The notes under the pieces are model-generated. The model was not told the origin of the DNA, searched no databases, and saw only the letters and a list, made by a program, of their open reading frames with translations. From positions 1,282,501 to 1,346,500 of the forward strand of contig CM065879.1 of assembly GCA_033439255.1 (NCBI GenBank): 64,000 bases of DNA. The letters are read 5' to 3'. Shown one piece after another: positions 1 through 64,000 of this stretch. Made by a program: the position numbers and the translations under genes. Origin of the DNA: Hericium rajendrae (Eukaryota; Basidiomycota; Agaricomycetes; Russulales; Hericiaceae). Numbering within the stretch: position 1 is the stretch's first letter; each line of letters begins with the position of its first letter.

Positions 1-3000
1 CCGGCTCAACGCGTCGCCTCGGATCGCCATCTGATCAGCAGGCCAGCCGTTTCTAATGGCATGACCCCCCTCAAGTGCTTTCCCCTTTTCCCTTCCCTGC
101 CATTTCGACCCGACGACAAGGTGGGTATCGCAGATAGAAGCAGCACACTGCAGTCAAGCCGTGGGGCCACGTCGTTCATGCACTCCGTCTGGATTCTGGG
201 ATCCCCATGTACCCACAGCGGAACCATTGCGTAACTGCAAAGCGGGCGCCGTGCTGCTTGTGAGCTCGACCGAGCTACCCGCGGCCGCGTCAGCTCTCGG
301 CTGCCCTCACGTCCAAGATGCGATGTGTGTGTGAGTGCGAGACGTCCTGATCTGTCTTTTCTTTCTCAGATTGCCATTACGAGGGAAGGCTTCGAGGCGT
401 GCATTGCGCGTTCGGCGCACGGTTTGATAAGACCTGCCTGCGACCCGCGGCTTTTGGGTTTCGACTGCGGTGTAGGTGCTCGGATTTATATGCTTGCCGC
501 TATTCCGCGGACTGAAGTGCAGGATTGCGAAGCCGTTCTCCCCATTAAAGTTGGTTGTCGAGTTGGCTCATGCTCTATTTTATACACATGCTCTATTTGT
601 GCTCTCACCCGTCGACGCGCTTCACAGTGCCCGGCCGCGTCGGTTCACAATGCTCCGGCTGCGTCGAGTCGCTGCGCAGATCATCGATTCAGCGGCCGGA
701 GCCCCACGTTCGTGAACGTCGTGCATTCGCAGATCAAACCACATCAGGACGCATCTGTCTACGGTGAAGAGCAGGAACTCGAACTCCCCTTTCTACTGTC
801 ATTCCCCAGACCGCTGACTGCCGGACAGCCTGTTTCGTCGACAACTTCGCCAAAGTCGAATGGTCAACCTTTCGCGAGGGCGTTTTCGCCGATCAGCGCA
901 GCTCTCATAGGCTCATCTTCCCATTCTAAGTCCTGTCCGTACAACGCCTCCTTGACATCTCGCACGGTACTTCTGGCGTCTTCGTCCCTCATCTTCCTGG
1001 TCACACAAATAACAACTAGCCGAGTCGAGAAACAGTCGCCATGGCTCACTCGGCTCTCCGCCGGTTGCTGCATGGTTACTGTGCCTTTTCATGGTTGCCG
1101 TTTCGTTACCTTAATTACCGTTCATATGCTCGGCTGGCCTCGAAGGGCATTGCCTCCGCACGTGTGGTCTACAAGGGTCTACAGCGGGAGAGCCTAGCCT
1201 GTCCGAATCGTACGTATCGCTCGGCTTGCTCTCGCTTGTTTTTCGTTTTGGTGCCTTAGTTTGCTAGGCGATACGCCGTATTGGAAGGTCTGGCGCCGTG
1301 GAATTTTCGGGAAATGCGCACGATCCAGTCTATAGCTCCAACTTGAGTTTCCGACGTATCTTGCGTTTTGCGTGGTTGACGTTGCAACTTGCGGCGCAGG
1401 TGTCGTACAAGGCTGTTAGACATCGGCACCGGTGGGACCATCCTGGGTGACGAACTCGCTGCGGCGCTGAACGGCCGTAAAGAGGACCTTCCTGTGATTC
1501 TCCCCTGCCAGTAGGAAGCTGCACCACACAGATCAGCGTTGCGGCCGCTCTTGCGCTCAGCCTGGACGAAGCCGGGCTCATCACTCGTGGGCTGCCAACC
1601 CGTCGCGACATCCCCCCGTATCGCCCTCATCACGGCTTGCATGGCGGTGAAGCTTTTCAGCTTCAGGCTATTCTCGCGGGCTCGTCAGATCCTCCGTAGA
1701 CGACGATGGCATGCTAACATCTGGACTAGCGGTGCGCTCCTGAAGAAACATGGTAATCAGCGCGACGTTCGTCATGCAGTTGGTCATGAAAGGCAAAGCC
1801 GGTCTTCGGCGAACCGTCTCTTTTTATCAGTTGGTCTCGTTCATTGAACCCAGATCCCTGGTGATATTAACGCGCCCATATATGCACAAGGACTCATTTG
1901 CATGACTCGTAGACGCAAAAATTTGCTCTGTAAACTGCGCCGATTCTGGGACCTGCATCTCGAACATGAACGAGAATACGGAGGTGAGTTGCGAAGGACA
2001 TACATTCGCATCCCAGCATGTCTTGCATCCGGCAAAGCATTTGACCCTCCTACAATAGCTGGTAGCATACAATGTGCTAGTCTCGCGAAGACCCTACGGA
2101 AGGCAATCATCCGCTAGGAGGCTCACCTCGATGCGGGCGCTGTCGCAAGCGAACGCTTCGATAGCGGACTGGTGATCGCCTAACTTCTTGATATGTGGGC
2201 GCGTCTAGATGGGAGTCCAGGCTATACTGGCTATGCCGGAGCCCTGGATAGTCGTATAAACACCGCAGGGCGATTTTCGCAGATTCGAGCGGGAATTCCC
2301 AGATACGCCTGTACAGAGTCGTATCATAACGCATCGAATCTGCGCTAACTTACTCGACGAATAAGCGGTATGCTGGGTTGACAGTCCTAGACACTTTCTG
2401 TAGAGATGCGTGTGAGATGACCATGTACTACGACGAGCGTCGAAGGGCCAGCTGAGAAGGTCCGCGACTTAGCGAAGAGCTCCCCACGCTTCTTACCAAG
2501 AACTTGATCCGTCTCGCTTGACCTTTGCCTCGTCCTAGTATTATCGTTGACCCGCACAATCTGCCTTCCATGCGACCACAATTGACAGTTCCCTGTCTTT
2601 CTGAAACACTCTCATGCCATTGCTCGATGCGCTTTGAGCCCATGGAGCTCATGTCTACCGATGATATCTACGCGTCATCGAGATCCCGTCGTTGCAGGTG
2701 ATACGCGAGATTGATCTATGATTGGTTTCTACGCCCGTGCCTTACAGCTTCACAAATTAGAAGGAGCGGAAGCGTCGAGCGTTGATCAACGGCGAGGGCA
2801 CCCAGGGGCACCATCACGAAATAATTCGACTTTGCTCCATACCACCGTCTGCCCCAAAGGCATTTCTCACGCAGGTTTGGGCCGCTCACAGAGTGTGCAT
2901 CCAAGGTCGCTACGCTCGGTAAATAAGTGCGCTCGACAGGTCGAGGCCGGGTGTCCCGCGACTGACGTTCTCCCCAGACTCGCTACAGTCACTCCAACTG

Positions 3001-3755
3001 CAGAATTCAGCCGTAGCCAGGCTTATCCATGGCAACCGATGCTTCGTACGTCATTCAACGACCTGACGGCATCTCCGATTCCATGAGCACAGGGACCGAG
3101 GCTCCACGAAGCGAGACGTTTCGCTCCTCATCGGGGCGTCCTGTCCCGGCTCCCAGCTGGAAACCGCACAACTTTCCTGACATTCGACGTCGCCTGGCAG
3201 CTTTGACGAGGTGAAAACTCACATCAAGCGTATTCCGCGCAGACAGCCTGGAAAATGCCAGCGCACCGTGGAGGCAGTCTGGCGGGGAGAGACGGATGTG
3301 CAGTCGCGTGAGCCATTACATGCATTACATACGACTGATCCTCGGTCATCGATTGTGGCCAGGCAAGCTGCCGATACATCGCACTTGAAATTTCTCCTTT
3401 TCAGGTGCGGAATCCGCCACCAGGGTAATCGGTAGGCGTACCGGGACAATCTCGGGATAGGATGCACATATACATAAGGTAGCGGGACCGCACTCGACCA
3501 CACAATATCCTCTGCCTGCATTGATTGCAGAACCACGTAGAGTGGACGTACCACGCTTGTTCATTCGTTCTTTTGTTCCTGGTATTCGCGCTCATTCGTC
3601 CGAGAACAACTTCATTACTCCCTCATTCACAGCTCACGGCATGACAGCCGTATGCCAATCTTTCCATCTATGAACTGTGAAATGAACGCTGACGCACTCT
3701 GGTTCAGACATTAAGACCTTCTGCACCGCAGCAATACCTTGATTTCCCTCAACGC
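1..3755. other. Gene-poor stretch, nothing recognised
   Basis: Open frames here are short, lie on both strands, overlap one another and resemble no family I know. The longest (325-1197, plus, 290 codons) has the arginine/serine-rich, motif-free look of a chance frame. I saw no terminal repeats, tandem array or RNA gene. Decayed sequence or small lineage-specific exons cannot be excluded. Confidence 0.5.
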
Positions 3756-4626
3756 ATGTACCCACCACCACCAGAATCACCGAAATGGGACCCTACACCA
3801 TTGACCACTCCTTCGCGTCCGAGCCGGCACCGACACCGACAGCACTCATCCATCAGCGAGCTCGACGACGTCCTGTCCGATCAGTCGGAGAGCATGTCTC
3901 AAAACCCCTACCAGCACGAGGATGAGGACCCCCTCCAGTGAGTCCACCTCCCGCCTTACCAGCGCGCCAAACCAATGATGCAACCTCAGGGCCCTCTGCG
4001 CATATTACAACGTCGGCACACCTCCGCCCATGCGTGCCGTCGACCTCCGCCAGTCACACGACCTTCCCCTTCTGCGCCCCGCTCATCCCGCCGCTGCACA
4101 CCCCACGCACCTCCTCGCCATCTTCGACCTCCCTTTCAACATCCCCCACACCCCCATCACGCTCGTCCCCGTCAACATCGACGCCCTCGCCCACACGCTC
4201 CGCGCCGACGTCCTCCCGCCGCGCCTCCCCCCGCCCGCCCGCCCGCCCAGCGCACATAGCACATCCCTCACGCTCCCCGTCGTGCCCCTGCACGTCCCGC
4301 ACGCGCCCTCGCTCCCCCTCCTGCTCCTCTACGTCCTCGGCGCGCGCCGCGGCCCCAGCGCGCTCGCCGCACACCTGCTCCCGCTCGCAGCCGCCGCCGA
4401 GTTCCCGAGCGCAGCCGCGATGGCGCAGCTCATGGCCGCGGCCGGCGCGGGCGCGCGGCGCGCGGCGTACAATGAGGGCGCGTGGCAGAATGTGCTGGTG
4501 CTGGGGCCGCGCGAGCATGAGGTCGTGCGTGTTGTGCAGATGGTGTGGGGTGTGACGGCGGAGGCGCGGCGCATGGAGGAGATGGCGTGGGCGCGTGAGC
4601 GGAGGCGACGGGAGCGGGGTGGGTAG
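3756..4626 (+). CDS. Clp1-like (clampless family) protein, short paralogue
   Basis: Two exons, 3756-3937 and 3990-4626, with a 52-base GTGAGT...CAG intron; 272 residues. The N-terminus (about 1-60) is Pro/Ser/His-rich and probably disordered. The second exon carries HPTHLLAIF, followed by a block ending in PVVPLHVPHAPSLPLLLLYV, and these line up with HPTHMMAVY and PVVPLCLPHPQSFPTLVSYL of the neighbour at 5367-6622. Clp1 of Coprinopsis is a small protein without enzyme motifs that is needed for clamp-cell formation under the mating-type genes; the function here is inferred from that family. The copy is shorter than its neighbour (272 versus 397 residues), its second exon is much more GC-rich, and the family's C-terminal tail is mostly missing. 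The two genes are convergent, their stops 740 bases apart. The first ATG of the exon 1 frame was taken as start. It could be a diverged, sub-functional duplicate. Confidence 0.72.
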
Positions 4627-5366
4627 GGCGCGGGGTGTCTTCAGTCCTTCAGTCTGTGAACCATACGCAATTGTAGTATAGTGCAATATTTTGTATGTAT
4701 ATATCATGTAGGTCGTGTTACCATATAATACAATCAGTACTGTCCACCTTCGGAGCGCATCCTGATACCACGACATGAGTGGCTTGGTTTGCGACTCCGC
4801 AGTGACGAACCATTCGTAACGTTCTCCTGGATGCTCTATCCGACTTGTCGATTCGTATCGACTGTTGATGGACGCGACAAAGTGAACGATAAGCGCACGA
4901 CCTCAGTACCTCAGTACTTCGAGCAAAGTCGCAAAGTCGCAAAGTCGGCAAATCCCGTACATACGGCTCCCACCGATCCCAACCACAATCACCATCCTCA
5001 ATCGCCCCGATCCTCCCCAACTTACCACACCGTTCCTACTTCCTTTCTTCACACACAAAACGGAATATTGAAAAAGACTTCTGTTCTCTTTATTCTACGC
5101 GCGCTATCAGCGGCCAACTACAAAACGTACAACAAGATTGCAAAAAGAGTGATACAGTGAAGACGAAGATAATAATATGGATGGATGTTACAGTAAATGC
5201 AAGTGGGGATGTGGATCGGGTATGCGGGGGGAGACTGGGTATGCGTGGGAGGTCCGAGGCATAGGGGCAGCGTGCATATGGTGAGTCGGCATAGTTGGTC
5301 ATATGGCGATAAGGGGAAGGGGAGGGGATTTCATAGGGAGAGAAAAGGGGCGCATATATACGGACA
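4627..5366. other. Intergenic, between the two convergent Clp1-like genes
   Basis: Holds the 3' ends of both Clp1-like genes. AT-rich runs just after 4660 and around 5080-5180 are plausible polyadenylation regions. No gene was recognised. Confidence 0.5.
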
Positions 5367-6622
5367 TTATGCCCATGGTGATGTCGTGGAGCAGAATCCA
5401 GCAACTGGAGAACGCTGAGGACAATCAACGGCATTCGCCTGAACGACTGGAGTCGCACACTGCGACTGATCCTGCGGTACGCCCGGGGGTGTCTCGGGCG
5501 CGAACGCGAGCGGCGTCACCTCGATGGTGTGCGGGACGCCTGTCGCGACGGCAAGCGCATAGATCATGATCTCCCACGCGACGTCCATCGTCTTCCAGAT
5601 CCCCTCGTCCGAGATGCCGAGCGCGCAGACGTTGCGCCAGAGCCCGTTGATCGTCATCATGCGCTCGAGCAGCGTGTGCGGCGTGAACGTGCGGGCGAGC
5701 TTCTTCCCGTACCGCTTGATCGTCGCCTTCTGCGCTGCCTCGCCGACGGCTCTCCCAGTGCTGGGTGGCGGACCTGCGGGCATGAGGGTGGTGAAGAGGA
5801 CGCCGGCGCGCTTGGTGTAGAGGTAGGAGACGAGCGTGGGGAAGGATTGCGGATGCGGGAGGCACAGGGGCACGACGGGGACGTTGATCGATGCTCCGGG
5901 GGCAGATGGGCAGACGGGGTCGGATGCGGGGAGGGCGGGGAGAGCGGCGCAGTGCGTGGCGAGGACAATGTTGTGCACCGGGTAGAGGGTTACTCGGCGG
6001 CTGGACAGCTGGGTCGGCAGGCGCGAGTAGACGGCCATCATGTGCGTGGGCATCATATTGGAGGACAGATCGTTGACGATGATATCCATCTCTTTGGGCA
6101 AGGCAGCCGTTGGGGTAGCCCTGACGCCGGCGAGGACCTTCATCATGCTGTGAAAGGAAGGTATGAGCACGTTGGAAACATGCGGAGGCAGCGAGGCGAG
6201 GGGACTTACGAAGGGCCTTTGGCTTTCAAAGTATCACGAATAAACGTGATGGGCATCTCCAGAAAGGTGGGGTCGAGGGCGGCCAAAGTCTCATTTGAGA
6301 CACCCTTTGTACCCGGAAAGGCGAGGAAGCGGGGTAGGGCGACGTGCGTCGTCGGGTTCTCGACACGGGAGGACGAGGCATCTGCCATTTCCACATCGGT
6401 GACCGAGGGAGGAGGGGTAGCCTCCTGAGTAAATTGGAAGCGTTGGGGCTCACTGCGCGCCTTGGGCGGCAGACGTTTCGCATTGAGGTTGCGCGATGCG
6501 CCTGGGATGTGACGGGCCTGGCGGCGATTAAGTTTCTTGAACTTGGAGATATGGTTCTTGGGGGGAGGGGTGTTCTCGGTGTCAACGCGCTTCGCGTGAA
6601 CGTTGGAAGCTGAAAGAACCAT
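5367..6622 (-). CDS. clp1: Clp1-like (clampless family) protein
   Basis: Two exons on the minus strand, 6622-6210 and 6147-5367, joined across a 62-base GTAAGT...CAG intron; 397 residues, close to the roughly 365 of Coprinopsis Clp1. Residues 1-95 are basic and Ser/Pro-rich and probably disordered. The conserved core follows: HPTHMMAVYSRLP is represented here as PTHMMAVYSRLP, then VTLYPVHNIVLATHCAALP, PVVPLCLPHPQSFPTLVSYL and YTKRAGVLF. Near the C-terminus, a block with RMMTINGLWRNVCALG precedes a Pro/Gln tail. In Coprinopsis and Ustilago this family acts below the homeodomain mating-type factors to allow clamp formation or proliferation of dikaryotic cells. No enzyme motif or membrane segment is visible. 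The start is the first ATG of a frame that stays open upstream of the splice site. The gene lies tail-to-tail with a shorter paralogue. Confidence 0.8.
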
Positions 6623-8539
6623 GGTTGCAGTGGGGGAGGGTGAGAAGGCTGCGAGGGGAAGAGTGGTTGGTTGGTTGGATGCTGAGTCGCTGTTGAGGCG
6701 ATGTAGAACGGGAACTGCTGAAGAGGCGAAGACAGAGTGCTTGTTGGGAGAATGTGGACACAGGACGAGTGATTATAAGGCGGGGGGAACAAAGAGTCGT
6801 CTGGGAGCGTGACGTCCACCCGCGGTGACTCTGATCGTGACTGCAAGAATTGTGTGCACCTTCCGCAATCAGCAAGTCTCACGGACCCACGCGTCCCCCT
6901 CTTCGCCTTCCTTCGCTTGTGGGCGCATGCATCTCCCTACCCGAGCATCGCTTCTCGTGTCCACAACCAGAAACGGAAGCCCAAACTCCCAGGATACGAC
7001 GATGTCCACCGTCGCGTCGCAAACGTTCAACTTTGTGTTGCCAGTCACACTGGGGCGCCTTCTGCACGAACATGGTAACGCGAGCACTTTGCACTATTGT
7101 TCTACATCGGTGACCACCTGCAATTGTCCAGAGGTGTCAGTGCTCATGCGAGTCAACCGCACTCCCCATTGTGGGAGATGAAATTCAGGATGTGCACAAT
7201 AGATCACGTGCGCTGTACTAGAAACGAGGCTCACCCTTGGCGTCCATGACGCTTCCGCACCAAGATGGCTTTGACACTGTCCCTGGAGCGTAGCTTGATC
7301 GACCAAGGTATCTAAGAATGGTGAGGGGCGTCAATTCGGATGTTCACAGATTCAGGACAAGAGGTGTGAGACGCGATGATCGGGTCCAATAGGCACTCTT
7401 CACAATTGCGATATGTGCAGGTTCAGTTGTCGTTGTTGCTGTCCGGAATAGCCAAGATCATTCTTCAAGGCGTATCGTACGTTAATCTGCGGCGCAGATT
7501 GGCATGCTGTGGAGAAATGCCGCTGAAGCATTGTCAGAAGATCCATCGAGGTAGGTTCACATGCGGCGCACTGATGGGCGAACAAAGACGATATGTGCCA
7601 GATCGCGGAATCTGCGTTCTTGGGTCCAGCAGATTGGACAGGCCCGGCTATGTGGCACGCTGCCCGAGGACAGACAGTCAGCGATTGAGGAAAACAATGA
7701 GTTATGAACGTAGCGTTAGTCGAGGCACGTAGCAACGTGGGGAACGCGTGTTCTCAGACGCATTGGTGGGCAATGCAGCATCCATGCGACATGGTGTTGT
7801 TGGCGAGGAAAACAGGCAACTATTCAGAAACAAAACAACGCATATCAGCAGAATGGAACGAGCAACGCCGAAATCACCGTGCAACAATAATCCTCCAACT
7901 CGAATGAGCCCATATCGTTGGAGCATTCGCCCCGCATCATCCAGAAACAGCAAGTGCAGTGCAAGCACGTCATGTCGCATTGGTCGGGAGGAAGAGCCGG
8001 TAAGACGGACAACAATAGATAGGCTTCAGATCCTACACACGTGTTGTGCGGGTGGCGTCGTTAGCGACGAAAACATGGGAAAAAGTCAACAATAACAATA
8101 GGTCTCGGATCAAAAGATAGCCGGACATCCGCACCAGGATGGATGAACGCTTTGACGGTGAATAGAAGACTGCGGGTAAGCACCTATAAGAGAGCCTTTA
8201 GTTAGTACAGAATACAGAAGAACTTGACCTCGCTATAACCAGGAGCAGGAATGGGAAAGATAGGACAGAGCAGAGACGGCTTTGGCAGAGCTGGTCAGTC
8301 TCGGGAGCTGCGACGCGCGACGAATGGGAACCAAGCATCGTAGGGACGGGGAGATCCTTCAGGTAGCGCGAGTGCCGGAATCCATCGATGCACAAGCGAG
8401 AGAGTTCGATGGTGCTGCACAATAAAGATATCGAGGTGATAACTTCTGTTCGACATATTCGTCGAAGAGACGAATGTGGAGGGAAATGATGGCCAGAATA
8501 GACCATAGTAGTGAACTGCGGATTTTGACGGACAGGTCG
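6623..8539. other. Gene-poor stretch, nothing recognised
   Basis: Upstream region of the clp1-like gene, then about 1.9 kb without a supported gene. Small frames on both strands lack family resemblance. Minus-strand frames just above 8200 merge into the decayed hydrophobic repeat region that follows. Confidence 0.45.
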
Positions 8540-9665
8540 CTACCCGCATGGCACAGCGCAAGACAGGAGAGGCCGCCGAAAGCAGTAGCTTTGAAAACCT
8601 CTGAGTGGTCTTCTGAAGGAGTAAAACTTGCTCCCATGATAGACACCATCTGATGGAGCAAGATGTCGTTGCTCACGAGCGGCCTGCTTCGAAATGTAGA
8701 AGTCGGGTGCAAAGCGCGAACATGGGGAAAACACGAGGCCGGTGGGCGGCGGGCCGAGAGGACAAAGCGCGAGCGGGGGAGCCCACCGGCGCTGAAAGTG
8801 ATGGCCTTGGAGAGACGCTCTCCGAGGGAATGAAGGCCCGATGTGACTAGATGGTGTCTTGAAAATGCGCAGCGTGTGGCGTTGCTGCTCAGCAGCGCCG
8901 GCAAGGTAGAGGGGGAGTGGGAAGTCAAAGCAATGACAACGATTATCCCCTTCAGGACCGCGAGACAGTAGATGTTCCAGGAGGCGTAAATGCAGGCTGA
9001 CTCTCCTGATGCTCTAGTGATTCTTCCGCACGATCGTGGCGAAGGTAAGGAGCGCGATTTGGAGATATTGGTGAAGAGGACGTGTCAGAAGGGCAGGCGG
9101 CAGCGCGGCTATGAATACATGGGAAGATGGGAGTACACCAGCGCCGAAAGCTATGGCCTCGAAGATAGTCAAGAGCGTCCTCCAAGGACATGAACGTCGG
9201 TGCGACAGGCGTCGACTTGAAAGGTGCGGTGTGACCCGTTGCAGCTCGGAGGCGGGGTTGAAGGCGAATCACGTGAGTGGCATTGTCGCTTTGAAGTAAT
9301 TCTGCCTTCGTGCCCAGGAGAGGCGGGGGTTTTCTGCAATGCGATGGTCAAAGCGATAGCTAAGAGCGTCGCCGCCGGGTCAATGCTCCAGGGGTAGGTG
9401 TAAGCCGACTCCGACGATGCCCCGGTGGGTGCCGCACTGCACGATCGCACGCAAGGTCAGAAGTGAGGAGGGGACAAGGGGTGTCGCGCTCGACGATTGC
9501 GATTTCTGGCGACGGCGGGCGGCGGACTCGCGAGTCAGTCGGATGAGTTCGTGGCCAGCTAGATGTCGAAATGGGGTGTCCGACTGGTGTATAGAATGTG
9601 ATTATGGGAGTGTGGCATCTTCATGGTCAAAGCGACATGTGGCAGTGTGGCGGCGGGCCAGGAGC
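8540..9665 (-). repeat. Decayed tandem copies of a small hydrophobic coding segment
   Basis: Read on the minus strand, several short segments share a motif of the form (T/S)xxFxAxAFGxG followed by a hydrophobic stretch. The clearest copy (about 9190-9020) reads TLLTIFEAIAFGAGVLPSSH and runs open to a stop. A related copy near 8640-8440 has EVFKATAFGGLSCLALCHAG and then a probable membrane segment. Degenerate copies lie near 8815-8765 (AITFSAGGLP), 9390-9340 (TLLAIALTIALQ) and 9665-9620. At the DNA level the plus strand repeats GCxGAAAGCxxTGGCCTxGA-like and ATGGTCAAAGCGA words. The copies sit in different frames, so I read this as an eroded cluster of duplicated exons or small membrane-protein genes. 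I do not recognise a family. Confidence 0.35.
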
Positions 9666-10581
9666 TCAGCCGTGAGTGTCAGACACCCGTAGCAAAAGTC
9701 CGGAATCTTGGAATGGATCGCGGAAATGAGAAATGAGTGTGAGTTCACTTAAGAGAGGGGAGGATGGGGAGAGAGAGAAACATGCGTGGGAACAGTGCAT
9801 CGTGGCCGGGAAAGCGTTATGTGCCGGCCGAAAATCCATTGTGGCCTTTGTTCAAGTGGTTGGAACCTTAAATTATGGATAACAAAGCGTAAATAAGCTC
9901 TGAAAGGAAGCAGAGAGGATAGTGGCGGGGTACAGTGGTTCAGAGCCCGTTAACATACCCAAATTTCGACTGCTGAGAGGCCGACGGCCCATGGCCGAGC
10001 GATGGATGGAATGCACGCTGTGGGACGGTGACCATACCAGAAAAAGGCAAATGGCATTAATGAAGTGCGTAGCGAGAGTTCACCTCTTGCTCATAAATTT
10101 CTGTTTGTTGCTTCAGTCGAATTCGATTCCATTTCGTGACGGCGTTCCAACAGCATGCGGCGTACGGACCAGATGATCGCTTTGCATCCAACCCCCTCGC
10201 GCCAAACCCGATAGGTCAGTGACAAGACAACGAGGCCCTTCCGCTTTGACTGTTTGTATATTTTTCGAGCCACCAAGAAGTGAGATGCAAGCAAGATGAT
10301 GGCGAAAATGCGGTGGAAGAATGCGAAGTAAGTTCGCAAGGAGAGACGCGCTTCGCGTCGGCGATCAGCGGGCGCCTAAATCACAGGACGAGAAGCGCGG
10401 CCACGTGATGTCTCGTTGAACGTCGCGTTTGGCGCCCACTGGGCTCTTCTTCACAACCACGACCCCCTCCTCGACGCGCCCGCCTAATTTCCGACGTATG
10501 CGCTGACAACGACAGACTTTTCTGACATCAAACGCATTTCTCGGCAATCGACATATCTGACCTCTTTGTTTTCTCGCAGTA
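9666..10581. other. Intergenic upstream of the SAP-domain gene
   Basis: No gene recognised. The last 80 bases include a pyrimidine-rich tract (TTTGTTTTCTCGCAG) directly before the ATG at 10582, which may be a 5'-UTR splice acceptor. Confidence 0.4.
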
Positions 10582-13500
10582 ATGTCGGAGACGACGCAGA
10601 TTTTATTCAACTCGCCGGCCTTGCATTCGCTGAAGCGCGACCAGCTTGTGAAGCTCTGCAAGATCCATTCAATTAAGGCCTCTGGGAAGAGTGTGGAACT
10701 CGTTGACAGGTTGAAGCAGCATGCAAAGACGCTTCCGCCGAACGAGCCACTAAGTGTCGCCGCACGGAGTGAGGGGGCTCCAGACAAAGGAGACATGGCT
10801 GTCGATGAGGACAACGGCGAGGGCCACGAAACGGACCATGCTGCTGAAGATGGGTCTATGCCCGGTGGACTTTTTAGTGCTGCTATGCCGCGTCCAAGCG
10901 AGCAATGGGAAATGGTCATGGACGATATCGAAGAGGAGACGGACTCTCAAGGAGGCACCATGTCGTCTATCAGGACCACGACGGCAATGCGCGGTGCTGG
11001 CGAATTTGGAACCGGTGGCTCTAAATGTGCGTTCTCTCCGCATCTCGAACCTTGCATTTTAATGACGTTTCCCTTTGTTATGCCTCCACAGCATCTAGTG
11101 TCAGCTCATCTATCAAAGCGCTCGCAACCTCGCTTGGGCTTAAACGTACAGGGACCAGCAAGTCTGCCTCCTCGCTCTCCATCGCCACGTCGGCCACTAT
11201 GACGTCCGACCATGATGATGACTTGCAGCGTCTCTCCAAGCCATACGACTCGCTTCCTGAAGTGTCGCCCGATGCTATGCCACAGACAGACCACTTCAAG
11301 CTCTCGACGCCCGACGCCTCATTTGCGGAAATCCCCGGTCAGCCATCTCGTGCAGGCCGCCCTGCGGACCCGAATGCCCGTCTAAGCACCGGGGAAGGCC
11401 TAACCACGACAATTCGTTTGGTCTCGGCAGGGAATCCTTTCTCCTATGTACCAGATGCGCCCGGTACACCCCAGCTGAAGCCTTTCGCGACTGACTTCGA
11501 CCTGCTCACGAGCCCTGGGGTAGACGGAGAGTCCCGTGTCCCGGTCTGGCCACTATCGCCTGAAGCGGCGGGTAGAAAGAGCATGTATCCTTCTCTTGCT
11601 TCTCTGCCGAAACCCACCCTTGAAAGGACGGACGTCGCAATGGCAGACTCGCCGAGAATCACTTTAGACTCGCCTACCAAAGATAGCATGTCGCGGCCAA
11701 ACTCCCAGAGAAGGACTCCATCAAAGCCTAGAAACGACGTGCAAGACATTTTCTCCCCTGCTCCTCCCTCGTCATCGCTTGCTCCACCTGGCTCAACCTC
11801 AATGCCACGCAGCCAGCCTTTCATCTTTGGCTCGCCTCTGCCGCAGAACAGCGTCTCGAACAAAGCCTTCGGCTCGGCGGCCGCGTCCGTGCTTGAGGAG
11901 ATGAACAGACGGCTTTCAGCCGTCGGCGTACAGAAGGTCGGCACGGACCTCCTTGAAGCTAAGTCCGAGATGCCTATTCCCAGTGCGAGCTTTGGCTCGA
12001 CGAGCAGCAAGCAGGGCCTCGACAGATTCAACAAGGCGCATGAGGACCAGTTCAGCAAGATGGATTCGATTGCGAACCATTATGCGGCGAGAAGAGGTGC
12101 CCCGGGACAGGTGCCCGGATCGAACAAACGAAAGTCGGACGCGATGGGGAGGGGCCCTGCGCCAGGCGCGAAACGTACCAGCGCGGGGACGAGAGTCATT
12201 AGCAATGGCGTGCGGAAGAAGATGGGAGTTCCTGGTGGCTTTGGGGACGACGAGAGTGAGGAGGAAGAGGAAGAAGATCGGCGGATGTCAAAGCGAATTC
12301 GGGTCGTGGAGGGCGATGGCGGCAGGGATAAAGGAAAGCGGGTCTCGCTCGCCCCCGATGTGAAAGCCGACGGCAAGGTGTCGGAGAAGGATAAGAAAGA
12401 GAAGGAAAAGGAGAGGAAAGCCGTGAGGAAGATGCTTGATATGAAGAGGGAGAAGCGGAGGAGCAGTATACGAAGAGTGAGTGGGGTCGGAGCACAACCA
12501 CCTCAGAGTAAGTACTTCCGCGCTAGATATCCAGACGCGACCTTATCCCTTACCATGGTGCAGATAAACCTAAGGGTGCTACATCCCGTTTCGGTTTCCT
12601 TTCCTCTGCGAAGTCTATGGTGCGCAGCGTTTGGAACATGGGTTCGAAGGCGCCTGCACCTTCGTCAAACATCCCGGTCCCTAAGGTCCAAGCTGCACCC
12701 ACCAAGGTAATTACTGAAGAGAAGAAAGAGTCGACATCTACTACGACGCGCAAGCCTTCTGTTTCCAAGGTGCCTCCGTCGACCTCCGTCTCTTCTAAAT
12801 TATCTATCGGCACGTCGTCCAACAAGGCCAGTGCACCTTCGTCCAAGGCGCGGTCTCCGATCCCAGCATTCAACTCAACGTCTTCCAAGAGTTTTGCTCC
12901 GTCTACGGCCCGCTCGCGGATCGTGAGTGGTGGAAGTACTGCTGCATCAAAGTCCAGCGTCTCAACAGGCTTGTCTACAACCAATTCAAGCTCCAAGTTC
13001 AGCACTCGTACCAGCTCCTCGACCAATCTATCCTCCATAGGTACCAAGGGCACAAGTTCCACGCGCTCATCCAATGCAGGAGTATCGTCTCTGGGCACTA
13101 GGCGCAGCGTGACGTCCAGCGCGTCAGGTTCCCAGAAGACATCAGGGTCGAGTCTCCCTCGAGCATCGTCTTCCCGGCTCTTCGCACCAACTGCCAGTTC
13201 CTTAGCCAAGACGCGAGGCTCCATATCCGGTCTACCCAAGGTCAATGAGAAGCCCGCACCCAAGTCGCCCAGCAGCAGTAGCACTTCTCCTCTTGACCAG
13301 ATCACGAACAGTACTGCTGGCACCAGCAAAATTCCGAGAGCCTCACCCACCAAGATCTTCAGCAAGCCGCTGAGCGCTGCCAGCAGTCCTTCGCTTGTCC
13401 CGAAGCCCATCCAGCCCACCTCTCTGGCTGCGGCAGCGTCCACCCTCGCGGATATGTCTAGCCCCACGAACCACCCGTCCAAACCACCCGGCACCATCCC

Positions 13501-13861
13501 TCCGAAGCCGAAAGGCCTGGCCGCGCGCCGCCCACGTATCTCCCGCTCGCGCGTCATCGCGAAGCTGGGGGCGCAACGCGCCGCTGCTGCTGCCGGGACG
13601 TCGTCAAATCCAGCCATCAGCGGTTCTGCACCTCGCATGCGCTCGAGCATGGGCAACGCTGCGCGCCGCTCATACGGCGGGATCAAGAGCGGCAGGGCCG
13701 CCGGCAGTGATGCGCTTATGAGCGCGAAGAAACGCGCACGGCAGAGTGAGTACATGCGCAGGAGGAGCCGTGCGGTGGGCTCGAACGTCGGTGTTCGCAA
13801 GAATATCTTCTCGAGTCCTGCCGCTGGAGACGGGAGCGCGTCGATGGATGTCGACGATTAG
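10582..13861 (+). CDS. SAP-domain protein with long Ser/Pro-rich disordered tail
   Basis: Three exons: 10582-11026, 11092-12507 and 12564-13861 (introns of 65 and 56 bases, GTGCGT and GTAAGT donors); 1052 residues. Residues about 13-48 form a SAP motif (LKRDQLVKLCKIHSIKASGK followed by VELVDRL), a helix-turn-helix that binds DNA and is found in chromatin and RNA-processing proteins. An acidic stretch rich in D and E follows, and then long Ser/Thr/Pro-rich sequence. A short conserved-looking block lies around FNKAHEDQFSKMDSIANHYA. Further on are an acidic run beside KRIRVV and a Lys/Glu-rich helix (KDKKEKEKERKAVRKML). Exon 3 starts with GATSRFGFLSSAKSMVRSVW and then becomes Ser-rich with an Arg-rich C-terminus. 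The basic clusters suggest a nuclear protein. No enzyme domain is seen. The role is unknown beyond probable chromatin or DNA binding. Confidence 0.85.
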
Positions 13862-15567
13862 TTGTTCAGTGCTCTCTCTGCTTCTTGGACTCGCCGTTGC
13901 TTATAATTTCCCTGCCGTCGCACTCAGTGATTCTGTGCCATCTTGTAGCCTCATCTCCGAAGGACATATATACTGTACGATTGCAGCCCTTTGCCGTATC
14001 TTTATCTTGTATCATTTCCGTAGAATATCTTGCCGTGACCTGTGCTGAGCACATCCGATTTCTTGTAACTAATCGTCGCGTATTATGTTGCCAAACATTA
14101 AGACTTCACGGCGAGGACTGAACAGATGATGGCAAGCAATTATGACTTTCAATATTCATTAGCATTCTTGGTAAACTAAGATACAACACGGGACATATGA
14201 CAGACGAGAACTACACGAAGTACAGTGGACATCCGCGATACGTACCACGTGTAGCAGCTGAATCGACGAGCTCGGAGACAATCACCGTATTTATCTGGAA
14301 AGGACAAGCTCATGTCAGTGAGATGTCCTTCAAAGCAGATGAAAGAGATATGAAAGAATCAGAGAAGCCGATGTTTTCTTAATCCTCGCCTCGCAGAAGT
14401 CCCGCAAGCCGGCCAGCTCTCATCAAGACGACTTGAGCCAGCACAAACCCCCTCCAAAACGGCGAAAGTGGCTCGCAGAACAGCGCGGCGACGAGTAGTC
14501 AACGAATGGATGAACTTATTTTCGTCTTGGAAAAAAGGATGAAGATGAAAACAGAGCTGTGACTCACAGATTACACCGAACTCAGGTGCGAATCGCCGAT
14601 GTCAATCAGGTAACCTGAAAGAGAAAGTGTGAACTTCAACGCGTCAAGATTCTGATAGAAAAAAAGACGTGGAAAAGAAAGCTCCGTTGGTGATGCATGT
14701 TTGAGTATGGTTCATAGTGAAACCTCACCGACTCAAGAAATGGATAGTTATCTATCATCGCAGAAAGAATGAAATGAAAGGAGAATAAGACAACAACTCA
14801 CCTCAGACATAGAGTCAATAGGAGCAGCGAAGAGAGTCCTTCATCGCCGACAGATGAGGATGTGGTAGAAAGACGGAGAGGCGCAAATTTGAAGGGCATG
14901 GAGATTTCTATCTCCGCCACAACTTCCAGCGCAGCGGACTTCAAACCATGCTATTTGCCGAATCGTATAAAGACCGTCGTGATTCCGCGTTTTTTCTCAT
15001 CGCTCGTTGGGCTCTCATCTCTCTTTTCTCTTGTCCTCGGTCTTGTGTCGATTAGTGAGTAGCGTATTCCTCTTATTCCCGCGACACTTGCATGCTTGTG
15101 TTGCCTTTCGTGATGATCATTGACTATTCAGTTCTGCTTCCGAAGAGAGAGCAATCTCTTTGTGGATACCCTTTATACCAAAAACTTTTTTCTGAGCTTC
15201 CATTGCCATCGACTCTTCTTGATTCGACTTCGTACTGACAAGACTTCTCTAGGTTGCATTGAGTTCTAGGATCGCGGGTGGTTCGAGCTTGATTGTAGCC
15301 TTAGAGGGTGTCAGCGCGTCGTTGGGTGGTACGTTGTTCATTCATCGCATGCCGTCCTCTATTCTGCCCGATGATATCTACGTTCAAATTTACAAGCATA
15401 TGTCCTATCATTACTGAGGACATCGTATGTTCGCTGAGGGCTTCATTTTCCTCTTCTCATCATTGCCCAAACTATCAACTCACTCTTCCGCTTTTCTTCC
15501 AGGACATCTCTTCTCTTAAATATCATAATGACAATGTACTTAGCACCATTCCATCTTAAATATCATG
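13862..15567. other. Gene-poor stretch with weak splice-like signals
   Basis: No supported gene. On the minus strand between about 14880 and 14580 there are well-formed donors (GGTGAGT near 14812, GGTGAG near 14729) and a pyrimidine-rich acceptor leading to the frame GYLIDIGDSHLSSV and a stop. This might be a very small spliced gene, but the start and middle exons are unconvincing. Confidence 0.35.
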
Positions 15568-16423
15568 CATGTCATCACTGTCTCCTATCGGTCAACGCGT
15601 TTTTGAGTTTCCTAATACCGCGCCGAAGATGCTGCGACACGTTCTTCACAAGATGTAAGCTGGCGCGAGACTCCGATCAAAAGCACTGGCAATAGCTCAC
15701 CGATATCGCTCGAGAGAAGGTGCTACGACGCTCATCTTCTTGCCAATAACTGCGGTGTCGGGTCGATGGGTATCCAAAGTTCAGCTGCCTCGACCAGCGG
15801 CGGCTGCTCATATGTCGTTGTTGTAAGAGATCTTCTTGGGTTGTCATAGGCTGCATACGGCGAGACTTCGTGAGGCTGCTGCTACCGGGTTAAAGGATGC
15901 AACATACAGGGAGCACGCTCATGATCTCGCCCCCATCGCGCGTGTAGTACGTTGAATGCCGGTATGGGCTCCTGGGCATTCGAGAGAGCGCGTCCGCTCA
16001 GGGTCAGGCGGGAGAGGGAGTCAAGCCAAGAAGAGCGTTTGTGGTGACTGTGGTGACATCGCCTCAGGCCCAGGCAATTATATATGTACGTATTCTGATC
16101 AATATTCAGGTTCCACGGAGCGATCTGTTACGCAAGGACCGACAGACTTCATTATGACCGGGGATGCTCACATCTTATTACGGCACGAGCATCGCCCGCC
16201 TCGAGGCATGGCGGGACATCTTTGCGTTTGGGAAGCTCGCGGAAGCCTTCGTTGGACTCGACGGTCGCGACCGGCGCTGTGTATGGCAGCTTCTACACAG
16301 ACCCGGGGCCGGTTGTTGCATCAAGATCTGCCGAACGGACGGCAGGTGAGGTTTCCCCATCGCGGAGGCACTGCCTCGAGCGGGGTTCATCATATCCATG
16401 CGCAGGGGCGCCCAGATAAATAA
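15568..16423 (+). CDS. Possible small multi-exon gene, unrecognised
   Basis: Coding-like pieces occur between plausible splice sites on the plus strand, but I could not join them into one convincing model. One begins with an ATG near 15568 and reads MSSLSPIGQRVFEFPNTAPK, ending near 15656 next to GTAAGCT. One after an AG near 15699 reads LTDIAREKVLRRSSS. One after an AG near 15850 reads LHTARLREAAATGLKDATYR and ends near 15948 before GTACGT. A fourth near 16260-16350 reads TGAVYGSFYTDPGPVVASRS before GTGAGG. The family is unknown. The region could also be a decayed gene. Coordinates are approximate. Confidence 0.25.
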
Positions 16424-16458
16424 TCAATGCATCATGTGTCTGGATGATAGTGGGGGTA

Positions 16459-16830
16459 CTAAAGCTTGTTTTGTAGTATGTAAAACCATATGAACGCACC
16501 CCTACCGATCACTGACCAGATAGTCGTTGTCATGGCCCTATTGGTGCACCAGTGCCGAAGTCCGTCCACCCATTGTAAGTAGGCAAGCCCCGCTTGCAGG
16601 GCTCTGAGGGCGAGAGCAGCGTCCAATGATTCGCGCTGTCCATCAGCAAAAATCGAAGACAAGTTACCGCTCGCCCACGGAAGTCTGTTGGGGGCGGGTA
16701 AAGCCCTACGGTCGCGGCAGATGAGGTGTAGGAAAGAAAGTCCGAATAGAGTAGCGAAGATGACAGTGAACATGATCGTTCGCATGTCGACGCAGCTGCG
16801 AAGGCTGATTGGCGGTGAATGAGGGGACAT
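16459..16830 (-). CDS. Possible small single-pass membrane protein
   Basis: An uninterrupted frame of 123 codons directly downstream of SLX1. Residues about 17-40 (RTIMFTVIFATLFGLSFLHL) form a convincing hydrophobic segment followed by basic residues (CRDRR) and a Pro-rich turn, the pattern of an N-terminal membrane anchor. The remainder has no family resemblance. It could be a real small gene, the remnant of a larger membrane-anchored protein, or a chance frame. Confidence 0.22.
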   Translation of the reverse strand: MSPHSPPISLRSCVDMRTIMFTVIFATLFGLSFLHLICRDRRALPAPNRLPWASGNLSSIFADGQRESLDAALALRALQAGLAYLQWVDGLRHWCTNRAMTTTIWSVIGRGAFIWFYILQNKL

Positions 16831-16991
16831 GATGAGCGAGAAAGTACACAGTAGGTTGCATGTTCGTGAGATCTGACACTCCCATTGCGTCGGGTCATGA
16901 CAAATAAGATTAGGCTCTGCCGCTGTTCAGACATCGAGGGACAGAAAAGCCTACAAGAGATAAACTCACCAGACGGACTCATGCATTTGCG

Positions 16992-19315
16992 TTAATCCGA
17001 CAATATGATGATGTCCACATCGTCGTCCATGGCGGCGCGGTTGCCGCGGACCGGTGAAGAGATAGCCGAGGAAGCGGGGGATGAGACGGACAGGGTGGAA
17101 AGAGCCCTGGTCAACGCCATCGAGGAACCTTTCCGGGCCACGAGCTTGGTGCGAGGGGACGAGCTGCGCACTACGGGATGCCGCGGTGGCGAGTACCGAT
17201 CCAGAAATGCTTCACTTGCCTCGTCAAAGAAATCGATTTCGCCATCCTCCAAGACCAGTCGACCTCGTTTATTCTTTGGTATCCTCGGCACATCAGGCAG
17301 AACAATATCTTCAGGGTATTCGCTCGGGGATACGTGAAACCGCGCTGCTTCTGGCTTCGAAAGATCGTCGAAGGATGACGCGTCCTCCTTATGGAGATCG
17401 GGAAAGATGTTGAAATTTGGGCGCTGAGAGCTTTTCGATCGAGATTTTCTGCGCGACCGAGCCCCGCGGTCTTTGGACATAGTGGCATTTCCCTTCTCTT
17501 TACGTGTTGTCTCGAATTTGCCAGTTCCGGAATTTTGAAACAGGGTTGGGGGCTCTGGGTGATCCACCTCGTCTTCGGTCACGGCGTTGGCAGCAAAGAG
17601 CGCGTCGTTCCCATAGACATCGTGTGGGTCGGTTTTTCTCCCGCTTTTCTCTATGGTAGACGCCGTTCGAGACGGACCTGCGACAGGAGGAGTTTGACGG
17701 ACCCTGCTGCGCGCCTTGATTGTGGTCCGACATGTGGTTGGGATGCGTGGCGCATTATCCGACTCGTCGTCAGAGCTGATGGCATCCAGGTCAAAATTTT
17801 CCTCTTCAGATGAGACAAACGCATGCTGCGGTACAGCAAGCCTGCTGCGTTGTGTCCTTTCTTTGCTAGTCGGCTTGACTGCTTGCTTTCCTTGGGATGT
17901 CAGAGAGCGGGCCTGCGCGGGAGAGGCTGAAGGTTTATCAGTGCGATAGTTGAAATGGACATGAATAGTCAGAGATTGCAAACTCACCAAGGGCGGTATC
18001 TGCTGAAACAGCAGCGGATGCAGCTTTCTTGGAGATCTTCCTCGTCTTCATCTTCGACACCGGCAGAATATCGTGTTCTCGCTCTTCGTCTGACCCGAAT
18101 ACCTCCCCTGAGTCTCCTTCATCGTCATCATCCAGTATAGGAGCGGCCTTTCCAGCAGATCGTCGATAGCAGCCCTTCATAATATCACCCCATAAGGTAT
18201 ACGAATCGCACGTATTGCAGTGTCCACCCCGCGGAACGAGAGTAGCCTCGCCGGGCTGGGATCGGAGAAACCGCTGAGCGAGGCATAATAGATGTGAGAT
18301 CGCTGTACAGCCTGTTGCGGTGCACAGCGCACTTGTAAGTGGTTCCTTCATAGGATTTCTGAGTCAGTTGACACCACGACAAAGATTGCCGGAAACTGAC
18401 TGTTGGGTATGTATCCATGGGTTTGTGGCAAATCGCACACGCTAAGCGTCGGCCAGAAGCGAGAAGGGCTTTGTGCTTCGTCAGATGGGTCGACGTAAAT
18501 ACATCTATGATTTCAGGTCAGATGGAAAGTGAAATTTGAAGGAAGGGAATGACGATGTTAACCATCAGAAATATCAATTGGCCCTGTCCTGCCGGAGCCC
18601 AATTTGCCTGATTTCCCGTCGACACCCTCATACTCGATCTGGTAACTGAAGCCAGGTGGCATAGCCAGCGCTGTACCGTTCGCCGAGAGGTCATTCCAGA
18701 TTTTGACAGCTTCGTCAGTGAACAGCTTGACGTGAAGTGGCCAGGTGTTGTATGGATGGCAAGTAATCATTGCACGGGCGACCCTGTAAGCCTCCGCTCA
18801 GTTGGCCATTCCAGCCGACAATACAAGGCAAAAGACGACCAACCGGATGTTCATCTTGATATACTTCGAGCGGCGATCGCCGCCGAAGAGCGATTTTCCG
18901 TCCTTGTCGCGCAGATGACGAGAGAGATGCGGATGCTGCCATGCCCATTCGAACTGCAGTGCTGCTAGCTTGGATGGAAAGCCATACACAATCATTTGCA
19001 TGACCCATGGCCTGTTGTGTTTCGTCTTCCAAGCACCTTGACTAATTTCGCCATTGTGCTGCCTAATGCAAAGCCAGGATTGAATGATGCGCGTTAGAAG
19101 ACTGGATAGCTGCACGCACCGAATACGCCTAGGAGGGCTTGGCGTGCTCCCGATATAAGTCCTAGAACTTAGTGAGGGTCTTGTCTATATATGAGCATAT
19201 TCAGAAAGACGCACGCGCATGATCTTGGTGTACGAATCGATTTGAGGAGGTAACAAGCATAAAACGTGGGTATCTGATGGGAAGCCAAAGACGACCTTGT
19301 CTTCTGACTGGCCAT
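16992..19315 (-). CDS. SLX1: Structure-specific endonuclease catalytic subunit SLX1
   Basis: Seven exons on the minus strand: 19315-19215, 19161-19120, 19062-18844, 18783-18563, 18504-18401, 18345-17988 and 17926-16992; 659 residues. The GIY-YIG nuclease domain spans about 17-100: [25 protein letters not shown] with the catalytic Tyr/Arg, and [10 protein letters not shown] with the metal-binding Glu at about 86. After a helical linker comes the C-terminal variant RING: C217-AI-C220, then ALCTATGC, H and C residues, and GHCNTC before LWGD. With SLX4 this enzyme cuts branched DNA such as 5' flaps and Holliday junctions in the nucleus. The final 350 residues are an acidic and basic Ser-rich tail ending in DVDIIILSD; yeast SLX1 (about 300 residues) lacks it. 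The start is the first ATG before the conserved FYACY. The gene is divergent from the SDR gene. Confidence 0.9.
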
Positions 19316-19676
19316 TCTGATCATTCTGGAGTCAAAAAACAATAAAGTCGATCTCGTGCATCCAAGATATCGAGACCGCTGACCTACCAAGACCACGGCA
19401 GTCCGACGATACGGTCGTCGCGACTCGCGACGAGAAACTCTGCGGAGTGACTGTCAACGCGATCACGTGGAAATAATGGGGACACGGCTCCGGCGGCTCG
19501 GGGATCAATAGAACCCGTCCGGCAAACACAATGCCCCGACCCCGCATTTCATTGTCAAGACACAGCACACGCGTCTCCAGCCTGGCGCCTTCAACACGGT
19601 ATTTAGGCCTCCTGTTTCTTTTTGTAATATCAGTTTCTGACTACCCACATAAGACGCTCCTACCATCCGGTGGAAA
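19316..19676. promoter_or_regulatory. Shared divergent promoter region, SLX1 / SDR
   Basis: The 361 bases between two divergent start codons must hold both promoters. I saw no clear TATA box or known operator. The presence of a promoter is inferred from gene arrangement alone. Confidence 0.4.
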
Positions 19677-21299
19677 ATGACCGGCACACCTGGTGAGCAC
19701 CTCCTGAGCTAGATGCATAATACGAAGTCTTACGGGTTTTGGATGCAAAAGATCTCAGCATTCCGAGTTTGTTCGATGTGAAGGGCAAGACGGGTACGTA
19801 GCGCCATACCGATATGCCGGTGAAGATGTAGGGAACTCATTATTTTTGGGCGATTCAGCCGTTGTTACCGGCGGTGGCTCCGGCATCGGGGAGATGATTG
19901 CGACGGCGTTCGTCCAGAACGGCGTTAAGGTGTACATTGCGTCTCGAAAGGAGAAGCAGCTGAAGGAGGTGCGTTATATCCGCCGGAAGGCGACAGCTAA
20001 GTCTGCTAATGAATTTGAATGCGCCTGACAGGTTTCTGAGCGTCTGACTAAGATGGGACCAGGATCTTGTCACTACTTCGTCGCTGATATCAGCGTGAGT
20101 TGTATTTATTGGATTTCTACACAACAGTCGCTCACCATGTCGTACTTTCGGCTCGACACTGTTTTTAGTCCAAAGAGGGATGCGACAAGCTCGCAGATGC
20201 AGTCAAACAGAGAGAAAGCAAGATCCACATCCTAGTAAACAACTCCGGCATGTCATGGGGAGCGCCCTATGAAAAGTGCGTCTTGTCCGCGCATGATCGT
20301 AAGCGCATTGTCATATTAATACCACCCGTTTCAGCGTCCCGGAGAAGGAAGGTTGGGACCGAGTACTTGCGTTGAACGTGAAGAGTGTCTTCTATCGTAC
20401 GCCGTCTCACGCACATTACTATCACTCGCTGATGCCGTGACCACAGTCACTGTTGCGTACGTCCCGCGATAGCGGGCCTGTCCTCGTCTCCGCGCTCTTC
20501 TAATTTGGCTTGGACTGTAGCTTTACGGATCTGTTAGCGAAGGACTCCACGAACATAGATCCTGGACGCGTTATCAATGTTTCCTCCATTGCTGGAGTGT
20601 CTCCGGTCGCCCAAGGCAGCAAAGTCGCTGGCCCAAGCTCGGGCCTTTGGAGTTGTAAGTAGTCTTTGTTGTCGTCGATGTTGTTAATGCGATTGATTGC
20701 CATTGGTCTAGATCACACCAGCAAGGCTGCCGGTGCGTGGATCAATCATCTCCAAGTGACGTAGCGTCTCAAGGCCTCTTCAGTGAATCATTTAACTACA
20801 CAGCTGGCTGTGACCCTCGCCAAGAAGCGCATCACGTATGCCATGTCAATCTTCACGAAAGTAGTATGATTGACAGCTAGATCTTCCACATCAGCGTGAA
20901 CGCTATTCTCCCAGGGTCGGTCTTCCTGTGATTGTTTGTACAATTATTTCTCACTATCAATTCAACAGGATCTTCCCGTCGAAGATGACCGCATTCGGTT
21001 TTAAGCAGGCGGGCGGACAGGATCAGATGGCCGAAGGACATCCATGGGGTATGTTTCTTTAACTTGTCTACATCCAAGGGACTGAATATATCACTGTCTC
21101 AGGTCGCGTTGGGAGTGCCCGTGATATGGCTGGTGTAGGTATGTGTCCCAAGGCTGCCGTTGTATCCTAGTCTGTCGTGTTGACTTAGCGCTCGTTGCCA
21201 GTGCTCTTCCTTGTCAGCCCCGCCGGAAGCTACGTGACAGCGTCGCATATTGCCATAGACGGTGGCAGCCTTCACGCTCCGGGAAAGGCTTTCTTGTAG
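19677..21299 (+). CDS. Short-chain dehydrogenase/reductase (RhlG-like SDR)
   Basis: Fourteen exons: 19677-19692, 19728-19793, 19859-19968, 20032-20094, 20169-20275, 20335-20396, 20447-20456, 20521-20654, 20712-20732, 20784-20835, 20895-20915, 20969-21048, 21103-21138 and 21202-21299; 291 residues. The protein is a classical SDR: TGGGSGIG at 31-38 binds NAD(P)(H), NNSG follows the HILV strand, NVSSIAG carries the catalytic Ser, and YHTSK is the catalytic Tyr/Lys pair. VNAILPGIFPSKM and the final IDGGSLHAPGKAFL are typical of the subgroup annotated as rhamnolipid-type 3-oxoacyl reductases. It should reduce or oxidise a small carbonyl or hydroxyl substrate in the cytosol; the real substrate is unknown. 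Very small exons stand out (10, 16, 21 and 21 bases), and the frame closes only when they are all included. Confidence 0.87.
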
Positions 21300-21808
21300 A
21301 TCTCGGCTGTGACCTGGAAGACATCATCCTTGGGCCAAACGTATGATCTGCATTTGCATGTAGGATATGAACATATGTAGGTTTCGACCTAATTCGATAT
21401 CATAGTTATTCGGCTTGCATCGACATTTGCATGATGGTGGCTTGGACCACCTCGGGACGACGAGTATTATTGGTAATGTCCTGCAATATAGCCTTCAAGT
21501 GCTCCGTGCTGGCGCTTGACTGCGTCATAGACACCACGCCTTGCTGCCATCGGACAATCATCGATGGCATCGATGTGCTCCTCAATGATTCCAGGAAGAC
21601 ATCTGCACCTCGACTTATCGGTGCTAATGCCGTCATACCTCGAGCTAGCGACACACCACCTCGCATTAAGGACTGGCGGCATACCGGAAGTCTTTCAATT
21701 TCCACAGCTAAAGTAAGTCGCATTCCGAGCTATCTGTATTACTCCTCATCTTCGTGCGTGGAGTCTTCACGATGCGTCTATCTCTCACTTTGACTTTCAT
21801 AGACGATC
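21300..21808. other. Intergenic upstream of the small-protein family
   Basis: Contains a minus-strand frame at 21406-21723 (105 codons) that lacks family resemblance and an opposing plus-strand frame of similar size. A possible 5'-UTR intron of the next gene ends near 21803 (TTGACTTTCATAG). No further gene is supported. Confidence 0.35.
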
Positions 21809-22348
21809 ATGGCAGTCAATCCAAATCAGATTCCTCTAGCTGACGCCAACGCAGCGGGGCCGGTGGAAGAGTCCATATCGCCCATGGAAAGCAAATTCGC
21901 ATCATACCATCGAGCCAGAGCAGAGGCAGAGGCGCGCGGGGAGTTCCCGCCCCTGTCGAAACACCATGTGCCAGTGCCGATATACCTCTTCATGGCCGAC
22001 CCCGCCTCGAACGTAGGGCAGCCGCCTATAGAACGCCTCATCGAATTCTTGAGGTTGTCTCCTGTGCCCGATTACGTCGGCGTCGGCACACGTCGCGTCC
22101 AGACGCGCGCGAATGCGGTCGGGGACAAGAGGTACATTGAATGAACAGACAATCGGAAGCACAAGGAGTTTGGCGTGGCGTTATTGATCAGGGATGAGTG
22201 GCAGTGGGAGGTTTTGGACAGCGAAATGCCGAGAATGTTTCCGGGGTTTGTGCTGAAGTCGGGATTGCCCCTTCATATTTATAACGATATCAAGCCGGGA
22301 AAGCTTCTTGTCTGGGGCGGTGACATCGAAGGTGGCGAAGAGGCCTGA
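21809..22348 (+). pseudogene. Small tandem-family protein, copy 1, with in-frame TGA
   Basis: First of three tandem relatives (others at 22878-23417 and 24180-24752). The frame is 180 codons long from ATG to TGA, but codon 112 (22142-22144) is TGA. Beyond it the same frame continues with family features: FGVALLIRDEWQWEVL, RMFPGFVLKSGLP and GKLLVWGGDIEGGEEA. These match FRGFYVTSGM and GRILVWKDAKEIEG of copy 3. The N-terminal signature FASYHRARAEAEARGE, followed by VPIYLFMADP, is also shared. No known domain, signal peptide or membrane segment is visible. Most simply it is a recently disabled copy. A truncated 111-residue product, or read-through of TGA, is possible. No GT-AG intron of reasonable length removes the stop. 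Confidence 0.6.
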
Positions 22349-22877
22349 GCTTTGTGTATCCTCGACTATTTGTTAGGATGTCATTCCACACGCATGACTG
22401 ATGTAATATTCATTTACTTATTTTCCGTCGAACTTACTTGTACCTCTTATGTGGCGACGTCGTTGTACCCAAATCCAATGGAGCTTGCTCAGTTTCGTGC
22501 ATTCGTAACACCCTATTGAACGTTGGCGTTGATGGCCAAATGCATGTCACGGGCATCGCGGATATGAACAAACTTTGGTCAGTCTTTGGTCAGTCTCTGG
22601 TCAGTCTCCTTAATCGGAACTCGTGCGTGAATCGGTACGAAAGTTACATATTTCGATGAAGAGCGTGGAGGCGTTGGGATGGCCATCAGAAGATAGGCTA
22701 TAAAAGATCCGAGGCTCCGACTGAAAGCCTGCATATAAGAGAAAAGTCAATGTTCAGGTTCCGTCCACCTCATCACGGCGTTCTTCAATCTCAAATCCAC
22801 TGATAGGCTCCGAGGCAGTGCGCACATCGATATCGCGGTGCTCGCTAACTTACTTACCGCAATTGATACAGCCCCTC
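22349..22877. other. Intergenic between family copies 1 and 2
   Basis: Contains a direct triplet of GGTCAGTCT words around 22577-22605 and the TATA-bearing promoter block of copy 2. No gene recognised. Confidence 0.4.
22683..22712 (+). promoter_or_regulatory. TATA-type promoter block of family copy 2
   Basis: CCATCAGA, then TATAAAAGATCCGAGG, with the TATA box at about 22699, roughly 179 bases before the ATG. An equivalent block (CCATCAGATAAAAGTAAAAG then ATCCGGGG) lies at 23991-24017, about 176 bases before the ATG of copy 3. The promoter was therefore duplicated with the gene. Confidence 0.5.
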
Positions 22878-23417
22878 ATGAGCGAAAGCTCGACAGCGAC
22901 GCCTCCATCCGATGTTCTTCCTGAGGAGAAGCGTAAACCGTGGTCGATGGTGGAAAAGTTCGCGACATACTTTGAAATGAAGGCGCGAGGCGAATTGGAT
23001 AAGCCCGAACCCAAACCTGTTCGAGTGCCGGTGCATCTCTTCATGGGCAATTCCCAGGACGTGGAACGGCCGTCTTGAGAGGCCTTCGAGGAATTTTTGG
23101 GCTGCTCTTTGGAGTCAGGTGGCGCCGATCCCAGTGTATCGTTCGTCAAGACATATCAGGACACAGAGGGAGGCAAGACGTACCTCGTATATTCAAGCAA
23201 CTCCGACGATCGGCAGCCTGGAGTGTCGTATGTCATCAGCAAGCAGGAGCAACTGGAGGCATTGGAGAACAATTTGGGAAAGATGTTCCCCGGCTTTTAC
23301 GTGAAGCCGGGATTAGTTGCTTATCCTTCGGAGGACGAGTATTTCCGTCAGAGCGGGATGATTATGTTGTGGAATAGTGGGAAGGTCGAAGGGAAAGTAA
23401 TAAGAAGGTACTATTAG
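22878..23417 (+). pseudogene. Small tandem-family protein, copy 2, with in-frame TGA
   Basis: The frame from ATG 22878 to TAG 23417 is 180 codons, with a TGA at codon 67 (23076-23078). The frame is kept on both sides. Before it are MVEKFATYFEMKARGE and VPVHLFMGNSQDVERPS; after it come EAFEEFLGCSLESGG, VSYVISKQEQLEALENNLGK, MFPGFYVKPGL and MIMLWNSGKVEGK. All are collinear with the intact copy 3 (FLGCDTLEKGG, LVITKAEQLEALEKDLHK). The TGA lies where copy 3 has a Pro in QPSPMAIAKFLG. No domain is recognised. The reading frame downstream is undamaged and conservation is strong, so the stop is either very recent or tolerated. A TATA-like block lies upstream. Confidence 0.6.
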
Positions 23418-24179
23418 GTGGTAGAGTGCCCGAGTGGATTGCACTCCTCACCATTAATATTTAATGCGCTGTCCATGTCTGTCTTGTATATGTGACTGAA
23501 TTTTCCTTTCTATCGTGTTGTATATCCTTTCTATATGCTGCAACGATTCCGTGAGCTTACCTGAGAATGAGAGATGAAGTTCTGCGCCGACAATGAACGT
23601 TATTCTGGCTTCGGAGCGCATGAGAGTCACTGAACGCCGAGGAGAACCGCTGGTCATACGAGGTTGTACTTCCGCCGCGCATTCATTAACCTCGGCAATA
23701 TGCTGACAAAGCTCGGGCGATTGCTCGCTGAAGATGAACAATTTGGGACTAATCATGGAAGAAAGTGAAGAAAGTTACAGTCTCAGACGCGATATAGGAT
23801 GCCAGAAGGCAGGTATTGCCGGTACGGCGGGAGTAGAAGAGTCCATAAGCGTACGTCGGACATCGCGGGCATATAGTTACGTACCAACTTGCGGATCAGC
23901 GTGAATTAGCACACTTTTCATCGAAGGAGGTCGCCTGCGTATTCGTGCACGCAGGAGCCTGGATTGGAAGTGTGGAAGGCGCGAGGATAGCCCATCAGAT
24001 AAAAGTAAAAGATCCGGGGATTGGATGCGCGGCCTGTACATCAGATAGAAGTGAACACTTGCGTTCTGCTAATACGAGAGCTTACTCTCACCGTTTGCGG
24101 ACAGTATATCCTCATCGTGGTGCGCGCAATTATGGCAATGGCTTGACCATGCCGCTCACTCCAGCTCATACAGCCCGCC
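23418..24179. other. Intergenic between family copies 2 and 3
   Basis: Holds the 3' end of copy 2 and the duplicated promoter block of copy 3 at 23991-24017. A minus-strand frame at 23454-23756 (100 codons) has no family resemblance and may be chance. Confidence 0.4.
23991..24017 (+). promoter_or_regulatory. TATA-like promoter block of family copy 3
   Basis: CCATCAGATAAAAGTAAAAG followed by ATCCGGGG, matching the block upstream of copy 2 in sequence and in distance to the start codon (about 176 versus 179 bases). Confidence 0.45.
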
Positions 24180-24752
24180 ATGGCCGAAAGCCCGGCTTTG
24201 ACACCTTCGTCCGATGCCCCCGCTGAGAGGAAACGTACATGGACAATGGCGGACCAGTTCGCATCCTATCATGCAGCGAAAGCAGCTGCAAAGGCGCGAG
24301 GGGAGACATTTGAGGAACCCGGTCAGAAGCGCTTCCAGATGCCCATCCATCTCTTCATGACCGATCCTCAGGACGCGATGCTGGAACAACCGTCTCCCAT
24401 GGCCATTGCCAAGTTCTTAGGCTGCGACACTCTCGAGAAAGGCGGTACCAGCCCTATTGTACGATTCGTCCAGAAACGTCAGGATGCAGCAGGGAACAAG
24501 ACACACCTTGTTGAGTCAGATCACTTTGCAGACCGAGAGACTGGCATAGGGCTTGTCATCACCAAGGCGGAGCAGTTAGAAGCTTTGGAGAAAGACTTGC
24601 ATAAGGAATTCCGTGGTTTCTACGTCACTTCGGGGATGATTTACTATCCATCGCAGGCCTTGAAATGGGGAAGGATCCTGGTGTGGAAAGATGCCAAGGA
24701 AATCGAAGGGACAAAAGGCCGCAGCGCTGGTGGCGGTAAAGTACCCGAGTAG
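24180..24752 (+). CDS. Small tandem-family protein, copy 3 (intact)
   Basis: Single-exon frame of 190 residues, the only uninterrupted member of the family. The N-terminus is Ser/Pro-rich, followed by a charged helix (WTMADQFASYHAAKAAAKAR), then MPIHLFMTDPQDAMLEQPSP. The second half (about 85-175) reads like a compact alpha/beta domain: IVRFVQKRQDAAGNKTHLVE, GIGLVITKAEQLEALEKDL, FRGFYVTSGMIYYPS and GRILVWKDAKEIEG. There is no signal peptide, membrane segment, catalytic motif or cysteine pattern, so it is probably cytosolic. I do not recognise the family. The first ATG directly after the duplicated promoter block was chosen; it aligns with the starts of the other copies. Function unknown. Confidence 0.72.
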   Translation: MAESPALTPSSDAPAERKRTWTMADQFASYHAAKAAAKARGETFEEPGQKRFQMPIHLFMTDPQDAMLEQPSPMAIAKFLGCDTLEKGGTSPIVRFVQKRQDAAGNKTHLVESDHFADRETGIGLVITKAEQLEALEKDLHKEFRGFYVTSGMIYYPSQALKWGRILVWKDAKEIEGTKGRSAGGGKVPE

Positions 24753-25223
24753 AATTAATCTACTCACAGTATGCAGTCCATGTCTGTTTAACATACGTAA
24801 ATGAGTCGTGTTTTCCGTCGACATCGAATATCCTCTCTGTGAAGATGTTCCGGCGAAACTTGTGCCCCACTGACAGCATATAGAGTACACATGCGTGATG
24901 ACGGTGGTGAGGAAATGCAGCTGTTTTGAACGTCATAATGGCGGGGACGGCGGCGACACAGTCGTCGACGTCGCGGACGATGACGGCGACATGGACGCGC
25001 CGGCGGAGGATCGCGACGGGAAGGAAGGCGTGATTGGCTCGGGCGGGGAGATGGCATTCCCACGGTGCCTCCACAGGGCTAGATCCAGAGCTCGATATGG
25101 AGATGGAGTTGCTCGATGCGGGGGCAGCATCGCGCTCGACACCCACCGCCATTAGTCTTGCATGTCCGTCCCATCTAAGTATAAAGCCTCCCCGTTGCCC
25201 CGCCCTTGGATAACGCCTCCACC
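24753..25223. other. Intergenic upstream of the Zn2Cys6 factor
   Basis: GC-rich GA/GC-alternating sequence around 24940-25080 makes open frames on both strands, but none resembles a protein. A TATA-like TATAAAG lies near 25180, about 45 bases before the ATG at 25224. Confidence 0.4.
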
Positions 25224-28200
25224 ATGCGCGACGCCGAGGCAAAGGCTTCTGCCCCCGCCGTCAAGAACAGGGAGCAGGAGTGGAAGCGCGCCCGCGGCGC
25301 CATTGCCTGCGCCGAATGTCGCAGGTGAGTCCGGAGTCATCGGAGACGGGTGCGTCGTGCTCAGAAATCGTAGGCTCAAGCTGAAGTGCGACAAAACTGT
25401 CCCGTGCACGTCCTGCAAACGTCGGGGATGTGCTCCCATATGTCCCAACGGTGCGTCGGACTTCCGCTCGGTCCGTGGCTTGAATTGACGTTTCTGCAGG
25501 CAGCCTTATCACCGGGCAAGGCACTCGGCAAGTTATCTCCATGCCTATCCTCTGCGTAGTCTAATGGTCTTGCAGCTTCGTCCTCGCATCTACCGACCGT
25601 CTGCACCTCAAGATCTCCCAAATGTCCGACCGCATCCGCGTGCTCGAGGAAGCCCTCTCAGTCGCTCATCTTTCCGCGTCTCCGGGAGAGCAGCACCCGC
25701 TTCTCACCCGCGAACTTATGAAAATTAAGTCCATCATTGAGCTCCATGGCGCGGCAGAAGGTGAGGAGAGCGAGGGAAACCAGGGCGAAGACGAAGGCGG
25801 CGAGGATGCGGAGAGGCTCGATATCTTCGGGACACTCGCCGTAAGAGAGGATGGGGGCAGTATGTTTTATGGCCGATCGGCAGGACAAGAGGTTCGTCGT
25901 GTTTCTCAATCTCACTTCACACTCACCATTGATCCGCACTAGTCTCTTCTCCTCGTAAGTTGCCTCTGTTGTATATATGCGTTCCAAGCTAACCCGAGCA
26001 GACCGAGATCGACCCGCTGTCCATGTCCGACGCCGCTGCCGCCCTCCCTTCGCTCGACACATCCACCACAAGCACCCTCCCTGCCTCCATCGAGGCGCTC
26101 TCCGCTTCCCTCCCGCTCTCCGCGCCCGCCGCGACCACCACGCACACCCTTGCCGCGCTCGCCGCGCACCTCCCTCCATGGCCGCGCGCGAAGGCGCTCT
26201 GTGCACACTACCTCGCCCAGGCGCCGTGGTTCTTCGGCGCGGTCAAGGCGCGCCAGATCTGGGAGGAGCTCGTGCCCGCGTTCTACCCCGCACCAACGGA
26301 GAAGGCCGCGCCGCATGATCTCGCGCTACTGTTTATCGTGTTCTGCTTCGGTGCGCTCACAGACCCGGCGCTTCCGCCTGCGCCGCATAATCACGAGGCG
26401 GAGGAGTGGTACACACTTACGCGCGCGGCGCTCGCGGTCGAGCCCGTCATGGAACGCGCACCATCGGTGCGTGGACTTTTCTCTCTAAACGACTCCTCAT
26501 GTTCAAGAACTGATTGAATCTCTGATGTCTAAAGGTCAGCACAGTCCAGACGCTTGCGATGGTAGGTATCTATCAGGGCCTCGTCGCAGGCGAGGGCAGC
26601 ATCGAAGCGACATGGGCATGGATGGGCATGAGCACCAAGCTAGCACAGAGCGTGAGTACCCACGTGCTATCTCGCGTGCTTCGCGTTCTCACCATCGTGG
26701 TTCCCGCACGATTTTCAGATTGGCCTTCGTAAGCCCTCCATGCCCCGCTTTCGTAGCCCGCTCACGCTGATGGCGCAGATCGCGACTGTGCGCGCTGGAA
26801 GCTGCCGTCTGCAGAGGTGCAGAAGCGGCGTGCGCTATTCTGGGAACTGTTCATCACCGATTGCTGGCAGGTGCGTGTGCGTTCGTGAATTTGTTCTGTT
26901 TCGACTGATTGTATGCGTGTTGTATGGTTACCATCCCATTGAACGACTCTCCACATCAGAGCCTCGCCACTGGACGGCTTGCGACCTTCGCGGTACCGTT
27001 CATCGACTGCGAGCTGCCGCAAGACCAGGAGCAGACTATGGCTGCGGACGGCACGCCGCAGCCTTCATGTGTGTCCCCGGTCCTCCATTGTCTTTGAACG
27101 CGATAGCTGACTATATGCGCGCCAGTCCCGCATTGGAAAGCCCAGTTCGGCAAGACATGTGTCTCAGAGGTCGTCCGCGGGATCTTGACTGCGCGAGCGC
27201 CGAAGTACAGCGTGATCCTCGAACTTGACCGGCGCGTGCGCGACATGGAGCTCCCGCGCTACGCAACGGAACCTGCACCACGCGGCGCGGGTTTCGATGT
27301 CACGATGAGCTGTTACATGCCTGTCAATTACCGATGCTTGAGTGCGCCTTCCCTCGTCTTTCCGTATCTGTGTCTTTCTGACTATCTCCTGCATTGTGTT
27401 CCTCAACGCAGCGCTTGTCTACATCCACCGCGCGTTCTTTGCGCAGGGGTTATGCGACCAGCCAGCCGACCCGCTGAAGAGCAGCTACGCGCTTTCCGTG
27501 AGCGCGGGGTACCGCAGCGCATGCGAGCTGCTCGGCTCAGTGCGTGAGCAGTTCGCGTTTGCGCCGGAGCAGATTGCACGGTTTTGGGTGCTGTGGACGC
27601 ATGCATTTAGCTCGGCGGTGCGTGTGGCACGTCCTCCTGTTGTGCTGCAAAGCACGAGATTGATGGAGTGATTGTGTTGCAGGTGATGCTCGCGTTGGTG
27701 CCGGTGCGCGCGCCGAAGTCGAAGCTTGCGCATACTGCGTTGATGGAACTCAAAGGCGCTTGCGACCTGTTTGAGCAGGCGGCCGTGCATGGTGGGCGGG
27801 CGGTGAAGATGCTGGTACGTCCTAGTCTCTATGCTTTCCATCGTCTCTCATGGATGCTGACTCACGGTGTCCAGCCTGTTGTTCGTCGCCACCTCGAAAA
27901 GGCCACTCATAGTTTCCATGTCGCACGTACGCCGCTGCTCAAAGGGCCCGGCGCCGGCGACACCGAGTACTTCCCAGCCCCGGCTCGAGACGAGTTCTCC
28001 ATGTTCCAAGGCGTGACCCATACGGTGGCAACGAAGACGAAGGCACGCGCCCGGCCACCGGCGCTCAGTCCAAGTTCGAGCAGCGCTGGTGGGACTTCGG
28101 TCAGCGGTGGCGCGAGCTCAGGTAGTGCTAGTGAGCGCATGAGCGTCGGTACGAGCGGGTCGAGCGCCAGTAGCGTAGCGCCACCTGTTGCATATGGCCC

Positions 28201-29248
28201 CGTCTCGAGCGGTGTGGCTACCAACTCCAATCCCGCTGAGCATATACAGCCGTACCAGCAGGGCTGGGGCGACGTACCGCACGCCACGCTGGTAGATCAA
28301 TTGATGACGTTCGAAGGTACCCTGGACGCGCAGATCAGCGGGAGCGATGCGGCGTTGCAGCCTGGAAGCGGGTACAGTTATGGTCCGGAAGGAGGCTACG
28401 CTGAGTATGAGACTGCTGGGCAGTATGCATATGCCGGGCACGAGGCGTCGTGGCAAGAGCAAAGCCAGAGAGGATACGAGATACCGGGGCCACGCACTCA
28501 TCCACAGCATCCACCGATACTGCCACATCAGGAGCACTATCAAGCCCCGTCGAGCTCTCATCATGAGCCGCACCAGCCCCCGCCACCTCAGCACGAACAA
28601 TACGCTCACCACGAGCCGTATCAACCCCCGCCGCCATCTCAGCGCGAACAGTACACGCACCATCATCCACCGCCACCCCCAGAGACCCAGCATTACGCGC
28701 AGCCTGCAACATACGCGCCTCATGTCGCACACTACCCGGTGCCGGACATGGCACCAGCGGCCTACAGCGATGGCTACTCGCCAGGAACGAATACGACGCC
28801 AAGCGCGCATTCGGATAGCCCGGGCGAAGTGCATCCACGGCCTCATCACGAACCATCTCCTCCATATCATACCCCACATCCCCATCACCCGATGCAAAAT
28901 CCATACCCATACCCCGATCCTCCTCACCATCATCATCCCTACCCCGATCCTTCGCCTCAACACCATCCCGATCCTCATCCTCATCCTCATCCCCACTCTG
29001 ATCCCCGCCATCCCAACCCTCACCCCGCCCCCCACGCGTACCCATCTCAACAGCAGCTCTGGGACCCGCAAAAGCTCTGGGCCATGCCGCACACGGACGC
29101 AGCGCCGCGCCGCGCCAGCGTGTCGGAGCGCGCGCGCGACCGCGTGCTCCGCCAGAGCGGCGACCTCAGCCTGACGGAGGCGTGGTCCGCGTTTATGAGC
29201 CAGATGGACGTGCCCGTGCCCGGGGCGGGGGCGGCGCGGTCGCGGTGA
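25224..29248 (+). CDS. Zn2Cys6 transcription factor with fungal-specific TF domain
   Basis: Fourteen exons: 25224-25324, 25374-25450, 25500-25527, 25576-25891, 25943-25954, 26002-26466, 26535-26651, 26719-26728, 26779-26870, 26960-27068, 27126-27341, 27412-27617, 27683-27814 and 27875-29248; 1084 residues. The zinc cluster is C29-x2-C32-x6-C39-x5-C45-x2-C48 with C53 and C57, followed by GSLITGQGTRFV and a leucine-rich coiled coil (HLKISQMSDRIRVLEEALS). The fungal TF domain follows, with TVQTLAMVGIYQGLVAGEG, CARWKLPSAEVQKRRALFWE and LATGRLATFAVPFIDCELP. The C-terminal 400 residues are Ser-rich, then His/Pro/Gln-rich repeats (for example HPHPHPHSDP), ending in LSLTEAWSAFMSQMDV. It should bind DNA as a nuclear regulator; targets are unknown. 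Oddities are a GC-AG intron (25528-25575) and exons of 10 and 12 bases. Confidence 0.88.
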
Positions 29249-29604
29249 GCGGGATGGGGAGTACGATCTGTTGTTTGCTGTTTTGTGTTTTGCTTTGCTT
29301 TGTAGCTTTGGGCTTGTGCTGTAGAGTATTGTAGTGTTATAATGTATGGTCGAGTATGACTTATTCTATCGCTCTTTAAGTATGTATTACTTGAAGCGCA
29401 TACGATCATCTCGGGACAGCATCTATGGTACAGCGACTGGTAAAGACAGTGGTAATAGAGACAATGGGAATAAGGACCGCGGTGCTAAAGATTAGCATGG
29501 TTAAGATCATCGTATATGCCGGACCGATGAACTGCTTGTGACGCTTCTCATTCATCTACCTAATGGTTCACTGGACACAAGCTCATTGGATCCAGGGCAT
29601 TGAG
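29249..29604. other. 3' flank of the TF gene
   Basis: T-rich sequence just after the stop (29260-29380) is a plausible 3'-UTR and poly(A) region. No gene is seen up to the start of the hAT-like element. Confidence 0.4.
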
Positions 29605-30472
29605 TAAGGCTCCAACCATTTTATTTACATTTACTGAAAATTCTAAAAAAAATGGTAAATAGTATGTAGATAGTAAATAGATAGTAAATAAACAGTATAA
29701 ATGGTTAGAGAAGTGTTCAAATTATTTGAGTCTAAGCAAGGCTATATCTTAGTCTTTGCAGATACTAATGAGCTCATTTATTACTCAAAATTTATTAATT
29801 GAATTTCAATAGATTCTGAAGCATGCAAAATAGCAAGAGATTTGTATGCAAGATAAGCAATGACTAAAAAGTCTTGATGGTTGTTCTGCTTTGTGTATTA
29901 GAGGAGACTGCTTGTCATCTTTCTAGTAACTAAGAAACCATCAATATGATAGATATGAGAATATTTATATATTAAGAATATATGTAGACTATGAGGAATA
30001 AAATTGAACAGAACAATATAAACACATTGATAGCAAGCAGATATCACATGTCATAATCAGCAAGAATATAGTGACTCAGAAAATCTTGCTACATTTTGAA
30101 ATTGGAGCTCTTACAGTCACTTTGCTTCTCCTAGTGACAAGCATGAGAATGTCTATTAGATTGATTTTACTGCTGAATGTGTCCTGCAATCCAGACTATT
30201 AGTGCTCTTCAGAGTGTTTTTTATGTTCTTGAAATAAATGTGCTTAACAAAACACTAGACCACTCTATATAAACACTGAAATTACAGAATATAGATAACT
30301 TACATGTTGATTTCTGACCATCCTAGCATCTCTTCAGCACTAATAACCAATATCATTTACTCTTTACTTTACTATATATTTTATGTTTTCAAGGTTCCCT
30401 GTAAATAAATAGTAAAAAGAAATAGTAAAAACCATTTATACACAGTAAATAAACAAAATAGCTGGAGCCTTA
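29605..30472. mobile_element. Non-autonomous hAT-like DNA transposon (868 bases)
   Basis: The left end begins TAAGGCTCCAACCATTTTAT and the right end, read on the other strand, begins TAAGGCTCCAGCTATTTTGT. The first ten bases are a perfect inverted repeat, and similarity continues imperfectly for about 30 bases. The element is flanked by a perfect 8-base direct repeat, GCATTGAG, at 29597-29604 and 30473-30480, the target duplication length of hAT transposons. TAGTAAATA-like words recur just inside both ends, as subterminal repeats do in hAT elements. The interior is very AT-rich, unlike its GC-rich surroundings, and holds no transposase or long frame, so it would need a transposase in trans. 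The intact target duplication suggests recent insertion. Confidence 0.75.
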
Positions 30473-31442
30473 GCATTGAGTATGCCAGTAGCGTACAGAA
30501 ACCTTAAATTGCGATCTTCGAAAAAAAGTAAACTGACGTAGGTAGTACAAACAGGAAACCTACTATCTGACTAGTAGGTGAGGTCGATGCTTGAAAGAAA
30601 CAGAACCGGCGAGTTCTTCGATGAAATAATCCTGACATACATAATAGAGAAGGCTATATCACAATTCAAGCTAAGTAAACTATGTGCCATCCCTCCATTA
30701 TGGGCTCCACATTATAGCGTACAGGAGCGGACAAAAGTATGATCGCCTGGTGCGTTGGAAGTTCGTATGGAATTTCGACTTGTGTGGGTGTGCTTGACTT
30801 CCGCCGTTTGGCTTTGGCTTTCGGCAATAGCCGGACACATCCCGATTGATTCCCGTTGTGGCAGGTCACGGCGCTCTGCGCCGAGCACGCCACGGTTGAT
30901 ATTGCTTGCTTGACACGGTAGATGACTGCAGAAGGTTTCATACATTCAATAACCTAATGAGTTACAAGGCTTGAATATTGTGGCATTTTTAAAACCTCTC
31001 TCCTGTATCAGAGATACGAGATCCCGCAACATACTGTGGCCGAACCGCCCGGAGACGCCGCTTACATAAAGCACTGTTTGAGGCAACTGAGCCCGGCCGC
31101 TCTGGCCGTTTGAAGCCGTTACTCAGACGGGATATGTTTTCCAAAGATGCGTGTTACCTACAAGGGAATGTCTCCTTGCTATAATTCTAGTTTAAATACA
31201 AGTCGATATCCCCAAAGACTAGTCTGTGCTTCAAAGTCGAAGTTGAAAGCCAAAGTACATCGCCGAAAGCCTGATCCGCGCGCCCAAAGCGGAATTTTCA
31301 ACGCCGAAAGCGAAAAGTCATGCAGTTCTAGTGCTAAACCCACGCCTTCCGCGAAGTCTAAGCCTGTTTCCAAAACCCAAGTTGTCCTCCAAAGCCCAGT
31401 AATTTTGTCCGCTGCCGCCCCTCATACCACATCATCCCACTC
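30473..31442. other. Intergenic with recurring CTTTGG/CTTTCGG words
   Basis: No supported gene. A plus-strand frame at 31147-31446 (99 codons) is Lys/Ser/Pro-rich and arises largely from irregularly repeated CCAAAG and CCGAAAGC words between 31210 and 31400; the same words occur on the other strand near 30795-30830. I regard it as low-complexity sequence. Confidence 0.35.
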
Positions 31443-32424
31443 TTAATCACATGTTTCACCCTGTCCTTCGTGAGATTCTGTAGGATCATCCTTTCTTCCT
31501 TCGACATCCTTCAGCGTGGGTGCCTTGCAGATATCAGATAGGTCTTGCGCCAGTTTTATGCAAAGGATCTTCGTGTCTCGCAACTTGGTGGTCAAATCTT
31601 GTTCGATGTCGTCGATGCCAAAAAATTCCATGGCTTCTAAGAAAAGCGTCACAGCTGTCATGGTGTCCAGGATGGAGTCCCGGTGCTTCTCGACCAATTT
31701 GGGTACATTCCCCCAGTCGTCCTGGCCTGTCCAACACAGATCGTAGCGGTAGAATAGCGCGAGTCCTTCTTTCTTATACATCCGATCACAAATCATCTCT
31801 ATGATCTCTGTCCCGAACTTCAACTTGCTCAGATCCAAACAGCGTATGTTGGGAAAATGCAAGTGTGAACTTCTCGTCGAAGTTTACTTCATGGCCCGCA
31901 TGCAACTCGCCGATACGTTCGAGACAGAAAGACTTTTTGCAATAGGCCATAAAAATCGCCTTATGGACTATCAGGACCTTGTCGCGGGTCAGGAGGAACA
32001 TATCTGGTCGATGTATCTCTAACCCTCGAGGCACGTTGAGAACATATGCGAGACTTGTGTTGGGCGTCGACTGCCATCCACACGAGGATTCCTCCTGCGC
32101 TCTGCGATTCCTAATTGACGGTAGGAATGAAAGGTGACCAAATCAATCATCGATATCCATCCAGCAACCTTAATAAGGGACGCACATATAAGAATTTGCA
32201 AGCTCTTGGCCGTCGGGAATCGCGTCGCTGTCTTGAATGGCGTCGTTATCTTGGGTGGTGTCGCTGTCTTGAGCGGCATCGCTGCCTTGAGTGGCGGCGT
32301 TGTCTTCAGTGGCGCCCCCGCCTTGAGTACTAGTAGCGTCTGCACGCTTCATTTCGAATAAACACCCGGCTTCAAGGAAGTATTGCTTCTCCTTATCCAT
32401 GTTGCTGGGCAGTGCGGACGGCAT
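31443..32424 (-). CDS. Possible BTB/POZ-like protein
   Basis: Exon 1 (32424-32186) encodes an N-terminus with an imperfect hexapeptide repeat of the type DAxQDS (about residues 38-72), followed by a GTGCGT...TTAG intron of 75 bases. Exon 2 from 32110 reads NTSLAYVLNVPRGLEIHRPD, then MFLLTRDKVLIVHKAIFMAY. This resembles the 'V-H-K-x-I' strand and helix of BTB domains. The downstream part in another frame (to 31443) reads GTEIIEMICDRMYKKEGLAL and VTLFLEAMEFFGIDDIEQDL, as in the BTB helical end. The two parts join in frame if an intron runs 31899-31836 (GTAAAC...AAG, 64 bases); otherwise a frameshift separates them. BTB domains mediate protein-protein contacts. The assignment is by pattern only and could be wrong. 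Confidence 0.4.
32200..32340 (-). repeat. 18-base coding minisatellite
   Basis: About seven imperfect units of roughly 18 bases, read on the minus strand as GA(C/T)GCC-x-x-CAAGAC(A/G)GC-like words, encode the hexapeptide repeat at the N-terminus of the possible BTB-like gene. Confidence 0.5.
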
Positions 32425-33733
32425 GTTCTACTGAGCTTGGGGTCTGGGGAGTTTTGAATTCAGTTATAGAAATTTGGAGAGGGTTTTATATGTATTCAGC
32501 ACGCAGTCCATAACTCGAATAATGAAGATTGACCCATCTCTATTGTCTTTTCGTGGCGACCGGAAGAACAAGGAAATTTTTAGCTCGTCCGTGTTTGAAG
32601 GCAGCGCAAATTGATAAACAAGCGCACGTGGTATGGCTGAACTGTATCTTGTCTTTAGCGAAGCACACGGAAAGGGGTATCCCATTATACTGGATGCTTA
32701 CATACTTATCAGCGAGAACAGCAAAGGTTGTTGACTAAGACCCAAGGACAAGTGGATGTACACCGAAGAAACACAGGCTCCTACATCCGCAGATGGATCG
32801 ACAGCATTTCCGATTAGTCGAATCACATCAGAGAAGCGCTGCAAAAATCGCCGGCTGCCGCTTGCTCTGGGCGCGGAATAAATAAGATAATCATGTTTGC
32901 AAAAGGCAAGAGATGGAAACTTGGCCAGAAGACAACGGATCAGGGCTATGTGTTGATTCGCCTCGAAAACGTGAGTCTGTCGGAAGGCACAGGGACCGAA
33001 CGCCACAATGCAGTGTTCCTATGGAATCTTCTGTTGAAAACGCGAGCCCTGATACGGATCAATGCTGGTCTGATGTCTCGGGACCAAGAGCACCAGGATA
33101 GACCAGAATTGCAGCCATAGGACCGGATATCACCGACTATTTGAACCTTGATCCTAAACAAGCACTCATCAGCAAGCTGTGGCGACGGTCCTCTGCATAG
33201 TGATGGCAAGTCGACAGCGGCAACGCGCCGCACCTAGTTGTACAGTGCAGTTCTGATTCCGGCATCGAAGAAGTTTGAATTTTCACGGAATTCGAAATTG
33301 TTGAAACCCTCGGCACCTGGCATATTCCCAAGGACAGAAACCTGTAGCATTCGTTCAGTGCATCCAGGATACGATGATTTGAAAGAACAAGGGCTCAAAA
33401 ACATTTGCAAGCCTGCCGGCAGGTTCCGACTGAACTCTATACGGCGTTGATGTTGTGAAGGAGAGCACGATGGTAGGTATTGCCTGAGTTCGGCTGGTCC
33501 CGATCTGCGCGAATTCTCAGTAGTCCCCCCAACAGTGACTTAAGGCTAATTGGACGGAAAGCATCTAGGGGCGTCTTCTCCCGTCAAGGTGAGAGACAGA
33601 CACATGCCGAGAAACTTCGACAATACCACGATTTGTGGCGTTTATATGAAAATCAAATGGAAATCTCCGGCGTGGCAAGCTAACTCATAGCATAGAGTGA
33701 ATGCAGATTGGGGATATGCCATTCATAACTCAG
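32425..33733. other. Gene-poor stretch, nothing recognised
   Basis: Only short overlapping frames on both strands (for example 32893-33120 plus and 32946-33233 minus), without family resemblance or convincing splice pairs. Confidence 0.45.
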
Positions 33734-36566
33734 CTATTGACCACCACGCAGCATTCTAAGCGCCAACGCCTCTTCGTCTTCCAATTTATCAAGGTCTCCT
33801 TGACCTCTCGAGTGTCCTTTCGTCTTCTTGTTCCGCTTTGAGGGAGGAGCGGCATCCGATTGTTCGCCATCGGATTGTGACGGGTAGCCGAAATCCGGTG
33901 AAACATAGCCACCATCTTCAACCCTCGCCACAGTTGGCCCCTCGTTGCCGCTGTCGTCGAGATCACTCTGCGCAGCCCGTGCCCAGATCAGCACAATAAA
34001 AATCATGAAACGCCAAATAAACGTACCCCTCGTTCTCTATTCTTCCGCTTCCGCTTCTTTTCTGTCCTCTTCTCTCTCGCCTCCTCCTTATCTCGCCAGT
34101 CAGCGTCCGCCAATTTCCCTCTCTCGCTCTCCACGAACTTCTTCCCAGCGTCGAGCGCCGCACGCTCGCCCTCGCCAAACACATCCTCCACATGCTTCAT
34201 GTCATACGCCTCGTGCGGGTTGCCTTCGTCGTCGAAGACGATCCGCGTCGGCGCGCCCTTGAACTTGAGCATCGCGCGCTTGCTCGTGCCCATCTTGAGC
34301 TTGCGCTTCGATATGTGCTCTGATGCGGGGAGCTGGTCTTCGTCGAGGCCGTGGTCGGCACGCTTCAGCGTGATGAAGTCGTCACCGTCGTCGTCGTTGA
34401 GCGCGGAGTGGTCGATCAGTTTAGTGTAGTGTTCGGAGAGGATTTTCTGATTCTTGCGCTCGAACATCCGGTCGTATTTTGTGCGTACGCGATTGACCTA
34501 TGCGAAAGGTTGCGTCAGCATGGATATCATGGTTCTGTACCGCAAGCCATACTTTTTGGTCCTTCTCAGCATCTGCTTTGGTAGGCTGAGGAGCCTCGTT
34601 CACCTCCTCTTCCGACTCGCTTGCGTCCTCTTCGCCTTCCTCCTCTTCCTCCTCCTCACCGTCGCTTTCTGGCATAAGCCTGCCCTTCGCTTTTGATACC
34701 TTAGTTTCCATCTCAGCGACCGCCCGCGATGCATTCTTCTTCGCCTTGGCCTGTTCCTTACTGAGAAACTTGATCTTGGGCACACCGGGAAGTCCGAGCG
34801 ACGCAGCATACTGCTCGACGGGGAGCTCGGTCACCTTGAAAACCGATTTGTCCTTCTGCAGATGCACGGACCGCACGTATGAAACGAATGCCTGTGAAAT
34901 CCCAGCTCGTCAGAAAAGCACGATAAGAATGAGTTTGATCTAAAGTACCCTTTGACCGAGATACTTGATCTCCGGGTCTTGGAATGCAAGGTTCTGCAAC
35001 TGGTTATCGATGCTCTGCGTCTTGCTTGGCCGGATTTTGATCTTCTCGACCTCCAGTCCCTTCTTCTTGAACGCAGCTAGCATCCCCTCCTGCTCACTCG
35101 GCAGCAACAGCAACAAGCCCTTCCCATTGCTCTGGTACCGCGCGGTCCTGCCAACCCGATGCACATACGTCTCCACGTCCTCCGGCGCATCGACCTGCAA
35201 CACCCAGTCCACGCTCGGGAAGTCGAGCCCACGCGCCGCAATGTCCGTCGCGAACAGCACGGCATGCTGCATGCTCGTGAAGCGCGTGAACGTCTGCATG
35301 CGCGTCATCTGCTTCTGCTTCCCGTAAAGGTGGAGCAGCGGCATGCCCGGGTGCATGCGCTTGAACGTCTCGAACGCGAAGCGGACCTGCTTCGCGCTCG
35401 ACATGAAGATGAGGATCTTGCTCTGCAGGTGCGTTTTGATGAAGCTCCAGACGATGTCGAGCTTCTTGGGCAGCTCGCAGACGACGTAGTGCTGCTCCAG
35501 GCCCTTGGGGATGGCGAGCTTATCTTCGTTGTTGTCGTCGCCGCCTTGGATTGAAGAGTCGGCATTCGCGCTGATGAACACGGGATCCTTGAGAGAGAGT
35601 CGCGCGAGGTCCTTGACGTCTTTCGTCTGGGTTGCCGAGAAGAGAAGCGTCTGGCGGGACTGCGGGAGATGTGCGAGAAGGGCGGTGAGGGTGCGCTGGA
35701 AACCCATGTCCAGAATTCTGTCCGCTTCGTCTAGAACTAGAGTACGAATATGATGTCAGATTGATAGAAGAGACGTTGGAGGGCTGTATGCGCACCAAGG
35801 AGCTGCAGATTGTCACTCTCGAATCCTACGGTCTGGTCCATGTGCTGGAGCAGTCGCCCTGGCGTAGCGACTAAGATGTTCATGCGAGACAGTCGATCTT
35901 TTTCTTCCGAGAGTTTCCTTCCTCCTATAATGACACCGGCCGAAAAGCTATGATAACTTCCAATTGCCCTCAACACATCGAATATTTGCGTAGCCTAAAG
36001 CAGACGTCAGTGCAGGAGATGTGTACGATATGAGTAGAACGCACGAGCTCGCGAGTCGGTGAGATGATCAGCGCGCCAAGTCCATCCTGTGGTCCCCACT
36101 TCTTCCGGTACAGAATCTCCAGGATGGGGATAAGAAACGCGAGAGTTTTCCCGCTGCCTGTACGAGCAGCACCTAGCACATCTTTTCCCTTCAGCGAAAC
36201 GGGGATGCTCTTCGCCTGGATATCTGTCATCTGCACGAAGAAGGTCTTCTTCAGGCCTTAAAATGAATCAATACGTGCACGTCTGCAGAATAGATAGCTC
36301 CCACCTTGCTTCGTCAAATCGGATATTGGCAAGTCCGCGAACGCTGAGAGGTCTGCAGGCGGATCCTATATCAAGAGCTGGGTCAATGAGAAAAGCAAGG
36401 AATAATGGACTGCTATACGCACATAGTTTTCTGCGGCCTTTTCCAGAGCTGCAATCCGCTGCTTCTCGGTGAGTTTTTTGACCTTGGATGAGCGTACCAC
36501 GTGTTGCTTCTTGTCGCCTTTACGGTGCTGTTTCCTGGGTTGAGATGGACCTGCTTCGGGATCCAT
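33734..36566 (-). CDS. DBP4: ATP-dependent RNA helicase DBP4
   Basis: Eight exons on the minus strand: 36566-36423, 36365-36305, 36256-36045, 35994-35796, 35736-34949, 34891-34553, 34497-34027 and 33967-33734; 815 residues (yeast Dbp4 has 770). The DEAD-box core is complete: a Q-motif region before [10 protein letters not shown], motif [10 protein letters not shown] at about 98-106, PTREL, TPGRLL, DEAD at 208-211, SAT at 239-241, then [13 protein letters not shown] and HRVGRTAR. The C-terminal block [17 protein letters not shown], the acidic run and the [16 protein letters not shown] region are typical of the Dbp4/DDX10 group rather than other DEAD-box proteins. The basic N-terminus and Lys-rich tail suit a nucleolar protein. 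Dbp4 works in early 18S rRNA processing with U14 snoRNA. All seven introns are 48-59 bases. The gene is divergent from BTN1. Confidence 0.93.
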
Positions 36567-36835
36567 GGCGTATCATACGGTTGCGATGATATAGTCTGAA
36601 ATTTCGAGTAGCGCAGAGGGGAGAAACGCAGTGAAGCGCTCAGCCAACGAAAACTGGAAGTCGAGCGGAGATACCGGGCCGCTGTCCCGTTGTCCCGGCC
36701 GTGTCCCAGCTCGCCGTTTCTGTCGTCCTGCTCACCCAAAGCGCTGCCATCGACACACGTCGCCAACGTGCACACGTTGAGCACGTTCGTACTTGCATGT
36801 ACTAGCGCATCAGTTAAGAGCCACGATATCATCGC
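36567..36835. promoter_or_regulatory. Short divergent promoter region, DBP4 / BTN1
   Basis: 269 bases separate the DBP4 start (minus) from the first possible BTN1 start (plus). No TATA box is evident. Shared regulatory use is inferred from arrangement only. Confidence 0.35.
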
Positions 36836-39074
36836 ATGGTAGCAGCGCATCCAGGAGACCCCCAGGTCGAAGGATACGAGCTTCACTCCGTTTCATCACA
36901 ACGCATCATGTTACCTCCGTTGACGATGCCTTCTGAATACCACGACGACGGAGATGCAGAGGCCGATCAGCATGATTCGCTGCTCACGAACACAGAGGAA
37001 GATGCGGATGTTCATTCGAAAGGTGAGCTCCATCTTCTGACAGGGTTGAATGATGGCGAGAACCATATCCAGTGCTTCGAGTGCTTCGAGTGCTTCGACA
37101 TCCTCGTCTCGGCCGGCATTGGGGCTTTGGTGTAGTCCTCGTACTCGTCCATATTCTCAAGTTTTCACCGCATGCTAACGATCTGCATACTTGCTCAGGG
37201 AATCGACGACTTCTGCTGCGACTCGGAAGCTCCTTCTTTCTGTTCGGGCTCATCAATAATGGTGTGTTGCAATGTACATCTCTGCATTCGGTTCAAACTG
37301 AATCTTCTTATGCAGTGCTATACGTCATAATTCTTTCGGCTGCTTTAGACCTCGTGCCGCCGTCAACCCCGAAGGGCATCGTCGCTTTTTGCAATATCGC
37401 CCCTGCACTTATAGCTAAGGTCGGCTGGCCCTATTTTCTCAAAGGCCGGATTCGTTACGCCAGACGTTTACTTGGATGCACTACACTCAGCATCGTGGGC
37501 ATGATTGTAAGCCTCTTCGAACCGCCTGAATTCGACCATTGAACGATATGTACTCTAGGTTGTTGCCGGGTTCAATAGCCTCACAATGAGACTCCTGGGC
37601 ATTTCTCTCGCTTCTTTTTCTTCAGGTAACACATTCATCAGTTGTAAGATGACACGCGGAGCCTGATACCCCTGATTTTGAAGGTCTGGGCGAGTTGACA
37701 TTCCTACAACTCTCTACTAGATATCATCCCCCGTCTGTCGCGGGCCACGGCGTAGGGTATGTCTTCCTTCCTTTCTCCCAACAAGGCTATAGATGCTAAG
37801 CCGTCGACAGATATTTCGCCTCTGGCACAGGTGCAGCCGGCCTTGTCGGTGCATTCCTGTGGTGGGAACTACGAGGTCTCGGCGTCCGATTTGGCGTCGG
37901 TCTTTCTTCAGTCCGTTCTCTTTTGTCCCACATCCAGCCGTTACGAATCCTAACTTCTGCGCACCAGGTCTTGCCGCTCATCATCCCGTTCATCTACTTT
38001 CTCCACCTTCCGCGACCTACAGCTTTCTCCCCAGTTGCTTTCCCGGCCTCGTACGACGATCCACTGATCGGTGCTCCCCCTACAACATCATACACCCCTC
38101 TTCCCACATCGGAAGATGAAGCTGGCGAGAACGGTGAAACTGAATCGATCCCCGTGATTCCGAAGCATAGTGCGTTGTCTTCGGCCGACAAGTGGCGGCT
38201 TGCGAAGCCTCTGCTCGCGAAGTACATGTTACCATTATGTGAGTTCATAGGCATCCATTTCGCGTAGTTAAATGCTGATGTGCGTCTAGTCTGTGTTTAT
38301 CTGGTGAGTAACAGTAAAGAGTTCCGTCTTCGTGTCTGACACATCGTCCCTCAGTTTGAGTATACTATCAATCAGGTCCGTGACGCATCGTACTGAGACT
38401 CATCTGTCTTGACATCCTGACCCTCCCCAGGGTATTGCGCCGACCTTACTCTACCCTGTTCCGTCACCCGACGACTACCCATTTATAAGCGGAATCATTC
38501 ACTCAGTCAGAGACTATTATCCTCTGTGGCAGGTGCGTTCTCCTTGCTCATTTCATCGCCCTAAATACTCAGCATCGCATAGCTGGTCTATCAAACGACC
38601 GTCTTCTTCTCCCGATCTTCGATCTCTCTGGGAATTCCTCCGATTCCAGCACGGCTCCTCTCCCTTCCCGCCATCCTCCAAGCATGCATCCTCATGGTCC
38701 TTGCATACGAATCCGCCGTGGGTTTCTTCCCCGACTCGTCGGAGGGTATCAACATTGTCATGGTCTTCTTGCTTATTTCACTCGAAGGCATCTGTGGCGG
38801 CTCGGCATAGTAAGTACAGAGCCTGTTACCTACATCCGTACACGTCCTGATCCTCGACCGCAGCGTGAACGTCTTCTACCGCGTCAACCAAGAACCACAT
38901 CGCCCGGGCATGGACCCAGAGCGCGCGAAGCAAGAGAAGGAGTTCAATATTGGCTCGATCGGGCTCTCGGACTCGCTGGGCATCCTTGCGGCGTCTTTGG
39001 TAGCAGTGCCGACTGAGATAGAGTTGTGCAAGGCCCAGGTCAACCGGGGCAAGACGCTTTGTAGGGGACTGTAG
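36836..39074 (+). CDS. BTN1: Battenin, CLN3/BTN1 vacuolar membrane protein
   Basis: Twelve exons: 36836-37022, 37199-37261, 37316-37506, 37559-37625, 37684-37756, 37811-37910, 37968-38238, 38290-38303, 38355-38375, 38431-38532, 38583-38809 and 38864-39074; 508 residues. Family signatures include RLGSSFFLFGLINN, VLYVIILSAALDLVP, LGELTFLQLSTRYHPPSVAG, YFASGTGAAGLVGAFLWWEL, YLFEYTINQGIAPTLLYPVP and DYYPLWQLVYQTTVFFSRSS, then GGSAYVNVFYRV near the end. About ten hydrophobic segments are visible, with a Ser/Pro-rich cytosolic loop in the middle. CLN3/Btn1 sits in the vacuole or lysosome membrane and affects luminal pH and basic amino acid or glycerophosphodiester transport. The start is uncertain: ATGs at 36836, 36908 and 36926 are in frame. 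Exons 8 and 9 are only 14 and 21 bases. Confidence 0.9.
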
Positions 39075-39207
39075 ATCGCGAATATTTGCTTTGCATATGT
39101 GGGTGATCAAAATCTGCTGTAATTATACTCGTGTGGGACTGACGCGACGTGTAGGCGATGATATATTTTGCAGACGACAACATAACTTACGACCAGCATA
39201 CGCACGA

Positions 39208-39790
39208 CTACGTATTAATCTCATAATTATGGAATACGTCTGGTTTCGCGTTAGCTCGGCTCGCTCGAAGGTCAGTCCGGTCAAACGACGCACTCGGAAT
39301 CTCAGGCATCCATGGCGCCTTGTACTTCATAAAGAACTCGCCCTTCGGCGGGAGCACATTGATCGCGTCGTCGAGCGTTCCGTGGAAAACGTAGGTGTTC
39401 TCACCCGCGTGGGCCTGGAACAAGTCAGTGCCTTCATTCTGACCAAGTCAACTGGCTATTACATACCCCATACTCCATGATCCCACTCCCACAGTCCACG
39501 CAGAACTCCCTAGTGAGCAGCGTGCCCGAGCCGTTGTCCGACTCGTGTTTCTTCGGAACGCCTGTCATATAAGTGAACGCGCGCCGTGGGATCTTGGCTG
39601 TGATGCCGTTCTCCGTGCCTGTGAACTTCTGCAACGCCGTGAAGATGAGTACAGGTGCACAGAAGCTAGGAGTCGTGCGGTGTACCTTGCAGTTAAAGCA
39701 GTGGCAGACGGAGGTGCGCGCGTCGTCTGGCGAGGCTAGGTCGATTTCGTAGGTGATTGCGCGGCAGTAGCACGATCCTATGTACTTCAT
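39208..39790 (-). CDS. GFA / CENP-V family zinc-binding protein
   Basis: Three exons on the minus strand: 39790-39686, 39628-39467 and 39414-39208; 157 residues. The zinc cysteines of the glutathione-dependent formaldehyde-activating (GFA, DUF636) fold are visible: GSCYCRAITYEI, VCHCFNC and REFCVDCGSGIMEYG, followed by YVFHGTLDD and WMPEI near the end. Most fungal members have no proven substrate; some relatives bind glutathione adducts or small electrophiles. The first intron (57 bases) is a multiple of three and has no in-frame stop, so reading through would add 19 residues. I removed it because NCKKFTG with FGITAKIP-like continuation is the family pattern and the insertion would fall between two zinc ligands. 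The gene is divergent from TMA7. Confidence 0.82.
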
Positions 39791-40234
39791 GGCAGGCGAA
39801 GGAGTGTTATTTCAGGCTATAGATCGAGTACTGTGGTAACGAGGATTCCGTTTGGAGGGAGAGGGAGGCGGTTTGTTTCAGAGGGAAGTAGGGATGACGT
39901 CACAAGCGCAGGCCGTCGACGTGGTGGCCTTCGTCCTCCGCCAGTCCCCCCACACATACGATAATCGGAATAATAAGAGGGACGGCTTGTTTAGTCGAAG
40001 TTTAACGCGCATACTGTACTTTGAACCTGCTGCGTAGCAGCATAGTCCGCACGATGCAAAACAAGTCGGTTCGTTGGATGACTGTCACGGAGCAACTGCA
40101 TTGGCGCCCGATTAGCGCCGGAGAGAGTGTTCCGATAAGATAAGATAAGATAGCGGTTTTTGTGAGCTTGTGTTTGCCACGCCGCCAGCTTGGGCCTTCC
40201 TGATCCTCTTCACCTCTTACCATCACCGTACACG
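39791..40234. promoter_or_regulatory. Divergent intergenic region, GFA / TMA7
   Basis: 444 bases between two divergent start codons. Contains GATAAGATAAGATAG-type repeats around 40135-40152 (GATA-like words) and a pyrimidine-rich leader before TMA7 (CCTCTTCACCTCTTACCATC), common in translation-related genes. The regulatory role is inferred. Confidence 0.4.
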
Positions 40235-40676
40235 ATGTCTGGCAGACAAGGCGGGAAGCTGAAGCCTCTCAAGGTGTGTTGATCTTGTTTGTCATTCTCA
40301 GGCCTTTGTCGCTCAACATGAATCGGACTATTAGGCACCAAAGAAATCCCAGAAGGACGAGGATGAGGAAGATGCCGCCTTCAAGGCGAAGAAGAAGGCA
40401 GAGCAGGACGCATTGAAGGCTGCTCGGGATAAGGGTATGTCCTCCGCATGTATAGCAAGGTTGGGTGGTTTCGCTCACCTGGTTTTTCCCGATAGCTCTC
40501 AAAGGTGTGTATTTTACTAGATGATTTGTCACCACATGGATAGCGTACTCAATCATACGCATCGTGGTACCAGGTGGCGCACCCGGAGGTGGCATCAAGA
40601 AGTAAGCACAGTCTTGCCTTTATCTACTCTCCGATGCGAGCGTGATCCGATTACATCCAGGTCTGGGAAGAAATGA
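40235..40676 (+). CDS. TMA7: Translation machinery-associated protein 7 (TMA7)
   Basis: Five exons: 40235-40273, 40335-40434, 40497-40505, 40574-40601 and 40661-40676; 63 residues, almost the same as yeast Tma7 (64). The product starts MSGRQGGKLKPLKAPKK, continues with an acidic-basic helix (EDAAFKAKKKAEQDALKAAR) and ends GGAPGGGIKKSGKK, the family hallmark. Tma7 associates with ribosomes and affects translation; it has no enzymatic domain. The protein is too short and too divided to show as a long open frame, and only the spliced reading recovers it. The third exon has just nine bases, giving A-L-K-G at the junctions. A pyrimidine-rich leader precedes the ATG. Confidence 0.92.
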
Positions 40677-41299
40677 TGCTCGAGAGCATAAATGTTCACT
40701 TGGTCGACACGGGGCCCAGGCCACGCTCCTTGTATCGTAGTATTCCTGGGTAGGGTTATTCCGTCGATGGAGGGTTGTTGTAATTTCGGGCGTATATCGA
40801 TGAGTGGTGTGTTCGTCCGCGGCTGTCTGATGTGCTCGATCTGTCATCGCGCGATAACACGGTGAGTTTGTCCATTTAGATTCCTGAAAATATACGGTCG
40901 CAGCTATGACCCCAGAATTGGCAGATTATTCTTGGCGCTGCATCCTTCCTCCACATAAGAATCCTGTCATCCTTCAGCGTTGACATCTGCGGACTGCATA
41001 ATCTGAACGATATATTTCTTGCGCAGAACGCAATCAATGAACCTGGTGTCCTTCAGACTCACGTCTTTCTTGAACACAAAGTGACTATCTTCTACGAAAC
41101 GTTCAACATTGGATGCCGAGTCTTCTGCAAATACAGCGTGGTGCCATTGATCATCGACCACAACCTCGACCGCGTAGCTTCACATGGCTTACCTCCGCCC
41201 GCAGGTGCACGGGGCTATATAACCCTAGCAATTTCGCGCAACTTATCCATCAGCACGAAATCCCAGTTACATATATGCCTCCTGCTGCCACCAAAGGAC
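40677..41299. other. Intergenic, TMA7 3' side
   Basis: No gene recognised. The part after about 41080 may belong to the decayed methyltransferase that follows, but no conserved piece is visible there. Confidence 0.35.
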
Positions 41300-42290
41300 A
41301 CATGCGTCCAGCCCGGTCTCCTTGAAACAGCGCAAGGCCTCCGTGCGCACGCTTGTCGCACTCATCGCGAACATAGCCGAGGATGCGATGTCCACCTGGG
41401 AGGAGCACGAGGAGACGATGCCGATGCTTGAGGACCTCGCGGAGGACAAGATGTCCTCGTCTGCCTTGCGACGCGTGATGCGGTTGCTCGACAGCTCGTG
41501 CTTCCAGTTGACCACGATGCTGTCGCCGGTCTTCTTGACCGTGATGTCGGTGGGATGAAAATAGCTGACCCTCGAAGCTGCGTACCTTGGCTGACGGTGA
41601 ACAGTGCACGCTCGCCCTTATCTAGGCGGCGTCTTGCGCGTGGCGGTGGAGGCGAAAGTCGCGGATGTCCTCGGTGGGAAGCTAAAGGGTGCCCATGTCA
41701 TGGAGATCGCGAAGACACCGGGCTGGACCAGAACAAGCTGTCGCGCATCCTGCGCGGCTTGGCCGTCAAGCACTGTTGGCATGAAGGTATGACTCGCGTC
41801 GTCGCCTTTGCAACAGGTTTGTTGACCTGTCTTGGGCTAGTTTCATAATTGCGAATACCCGCGTGTCCTACGGCCTACGTTCTGCATGTCCTTTCTCTGA
41901 ATGCTCAGCGATCCACCTGGGCAAGATGAACCAAGCGGGCTACGCCAATCTCTTGGAAAAATTATTCGACCCGACTATAGGTCTTCGCAAGATCCAACGA
42001 AGTCTGTAGTCAGTTTTGGGATCAGAAATGATATGCCAAACGCGAGGCTGTTCGAGTACTGCGCGAAACATCTCCTGATGGACCTCAACATGATGCTCGT
42101 GGCGAACGCCAAGGAGCGTTCCGCCTAGGACGTCGCCAGCCTCGCGGACCGCGTGGGCTGCAGTTGGGACTGCGTGGAGACGGGGATCGCTCGTGAAGTT
42201 GAAAGCGAAATGATGTGGTTTGCGATGGATTCGTGGAAGGAAGCCGAAGATTACTATAAAGAAGGTATTGGTATAAAAGAACCATAGCAC
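41300..42290 (+). pseudogene. Decayed O-methyltransferase (plant/fungal type)
   Basis: Pieces of a sterigmatocystin/caffeate-type O-methyltransferase lie in order on the plus strand in changing frames. First comes RTLVALIANIAEDAMSTWEE with MLEDLAEDKMSSSALRRVMR. Next are LGGVLRVAVEAKVADVLGGK and, one base out of frame, TGLDQNKLSRILRGLAVKHC (dimerisation and winged-helix part). Then come LGKMNQAGYANLLEKL and, near 42040-42160, RLFEYCAKHLLMDLNMMLVANAKERSA with an in-frame stop before DVASLADRVG (the C-terminal 'LL-D-LNMM' helix). The central Rossmann part with the SAM-binding glycine motif is missing between about 42000 and 42030. With several frame changes, a stop and a missing catalytic core, it cannot make an active enzyme. 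Confidence 0.7.
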
Positions 42291-42601
42291 AGCAGGCGCA
42301 TATGCACGGTTAGATCGACATTCGAGAAGTGGTGCACTCCTGGTGGTGTTGAATCGTGAAATGTGATGATTGAATGAATGCAAGATAAATTACACACTGG
42401 ATCCAGTCAGCGAGATAACATTATACACGGAAGCAAGTTTCTGTCGAAAACCTCGCGACGCCCCGAAGTGAGGGATACCAAACAAGCGCAAGCGACAGAC
42501 AGAAAAGAGAAGCAAAAAACGCAAAGCAGCGATCCAACTGCCTCTCGCGCTTGCTTTGTCCATCTCTTCCAATCCAAGACAAGCATGCCAGATGCCATAG
42601 A
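42291..42601. other. Intergenic, 3' side of the TB2/DP1/HVA22 gene
   Basis: Contains the likely 3'-UTR of the minus-strand gene. Nothing else seen. Confidence 0.4.
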
Positions 42602-43696
42602 TTAATCCGTCTTCACCCTCTCATACCCATCATGCGACGCTCCACCCCATCCCCCAAACCACCCGCTTGACCGCCTAGTCTGAGCCAGCGGACGGTCCTG
42701 CGACGGCCCCTCCGCATCGCTCGGCACCTCGACTTCCTCAAACCCGCGCCCTGCATTACCACGATCCCGCAAAGATTCGGAGCTCGACGTCCTCGTCCGC
42801 CCAGACGCAGCAACTCCACGATCGCCCAGCAACGGCGAGCCAACGTCGTACCCCTCCACGACGCCCTCGCCCAGCGCGGCGAGCTCCGCCTCGAGCTGGC
42901 GCCGCCGCTCAAGCACCGACTGCGTCGTCGACGACGAGGACGACACGACGCGCGACGGCCCCGCCGGCGGCGAGTGGAACGCCTGCTCGTCCTCCGCGCG
43001 CGCGGCCGCGGCCGGCTGGCTCTGCGCCTGGCGGAGCAGCGCCGCGCCGGACGCAATGACGGAGGGCCCGAACGCGCCCCAGAGGCTGCCGAGCATCTGC
43101 GCGGGCCCGCTGACGGGGTCCGCGAGCGTCGGCGGCTGCGCGGCGGTCTGCGGCTGGTTCTGCATGCCCATGGCGGCGGCGTCCCAGAGCGCGTGCAGCT
43201 TCTCCTGGATGAATGCGAGCGCGCGTGCGCGCAGCGAGGCCAGGGCTGCATCGATCTGGGTCTCGTGGGCGTGGAGGAAGGGCGCGAGGTGGGCGCGGTA
43301 GATGTAGGTTGAGCCGGCGGTCTGTGGGAGGGCGAGGTAGAGGAGGAAGAGGGTCTTGATGGTGTGGTAGAGTGGGATCCTACGGGGTCGTCAGGACAAT
43401 TTGACAGCGCACAAAATGAGAAGAATGGCTGCCGCGTCAGCTCAGAGGGAAATACTGACCAGGAGATCATCCATTCAGCGACGTACTCGACGCCAACTAT
43501 GCAGCCGAGAACAGACCAGTACATGAGCCATCGCTCCAAGTCGTCCTCCGATGCAGGGCGTTGTGAGAGGGTTTTGAAGGAGGCATAACCAGGGTAGATG
43601 AAGGCCGATAATGAGCTGTTATACCATCAGTACGGCGCCTGCAGCAGCGCAGCACTGAACTCACCTAACAATACGAGCAATGAGATACAGCAACAT
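42602..43696 (-). CDS. TB2/DP1/HVA22 (Yop1/REEP-like) ER membrane-shaping protein
   Basis: Three exons on the minus strand: 43696-43665, 43615-43460 and 43379-42602 (introns of 49 and 80 bases); 321 residues. The first 110 residues carry the family core: FIYPGYASFKTLSQ, then DLERWLMYWSVLGCIVGVEY, IPLYHTIKTLFLLYLALP and GSTYIYRAHLAPFL, with hydrophobic hairpins that wedge into the membrane. Proteins of this family curve tubular ER. The tail of about 200 residues is Ala/Gln-rich, then Ser/Arg-rich, ending SSGWFGGWGGASHDGYERVK. Yeast Yop1 has only 180 residues, so this belongs to the longer REEP1-4-like type often found in basidiomycetes. The start is the first ATG giving the short first exon, and a normal leader precedes it. 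Confidence 0.86.
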
Positions 43697-44407
43697 CTGT
43701 GTCGTTACTGGAGAAGATGCTACTTCTTTGTAGCACGTCTACGTTAAGAGTTGTGTTCTAGTCCAGAGCTGAGGGCGTTATGTTCGTGAAAGAGGTGAAG
43801 GTAGAGAAGGAGGAATCAAGTCGGTGGTAGGGTCGGGCAGGGTGCCGGTCGTGTCAAAATAAGGGTGGGTCAGACGTCGCTATCAGGCTGAATCTCCGAA
43901 GGCGAGGTGTCGTCGCGCACGTTATCCGAGGCGTGGTCGTTGTCGATGGATGAGATTGCTGAGGAGGGAAGATAGAGGGAAGAATTGAGGAGGACTCGGA
44001 GAGGAGCACGCGTCCGGCAGGTGCGCGCCTGTCCAAAGACGTAACCGCTCGTCGGCGCCTATTCATATTTTGTCTCCGTTCCTTCATCTGCTCCATGATC
44101 GACAGTACGTTCGTCTCGGCATCACACTGGACAGTCAACAGAATGCATTGACCATAAATTACAACAGTCGTCGAGAAATAGACAGGCATCTAGCCAAGAG
44201 CTCGAGACGCTCTGACACAGGGTACTGAAAGAGCGGATGCCGCCGCATTTGGTGCTCACTGGCACCCTATACGGTCTTGCAGTCTCCGCTTGGCCTCCAG
44301 AGCAATGCTTGTGTTCCTCTTGCAGACATACATAGACAGGATAATATAGGACGGTCGACCGCTTTGGAAGTTCTTTTTCTCACTCCGAGCTCATCATTTA
44401 GCTCGCC
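43697..44407. other. Intergenic, nothing recognised
   Basis: A minus-strand frame at 43854-44189 has no family resemblance. The region probably holds the promoter of the TB2/DP1/HVA22 gene and otherwise nothing recognisable. Confidence 0.4.
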
Positions 44408-45385
44408 ATGAATTTGACTCTGGAGCATTTTGAACAGCTGCACGGAAACCTCTGGTACCACTCCATTCCAGACCCTTTCAAGACTGAGATGGCTAGTCTG
44501 CGAGCTCAGTCGCATACTTCAACTGGGCTGCTCTTACCGGCTGTTCTACTCTTGTTGACGATCAACACGAGAAGTTCAGAAACCTCATCAAAACTGAAGA
44601 ACGCGTTCACGGTATAGAACAGTATCACTACAAATGACCGATGTGAATACTACTTGGCCAGCCGGGCACCGGTATGTTTTAGCCTCTTTTCCGACGATAG
44701 CGATTCAGACGCAGCTTCTCCAGGGAAGACAGATTGTCTGTACTACATCTTGTCTATCTATCTACCGCACTCGAATTCCACGCCGAGGACTACTTTCTGT
44801 TCGGCGGTGCCGGTATGCATAGAGTTACCATTGGCATTTACAAGGACACCTCTCAGCTTCCTCCTGGCACGTGGACTCTGATTGTGTCCAGCAAGTCTGA
44901 CGCGACCGTGTCCCGTGCTTTCGTATGCACCTGTCGTCATTGAAGACAGGTACGGACCCCATCGCATATGGGTTAGCACTGTATTCGAGAAGTACACGAT
45001 GAGACTTCCTCCGTGGTATGAGATGGAGGCGATCGGGCGTATCCACTCACGATCCACACACTGTCCAGTTGCTCAGTGCTCATTCTCCACAATACAGAGT
45101 GTTGCATAACTGGGACATCAAGCGTCTCCGTTCCATTTTTTGAAGATTGGGGACCCTCTATCCCGCCCGATCTGCAAACACCTCGCGACGCATCTTCCCG
45201 CACTGGAACTGAACCACCTTGCATGGATGGAAAGAAACCCCTGGACGGTGGCGAAAATGAATGCGCAGTGCATTGCAGGCGCGGCATCCCGAAGTATCGG
45301 CATCCCAGGGTTGGAGTCCGACGGACCCTCGTCGATTTTCTTCTATGAATCTAAGCCCCAGTATGCGAGTATTCTGCACGCTTGA
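44408..45385 (+). pseudogene. Eroded or mis-split gene, family unknown
   Basis: Protein-like pieces follow one another in different frames. They include a 44408 start with MNLTLEHFEQLHGNLWYHSI and PDPFKTEM; YFNWAALTGCSTLVDDQHEK with FRNLIKTEERVHGIEQYHYK (about 44512-44626); FHAEDYFLFGGAGMHRVTIG with YKDTSQLPPGTWTLIVSSKS (about 44774-44900); and PALELNHLAWMERNPWTVAK with NAQCIAGAASRSIGIPGLES (about 45200-45320). Some junctions have GTATGT or AG sites, but others need frame changes without a reasonable intron. I do not know the family. It could be a gene whose exons I failed to join, but decay is more likely. Confidence 0.35.
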
Positions 45386-46022
45386 AGGTCTACGCGCGTC
45401 ATGGTTCCCGGGCGGATCACTAAGCAGCTCTTAATGACATCGGCTATGGAGGAGCTTCCGGACGAGATGCAGACGTCGAGGCTGATGCCGGGTCCTCCGT
45501 GCATGTATGTAAGTATCATTCGGTGGTATGTACCGCGATGATTGCACATCGAGAATTCGTTTCCACCCGTTTCGGCGACGTCAAATCTATGGCCCGGTGT
45601 GGCCAGGTGAGTCGTGAGTTCCGTCATATCATCATGAGCATGTTCTGTCATGTCGCAGCCCGGGTTATACGACGATCCTGGGGCACGATGGTTGAGTCCA
45701 GTATCTACTCTGCCCTCGGGAGACTACCCGGGTTGAACGACTCGCGGATCGATTGTGATCGATTGCTCACGGAACGCTGCTGGTCGATGAGCAGGGTTAG
45801 GGTCATCGACACGATGCGTTGAAGTTGGTGACGCCCCACTTTGTGATGACAAGTCGGAGGCAACGCCTCTGCACCTTCAGCCTAAACGGTGAGTACTCTA
45901 CGTCTCTTTTTGTCGTCGCGATGTGCTGACCTCTAGTCATGCATGGTCAACTGCTAGTACCAGCACGTCGCTGGCATTACTTTTGTAGGGAGCCATCCTC
46001 ATAACGGACGCAGCTGCTCGGC
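45386..46022. other. Intergenic before the F-box-type gene
   Basis: A plus-strand frame at 45499-45822 (107 codons) has no family resemblance. Nothing else supported. Confidence 0.35.
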
Positions 46023-47642
46023 ATGCATCAGGCTCTGCAGGTATCCGACATCATCGATATGATTGTCCAATGTCTCTCGCTACCACCAATCTCTGTCTAC
46101 ACTGACACATACGATGCAACCCACAACTCATATCGTGAGAGATTGATCAAGAGGAACGCTCTGCTCTCCTTATCATTGACTTCGAGGTCGATGTTAGAAC
46201 CGTGTCTTGATGCTTTATGGGGCTGCATGCTCTCTGCTCGACCTCTCTTTAATAACATTGTTTCTCCAGAGAAAAGAGCCAGACCCGAAGGGCGGAGCCG
46301 CCAGCCACATCATCAAGTTATGGTAAGTCGCCTGAACACCATCCTGCTGAATCCACGGTGACGTGGCAACGATATTATCCTGCAGGGTCTTTCTCGAATT
46401 TTGGAGAATGCAGATTGGACTCGATGCCATTATTATGCATCTCGAGTCAAGGGTCTTTGCATCGCTTTTGGCGATTTAGATGTGATCTTCGGCCGCGTAC
46501 TCTTCAGCCGGTCTTCCACGTGCCCAAACCCCCTTCTTCCCAATTTGCAATATCTCTATTGGGCTGACTACCGAAGCACTTCGTTAGCTTGCATGAGTCT
46601 GCTTGCAGGCCCGAATGTCACGTCTCTGATGCTAACCGTCATTGTCTGGCAGAAGAATTCTCGAGACTCTCTATACACCACACTTTTGCCTCTCCGAGAG
46701 GCTAGCCCACTCCTAGAAGACATGAAAATCGTTGATAGCCGCGAGCAGCACACTGGAAATACCGATTGGCAGCTTTCACTAATGCTTTCCGTGTTCTTGA
46801 ATGTCACCAGTTTGGAGTTCACAACTCATCCGTCAGGCGATACTCTAATATGCTTGTCAAAGATGCCTAACCTCCGGACCTTGAAAGGGAGGCTTTGTCG
46901 AGAGGATGATCCCATACTGGATAATACCGATCCGTTGGAATTCCCCTCGCTGCAGCATCTTGAGTGGGCGGTGTACAACCCGAGTGAAGCTCTGACTCTT
47001 CTCCTCCTCCTCCGCCCTCCCGACCGGATGCGCGAGCTCAAGACTCTCTCGCTCTGCTATGACAGTGTCATCACTATCACCGAGCTTAATGCCTTCCTCG
47101 ATACCCTCCTCGCCACTTGCTCGACGCAGACCCTGTCCTCGTTCATGCTAGATGCCGACGGCCCTGTTCTAGAGGAATCAGAAGGCATTCCCGTCCTGCA
47201 TCCTGCCTCATCAGACCTGCATCCCCTCTTCCAGTTCAGTCACATAGAGGAATTCCGTATCGGGGGCCTGCCCGTCCAGCTCGACGACGCTTTTGTGGCC
47301 GCGGTGGCCACGACATGGCCCCGGCTGTGCGTGCTACATCTGTACACGAGTATGCCGTTGATGTCTGCAATCACGCCCGCAGGGCTCCTGCCTCTCGCAA
47401 CAGGGAGTCGACGACTCGAAGACTTGGGCGTGAGCGTCGGCTCTTGGCCATGCCCTATTCTGCCACCGCCACATGGACATGCCAACATGAGGAGACGATA
47501 CGTTCCACTGTCAGTTCACGTCCACAACCCGGTCGTCGGGGACTCGATATCACGCGAGGATGGCATGCAGAGAGCTGCGAGGTTGCAGTCCTTATGGGAA
47601 ATATTCCCAAACGCCATCGACATCGAATATTACACCAGCTGA
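46023..47642 (+). CDS. F-box-type / leucine-rich-repeat-like protein
   Basis: Two exons, 46023-46322 and 46386-47642 (63-base GTAAGT...CAG intron, phase 0); 518 residues. The N-terminus MHQALQVSDIIDMIVQCLSL with LLSLSLTSRSMLEPCLDALW matches the F-box-like start common in basidiomycete expansions. Next come DWTRCHYYASRVKGL and many short leucine-rich stretches such as LPNLQYLYWADYRSTSLACM, NVTSLMLTV, MPNLRTLKG and FSHIEEFRIGGLPVQ. Such proteins are thought to be substrate adaptors of SCF ubiquitin ligases, binding Skp1 through the F-box and targets through the repeats; the target here is unknown. The first ATG gives the usual start of this class. These genes belong to large, fast-changing families in mushrooms, so its presence next to eroded sequence is not surprising. 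Confidence 0.78.
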
Positions 47643-48909
47643 TCTGACGGAAAGTATGTTAAGTGTTACCATTACCTCGACAGAAAAAGGTCATTCTCTA
47701 CTTACCTTTCCCAGTTGGATCGTACAAATAGCCCCGCGTAATTACAGTAAAAACGTGGCCGACGTCAGTGTGCCTTTGCGCAAATTTGGCGCTGAGCGAC
47801 AGGGTTAGGGTCAGCTGTTCTTATCCTCGAGTTTGCCCTGGCATTGTCACCGGTCATAAAGGAGGCTACAACTATGGGTCAAACGACCGGTAATGTTGAA
47901 CCGCGCAACACTATAGCCGCTACTTGCTGTCAGAGCCAGTGTCCTGTCCTGTCCTGTTGTTCGTCTTTTCTGGAGCATATCCGTGGGTGTGGCCGGTCCT
48001 TGACGAATCCCTGCGCCTGACTGTCAAGTCAGGTAAGGTCTGATTTGGAAATCTGTCTAACGAGTCATTTTCCCAGCTTTTAAGTATGTGGGCTCACATC
48101 AGGACGATACGTTGCGCATGGCCGGAAAAGACATGGGCATGGAAGTTGACAGCGAGCCCAGACAAACATCCCCTTTGGTCAAGCCTTTCGATCGGTGGTG
48201 AGAATCAATTATATGGCGTGAGCAGGAGTTTACTATTGGATTGCATAGGAGCGCAAGAAGCACCGGACGTCAAGCGCTCAGGTCCTGAGAGAAGAGATCG
48301 ACTCACTTCTTCCGCCTCTGTTCGACTTCTACGGCAATTAGCCTCGGGCCAATAGCGGGGCAAATGGACGGATAACTGGCTACCGGAAGGCCATGAAGGG
48401 TATCACCAGGCCTCATGCAGCACGACAGTTGCGCACTCTGACCGATGTTCCTCGTTCAATGCCAACCGACATCAGAATACCCACGATTTCACTGCCATGA
48501 CGCCCCAAATAATGATGGCCTCCGTCCGGGGTGAGTCGCACTGATATGCGTGGTATATGTTTTGACTTCCCGGACGTCCGATGCGGACACGGAATTATGT
48601 TCCGCACCATCTTACGCCGTTCCTCTTTTTCTTGCCAGATCTGGCTATCCGCAGTGATTTTGTGCCGAACCAAAGAGTGTGATGTGCCACACAAATTTCT
48701 CCGTATAGTATCTGACAGAACCTCCGTACGGCCGGGCCATAGATGCTGTGAACGCGGCCGTCGACAGATCGAATGGAACCCAGGAGCTTCTTGGTCATTT
48801 CTAGTTCCTCCGTCCTAGAATATAAAGGATTCAACAACACGGGAACAGGGTATCCCTCACCGCACAACACTTCTCATACTACCGCATTCTATCCATTCCT
48901 TTTAACACC
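47643..48909. other. Gene-poor stretch, nothing recognised
   Basis: Short frames only. A TATA-like AATATAAAGG lies near 48820, about 90 bases before the ATG of the next gene, and the text just before that ATG (ATCCATTCCTTTTAACACC) looks like a leader. Confidence 0.4.
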
Positions 48910-51900
48910 ATGTGCATCGGCAACCACGCCGACGTTTCTGCTAACTACGTCAACGGCCAGCTCCGCGCCCTCTGGGAGAACGCTGAGTCCTGTGTCAAGA
49001 AACACGCCGTCGCTAACCAGAGGCCAACTCAGCGCGAGCTTGAGTATGGCTTCGCGTTGAGCAAGTTCTACTACGGTTTACTGTCGGAAACTCGCTCGAC
49101 GACGGACAGCCTCGCGTTCTATGCGTCCTTCGGCTGCCCTTCGATTGACTTTGTGTGTAATCACGAGGTCATCCTTACTCTCGAGCTCTTGGGCGGCCAC
49201 TACTATGTCGATACGAATAACGCGGCTGCTCGCGTCGATTTGTGCGTTTCGTTCTAAAGTTACACTATAATCTTGCTCAATGGCATCAATTTTAGGTCAC
49301 AGAGGCGCCATATCGAAAGGCAGAAGATTGCTTTCCGCATCCCGTTCTCGCCCCATGGCGTGGGCCACGTACATTGCGATGAAATCGGCAACGCTAAAGA
49401 GTACAACCTCGACTTCGTAGTCCTTGACACAAAAGGTACCTCATGGCTGCTCGTGCTAGACTATCATCTGACATGCCATGAACAGAGGCGACCTTCTGCG
49501 AGGAGCTCTACCACGCGCCCTCTGTCGTCTCCGGTCGTTCCCACAAGGTCACCGCTCAAGACACTTCTGCCCTCATATACTATCTACGCACGCATTACCT
49601 TGACCTTCTCAAGCGTGCCGGCCGTCATGTCTTCTATACCCTTCCCTTCTTCGACGACATCAAGGGCAACGAACTGATCGACTACTCGCTGGCTAGCAAC
49701 CCGAGCGGCGTCGATGTCCTCAAAATCACCGTCGCCCAGATGAACAAGTATCTGAAGGACATCTGGCTGCAGGCTGCGACTGAAGCTAACCATGGCCGCA
49801 TTACATACTTGGTCGAGCATCGTGCCACAGTAAAGACCGGGGATTTCCAGTTGGAACTGGCTCTGCGGGCTCCCGAGGTCCTGCCATTGTGTAGGCATGA
49901 GGTCGCTCTAACATTCGATATTGCATCACTAGGTATCTCTTCCCGCTACGTTTCAAAGTGAGTACTCCATTGTTTTGTTTGATGGTCACTTTTCATAACA
50001 TTTCCCTCAGCAACACACCATACGGCTTCAAGGATTGGAAGATCATCTTCCTCATTCACACTGATCTCGATCATTCAGAAAAGCGGAAACGTCTCAGAGT
50101 CAACGTCGCCAGTACGTGTTGTTGTTCCTGGACACTTTGTCCTGGCTCATTAATACGTCCCATAGCTGCCCACTACAGTAACGCTCTGTCCAGCACGCCA
50201 CACACGCTGGCTGACCAGACCCTGTTCGACCGCCTACAAGACGTGGTTATCGAGTACCTCCACGCTGCGTATCTCAAGCTCTTCGAAGACGTGCACAACG
50301 CACTCATCTATGACTCCACGTTCCATTTCGTCCTGCCCGCCGCGGAGGTCGAACCGATCACCGATGAGGGCTGCTGGACTGTCGGGGGATGCAAGCTTTC
50401 CGGCATCAACGGCCACGTCTGTTGGATGACCGCTATCGAGCAGATGCTGGGATTCCAGGGCACCCTGCCGTACGACTTTGTAACATCTGTGTCGCAGGGG
50501 TCGATCAATCGCCATCTTGCCGCACAATGGGACATTGCGACGCGCAAGGTCGGCGGCCGGTTGAGCGAGGCATACGCGTTGGCGCGATATATCTTCAGCT
50601 ACAACGGACAAACGCACTTCACGGCGTCGTTCGATGCTCCGAAGGTCCAGTTGGTATGCGAGCCCGGTCCACCGAAGGCCATTGTACATCTGCGCCTCAA
50701 GGAGGGTGTGTTCAAGACGCTGACGGCCAGCGGTGCATATGATGCGAGGTGAGTCTCATTAATTTTATGCTATACGTTCTCATTTCTGACCTGCCCATGC
50801 ATCATGCAGTGCCCTAGAATATAAGGTTGGGCAGTGGGAGGTCGCTTTTGAAGTCTCGCTGGAGCTACGCGACTGCTCGACGAACGCGGAGCTTCCTGAA
50901 TTTGTGGGTAAGCACTTCGGGCACGGTGACTACCGCAATTACAAGCAGCTTGTGTTGAATTTCTCAAGTGCGTCTTCTTGCCCTACTGCAACAACATCGC
51001 ATATACTCACCTCGACTACAGCCGCCAAGTTTGTGAAGATCGTCCCGACGCAGACTGTCAGCGCTGAAGAAGCATATACCCTCCAGTACACCCGCGAGAA
51101 GCGCGAGGCCCTCATTCACTTCCTCAAGGAGCGCTATCTCCCCGTCCTCACGGCCTCCGGGCATCATGTCCTGCACACCATCCCCGTCACCGTCGCCCAA
51201 GGCAACACAGACTCGCTTTCCCTGACCGCGCTCGACTTCCGCGTCACCCCCATTCCCTTCGCGCTGAGCGACAAGTTCCGCGACGGCCTCAACGGGCGGT
51301 ACGAACGCAACACGGTCCTCTTCCTCGGGATGACCCAGCACCGCCCCCTGCCACGGCCGCTCCCCGCGCTCGGGTTCTGGCTCACCGCGGGCTTCAGCCG
51401 CGAGATCCCCTCGGCGACGGCGGTCCTCTCGCGCCGCATCTTCCTCGACAGCAAGCTCGTTCCGCTGCTGTCCGCGATCAATCGCCAGACGACGATCGTG
51501 CCGTCGTCGCCGAGCGTCGAGCACGGCAAGTGGATCACGGACCTCGCGCAGTGGAACATGCACCCGCTCCGCCAGAATGAGGACTGCCGCTTCGAGGAGG
51601 TGACGCGCGCTGGCGCACACAATGCGCTCGACTTTGAGTGGGTGAATCGCGAGAACTGGAAGTACGAACGCGGATCGCCGAATCGCGCGGGCGGGTCGTG
51701 GAATATCGATTGTATGTCGTGCGACTGCGGGCTGATGCCTTTTAGGCTGACGGGGGATTGCAGGTCTCACGACGAACTCGTTGTCTGTGCCGACGGGCAC
51801 ACTGAGCGACACTTGTGTCCTAAAGCTTCATGGATCCGTCGTCCTCAAGTTCGACTCTACCGTCCACGGAGAGACTGCGAACCATTGGCAGTACGTCTTT

Positions 51901-52635
51901 CATTTTTCCCGTATGAGGACTTAAAAAACGCATCTTGTATCTTGTAGGAGCGAAGCCATCGCTCAATGGTCCACGACGATCACACTCGCCACTACCAGCA
52001 CCGGCATCACCGTCACCGCCACATCCGACGACATCGTGCCCCAGTTCAAAGACCACACCGCAGAGAAATACCGCCACGCACATTCGTCGGCGTACCACGT
52101 CGACGCCGTCGCGCAGCTGAAGCAGCACCTCCCGACCGTGAACATCGCGCCCATCGTCGCGGAGCTGCGCACCGCGCTCGAGGGCGTGTGGGCGCACCTC
52201 TTCGCGAGCGCGTCCGAGTGGCAGACCGACGCGCTGCAGGCGGGCGCGCTGTCCGCGCGCCTGCCGACGTTCACGCGCGGCGGCGACCTGCTGCTCGAGC
52301 TGCGCCCGTATGCGCTCGCGCAGGGCCTGTGGAAGGCACGCGAGGTCGTCGCAGTGACGGCGCCCGTGGTCGACTACACCATCCCGTCGCTGCCGCTGCC
52401 GAACGGAAACGGCGCTGCGAACGGGCACGTCGTCGCGGTCCAGACGACGACGAACGGGCGCCGCCTGTCGATCGACACCTGGGCGTCGGCGTCGGACACT
52501 CTGTCAGTTGGTTCGGCGTACGCGACGCCGCTCACATATGCGGAGAGTGCGAAGGTCAAAGGCGAGGGCATCATCGCCGTGAGCAGGAAGGATGCATATC
52601 GTGGGGGTCGCAGGGGCGGGGGTAGGATATATTAA
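48910..52635 (+). CDS. Large protein of unknown function (1096 residues)
   Basis: Nine exons join in one frame: 48910-49241, 49296-49435, 49486-49957, 50011-50111, 50166-50748, 50810-50967, 51022-51711, 51764-51890 and 51948-52635. The protein has no signal peptide, membrane segment or catalytic motif that I recognise. The middle looks like successive beta-rich modules alternating with helical parts, with similar phrases spaced along the chain: GDFQLELALRAPEVL, GQTHFTASFDAPKVQLVCEP and VGQWEVAFEVSLELRDCSTN. The last 200 residues include VAQLKQHLPTVNIAPIVAEL and a Gly/Arg end (GGRRGGGRIY). Several Trp-containing segments and one motif TVGGCKLSGINGHVCWMTAI suggest a folded protein rather than disorder. 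Introns are 50-58 bases with canonical ends. Its even codon use and intact frame over 3.7 kb argue for a real, maintained gene. Its function cannot be told from sequence alone. Confidence 0.82.
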
Positions 52636-53025
52636 GTGCTGAGTTGATCGCGTCTGCATTATTGTTCTGTTGCGTGGAGACCGTACAGGTCTCGTTTTCT
52701 TCCAGGTTTTTGTCATGGACTTATACTTATAGCGTCGTACATACCCGAGCTTTTTTGCATTCACCGTACAGCGTGTATTGACTTCATTGTCGCCCAGCAT
52801 TCGTTTCAATTCCATGTTATTTTCTTGTCTTCCGTTCGGTGTTCCGCCGATGTCTGAATGATGCCGCCCTGGGGCTGAGAGGACGCGACGTGTCGATGAG
52901 GCAACGTGCATGGTCACACAGGTAGCCTGCAACCAAGAACCGTGCACACGCAGCAAAAATTAGTCAATTCCATAGCAACAATGTTAACCCATCTACCCCA
53001 CTCCAAACCAAAAAAGCACCCCACC
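52636..53025. other. Convergent 3' intergenic region
   Basis: Lies between the stop codons of the unknown large protein (plus) and the PQ-loop gene (minus). Only 3'-UTR-like sequence. Confidence 0.45.
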
Positions 53026-54427
53026 TCACTTCCGCACGAACCAGCCCCTCCACCCCCGCGGCCCGTCGTGCGGCTTCGCGAGCAGCGGCGCGTTCTCGTC
53101 CACCTCGGCGATATCTTCGTCGACGTCGATGGCCTCCGCGAGCACCTCCGCGGGTGCGTGCGCGCAGGGGAGCGGGTGGCCAAAGTCGTCGATGCAGAGG
53201 CGCGCCTGGCGGACTTTCCATGCGAGGCACATGGCGAGGAGGACGGCTTGCATGAGTGCTGCGACGAGGAACTGGATCCAGGCTGCACGTTCATGATTAG
53301 TGCTCAGTGTATAATGGAGGGCAGGGAAGAGCGCACTGGTCCAATTTGTCCCGGGGCTAGTAGGAAATGGAAAATGGAATTTAGTGCCTAGGGAAGTGGA
53401 AGAGGGAAGCGGGGAGATGCGTACCGGAGCGCGATGCTGAGGACCATGACGAAGCCGCCGGGCGTCTGGATGAGCATCATCGGAATGCTAAGCGCGCCGA
53501 CGAGGCGCGTGTGGTAAGTGTGCGCGAGCTGCGGCGCGTACTGCGCGGCGGCGAGCACGCCGGATGCGACGCCGAGGAAGGTCGCGTAGTGCCGCACGGG
53601 CGCGGCGTGCGCGGGGTACCATGCGAGGAGCAGGACTGTCACAACGGTGCAGACGACGCTGATGGGGGCGTTAGTATACGAGGCCATGGACGGAGCGGAA
53701 GGACGCACAGGTGAAGGAAGGTAAGCCAGGAGAGGGCGATGGAGAGGCGCCAGTATGGCGCCTTGGTGTTGCCCTTGAGGAGTTGTGGGGGCCGGTCGTC
53801 GTGCAGGTCGAGGGTGAGGGTATGGTGTTTGAGGTGGGGCGGGTAGTAGATCATGTAGAGAACGAAGCTGTGGAAGGGTTAGAAGGGAGCCGAGGAAATG
53901 AGACAGACTACTTGCATGGCGGAGAAGAGAAACCATTGTGCGACGAGCTGTAGGACGCCGGCTATGGTCTCCAGACAGTCGCCTGCGCTCTACGATAGGT
54001 GAGGAGTGTAGCCAGGGCTCGGGGACAGATTGTGACGCACGAATATCCGACAGCAGCTAAGTACGTCCCACTGCATAATTATCCTGTCCTATCGTTCACA
54101 TCATCTGAATAAGAGACGTGATGGTGGCCTTACATGTTGAGCATCCCCGACGCGCCAGAGGTGCTCCCGAGCAACAAGAACCAGGGACTAAATCCCTCCG
54201 ACGAGCCCTTGTTTATGATTCGGTAGTGCTGAAGAGAATATATTTACGTCTATAGCGAGACAAAAAGCCGCATACTAACCTGGGGCGCATAGGAGATGAA
54301 GAGGCCGACAATGAGACCTGTGGTCAAGAAATCGGTGAACCAGTCATGCGTCTGGCATGTTCCATGTTACAACCCGGTCATACACGACGAGCTGATAGCT
54401 CACCGGCTGGCACATTGGGGACGACAT
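53026..54427 (-). CDS. PQ-loop repeat membrane protein
   Basis: Nine exons on the minus strand: 54427-54404, 54351-54280, 54228-54134, 54083-54041, 53989-53916, 53867-53709, 53658-53425, 53356-53337 and 53282-53026; 325 residues. Two PQ-loop motifs are visible. The first is GLFISYAPQHYRIINKGSSE with GFSPWFLLLGSTSGASGMLN, the second VASGVLAAAQYAPQLAHTYH with TRLVGALSIPMML. About seven hydrophobic helices, WFLFSAIFVLYMIYYPP and LRPGTNWTTWIQFLVAALM complete the family pattern. PQ-loop proteins include vacuolar/lysosomal basic amino acid and cystine exporters; the substrate here is not predictable. One intron (53868-53915) uses a GC donor (GCAAGT). Another (53283-53336) is 54 bases with no stop, so its retention would add 18 residues next to a helix. 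The C-terminus is acidic with a possible dileucine-like DENAPLL signal. Divergent from ETF-QO. Confidence 0.85.
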
Positions 54428-54833
54428 GATGGAGATGTGGGTCGAGGAGAGCCTCGGTAGAGGACAAAGCTGGCGGGATGCGCGCCTGAAGCTGACGCGC
54501 CAGGCGAGGAGCACGAGGCGCCGAGACAACGTGGTCGGGGTCCCAACGCGGGGTAGAAGACCCCGAAATCGATTTTCGGTTCATCAAAACTCAACTTCAG
54601 GCTTTCGTGGTTTCGAAAAGCATCCCCGGAGCAACATGAAAGCGAAGAAGTACTGTATACGCGTTATTTTATATTATTCTGCATGCTCCGTGATATTTTC
54701 CGGGCATCAAGTCCCCGTATCTTACCACGTGATTCCAACATATTGCTGGCCTCCGATTTGTTGCCCCAGTTGTGCTCCAGTGCCCCGCATTTGATTTAGA
54801 GCGGGACGAGAACCTTTCCTCTCGACTCTTTCC
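54428..54833. promoter_or_regulatory. Divergent promoter region, PQ-loop gene / ETF-QO
   Basis: 406 bases between divergent starts. No strong TATA box. A CCCGCATTTG-type pyrimidine leader precedes the ETF-QO ATG. Shared regulation is only inferred. Confidence 0.35.
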
Positions 54834-56834
54834 ATGCTGCAATCGGCGCGTCTGACCAGGCTCGCACTTCGACGGCCAGCGCGCGCATTCCACACATCAT
54901 TGCGACGATTCAATGAAGCATTTGATCCAAATACTGTCGAGCGCGCGTCGGATGACGTCGATGTCTGCATAGTCGGCGGCGGGCCTGCTGGCCTGAGTGC
55001 CGCCATCAGACTAAAACAGCTCGAGCAGGAGAAGGGCCGGGAGATACGCGTAGTCGTCTTGGAGAAGGGCGGCGAAGTCGGTAGGTCGCAGCATTTCATG
55101 CTATGCATCCATACCCCAACGCGCTCCGTCCGGACACCCGAAGCTTACGCCGACATGCAGGATCACATATACTCTCGGGCGCCGTCATCGAGCCCCGCGC
55201 TCTCCACGAGCTCATCCCAGATTGGCTCTCCCGCGACGGCCACCCGCTCGTGCAGCCCGCGACCTCCTCCACCATGCGCTTCTTCACCCAGCGCCACTCC
55301 TTCCCCATGCCGCACCCGCCGCAGATGTCCAACGACGGCAACTACATCCTCTCGCTCTCGCAGTTCACCGCCTGGCTCGGCAGCATCGCCGAGGAGCTCG
55401 GCGTCGAGATATACCCGGGCTTCGCGGGTGCGAGCCTCGTTTACACGGAGGACGGGAAGGGCATCGCGGGCGTGCGTACGAACGACGTGGGGCTCGATCG
55501 CATGGGCCGCCCGAAGGACAACTTCGAGCCGGGCATGGAATTCCGCGCGCGCGTAACGCTGCTCGCGGAGGGCGCGCGCGGCTCGCTCACCAAAACCGTC
55601 GTCCGCCGGTTCGACCTCGCGAAGGACGCGGACCCACAGACGTACGGGCTCGGCGTAAAGGAGGTGTGGCGCGTCGACCCAAGTCAATATCGCGCGGGCT
55701 CGGTCGTGCACACGATGGGCTGGCCGCTGGACATGCAGACGTACGGCGGCGGGTGGGTGTACCACATGGCGGACGGGCTCGTCAGCCTCGGGCTCGTCAT
55801 CGGGCTGGACTACGCGAACCCGTACCTGAGCCCGTTCCGCGAGCTGCAGCGCATGAAGCACCACCCCTGGTTCGCGAAGCTGCTGTCGGGCGACTCGGAG
55901 CGCGTGGGCTACGGCGCGCGCGTGCTCAACGAGGGCGGGCTGCAGTCCGTGCCGAAGCTGCACTTCCCCGGCGGCGCGCTCGTCGGGTGCGCCGCGGGCT
56001 TCGTGAACGTCGCGAAGATCAAGGGCACACACAACGCGATGAAGACGGGCATGCTCGCTGCCGAAGCCGCCTTCGACGCCGTCGCGCAGGGGGACGGCAG
56101 CGAGGCGCCCGCGGACATGAGTGCGTACGAGACCGCGTTCAAGGACAGCTGGGTGTACAAAGATCTGTACGAGGTGCGCAACCTCCGCCCGTCGTTCCAC
56201 ACACCGCTCGGCATCCCCGGCGGGATCATGTACTCGGGCGTGGACTCGCTGCTGCTGCGCGGGCGCACACCATATACGCTGCACAACCCACGCACGACCG
56301 ACGCGAAGCTCACGCGGCACGCATCTGAATTCAAGCCGATCGTGTACCCGCCACCGCAGCCGCCGCTGTCGACGGACCTGCTCACGGCGCTGCAGCTCAC
56401 GGGCACGAACCACGCCGAGGACCAGCCCGCGCATTTGCGCGTGCGCACGGAGGAGGGTGCAGAGAGTGCGGAGGGGCGCGGGGAGCACGTGCGCGTGAAT
56501 GTGGAGGAGTATGCGGGGCTGCTGGGGCGCGGGTGTCCGGCGGCGGTATACGAGTATGTCGATGACGAGGACGGGAGCGCGGGGAAGGCGGGATGGGGCG
56601 GGAAAAAGCTTGTGATTAATGCGCAGGTACGTTGATTGCATGACTTGAGGATGGGAGGTGCTGATGAGTGTAGTAGAATTGCATACATTGCAAGTTCTGC
56701 GATGTGAAGGTGCCGACAGAGGATATCCAGTGGACGGTACCGGAGGGCGGGGGAGGGCCGAAGTACAGTGAGTAGACGTGTGTGTTCTATGTGTCATGTT
56801 CGAGACTGATTCTATGTTTGCAGCGTTGACATAA
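54834..56834 (+). CDS. CIR2: Electron transfer flavoprotein-ubiquinone oxidoreductase
   Basis: Four exons: 54834-55080, 55161-56626, 56677-56767 and 56824-56834; 604 residues. An Arg/Ser-rich start ([20 protein letters not shown]) is a mitochondrial targeting sequence. [18 protein letters not shown] at about 44-61 is the FAD-binding dinucleotide fold, then [34 protein letters not shown] and the quinone-site region around [20 protein letters not shown]. The C-terminus carries the 4Fe-4S ligands: a Cys in [12 protein letters not shown] and [20 protein letters not shown]. The enzyme sits on the inner mitochondrial membrane and passes electrons from ETF (fatty acid and amino acid oxidation) to ubiquinone. 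The fourth exon adds only three codons and the stop. High GC at third positions produces very long antisense open frames, which I disregarded. Confidence 0.95.
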
Positions 56835-57734
56835 TTGACACGAGTAGATCGTGGACGATGCATTATACACTCATCGATACACGCAGCGCATGTGAAAGGT
56901 ACCCAGGCGACGGAGAATACTACCATAAAAATGAATACAAAGACCGTCTTAAGCAACGTCGGGTAAGTTGTGGTATGTGTCTCCCTGCGGTCCAACGTAA
57001 TGTTGTGCCATGTTGGTACGCACGTAAACTCCCGTTCTGAAGTTTGACACCGCTTAGAGGATGCACGGGCAGCGGACTCAGAGGCACCCCTTCTCGTGGC
57101 GGTGCGCAATCTATCCTGAAACGCGGGGAAGCTCAAATGACTCGATGACTGCGCATCTGCCAACCCTCGTTGCGTTCACGTCAGCTCGAGGCAAGACTGA
57201 CGCTGTTTTTGATATGCGCGTATTAGTGAACATGGACTGGCGTTGCCTTGTCGAGGACCTCTCGTTGATTTGCTGTGATTCCCGGGGCGACAGGCGAGAT
57301 CCGCCACGGTGAGTGCGCCCTCGCTGGGACCTCCATCGGTGCCTTCCGCTCGCATGACTTGCCGCGGCCGGCCTTTCACCTGCGTCGTCATATTTCTAGA
57401 GCTCGCTGGCCAATCAGGTCGCGCAAATCCGGGGACGGACCGCGAAAGGGTATTCATTAGCCTTTATGGGGTGCACTTCTGTTAATCTCCGCAAGTGAGT
57501 GATTTGCCGGAGTCGACCGTATTACGCTTCGTGTGAGGATCCACGTCCTTTTTGGCGTGCCAATGACCGTCTTGCTCATAATAGAGACATGCGCTGAGCT
57601 CTGCGCCTCAAGGCCTCATCTTATGGATATTAGATTTCATTTTATGGAGGCTGGACATCATATAAAGATGCGGAGCAGGGGCTCCATATCTCTAACTCCT
57701 TCATCCTCGCCGTCCTCAACGTCTCTTCGCTGAC
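56835..57734. other. Intergenic, nothing recognised
   Basis: No gene supported. Two short frames at 57061-57312 and 57275-57460 lack family resemblance. Confidence 0.45.
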
Positions 57735-59638
57735 ATGCTGCCGACATTGCGATTTCCTTCAGCGTCCGGAACGTCTGGCGAGCGTACGCCAGAGAAAGTG
57801 GGGGAAGACGAGCCGGGCGAACCACAGCCGGTGAGCGAGCCGCCAGATGGTGGACGCGAGGCATGGATGACGCTTGGAGGCGCGTGAGTATGTCCTCATA
57901 CTATGGCGTGACGTCTCTAATGCCCAATACATTCAAGTTGGCTGGTGCAATTTTGCACCTATGGGTCAGTCTTGTTGTCTAATCATTGATTTCGCATTTT
58001 CATTTGCACGGTGCAGGTATATCTCTGCGTTTGGAGTTTACCAAGGTAGGAATATCTCTTCCTCTTTTGAGGGCGTTTTCGCAATTGACCTTTCTTTTAG
58101 ACTTTTACACGCGGGACTTTCTCTCTAACTATACCGCGTCCGACATAAGGTCAGTCATGAAGACTCGCCCTTTCGCACTCTGACGTTGCATTAGCTGGAT
58201 AGGCAGTTTTCAGCTGGCCATGCAATACTTTCCTGCCGTGTTTGTCGGTCGTGCTTTTGATGCCGGATGCTTGTATGTAATTTCCTTAGAGAACGAACTC
58301 GGCCTTGACGCGCCTCCAGTCACTATACCTCCATCGCCGGCACCGTCCTCTACGTCTTCTCCATAATGATGCTCTCCCTCGCCCAACGTGGCCACTACTA
58401 CCAGGTCCGCCCCACCCCACCTCCACAACCGCATCTTAATAACCACCCCGCAGGTCTTCCTCTCGCAAGGCGTCGGCATGGGCCTCGCGCAGGGCATCCT
58501 CTTCCTCCCGTCCCTCGCAATCATATCACACCACTTCAAGCGCCGCCGTGCGCTCGCGACCGGCATCGCGGGCACCGGCGCGTCCGCGGGCGGCATCGTC
58601 TTCCCGATCCTGCTCAACCGCCTCTTCGCGGGGCGCGTCGGCTTCGCGGACGGCGTGCGCGCGAGCGGGGGCATCGTCGGCGCGCTGCTCGTGCTCGCGA
58701 ATCTGCTCATGCGCACGCGGGTGCCGCCGAAGGCGGCGCGGGCGTGCAGCCGGCGGGAGTTTGTCGGCGCTGTGGTCGATGGGCCGTATTTGGCGTCGTT
58801 GGCGGGGTGAGTGGTGGATTTCTGTGAGCGTGGTGCGGTGATTGATAGTGTGGAGGCAGTGCGTTTTTCACGACGCTGGGGCTGTTCTTTCCGCGTGAGT
58901 GCGCTGCTCGACGCCTCCCGGTGCTGCCGTACGAGTAATAATCCAGCCTTCTACATGCAGCTATGGTCGATTGAGCACGGCATCAACACCCAGCTCGCGT
59001 TCTACACGGTGCGTGCTTGTCGACATGATCCTCTTTGAGCTTCAGACTGAAATGTCCATGCTGACATCAACCAGGTCGCGATTCTGAACGCGGGTAGCGT
59101 CGCAGGCCGCCTGCTGCCCACGTTCCTCGCGGACCACCTGGGCGTTTACAACATGATCATCCCTGCCATATTCGCGTCCTCCGTGCTGCTCTGGGCGGTG
59201 TTCGCGGCGAAGAGCTCCGCGGCGGTCATCGTCATCTCGGTGCTATTTGGATTTAGCTCTGGGGCCTGTACGTTCCGCGCCTCTATTTCTATGAGCTGGG
59301 TTGATTGGAAGTGCAGATACATCGCTGATTCCGGCTTTGCTCGCTACGCTCGCTCGAAACGTCGCGGAGCTTGGGCTGCGCATGGGCTTTGCGTTCTCGG
59401 TCGTTGGTATTGCGATGCTCATGGGGACGCCGATCGACGGCGCATTGCTGGGGAAAAACTTCACGTGGTGGAGGCCGATCGTGTTCAGCGCCGTGCGTCT
59501 TTCTACGGGTCAGAATTGTGAACCGAAGCTGACGCAGGTAGTTTGCTCATGCAGGTGTGCGTGTTAGCCGGGTCGGTATTCATGACCATCTCGCGGATGA
59601 TGTTCGTGCGTGCAAGAGGAGGGAAGCAGACGGTGTAA
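57735..59638 (+). CDS. Monocarboxylate-type MFS transporter
   Basis: Twelve exons: 57735-57883, 57938-57964, 58017-58045, 58101-58149, 58195-58272, 58320-58404, 58454-58806, 58860-58894, 58947-59008, 59075-59267, 59317-59492 and 59555-59638; 439 residues. The N-terminus PPDGGREAWMTLGGAWLVQF with YGYISAFGVYQDFYTRDF is the diagnostic start of the fungal MCT/MCH family (DGGWxAW pattern modified to DGGREAW). Further signatures are SWIGSFQLAMQYFPAVFVGR, SQGVGMGLAQGILFLPSLAI, GGIVFPILLNRLF, LNAGSVAGRLLPTFLADHLG and GIAMLMGTPIDGAL. About 12 hydrophobic helices are visible, with the central loop between helices 6 and 7. Such proteins move small carboxylates, riboflavin or other solutes across the plasma membrane. 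The substrate cannot be named from sequence. Exons 2-4 are very short (27, 29 and 49 bases), typical of basidiomycete transporters. Confidence 0.87.
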
Positions 59639-59869
59639 AAGGTGCAGGGTCTGGATGGGGATTATTTATCTTGTGGACGATTTACGTAGACGAAAACGTT
59701 CGTAAAGGCCCATTTTTGTGAATAATGACTTGTCTTTAGAGACTTTCTACCTTTGCAATCAAGTAGAATTGAAGCCGATGCGGCCAGTCCGTACTCCATG
59801 AGGACTCTTGTCACAAGGGAACAGTGGAACAATTCAAGACACAGATTTAGAGGACTGCCTCCTGTTTTC

Positions 59870-60720
59870 GGATTGTGAGTTGTCACAAAGAATCTGAGAA
59901 ACAACTGGAGGTATACATACCGGATGTGGATGATTTCCTACCACGTAAGGTTGCTGTTGTTACTCGCAAGGCAGCAACATCCAGAGATACGAATGTGGAT
60001 GATATGCATCTTACCGTTTTCAAATCGCGGGTTGTTTCAAGGAAACAACTCGAGATATGAATATGGACACATTCCTATCGATTTACGGTTGCGGATTGCC
60101 GCAAAGTAGCAAATGGAGATCCGAATATGAACGGCTTGCAACCTACCCGGTTTGTTGTTCTAGGGTAACAAATGGAGATACGAATATAGATGAATTCCTA
60201 CCGTTTTCAAGTCTCGGGTTGTTGCAAGGAAACAAGTCAATTCAAGACGAATTCCTAACTTGTACAGGCCGCGGGTTGTCGCAAGGAATCAACTCGAGAC
60301 GAGTTCCCACCATTTCCAGGCCGCGCGTTGGTGCAAGGCAACAACTGAAGTCCCGAATCTGGATGACAGACAATCCCTTTGAACGGTTCACGGATCGTTG
60401 CAGAGTGACAACAGATGATACAAGTACTGTTGCTGCCACTTTATTGCACTCACTTTAGCTGGATTTCACAGCACCCTCCTCGTAGTGTCCGCAATGGAGA
60501 GACATTTACCTCGTCAATGTAACATGACTGAGTCGAATTCCAGTGCAACCTAATCTGTATCACAGACTGTTGCCTTGCGACAACCGGAGATAGCACTTGA
60601 AGATGGATTACAACCTTTTCCGGGTCGCAGACTATCCAGGCAACAAGTGAAGATACAGATCAGGACATCCGCTGTCTTTCTTCGGGTCACGGATTGTCGC
60701 CAGGGACAGCTGCTGTGGTC
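59870..60720 (+). repeat. Degenerate minisatellite, about 60-70-base units
   Basis: About a dozen diverged copies of a unit whose core reads GCGGGTTGTYGCAAGGAAAC then AACTCGAGATACGAATRTGG, ending in ATGAATTCCTACCG-TTTTC. Core starts are near 59878, 59953, 60030, 60093, 60150, 60218, 60275, 60328, 60390, 60565, 60632 and 60690. Inside each core a short inverted repeat (GTTGT-x-GCAAGG-x-ACAAC) could form a small hairpin. No protein is encoded. Confidence 0.65.
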
Positions 60721-61239
60721 GAGTTAACCGCGAGTCGAACAGGCCATTCATCGATCTGTACAACACCGTAAATTTTGCTTCAACACACATAGTCCTTGTT
60801 GCGAATGGGGGTTATGAAACTTAACTACCAGTGGTTCAAAGGTGTCCGTGTTGGTTTCGGTTGTATTTACGCTATTTCGCGGATCGTATCTGTTCGTGCG
60901 CGAGGGAAAAGTTCGTGCAGGTACCGGTATACAGCGGTATACCCGCGTGTACGTTCTTGATCGGGCTGGATGAGGAGCATTTGATTGGGTGGATGTACAT
61001 ACCCTGACCAGTGCGAATCATTATAGAAATCTTGTGGACCATTTGCATTGACACGCATGTCCTCGATGTAGAATGGACTTTGAACGAAGTCGACACAACA
61101 TTGTCTTTCCGAGTTATTCTCATCTTTCTTATCAGATTAGATTATATCCCACGGCAAACACCGTCCAAGTTGAGTTGATTCATCGAAGTCACCGTCGAGA
61201 TGGCCTTCAAATTTTCTTCGTCTAGAGCATATCTACCTC
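60721..61239. other. Intergenic between minisatellite and HIS2
   Basis: No gene recognised. It presumably holds the HIS2 promoter. Confidence 0.4.
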
Positions 61240-62301
61240 ATGCCATACAGCCACCACTCTCACTCAGGTCAGTTCTGCAAGCATGCGACTGGGACACTCG
61301 AGGAGGTCGTACAGGAGGCGATTCGTCAAGGCTTTGAAGTATACGGATTGACCGAGCACGTCCCGAGATACAGGACGGAAGACTTATATCCTGAAGAGGT
61401 GTGTTTCATTCAATGATCAAAGATATTGAACTTTGACATGAGTGTACAAGAAACATCTGAGTCTCGATGACCTGATACGGCAGTTCGACGCCTTTGTCGC
61501 GGAAGCACGACGCGTACAAGCTGCCTACACGTCGCAGATCCAGCTACTCGTAGGCCTCGAGACCGATCTCATCACTGAACGCGACCTAGACGGTCTTTCC
61601 GACATTCTCGGACGCCACGGAGATAGCATAGACTATCTCGTCGGCTCAGTCCACCATGTCCACGGAATCCCAATCGACTTCGATCGCGAGACCTTCCAGC
61701 AATGCCTGGCCAGCATACCAGACTCAGCTGACATGTCAGATGAAGCCCGCACTGGCATCTTTCTAGAAATGTACTTTGACGCGCAGTACGAAGTGATGCA
61801 GCGGTTCAAGCCTGAAATCATCGGCCACATCGATCTATGCCGTCTGTATACCCCGACTCTCGACCTGCGTGCCTACGCAGCCGCATGGTCAAAACTCACG
61901 CGCAATGTCGAGTTCGCCGCGGCGTACGGCGCGCTGTTCGAAGTAAATGCCGCTGCGTTCAGAAAGGGGTGGGATACGGCTTACCCGGGACGCGAGATCG
62001 TCGAGGTGCGTGGTCGAATTGCTCGGTGGGTCTGCTGGACTGACGCGCGGCTCCGGTTCGCATACAGTTCATTCTGCAACACGGCGGCCGCTTCGCATTA
62101 TCTGATGACAGTCACGGCCCGCATGCGGTTGGGTTGAACTACGGGCGGATGCGTACGTACCTGCTGCAGGTCGGCGTCCGGGACCTATGGGTGCTGAGGA
62201 AGTCCGAGGTGCCCAATGCTGGAGGGAGGCGTACTGCACCTGTGAAGGTGAAAGGTAGTTGGTGGGAGCACGCGTTCTGGGACGATAAAGATGGGCCATA
62301 G
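61240..62301 (+). CDS. HIS2: Histidinol-phosphatase (PHP family)
   Basis: Three exons: 61240-61398, 61451-62005 and 62068-62301 (52- and 62-base introns); 315 residues, close to the yeast enzyme (335). The PHP metal-binding motifs appear in order: MPYSHHSHSGQF, GLTEHVPRY, GLETDLI, DYLVGSVHHVHGIPIDFDR, EIIGHIDLCRL and FALSDDSHGPHAVGLNYGR. These His, Asp and Glu residues hold three metal ions. The enzyme removes phosphate from L-histidinol phosphate, the eighth step of histidine synthesis, in the cytosol. The C-terminus (GSWWEHAFWDD) is slightly variable. The start MPYSHHSHSG is the usual one for this family. Nothing is missing. Confidence 0.93.
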
Positions 62302-64000
62302 ATCAAGATAGTGTGAGACCGTCGCGCAGCATTTCGTAATTCTATGAGAAAATGAAGTAACGAGGTTGTGTATTTCTTTTGCTAAGCTGCCGGTGCGTTG
62401 TTCCTGATATTTTCATTCATCCTATCGTTGATATGTCTGTTGCACAGGACGGACCAAATCGTCCACATTATCTTGGAAGGTCTATTCGACAGCCGGTACT
62501 ACTGCATCGTTCTAATCTAATTCCTTATCGATTGCGTTGGGTACGACGGCCATGGTGTCGAAGCAAGGCCCATCCGAATTTACGCTGGCCTTGGCCATTG
62601 GATTGCAAGGGCGACTCTGATACGTTGGGCGACTCGGACAGCGATTACTCGATGACATCATTCCGGCGGTGTAATATTATACCTTTTCGCTTGATTTCTC
62701 ATCACGAATGCGCGATGCGGCACAGGAACAGCCTGTAACAGCTGACATGGCATACTATGTATCAGTCTATATGTGTTCTAGTATCCTCCGAGTGGTATGT
62801 ATTTCGCCATCCATTTTTCCTTGAAGTCATTGATCGCATCGCTTCTCAACGCAGATTCATTCCACAGCAAGCACATCTCAAGGTTTCATGGACATCGGAG
62901 ACCAATACGACATGATGCATAATGTGCGAAGAATCTAAGCGTGAGATGTTTGCCCACAATACCTCTAGGAAAAAAGTACAGTATCTATTCATCAATGGAC
63001 TACCTGTCTAGCAAAAAGGATATCAGCTGACTCTTAGTGGTCGGATTTCGCTTCATCAAGATGGTTCAAGTTCCATCCTGATAAGCAAACATTACTGTCT
63101 GTAAGTGTTTCAAAGCCAGGAACTTTCTCCACAGCACAGTGATGTCCGTTTGCTTTGTACAGCGTTGTATGGAATTGTCTCTTCGTTGTTCGGAGATAGC
63201 ACAGGGAACATGTGCATGTTCACCCTCGCATCGGTTCAGAGGCACCGCCCAACGGACTCTGTTCCAGCATCGTTTATCGTACCACTTGACCGTCGTTATC
63301 TCTTGGACACAGTGGAACAGTGCAATACTGGGTTCATGTTCAGCACAGCAGTGGACGTGGGGTTCAGAGCCTGGCGCCTCTGGCTTTCATGGTTCCGAAT
63401 GACTGGTATGGGCTTGGGGTAGGTCAAATGTTCTTTTGAGAAGTGTGCGGGGTTGAATATCGTTTTACTAGAACGGCTGAGGGCCTTTTGCCCACTTTGG
63501 TCATTCCGTCTTGAGGATAAATGACTGTTTTTCAAGTGCCGCACAGGTGAGTCGGTGATATGGTCCTTGCGTGGGGACGATAGCATATGGATTCCGGTAT
63601 ACAGGAGCTCGTGTGCCGTATCACACTGATGCGTAGAATCACTTAATCGCAGTTCGATCCGAATGTTCGCTCCTTTGGCCGCCTGCTTTCGGATGCACGC
63701 TAATGTCAAATGACAGCTTTACGCTATCTCCGCGTCTTATCGTTTGAAGACAGAGCCTCGGCTCTCTAGTACGGAGGTCGACAAGCCCTTCGTGGGCGGT
63801 CTGCCCGGCCCCTTTCATAGGCGCCCACCTCTCAGTCCCTAAATCCCTAAATGTCAGAGAGTTCGTCAGTCGTTTAGCCTTCTATCAACGATCTCCATAG
63901 TGGTCAAGGCAAGGTCGTGGTCCCTGGACTCAAAAGCACTCGGCAAGTTATAAGTTGCGTACGCAGGTGACTAACTGTTAAGATTTGATTGTCTAGACCG
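62302..64000. other. Gene-poor end of the window
   Basis: Frames at 62379-62738, 63105-63422 (plus) and 63296-63709 (minus) lack family resemblance, and the last two overlap on opposite strands. CCCTAAAT occurs twice in direct succession around 63838-63853. No gene, element or RNA is supported. Confidence 0.45.

Follow-up and report, generated by a model that had tools for sequence, protein, structure and literature searches.

The question raised by this locus is whether two neighbouring members of a small tandem gene family, each carrying a single in-frame TGA, have been inactivated or are still expressed at full length by some means. The window, that is, the whole stretch of 64,000 nucleotides that was analysed, corresponds to C2:1282501-1346500 of a 46.77 Mb genome assembly of 19 contigs. 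This genome has intron-rich genes, 13 DUF6533 matches and 127 fungal-kinase matches, and the latter two families point to basidiomycetes. Within the window, the trio consists of copy 1 (c1; 21809..22348, + strand), copy 2 (c2; 22878..23417, + strand) and copy 3 (c3; 24180..24752, + strand). The third copy is an intact single-exon open reading frame of 190 amino acids that ends in TAG and has no family match. The first two measure 540 nt, or exactly 180 codons, including one internal TGA (codon 112 in c1, codon 67 in c2) and a terminal stop, which is TGA in c1 and TAG in c2; apart from the single TGA in each, their frames are open throughout. The collinear arrangement of paralogues, the coordinates, the lengths and the codon numbers given in the original prediction were all confirmed by sequence and genome search. 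The trio is flanked upstream by a short-chain dehydrogenase-like exon at 19846-20028 (PF00106, E 5.2e-8) and downstream by an open reading frame at 25162-25488 with a weak Zn2Cys6 match below the cut-off (E 0.086).

Searching the whole 46.77 Mb genome with c3 as query (E<=0.001) recovered three places, namely c3 itself, c2 (49% identity, E 5.5e-38) and c1 (35%, E 1e-18), and the protein identity to c3 ranged from 45 to 49% for c2 and from 34 to 35% for c1. Two of the four pieces of c1 and c2 were also searched (E<=10), and they returned the same three places plus a stretch on C8 at E 0.94, which was taken as a chance match rather than a further copy; no fourth member of the family was found in the whole genome. 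As judged from these scores, the homology of the three copies is far above chance. The spacers between c1 and c2 and between c2 and c3 matched only their own sequence in the whole genome. Of the 204 nucleotide differences between c2 and c3, 86 fall at third positions (p 0.005), an excess that is, at the sequence level, a coding signature. The protein alignment of the three copies required no frameshift; an unconstrained nucleotide alignment introduced some gaps 3' of the TGAs that were not multiples of three, and their sums were multiples of three (10+2 in c2; 4+29 in c1). Regarding the motifs said to be shared by the trio, FA(S/T)Y and FxGFxxxxG were indeed present in all three copies, whereas the predicted VPIxLFM strand varied (VPIYLFM, VPVHLFM and MPIHLFM) and the (G/M)xxLVW pattern failed in c2, which reads MLW. 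The predicted c3 protein looks soluble, with a pI of 7.0, a GRAVY of -0.55 and a highest 19-residue hydropathy of 0.48.

Further searches did not place these proteins in a known family. Pfam gave no match for five queries (whole c3, and c1 and c2 in two pieces each), NCBIfam and the PDB sequences gave none for c3, and the best c3 match in PHROGs reached only E 0.43. A profile of c3 and the four pieces returned two rows from the PDB, a P450 (E 0.12) and a designed protein (E 0.79), both of which were taken as chance. No match to c3 was found in phage and plasmid collections, and in a prokaryote collection 24 stretches fitted a pattern, none of which was confirmed as a relative. A match on a viral contig (L011; c3 residues 19-63) was rejected as a short chance match; its E value of 2e-4 refers to no more than the candidate stretch. 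The matching stretch contains the 8-residue pattern TWTMADQF of the c3 query and lies among what appear to be structural genes of a phage, where c1 and c2 gave nothing better than E 0.78. No paper on this family was recognised among those listed by literature searches, in which papers are not searchable by sequence. Within this genome, the c3 family was observed at one locus only.

The in-frame TGA of c1 was directly observed at 22142..22144 (+ strand), where it is followed by ACA and aligned with E in c3 and Y in c2, and that of c2 at 23076..23078 (+ strand), where it is followed by GAG and aligned with P in c3 and I in c1. The alignment is ungapped at either TGA, and the two stops occupy different columns, indicating that no single recoding site was inherited. 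Since the stop columns are both unshared and variable among the copies, the pattern is that expected of independent random nonsense changes. The original prediction regarded independent single-stop loss in two neighbours, always by TGA and without frameshifts, as unusual. Both stops are indeed TGA, and the pattern built on these two events is a weak one: under different mutation models, 15-36% of the stops reachable by a single-base change in these genes are TGA, giving a chance of ~2-13% that two of two stops are TGA. Under simple decay, c1 and c2 would both have a nonsense change as their first lesion with an estimated chance of ~0.12-0.23 (from stop:frameshift ratios, d=0.01). That two neighbours were hit, both by nonsense rather than frameshift and both by TGA, counts against inactivation, the joint chance being ~0.003-0.03 (~0.3-3%), a post hoc estimate with an assumed indel rate. 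This low joint chance is the sole ground for granting a small probability to another reading, in which basal read-through or some correction at UGA would yield enough full-length c1 and c2 protein to keep their downstream frames under selection. Both stops would then be TGA since only TGA is tolerated, and the leaky alleles of this young tandem family would be long-lived outside the UGA-CUA motif; taken as a whole, this tolerance is quite unlikely.

The codon-substitution test before and after each TGA that had been suggested with the original prediction was run as NG86 pN/pS. Between c2 and c3, the ratio around the c2 stop was 0.52 [0.37-0.76] before and 0.50 [0.37-0.68] after, and between c1 and c3 the ratio around the c1 stop was 0.57 [0.43-0.74] before and 0.57 [0.42-0.78] after. 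Constraint against the intact copy was thus the same on both sides of each stop, and the claim of an intact and conserved downstream frame without frameshift held, although near-saturation of synonymous sites leaves these tests with little power (dS from ~1.05 to infinite by pair and segment; ~1.05-1.98 by segment for c2 and c3). Between the two interrupted copies, the values were 0.72 before and 0.68 after the c1 stop, and 0.64 before and 0.75 [0.56-1.00] after the c2 stop; these ratios of 0.64-0.75 (upper limits 0.87-1.00) exceed those obtained against c3 on both sides, without a clear step. When c1 was taken as reference, unique residues after the c2 stop numbered 12 in c2 and 13 in c3, with no excess in the broken copy, and before the stop they numbered 12 in c2 and 5 in c3 (p 0.14).

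The lack of further lesions is a stronger argument than the pN/pS tests. Neither a second stop nor a frameshift was found in c1 or c2 by protein alignment and frame check. Neutral decay was simulated with 800 runs per setting, indels being assumed to occur at 0.05 or 0.1 per substitution. At 0.05 substitutions per site, copies had a chance of 0.03-0.13 of being free of a second stop or frameshift; this chance fell to 0.003-0.06 at 0.075 and did not exceed 0.016 at 0.1, and these decay distances (0.05-0.1) represent a small fraction of the synonymous divergence between c2 and c3. Therefore, either the stops arose recently relative to the duplications, or c1 and c2 tolerate them or still use the full frame. 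Of the marks by which a pseudogene is recognised, c1 and c2 show an in-frame stop relative to an intact homologue and show neither relaxed constraint nor further lesions after it; the unrelaxed constraint fits a young lesion, and on this count c1 and c2 are putative pseudogenes. Similar constraint downstream of the stops is also expected if the copies are rescued by decoding, and in this respect it counts against inactivation.

The same ratios bear on the proposal that c1 and c2 function as short N-terminal proteins of 111 and 66 residues, respectively, keeping the helix and the LFM strand while their C-terminal halves decay. In its favour, the stop of each copy comes after the FA(S/T)Y and LFM segments, which are conserved in the N-terminal part, and the regions upstream of c2 and c3 contain matched patches. 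These patches comprise the sequence right before the ATG and a TATA-like stretch ~175 nt before it, located at 22701..22714 (+ strand; ~177 nt before the ATG) in c2 and at 24006..24019 (+ strand; ~174 nt) in c3. The two stretches are nearly identical in the upstream-region alignment and may be functional, within regions whose overall identity is only 50%, as compared to 42-49% in three shuffled controls. However, the N-terminal parts showed no extra constraint against c3, pN/pS being the same before and after the stop, and the two short products would differ widely in length, so that this proposal is considered unlikely.

It was also considered that unrecognised introns take out the stops, as might be expected in an intron-rich genome, and in-frame GT-AG pairs across both stops do exist. 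None of those of 30-140 nt, however, has a GTRNGY donor with an in-frame acceptor around the stop, and splicing would cost the proteins stretches with a counterpart in c3, among them VPVHLFM in the case of several c2 pairs. The BTB family of the same genome illustrates how splice sites may produce apparent lone stops: 12 of its 86 matches in the whole genome contain a stop, 11 of them exactly one (4 TGA, 3 TAG and 4 TAA), while the remaining one contains two TAG codons and was outside the 11 examined. Nine of these 11 matches have their stop close to their end, where the context resembles a splice donor (GTGAG, GTAAG or GTAGG). For seven of the nine, a GTRNGY donor and a paired acceptor spanning the stop were found, in L034 via another donor; the scan found none in L033 and L035. 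The base just before the TGA is A in one of the two broken copies and T in the other, where a GTGAG donor would have G, and hence these TGAs are not lone stops of the splice-donor type seen in the BTB family. Removal of the two stops by splicing is accordingly judged highly improbable.

As for the other BTB cases, in L038 the stop falls at the first residue of the match, and L037 (C7:911073-911375) resembles c1 and c2 in having one mid-domain in-frame stop with the domain match continuing downstream. It differs from them in that its stop is a TAG in the donor-like context GTAGGC, for which no paired acceptor was found, rather than a TGA, and it represents a single one of the 86 family matches. 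At most a few of these 86 matches are real interruptions, which are too few for a test of TGA against other stops. In the fungal kinase family (127 matches), stops were obscured by introns and no interruption rate was drawn. When the 264 kb surrounding the locus were compared with themselves, the stops obtained were largely in overlapping or opposite-strand frames of uncertain coding status, and no rate was drawn from it either.

Stop-codon read-through, in which ribosomes would continue past the UGA often enough to supply useful amounts of full-length c1 and c2 proteins, was among the explanations first proposed and received no positive support. Reporter assays in Ustilago maydis with a stop followed by CTA showed more read-through at UGA than at UAA or UAG, and the known fungal read-through motif is UGA followed by CU (PMC4207609). 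The frames beyond both stops are intact and, against c3, as constrained as those before them, which would be consistent with such decoding. However, the contexts found here are UGA-ACA and UGA-GAG instead of UGA-CU(A), the stop position is not conserved between the two paralogues, and none of the three copies ends in a peroxisomal SKL-like signal. Regarding selenocysteine, no match to tRNA-Sec (RF01852) was found among the 53 of 5103 candidates scored in the genome, by a search whose control gave a signal in 14 of 14 genomes, all of them prokaryotes. Folding of the 100 nt downstream of the stops was ordinary (z -0.82 and +1.17). The c2 stop region reached a z of -2.29 among ten stretches folded, and in a sliding scan its lowest z was -2.01, with another c2 stretch reaching -2.86; since that other stretch is more unusual, the structure at the c2 stop was rejected as evidence of recoding. 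The c1 windows over the stop ranged from -0.45 to +1.75, and folding revealed no RNA structure common to both stops. Read-through at a useful rate is therefore considered very unlikely.

An option absent from the original prediction is stop-correcting A-to-I mRNA editing of the kind described in Fusarium, which would convert the premature stops into tryptophan codons in some tissue. According to a review, another 70 genes of Fusarium graminearum besides PUK1 need premature-stop correction (PMC11156358), and a study of the basidiomycete Coprinopsis cinerea reports low-level A-to-I(G) among other changes (PMC10532568). At the present locus, a small hairpin is predicted at c2 with the TGA in its loop, while no such hairpin was found at the c1 stop. 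Moreover, fungal A-to-I editing strongly prefers U at -1, converting UAG to UGG, and in UGA the base at -1 of the A is G instead. Tryptophan is also absent from both stop columns in the other copies. Among basidiomycetes, one review states that stop correction has not been reported (PMC7306014), and another indicates that, despite earlier reports, Ganoderma lucidum, Fomitopsis and Polyporales lack A-to-I editing on closer analysis (PMC11156358). Editing of these UGA stops is thus disfavoured, and its occurrence here would be extremely unlikely.

Assembly or base-calling error, by which one or both TGAs would be absent from the real genome, has to be weighed as well. Such errors look like single-base changes, the frames are otherwise intact and one assembly was seen. 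On the other hand, this assembly is contiguous (46.77 Mb in 19 contigs), and two independent errors, both creating in-frame stops in adjacent genes, would be unlikely, which makes this explanation quite improbable.

The best reading of the locus is that two of the three tandem genes were recently and independently inactivated by nonsense changes, which are either fixed or segregating, and we assign this a probability of roughly 0.72. It is the ordinary explanation and the default, as it needs no further machinery, and recent pseudogenisation, which was among the alternatives of the original prediction, fits best with constraint against c3 that is equal before and after each stop, the lack of a second lesion and stop sites that are unshared and variable. 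According to the mechanism proposed, a fast-evolving family would have arisen by two tandem duplications, in which c1 probably split first and c2 and c3 separated later, as suggested by their identities, and purifying selection would have acted on all three copies for most of their history. Each of c1 and c2 would then have gained one nonsense change, recent relative to the duplications, so that the full-length protein would come from c3 only and the 111- and 66-residue products would lack the conserved C-terminal half; both nonsense alleles may be either fixed or still segregating. In this sequence of events, we infer that c1 and c2 lost their function, that this happened recently and that nothing rescues them.

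Nonsense pseudogenes among tandem duplicates, with one in-frame stop beside an intact copy, are a general kind to which c1 and c2 conform in having one in-frame stop, an otherwise intact homologous frame and the intact c3 adjoining. They differ from typical cases in that two neighbours are affected at once, both via TGA. With the read-through isoforms of U. maydis Tpi1, Art1 and Rpe1 (PMC4207609), they share a UGA within a longer fungal frame; the stops of c1 and c2, in contrast, fall in the middle of a conserved region, with ACA or GAG as 3' context and no peroxisomal signal at the end. The PUK1-type genes of F. graminearum, as presented in two reviews (PMC11156358, PMC7306014), are similar in being pseudogene-looking open reading frames with an in-frame stop and a frame that goes on downstream. 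They are edited in the sexual tissue of ascomycetes at UAG, where the base at -1 is U (PMC11156358), whereas c1 and c2 carry UGA in a basidiomycete-looking genome.

The locus also carries a warning, namely that a lone TGA in an otherwise clean frame may indicate recoding or, no less readily, a young lesion. If leaky decoding of UGA were true for this locus, fungal nonsense alleles could stay under selection without the known read-through motif. If the case is the ordinary one, the trio would illustrate, on a small scale, how genes are born and die in a tandem family of a fungus.

Three adjacent ORFs in the window (49482-49958, 49901-50749 and 50790-51944) apparently form one multi-exon gene spanning 49482-51944, and two further copies of these ORFs are located approximately 21-30 kb downstream on the opposite strand (C2:1355512-1364631, within L022-L023; C2 is the contig that carries the window). 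Identity between the window ORFs and the two downstream copies was 42-60%, depending on the segment, and Pfam returned no match for the ORFs at 49901-50749 and 50790-51944. An ORF of 426 residues (window 46362-47639), likewise without a Pfam match, showed 50% identity to a relative 37 kb downstream (C2:1367419-1368675), which in turn shared 52% identity with the next relative, a further 57 kb on (C2:1425707-1426960). In the same genome, matches to the fungal-type kinase family (PF17667), which total 127 when counted exon by exon, occur in large clusters on contigs C4, C7 and C2.

A hairpin predicted at window 23058-23098 places the TGA of copy 2 in its loop, UUGA, and a sliding scan revealed that this region is not exceptional.

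Examination of 11 BTB family matches with one in-frame stop in the H. rajendrae genome revealed a splice-donor-like context (GTGAG, GTAAG or GTAGG) at the stop in nine of them. In these same nine copies (L032-L036 and L039-L042), the stop was close to the end of the match. Copy L037 (C7:910773-911675) carries a mid-domain TAG at match residue 36, downstream of which the BTB domain match runs on; the TAG is found in the donor-like context GTAGGC, for which no paired acceptor was found. Donor-like stops of the kind present in the nine BTB copies are a trap when in-frame stops are counted in intron-rich genomes.
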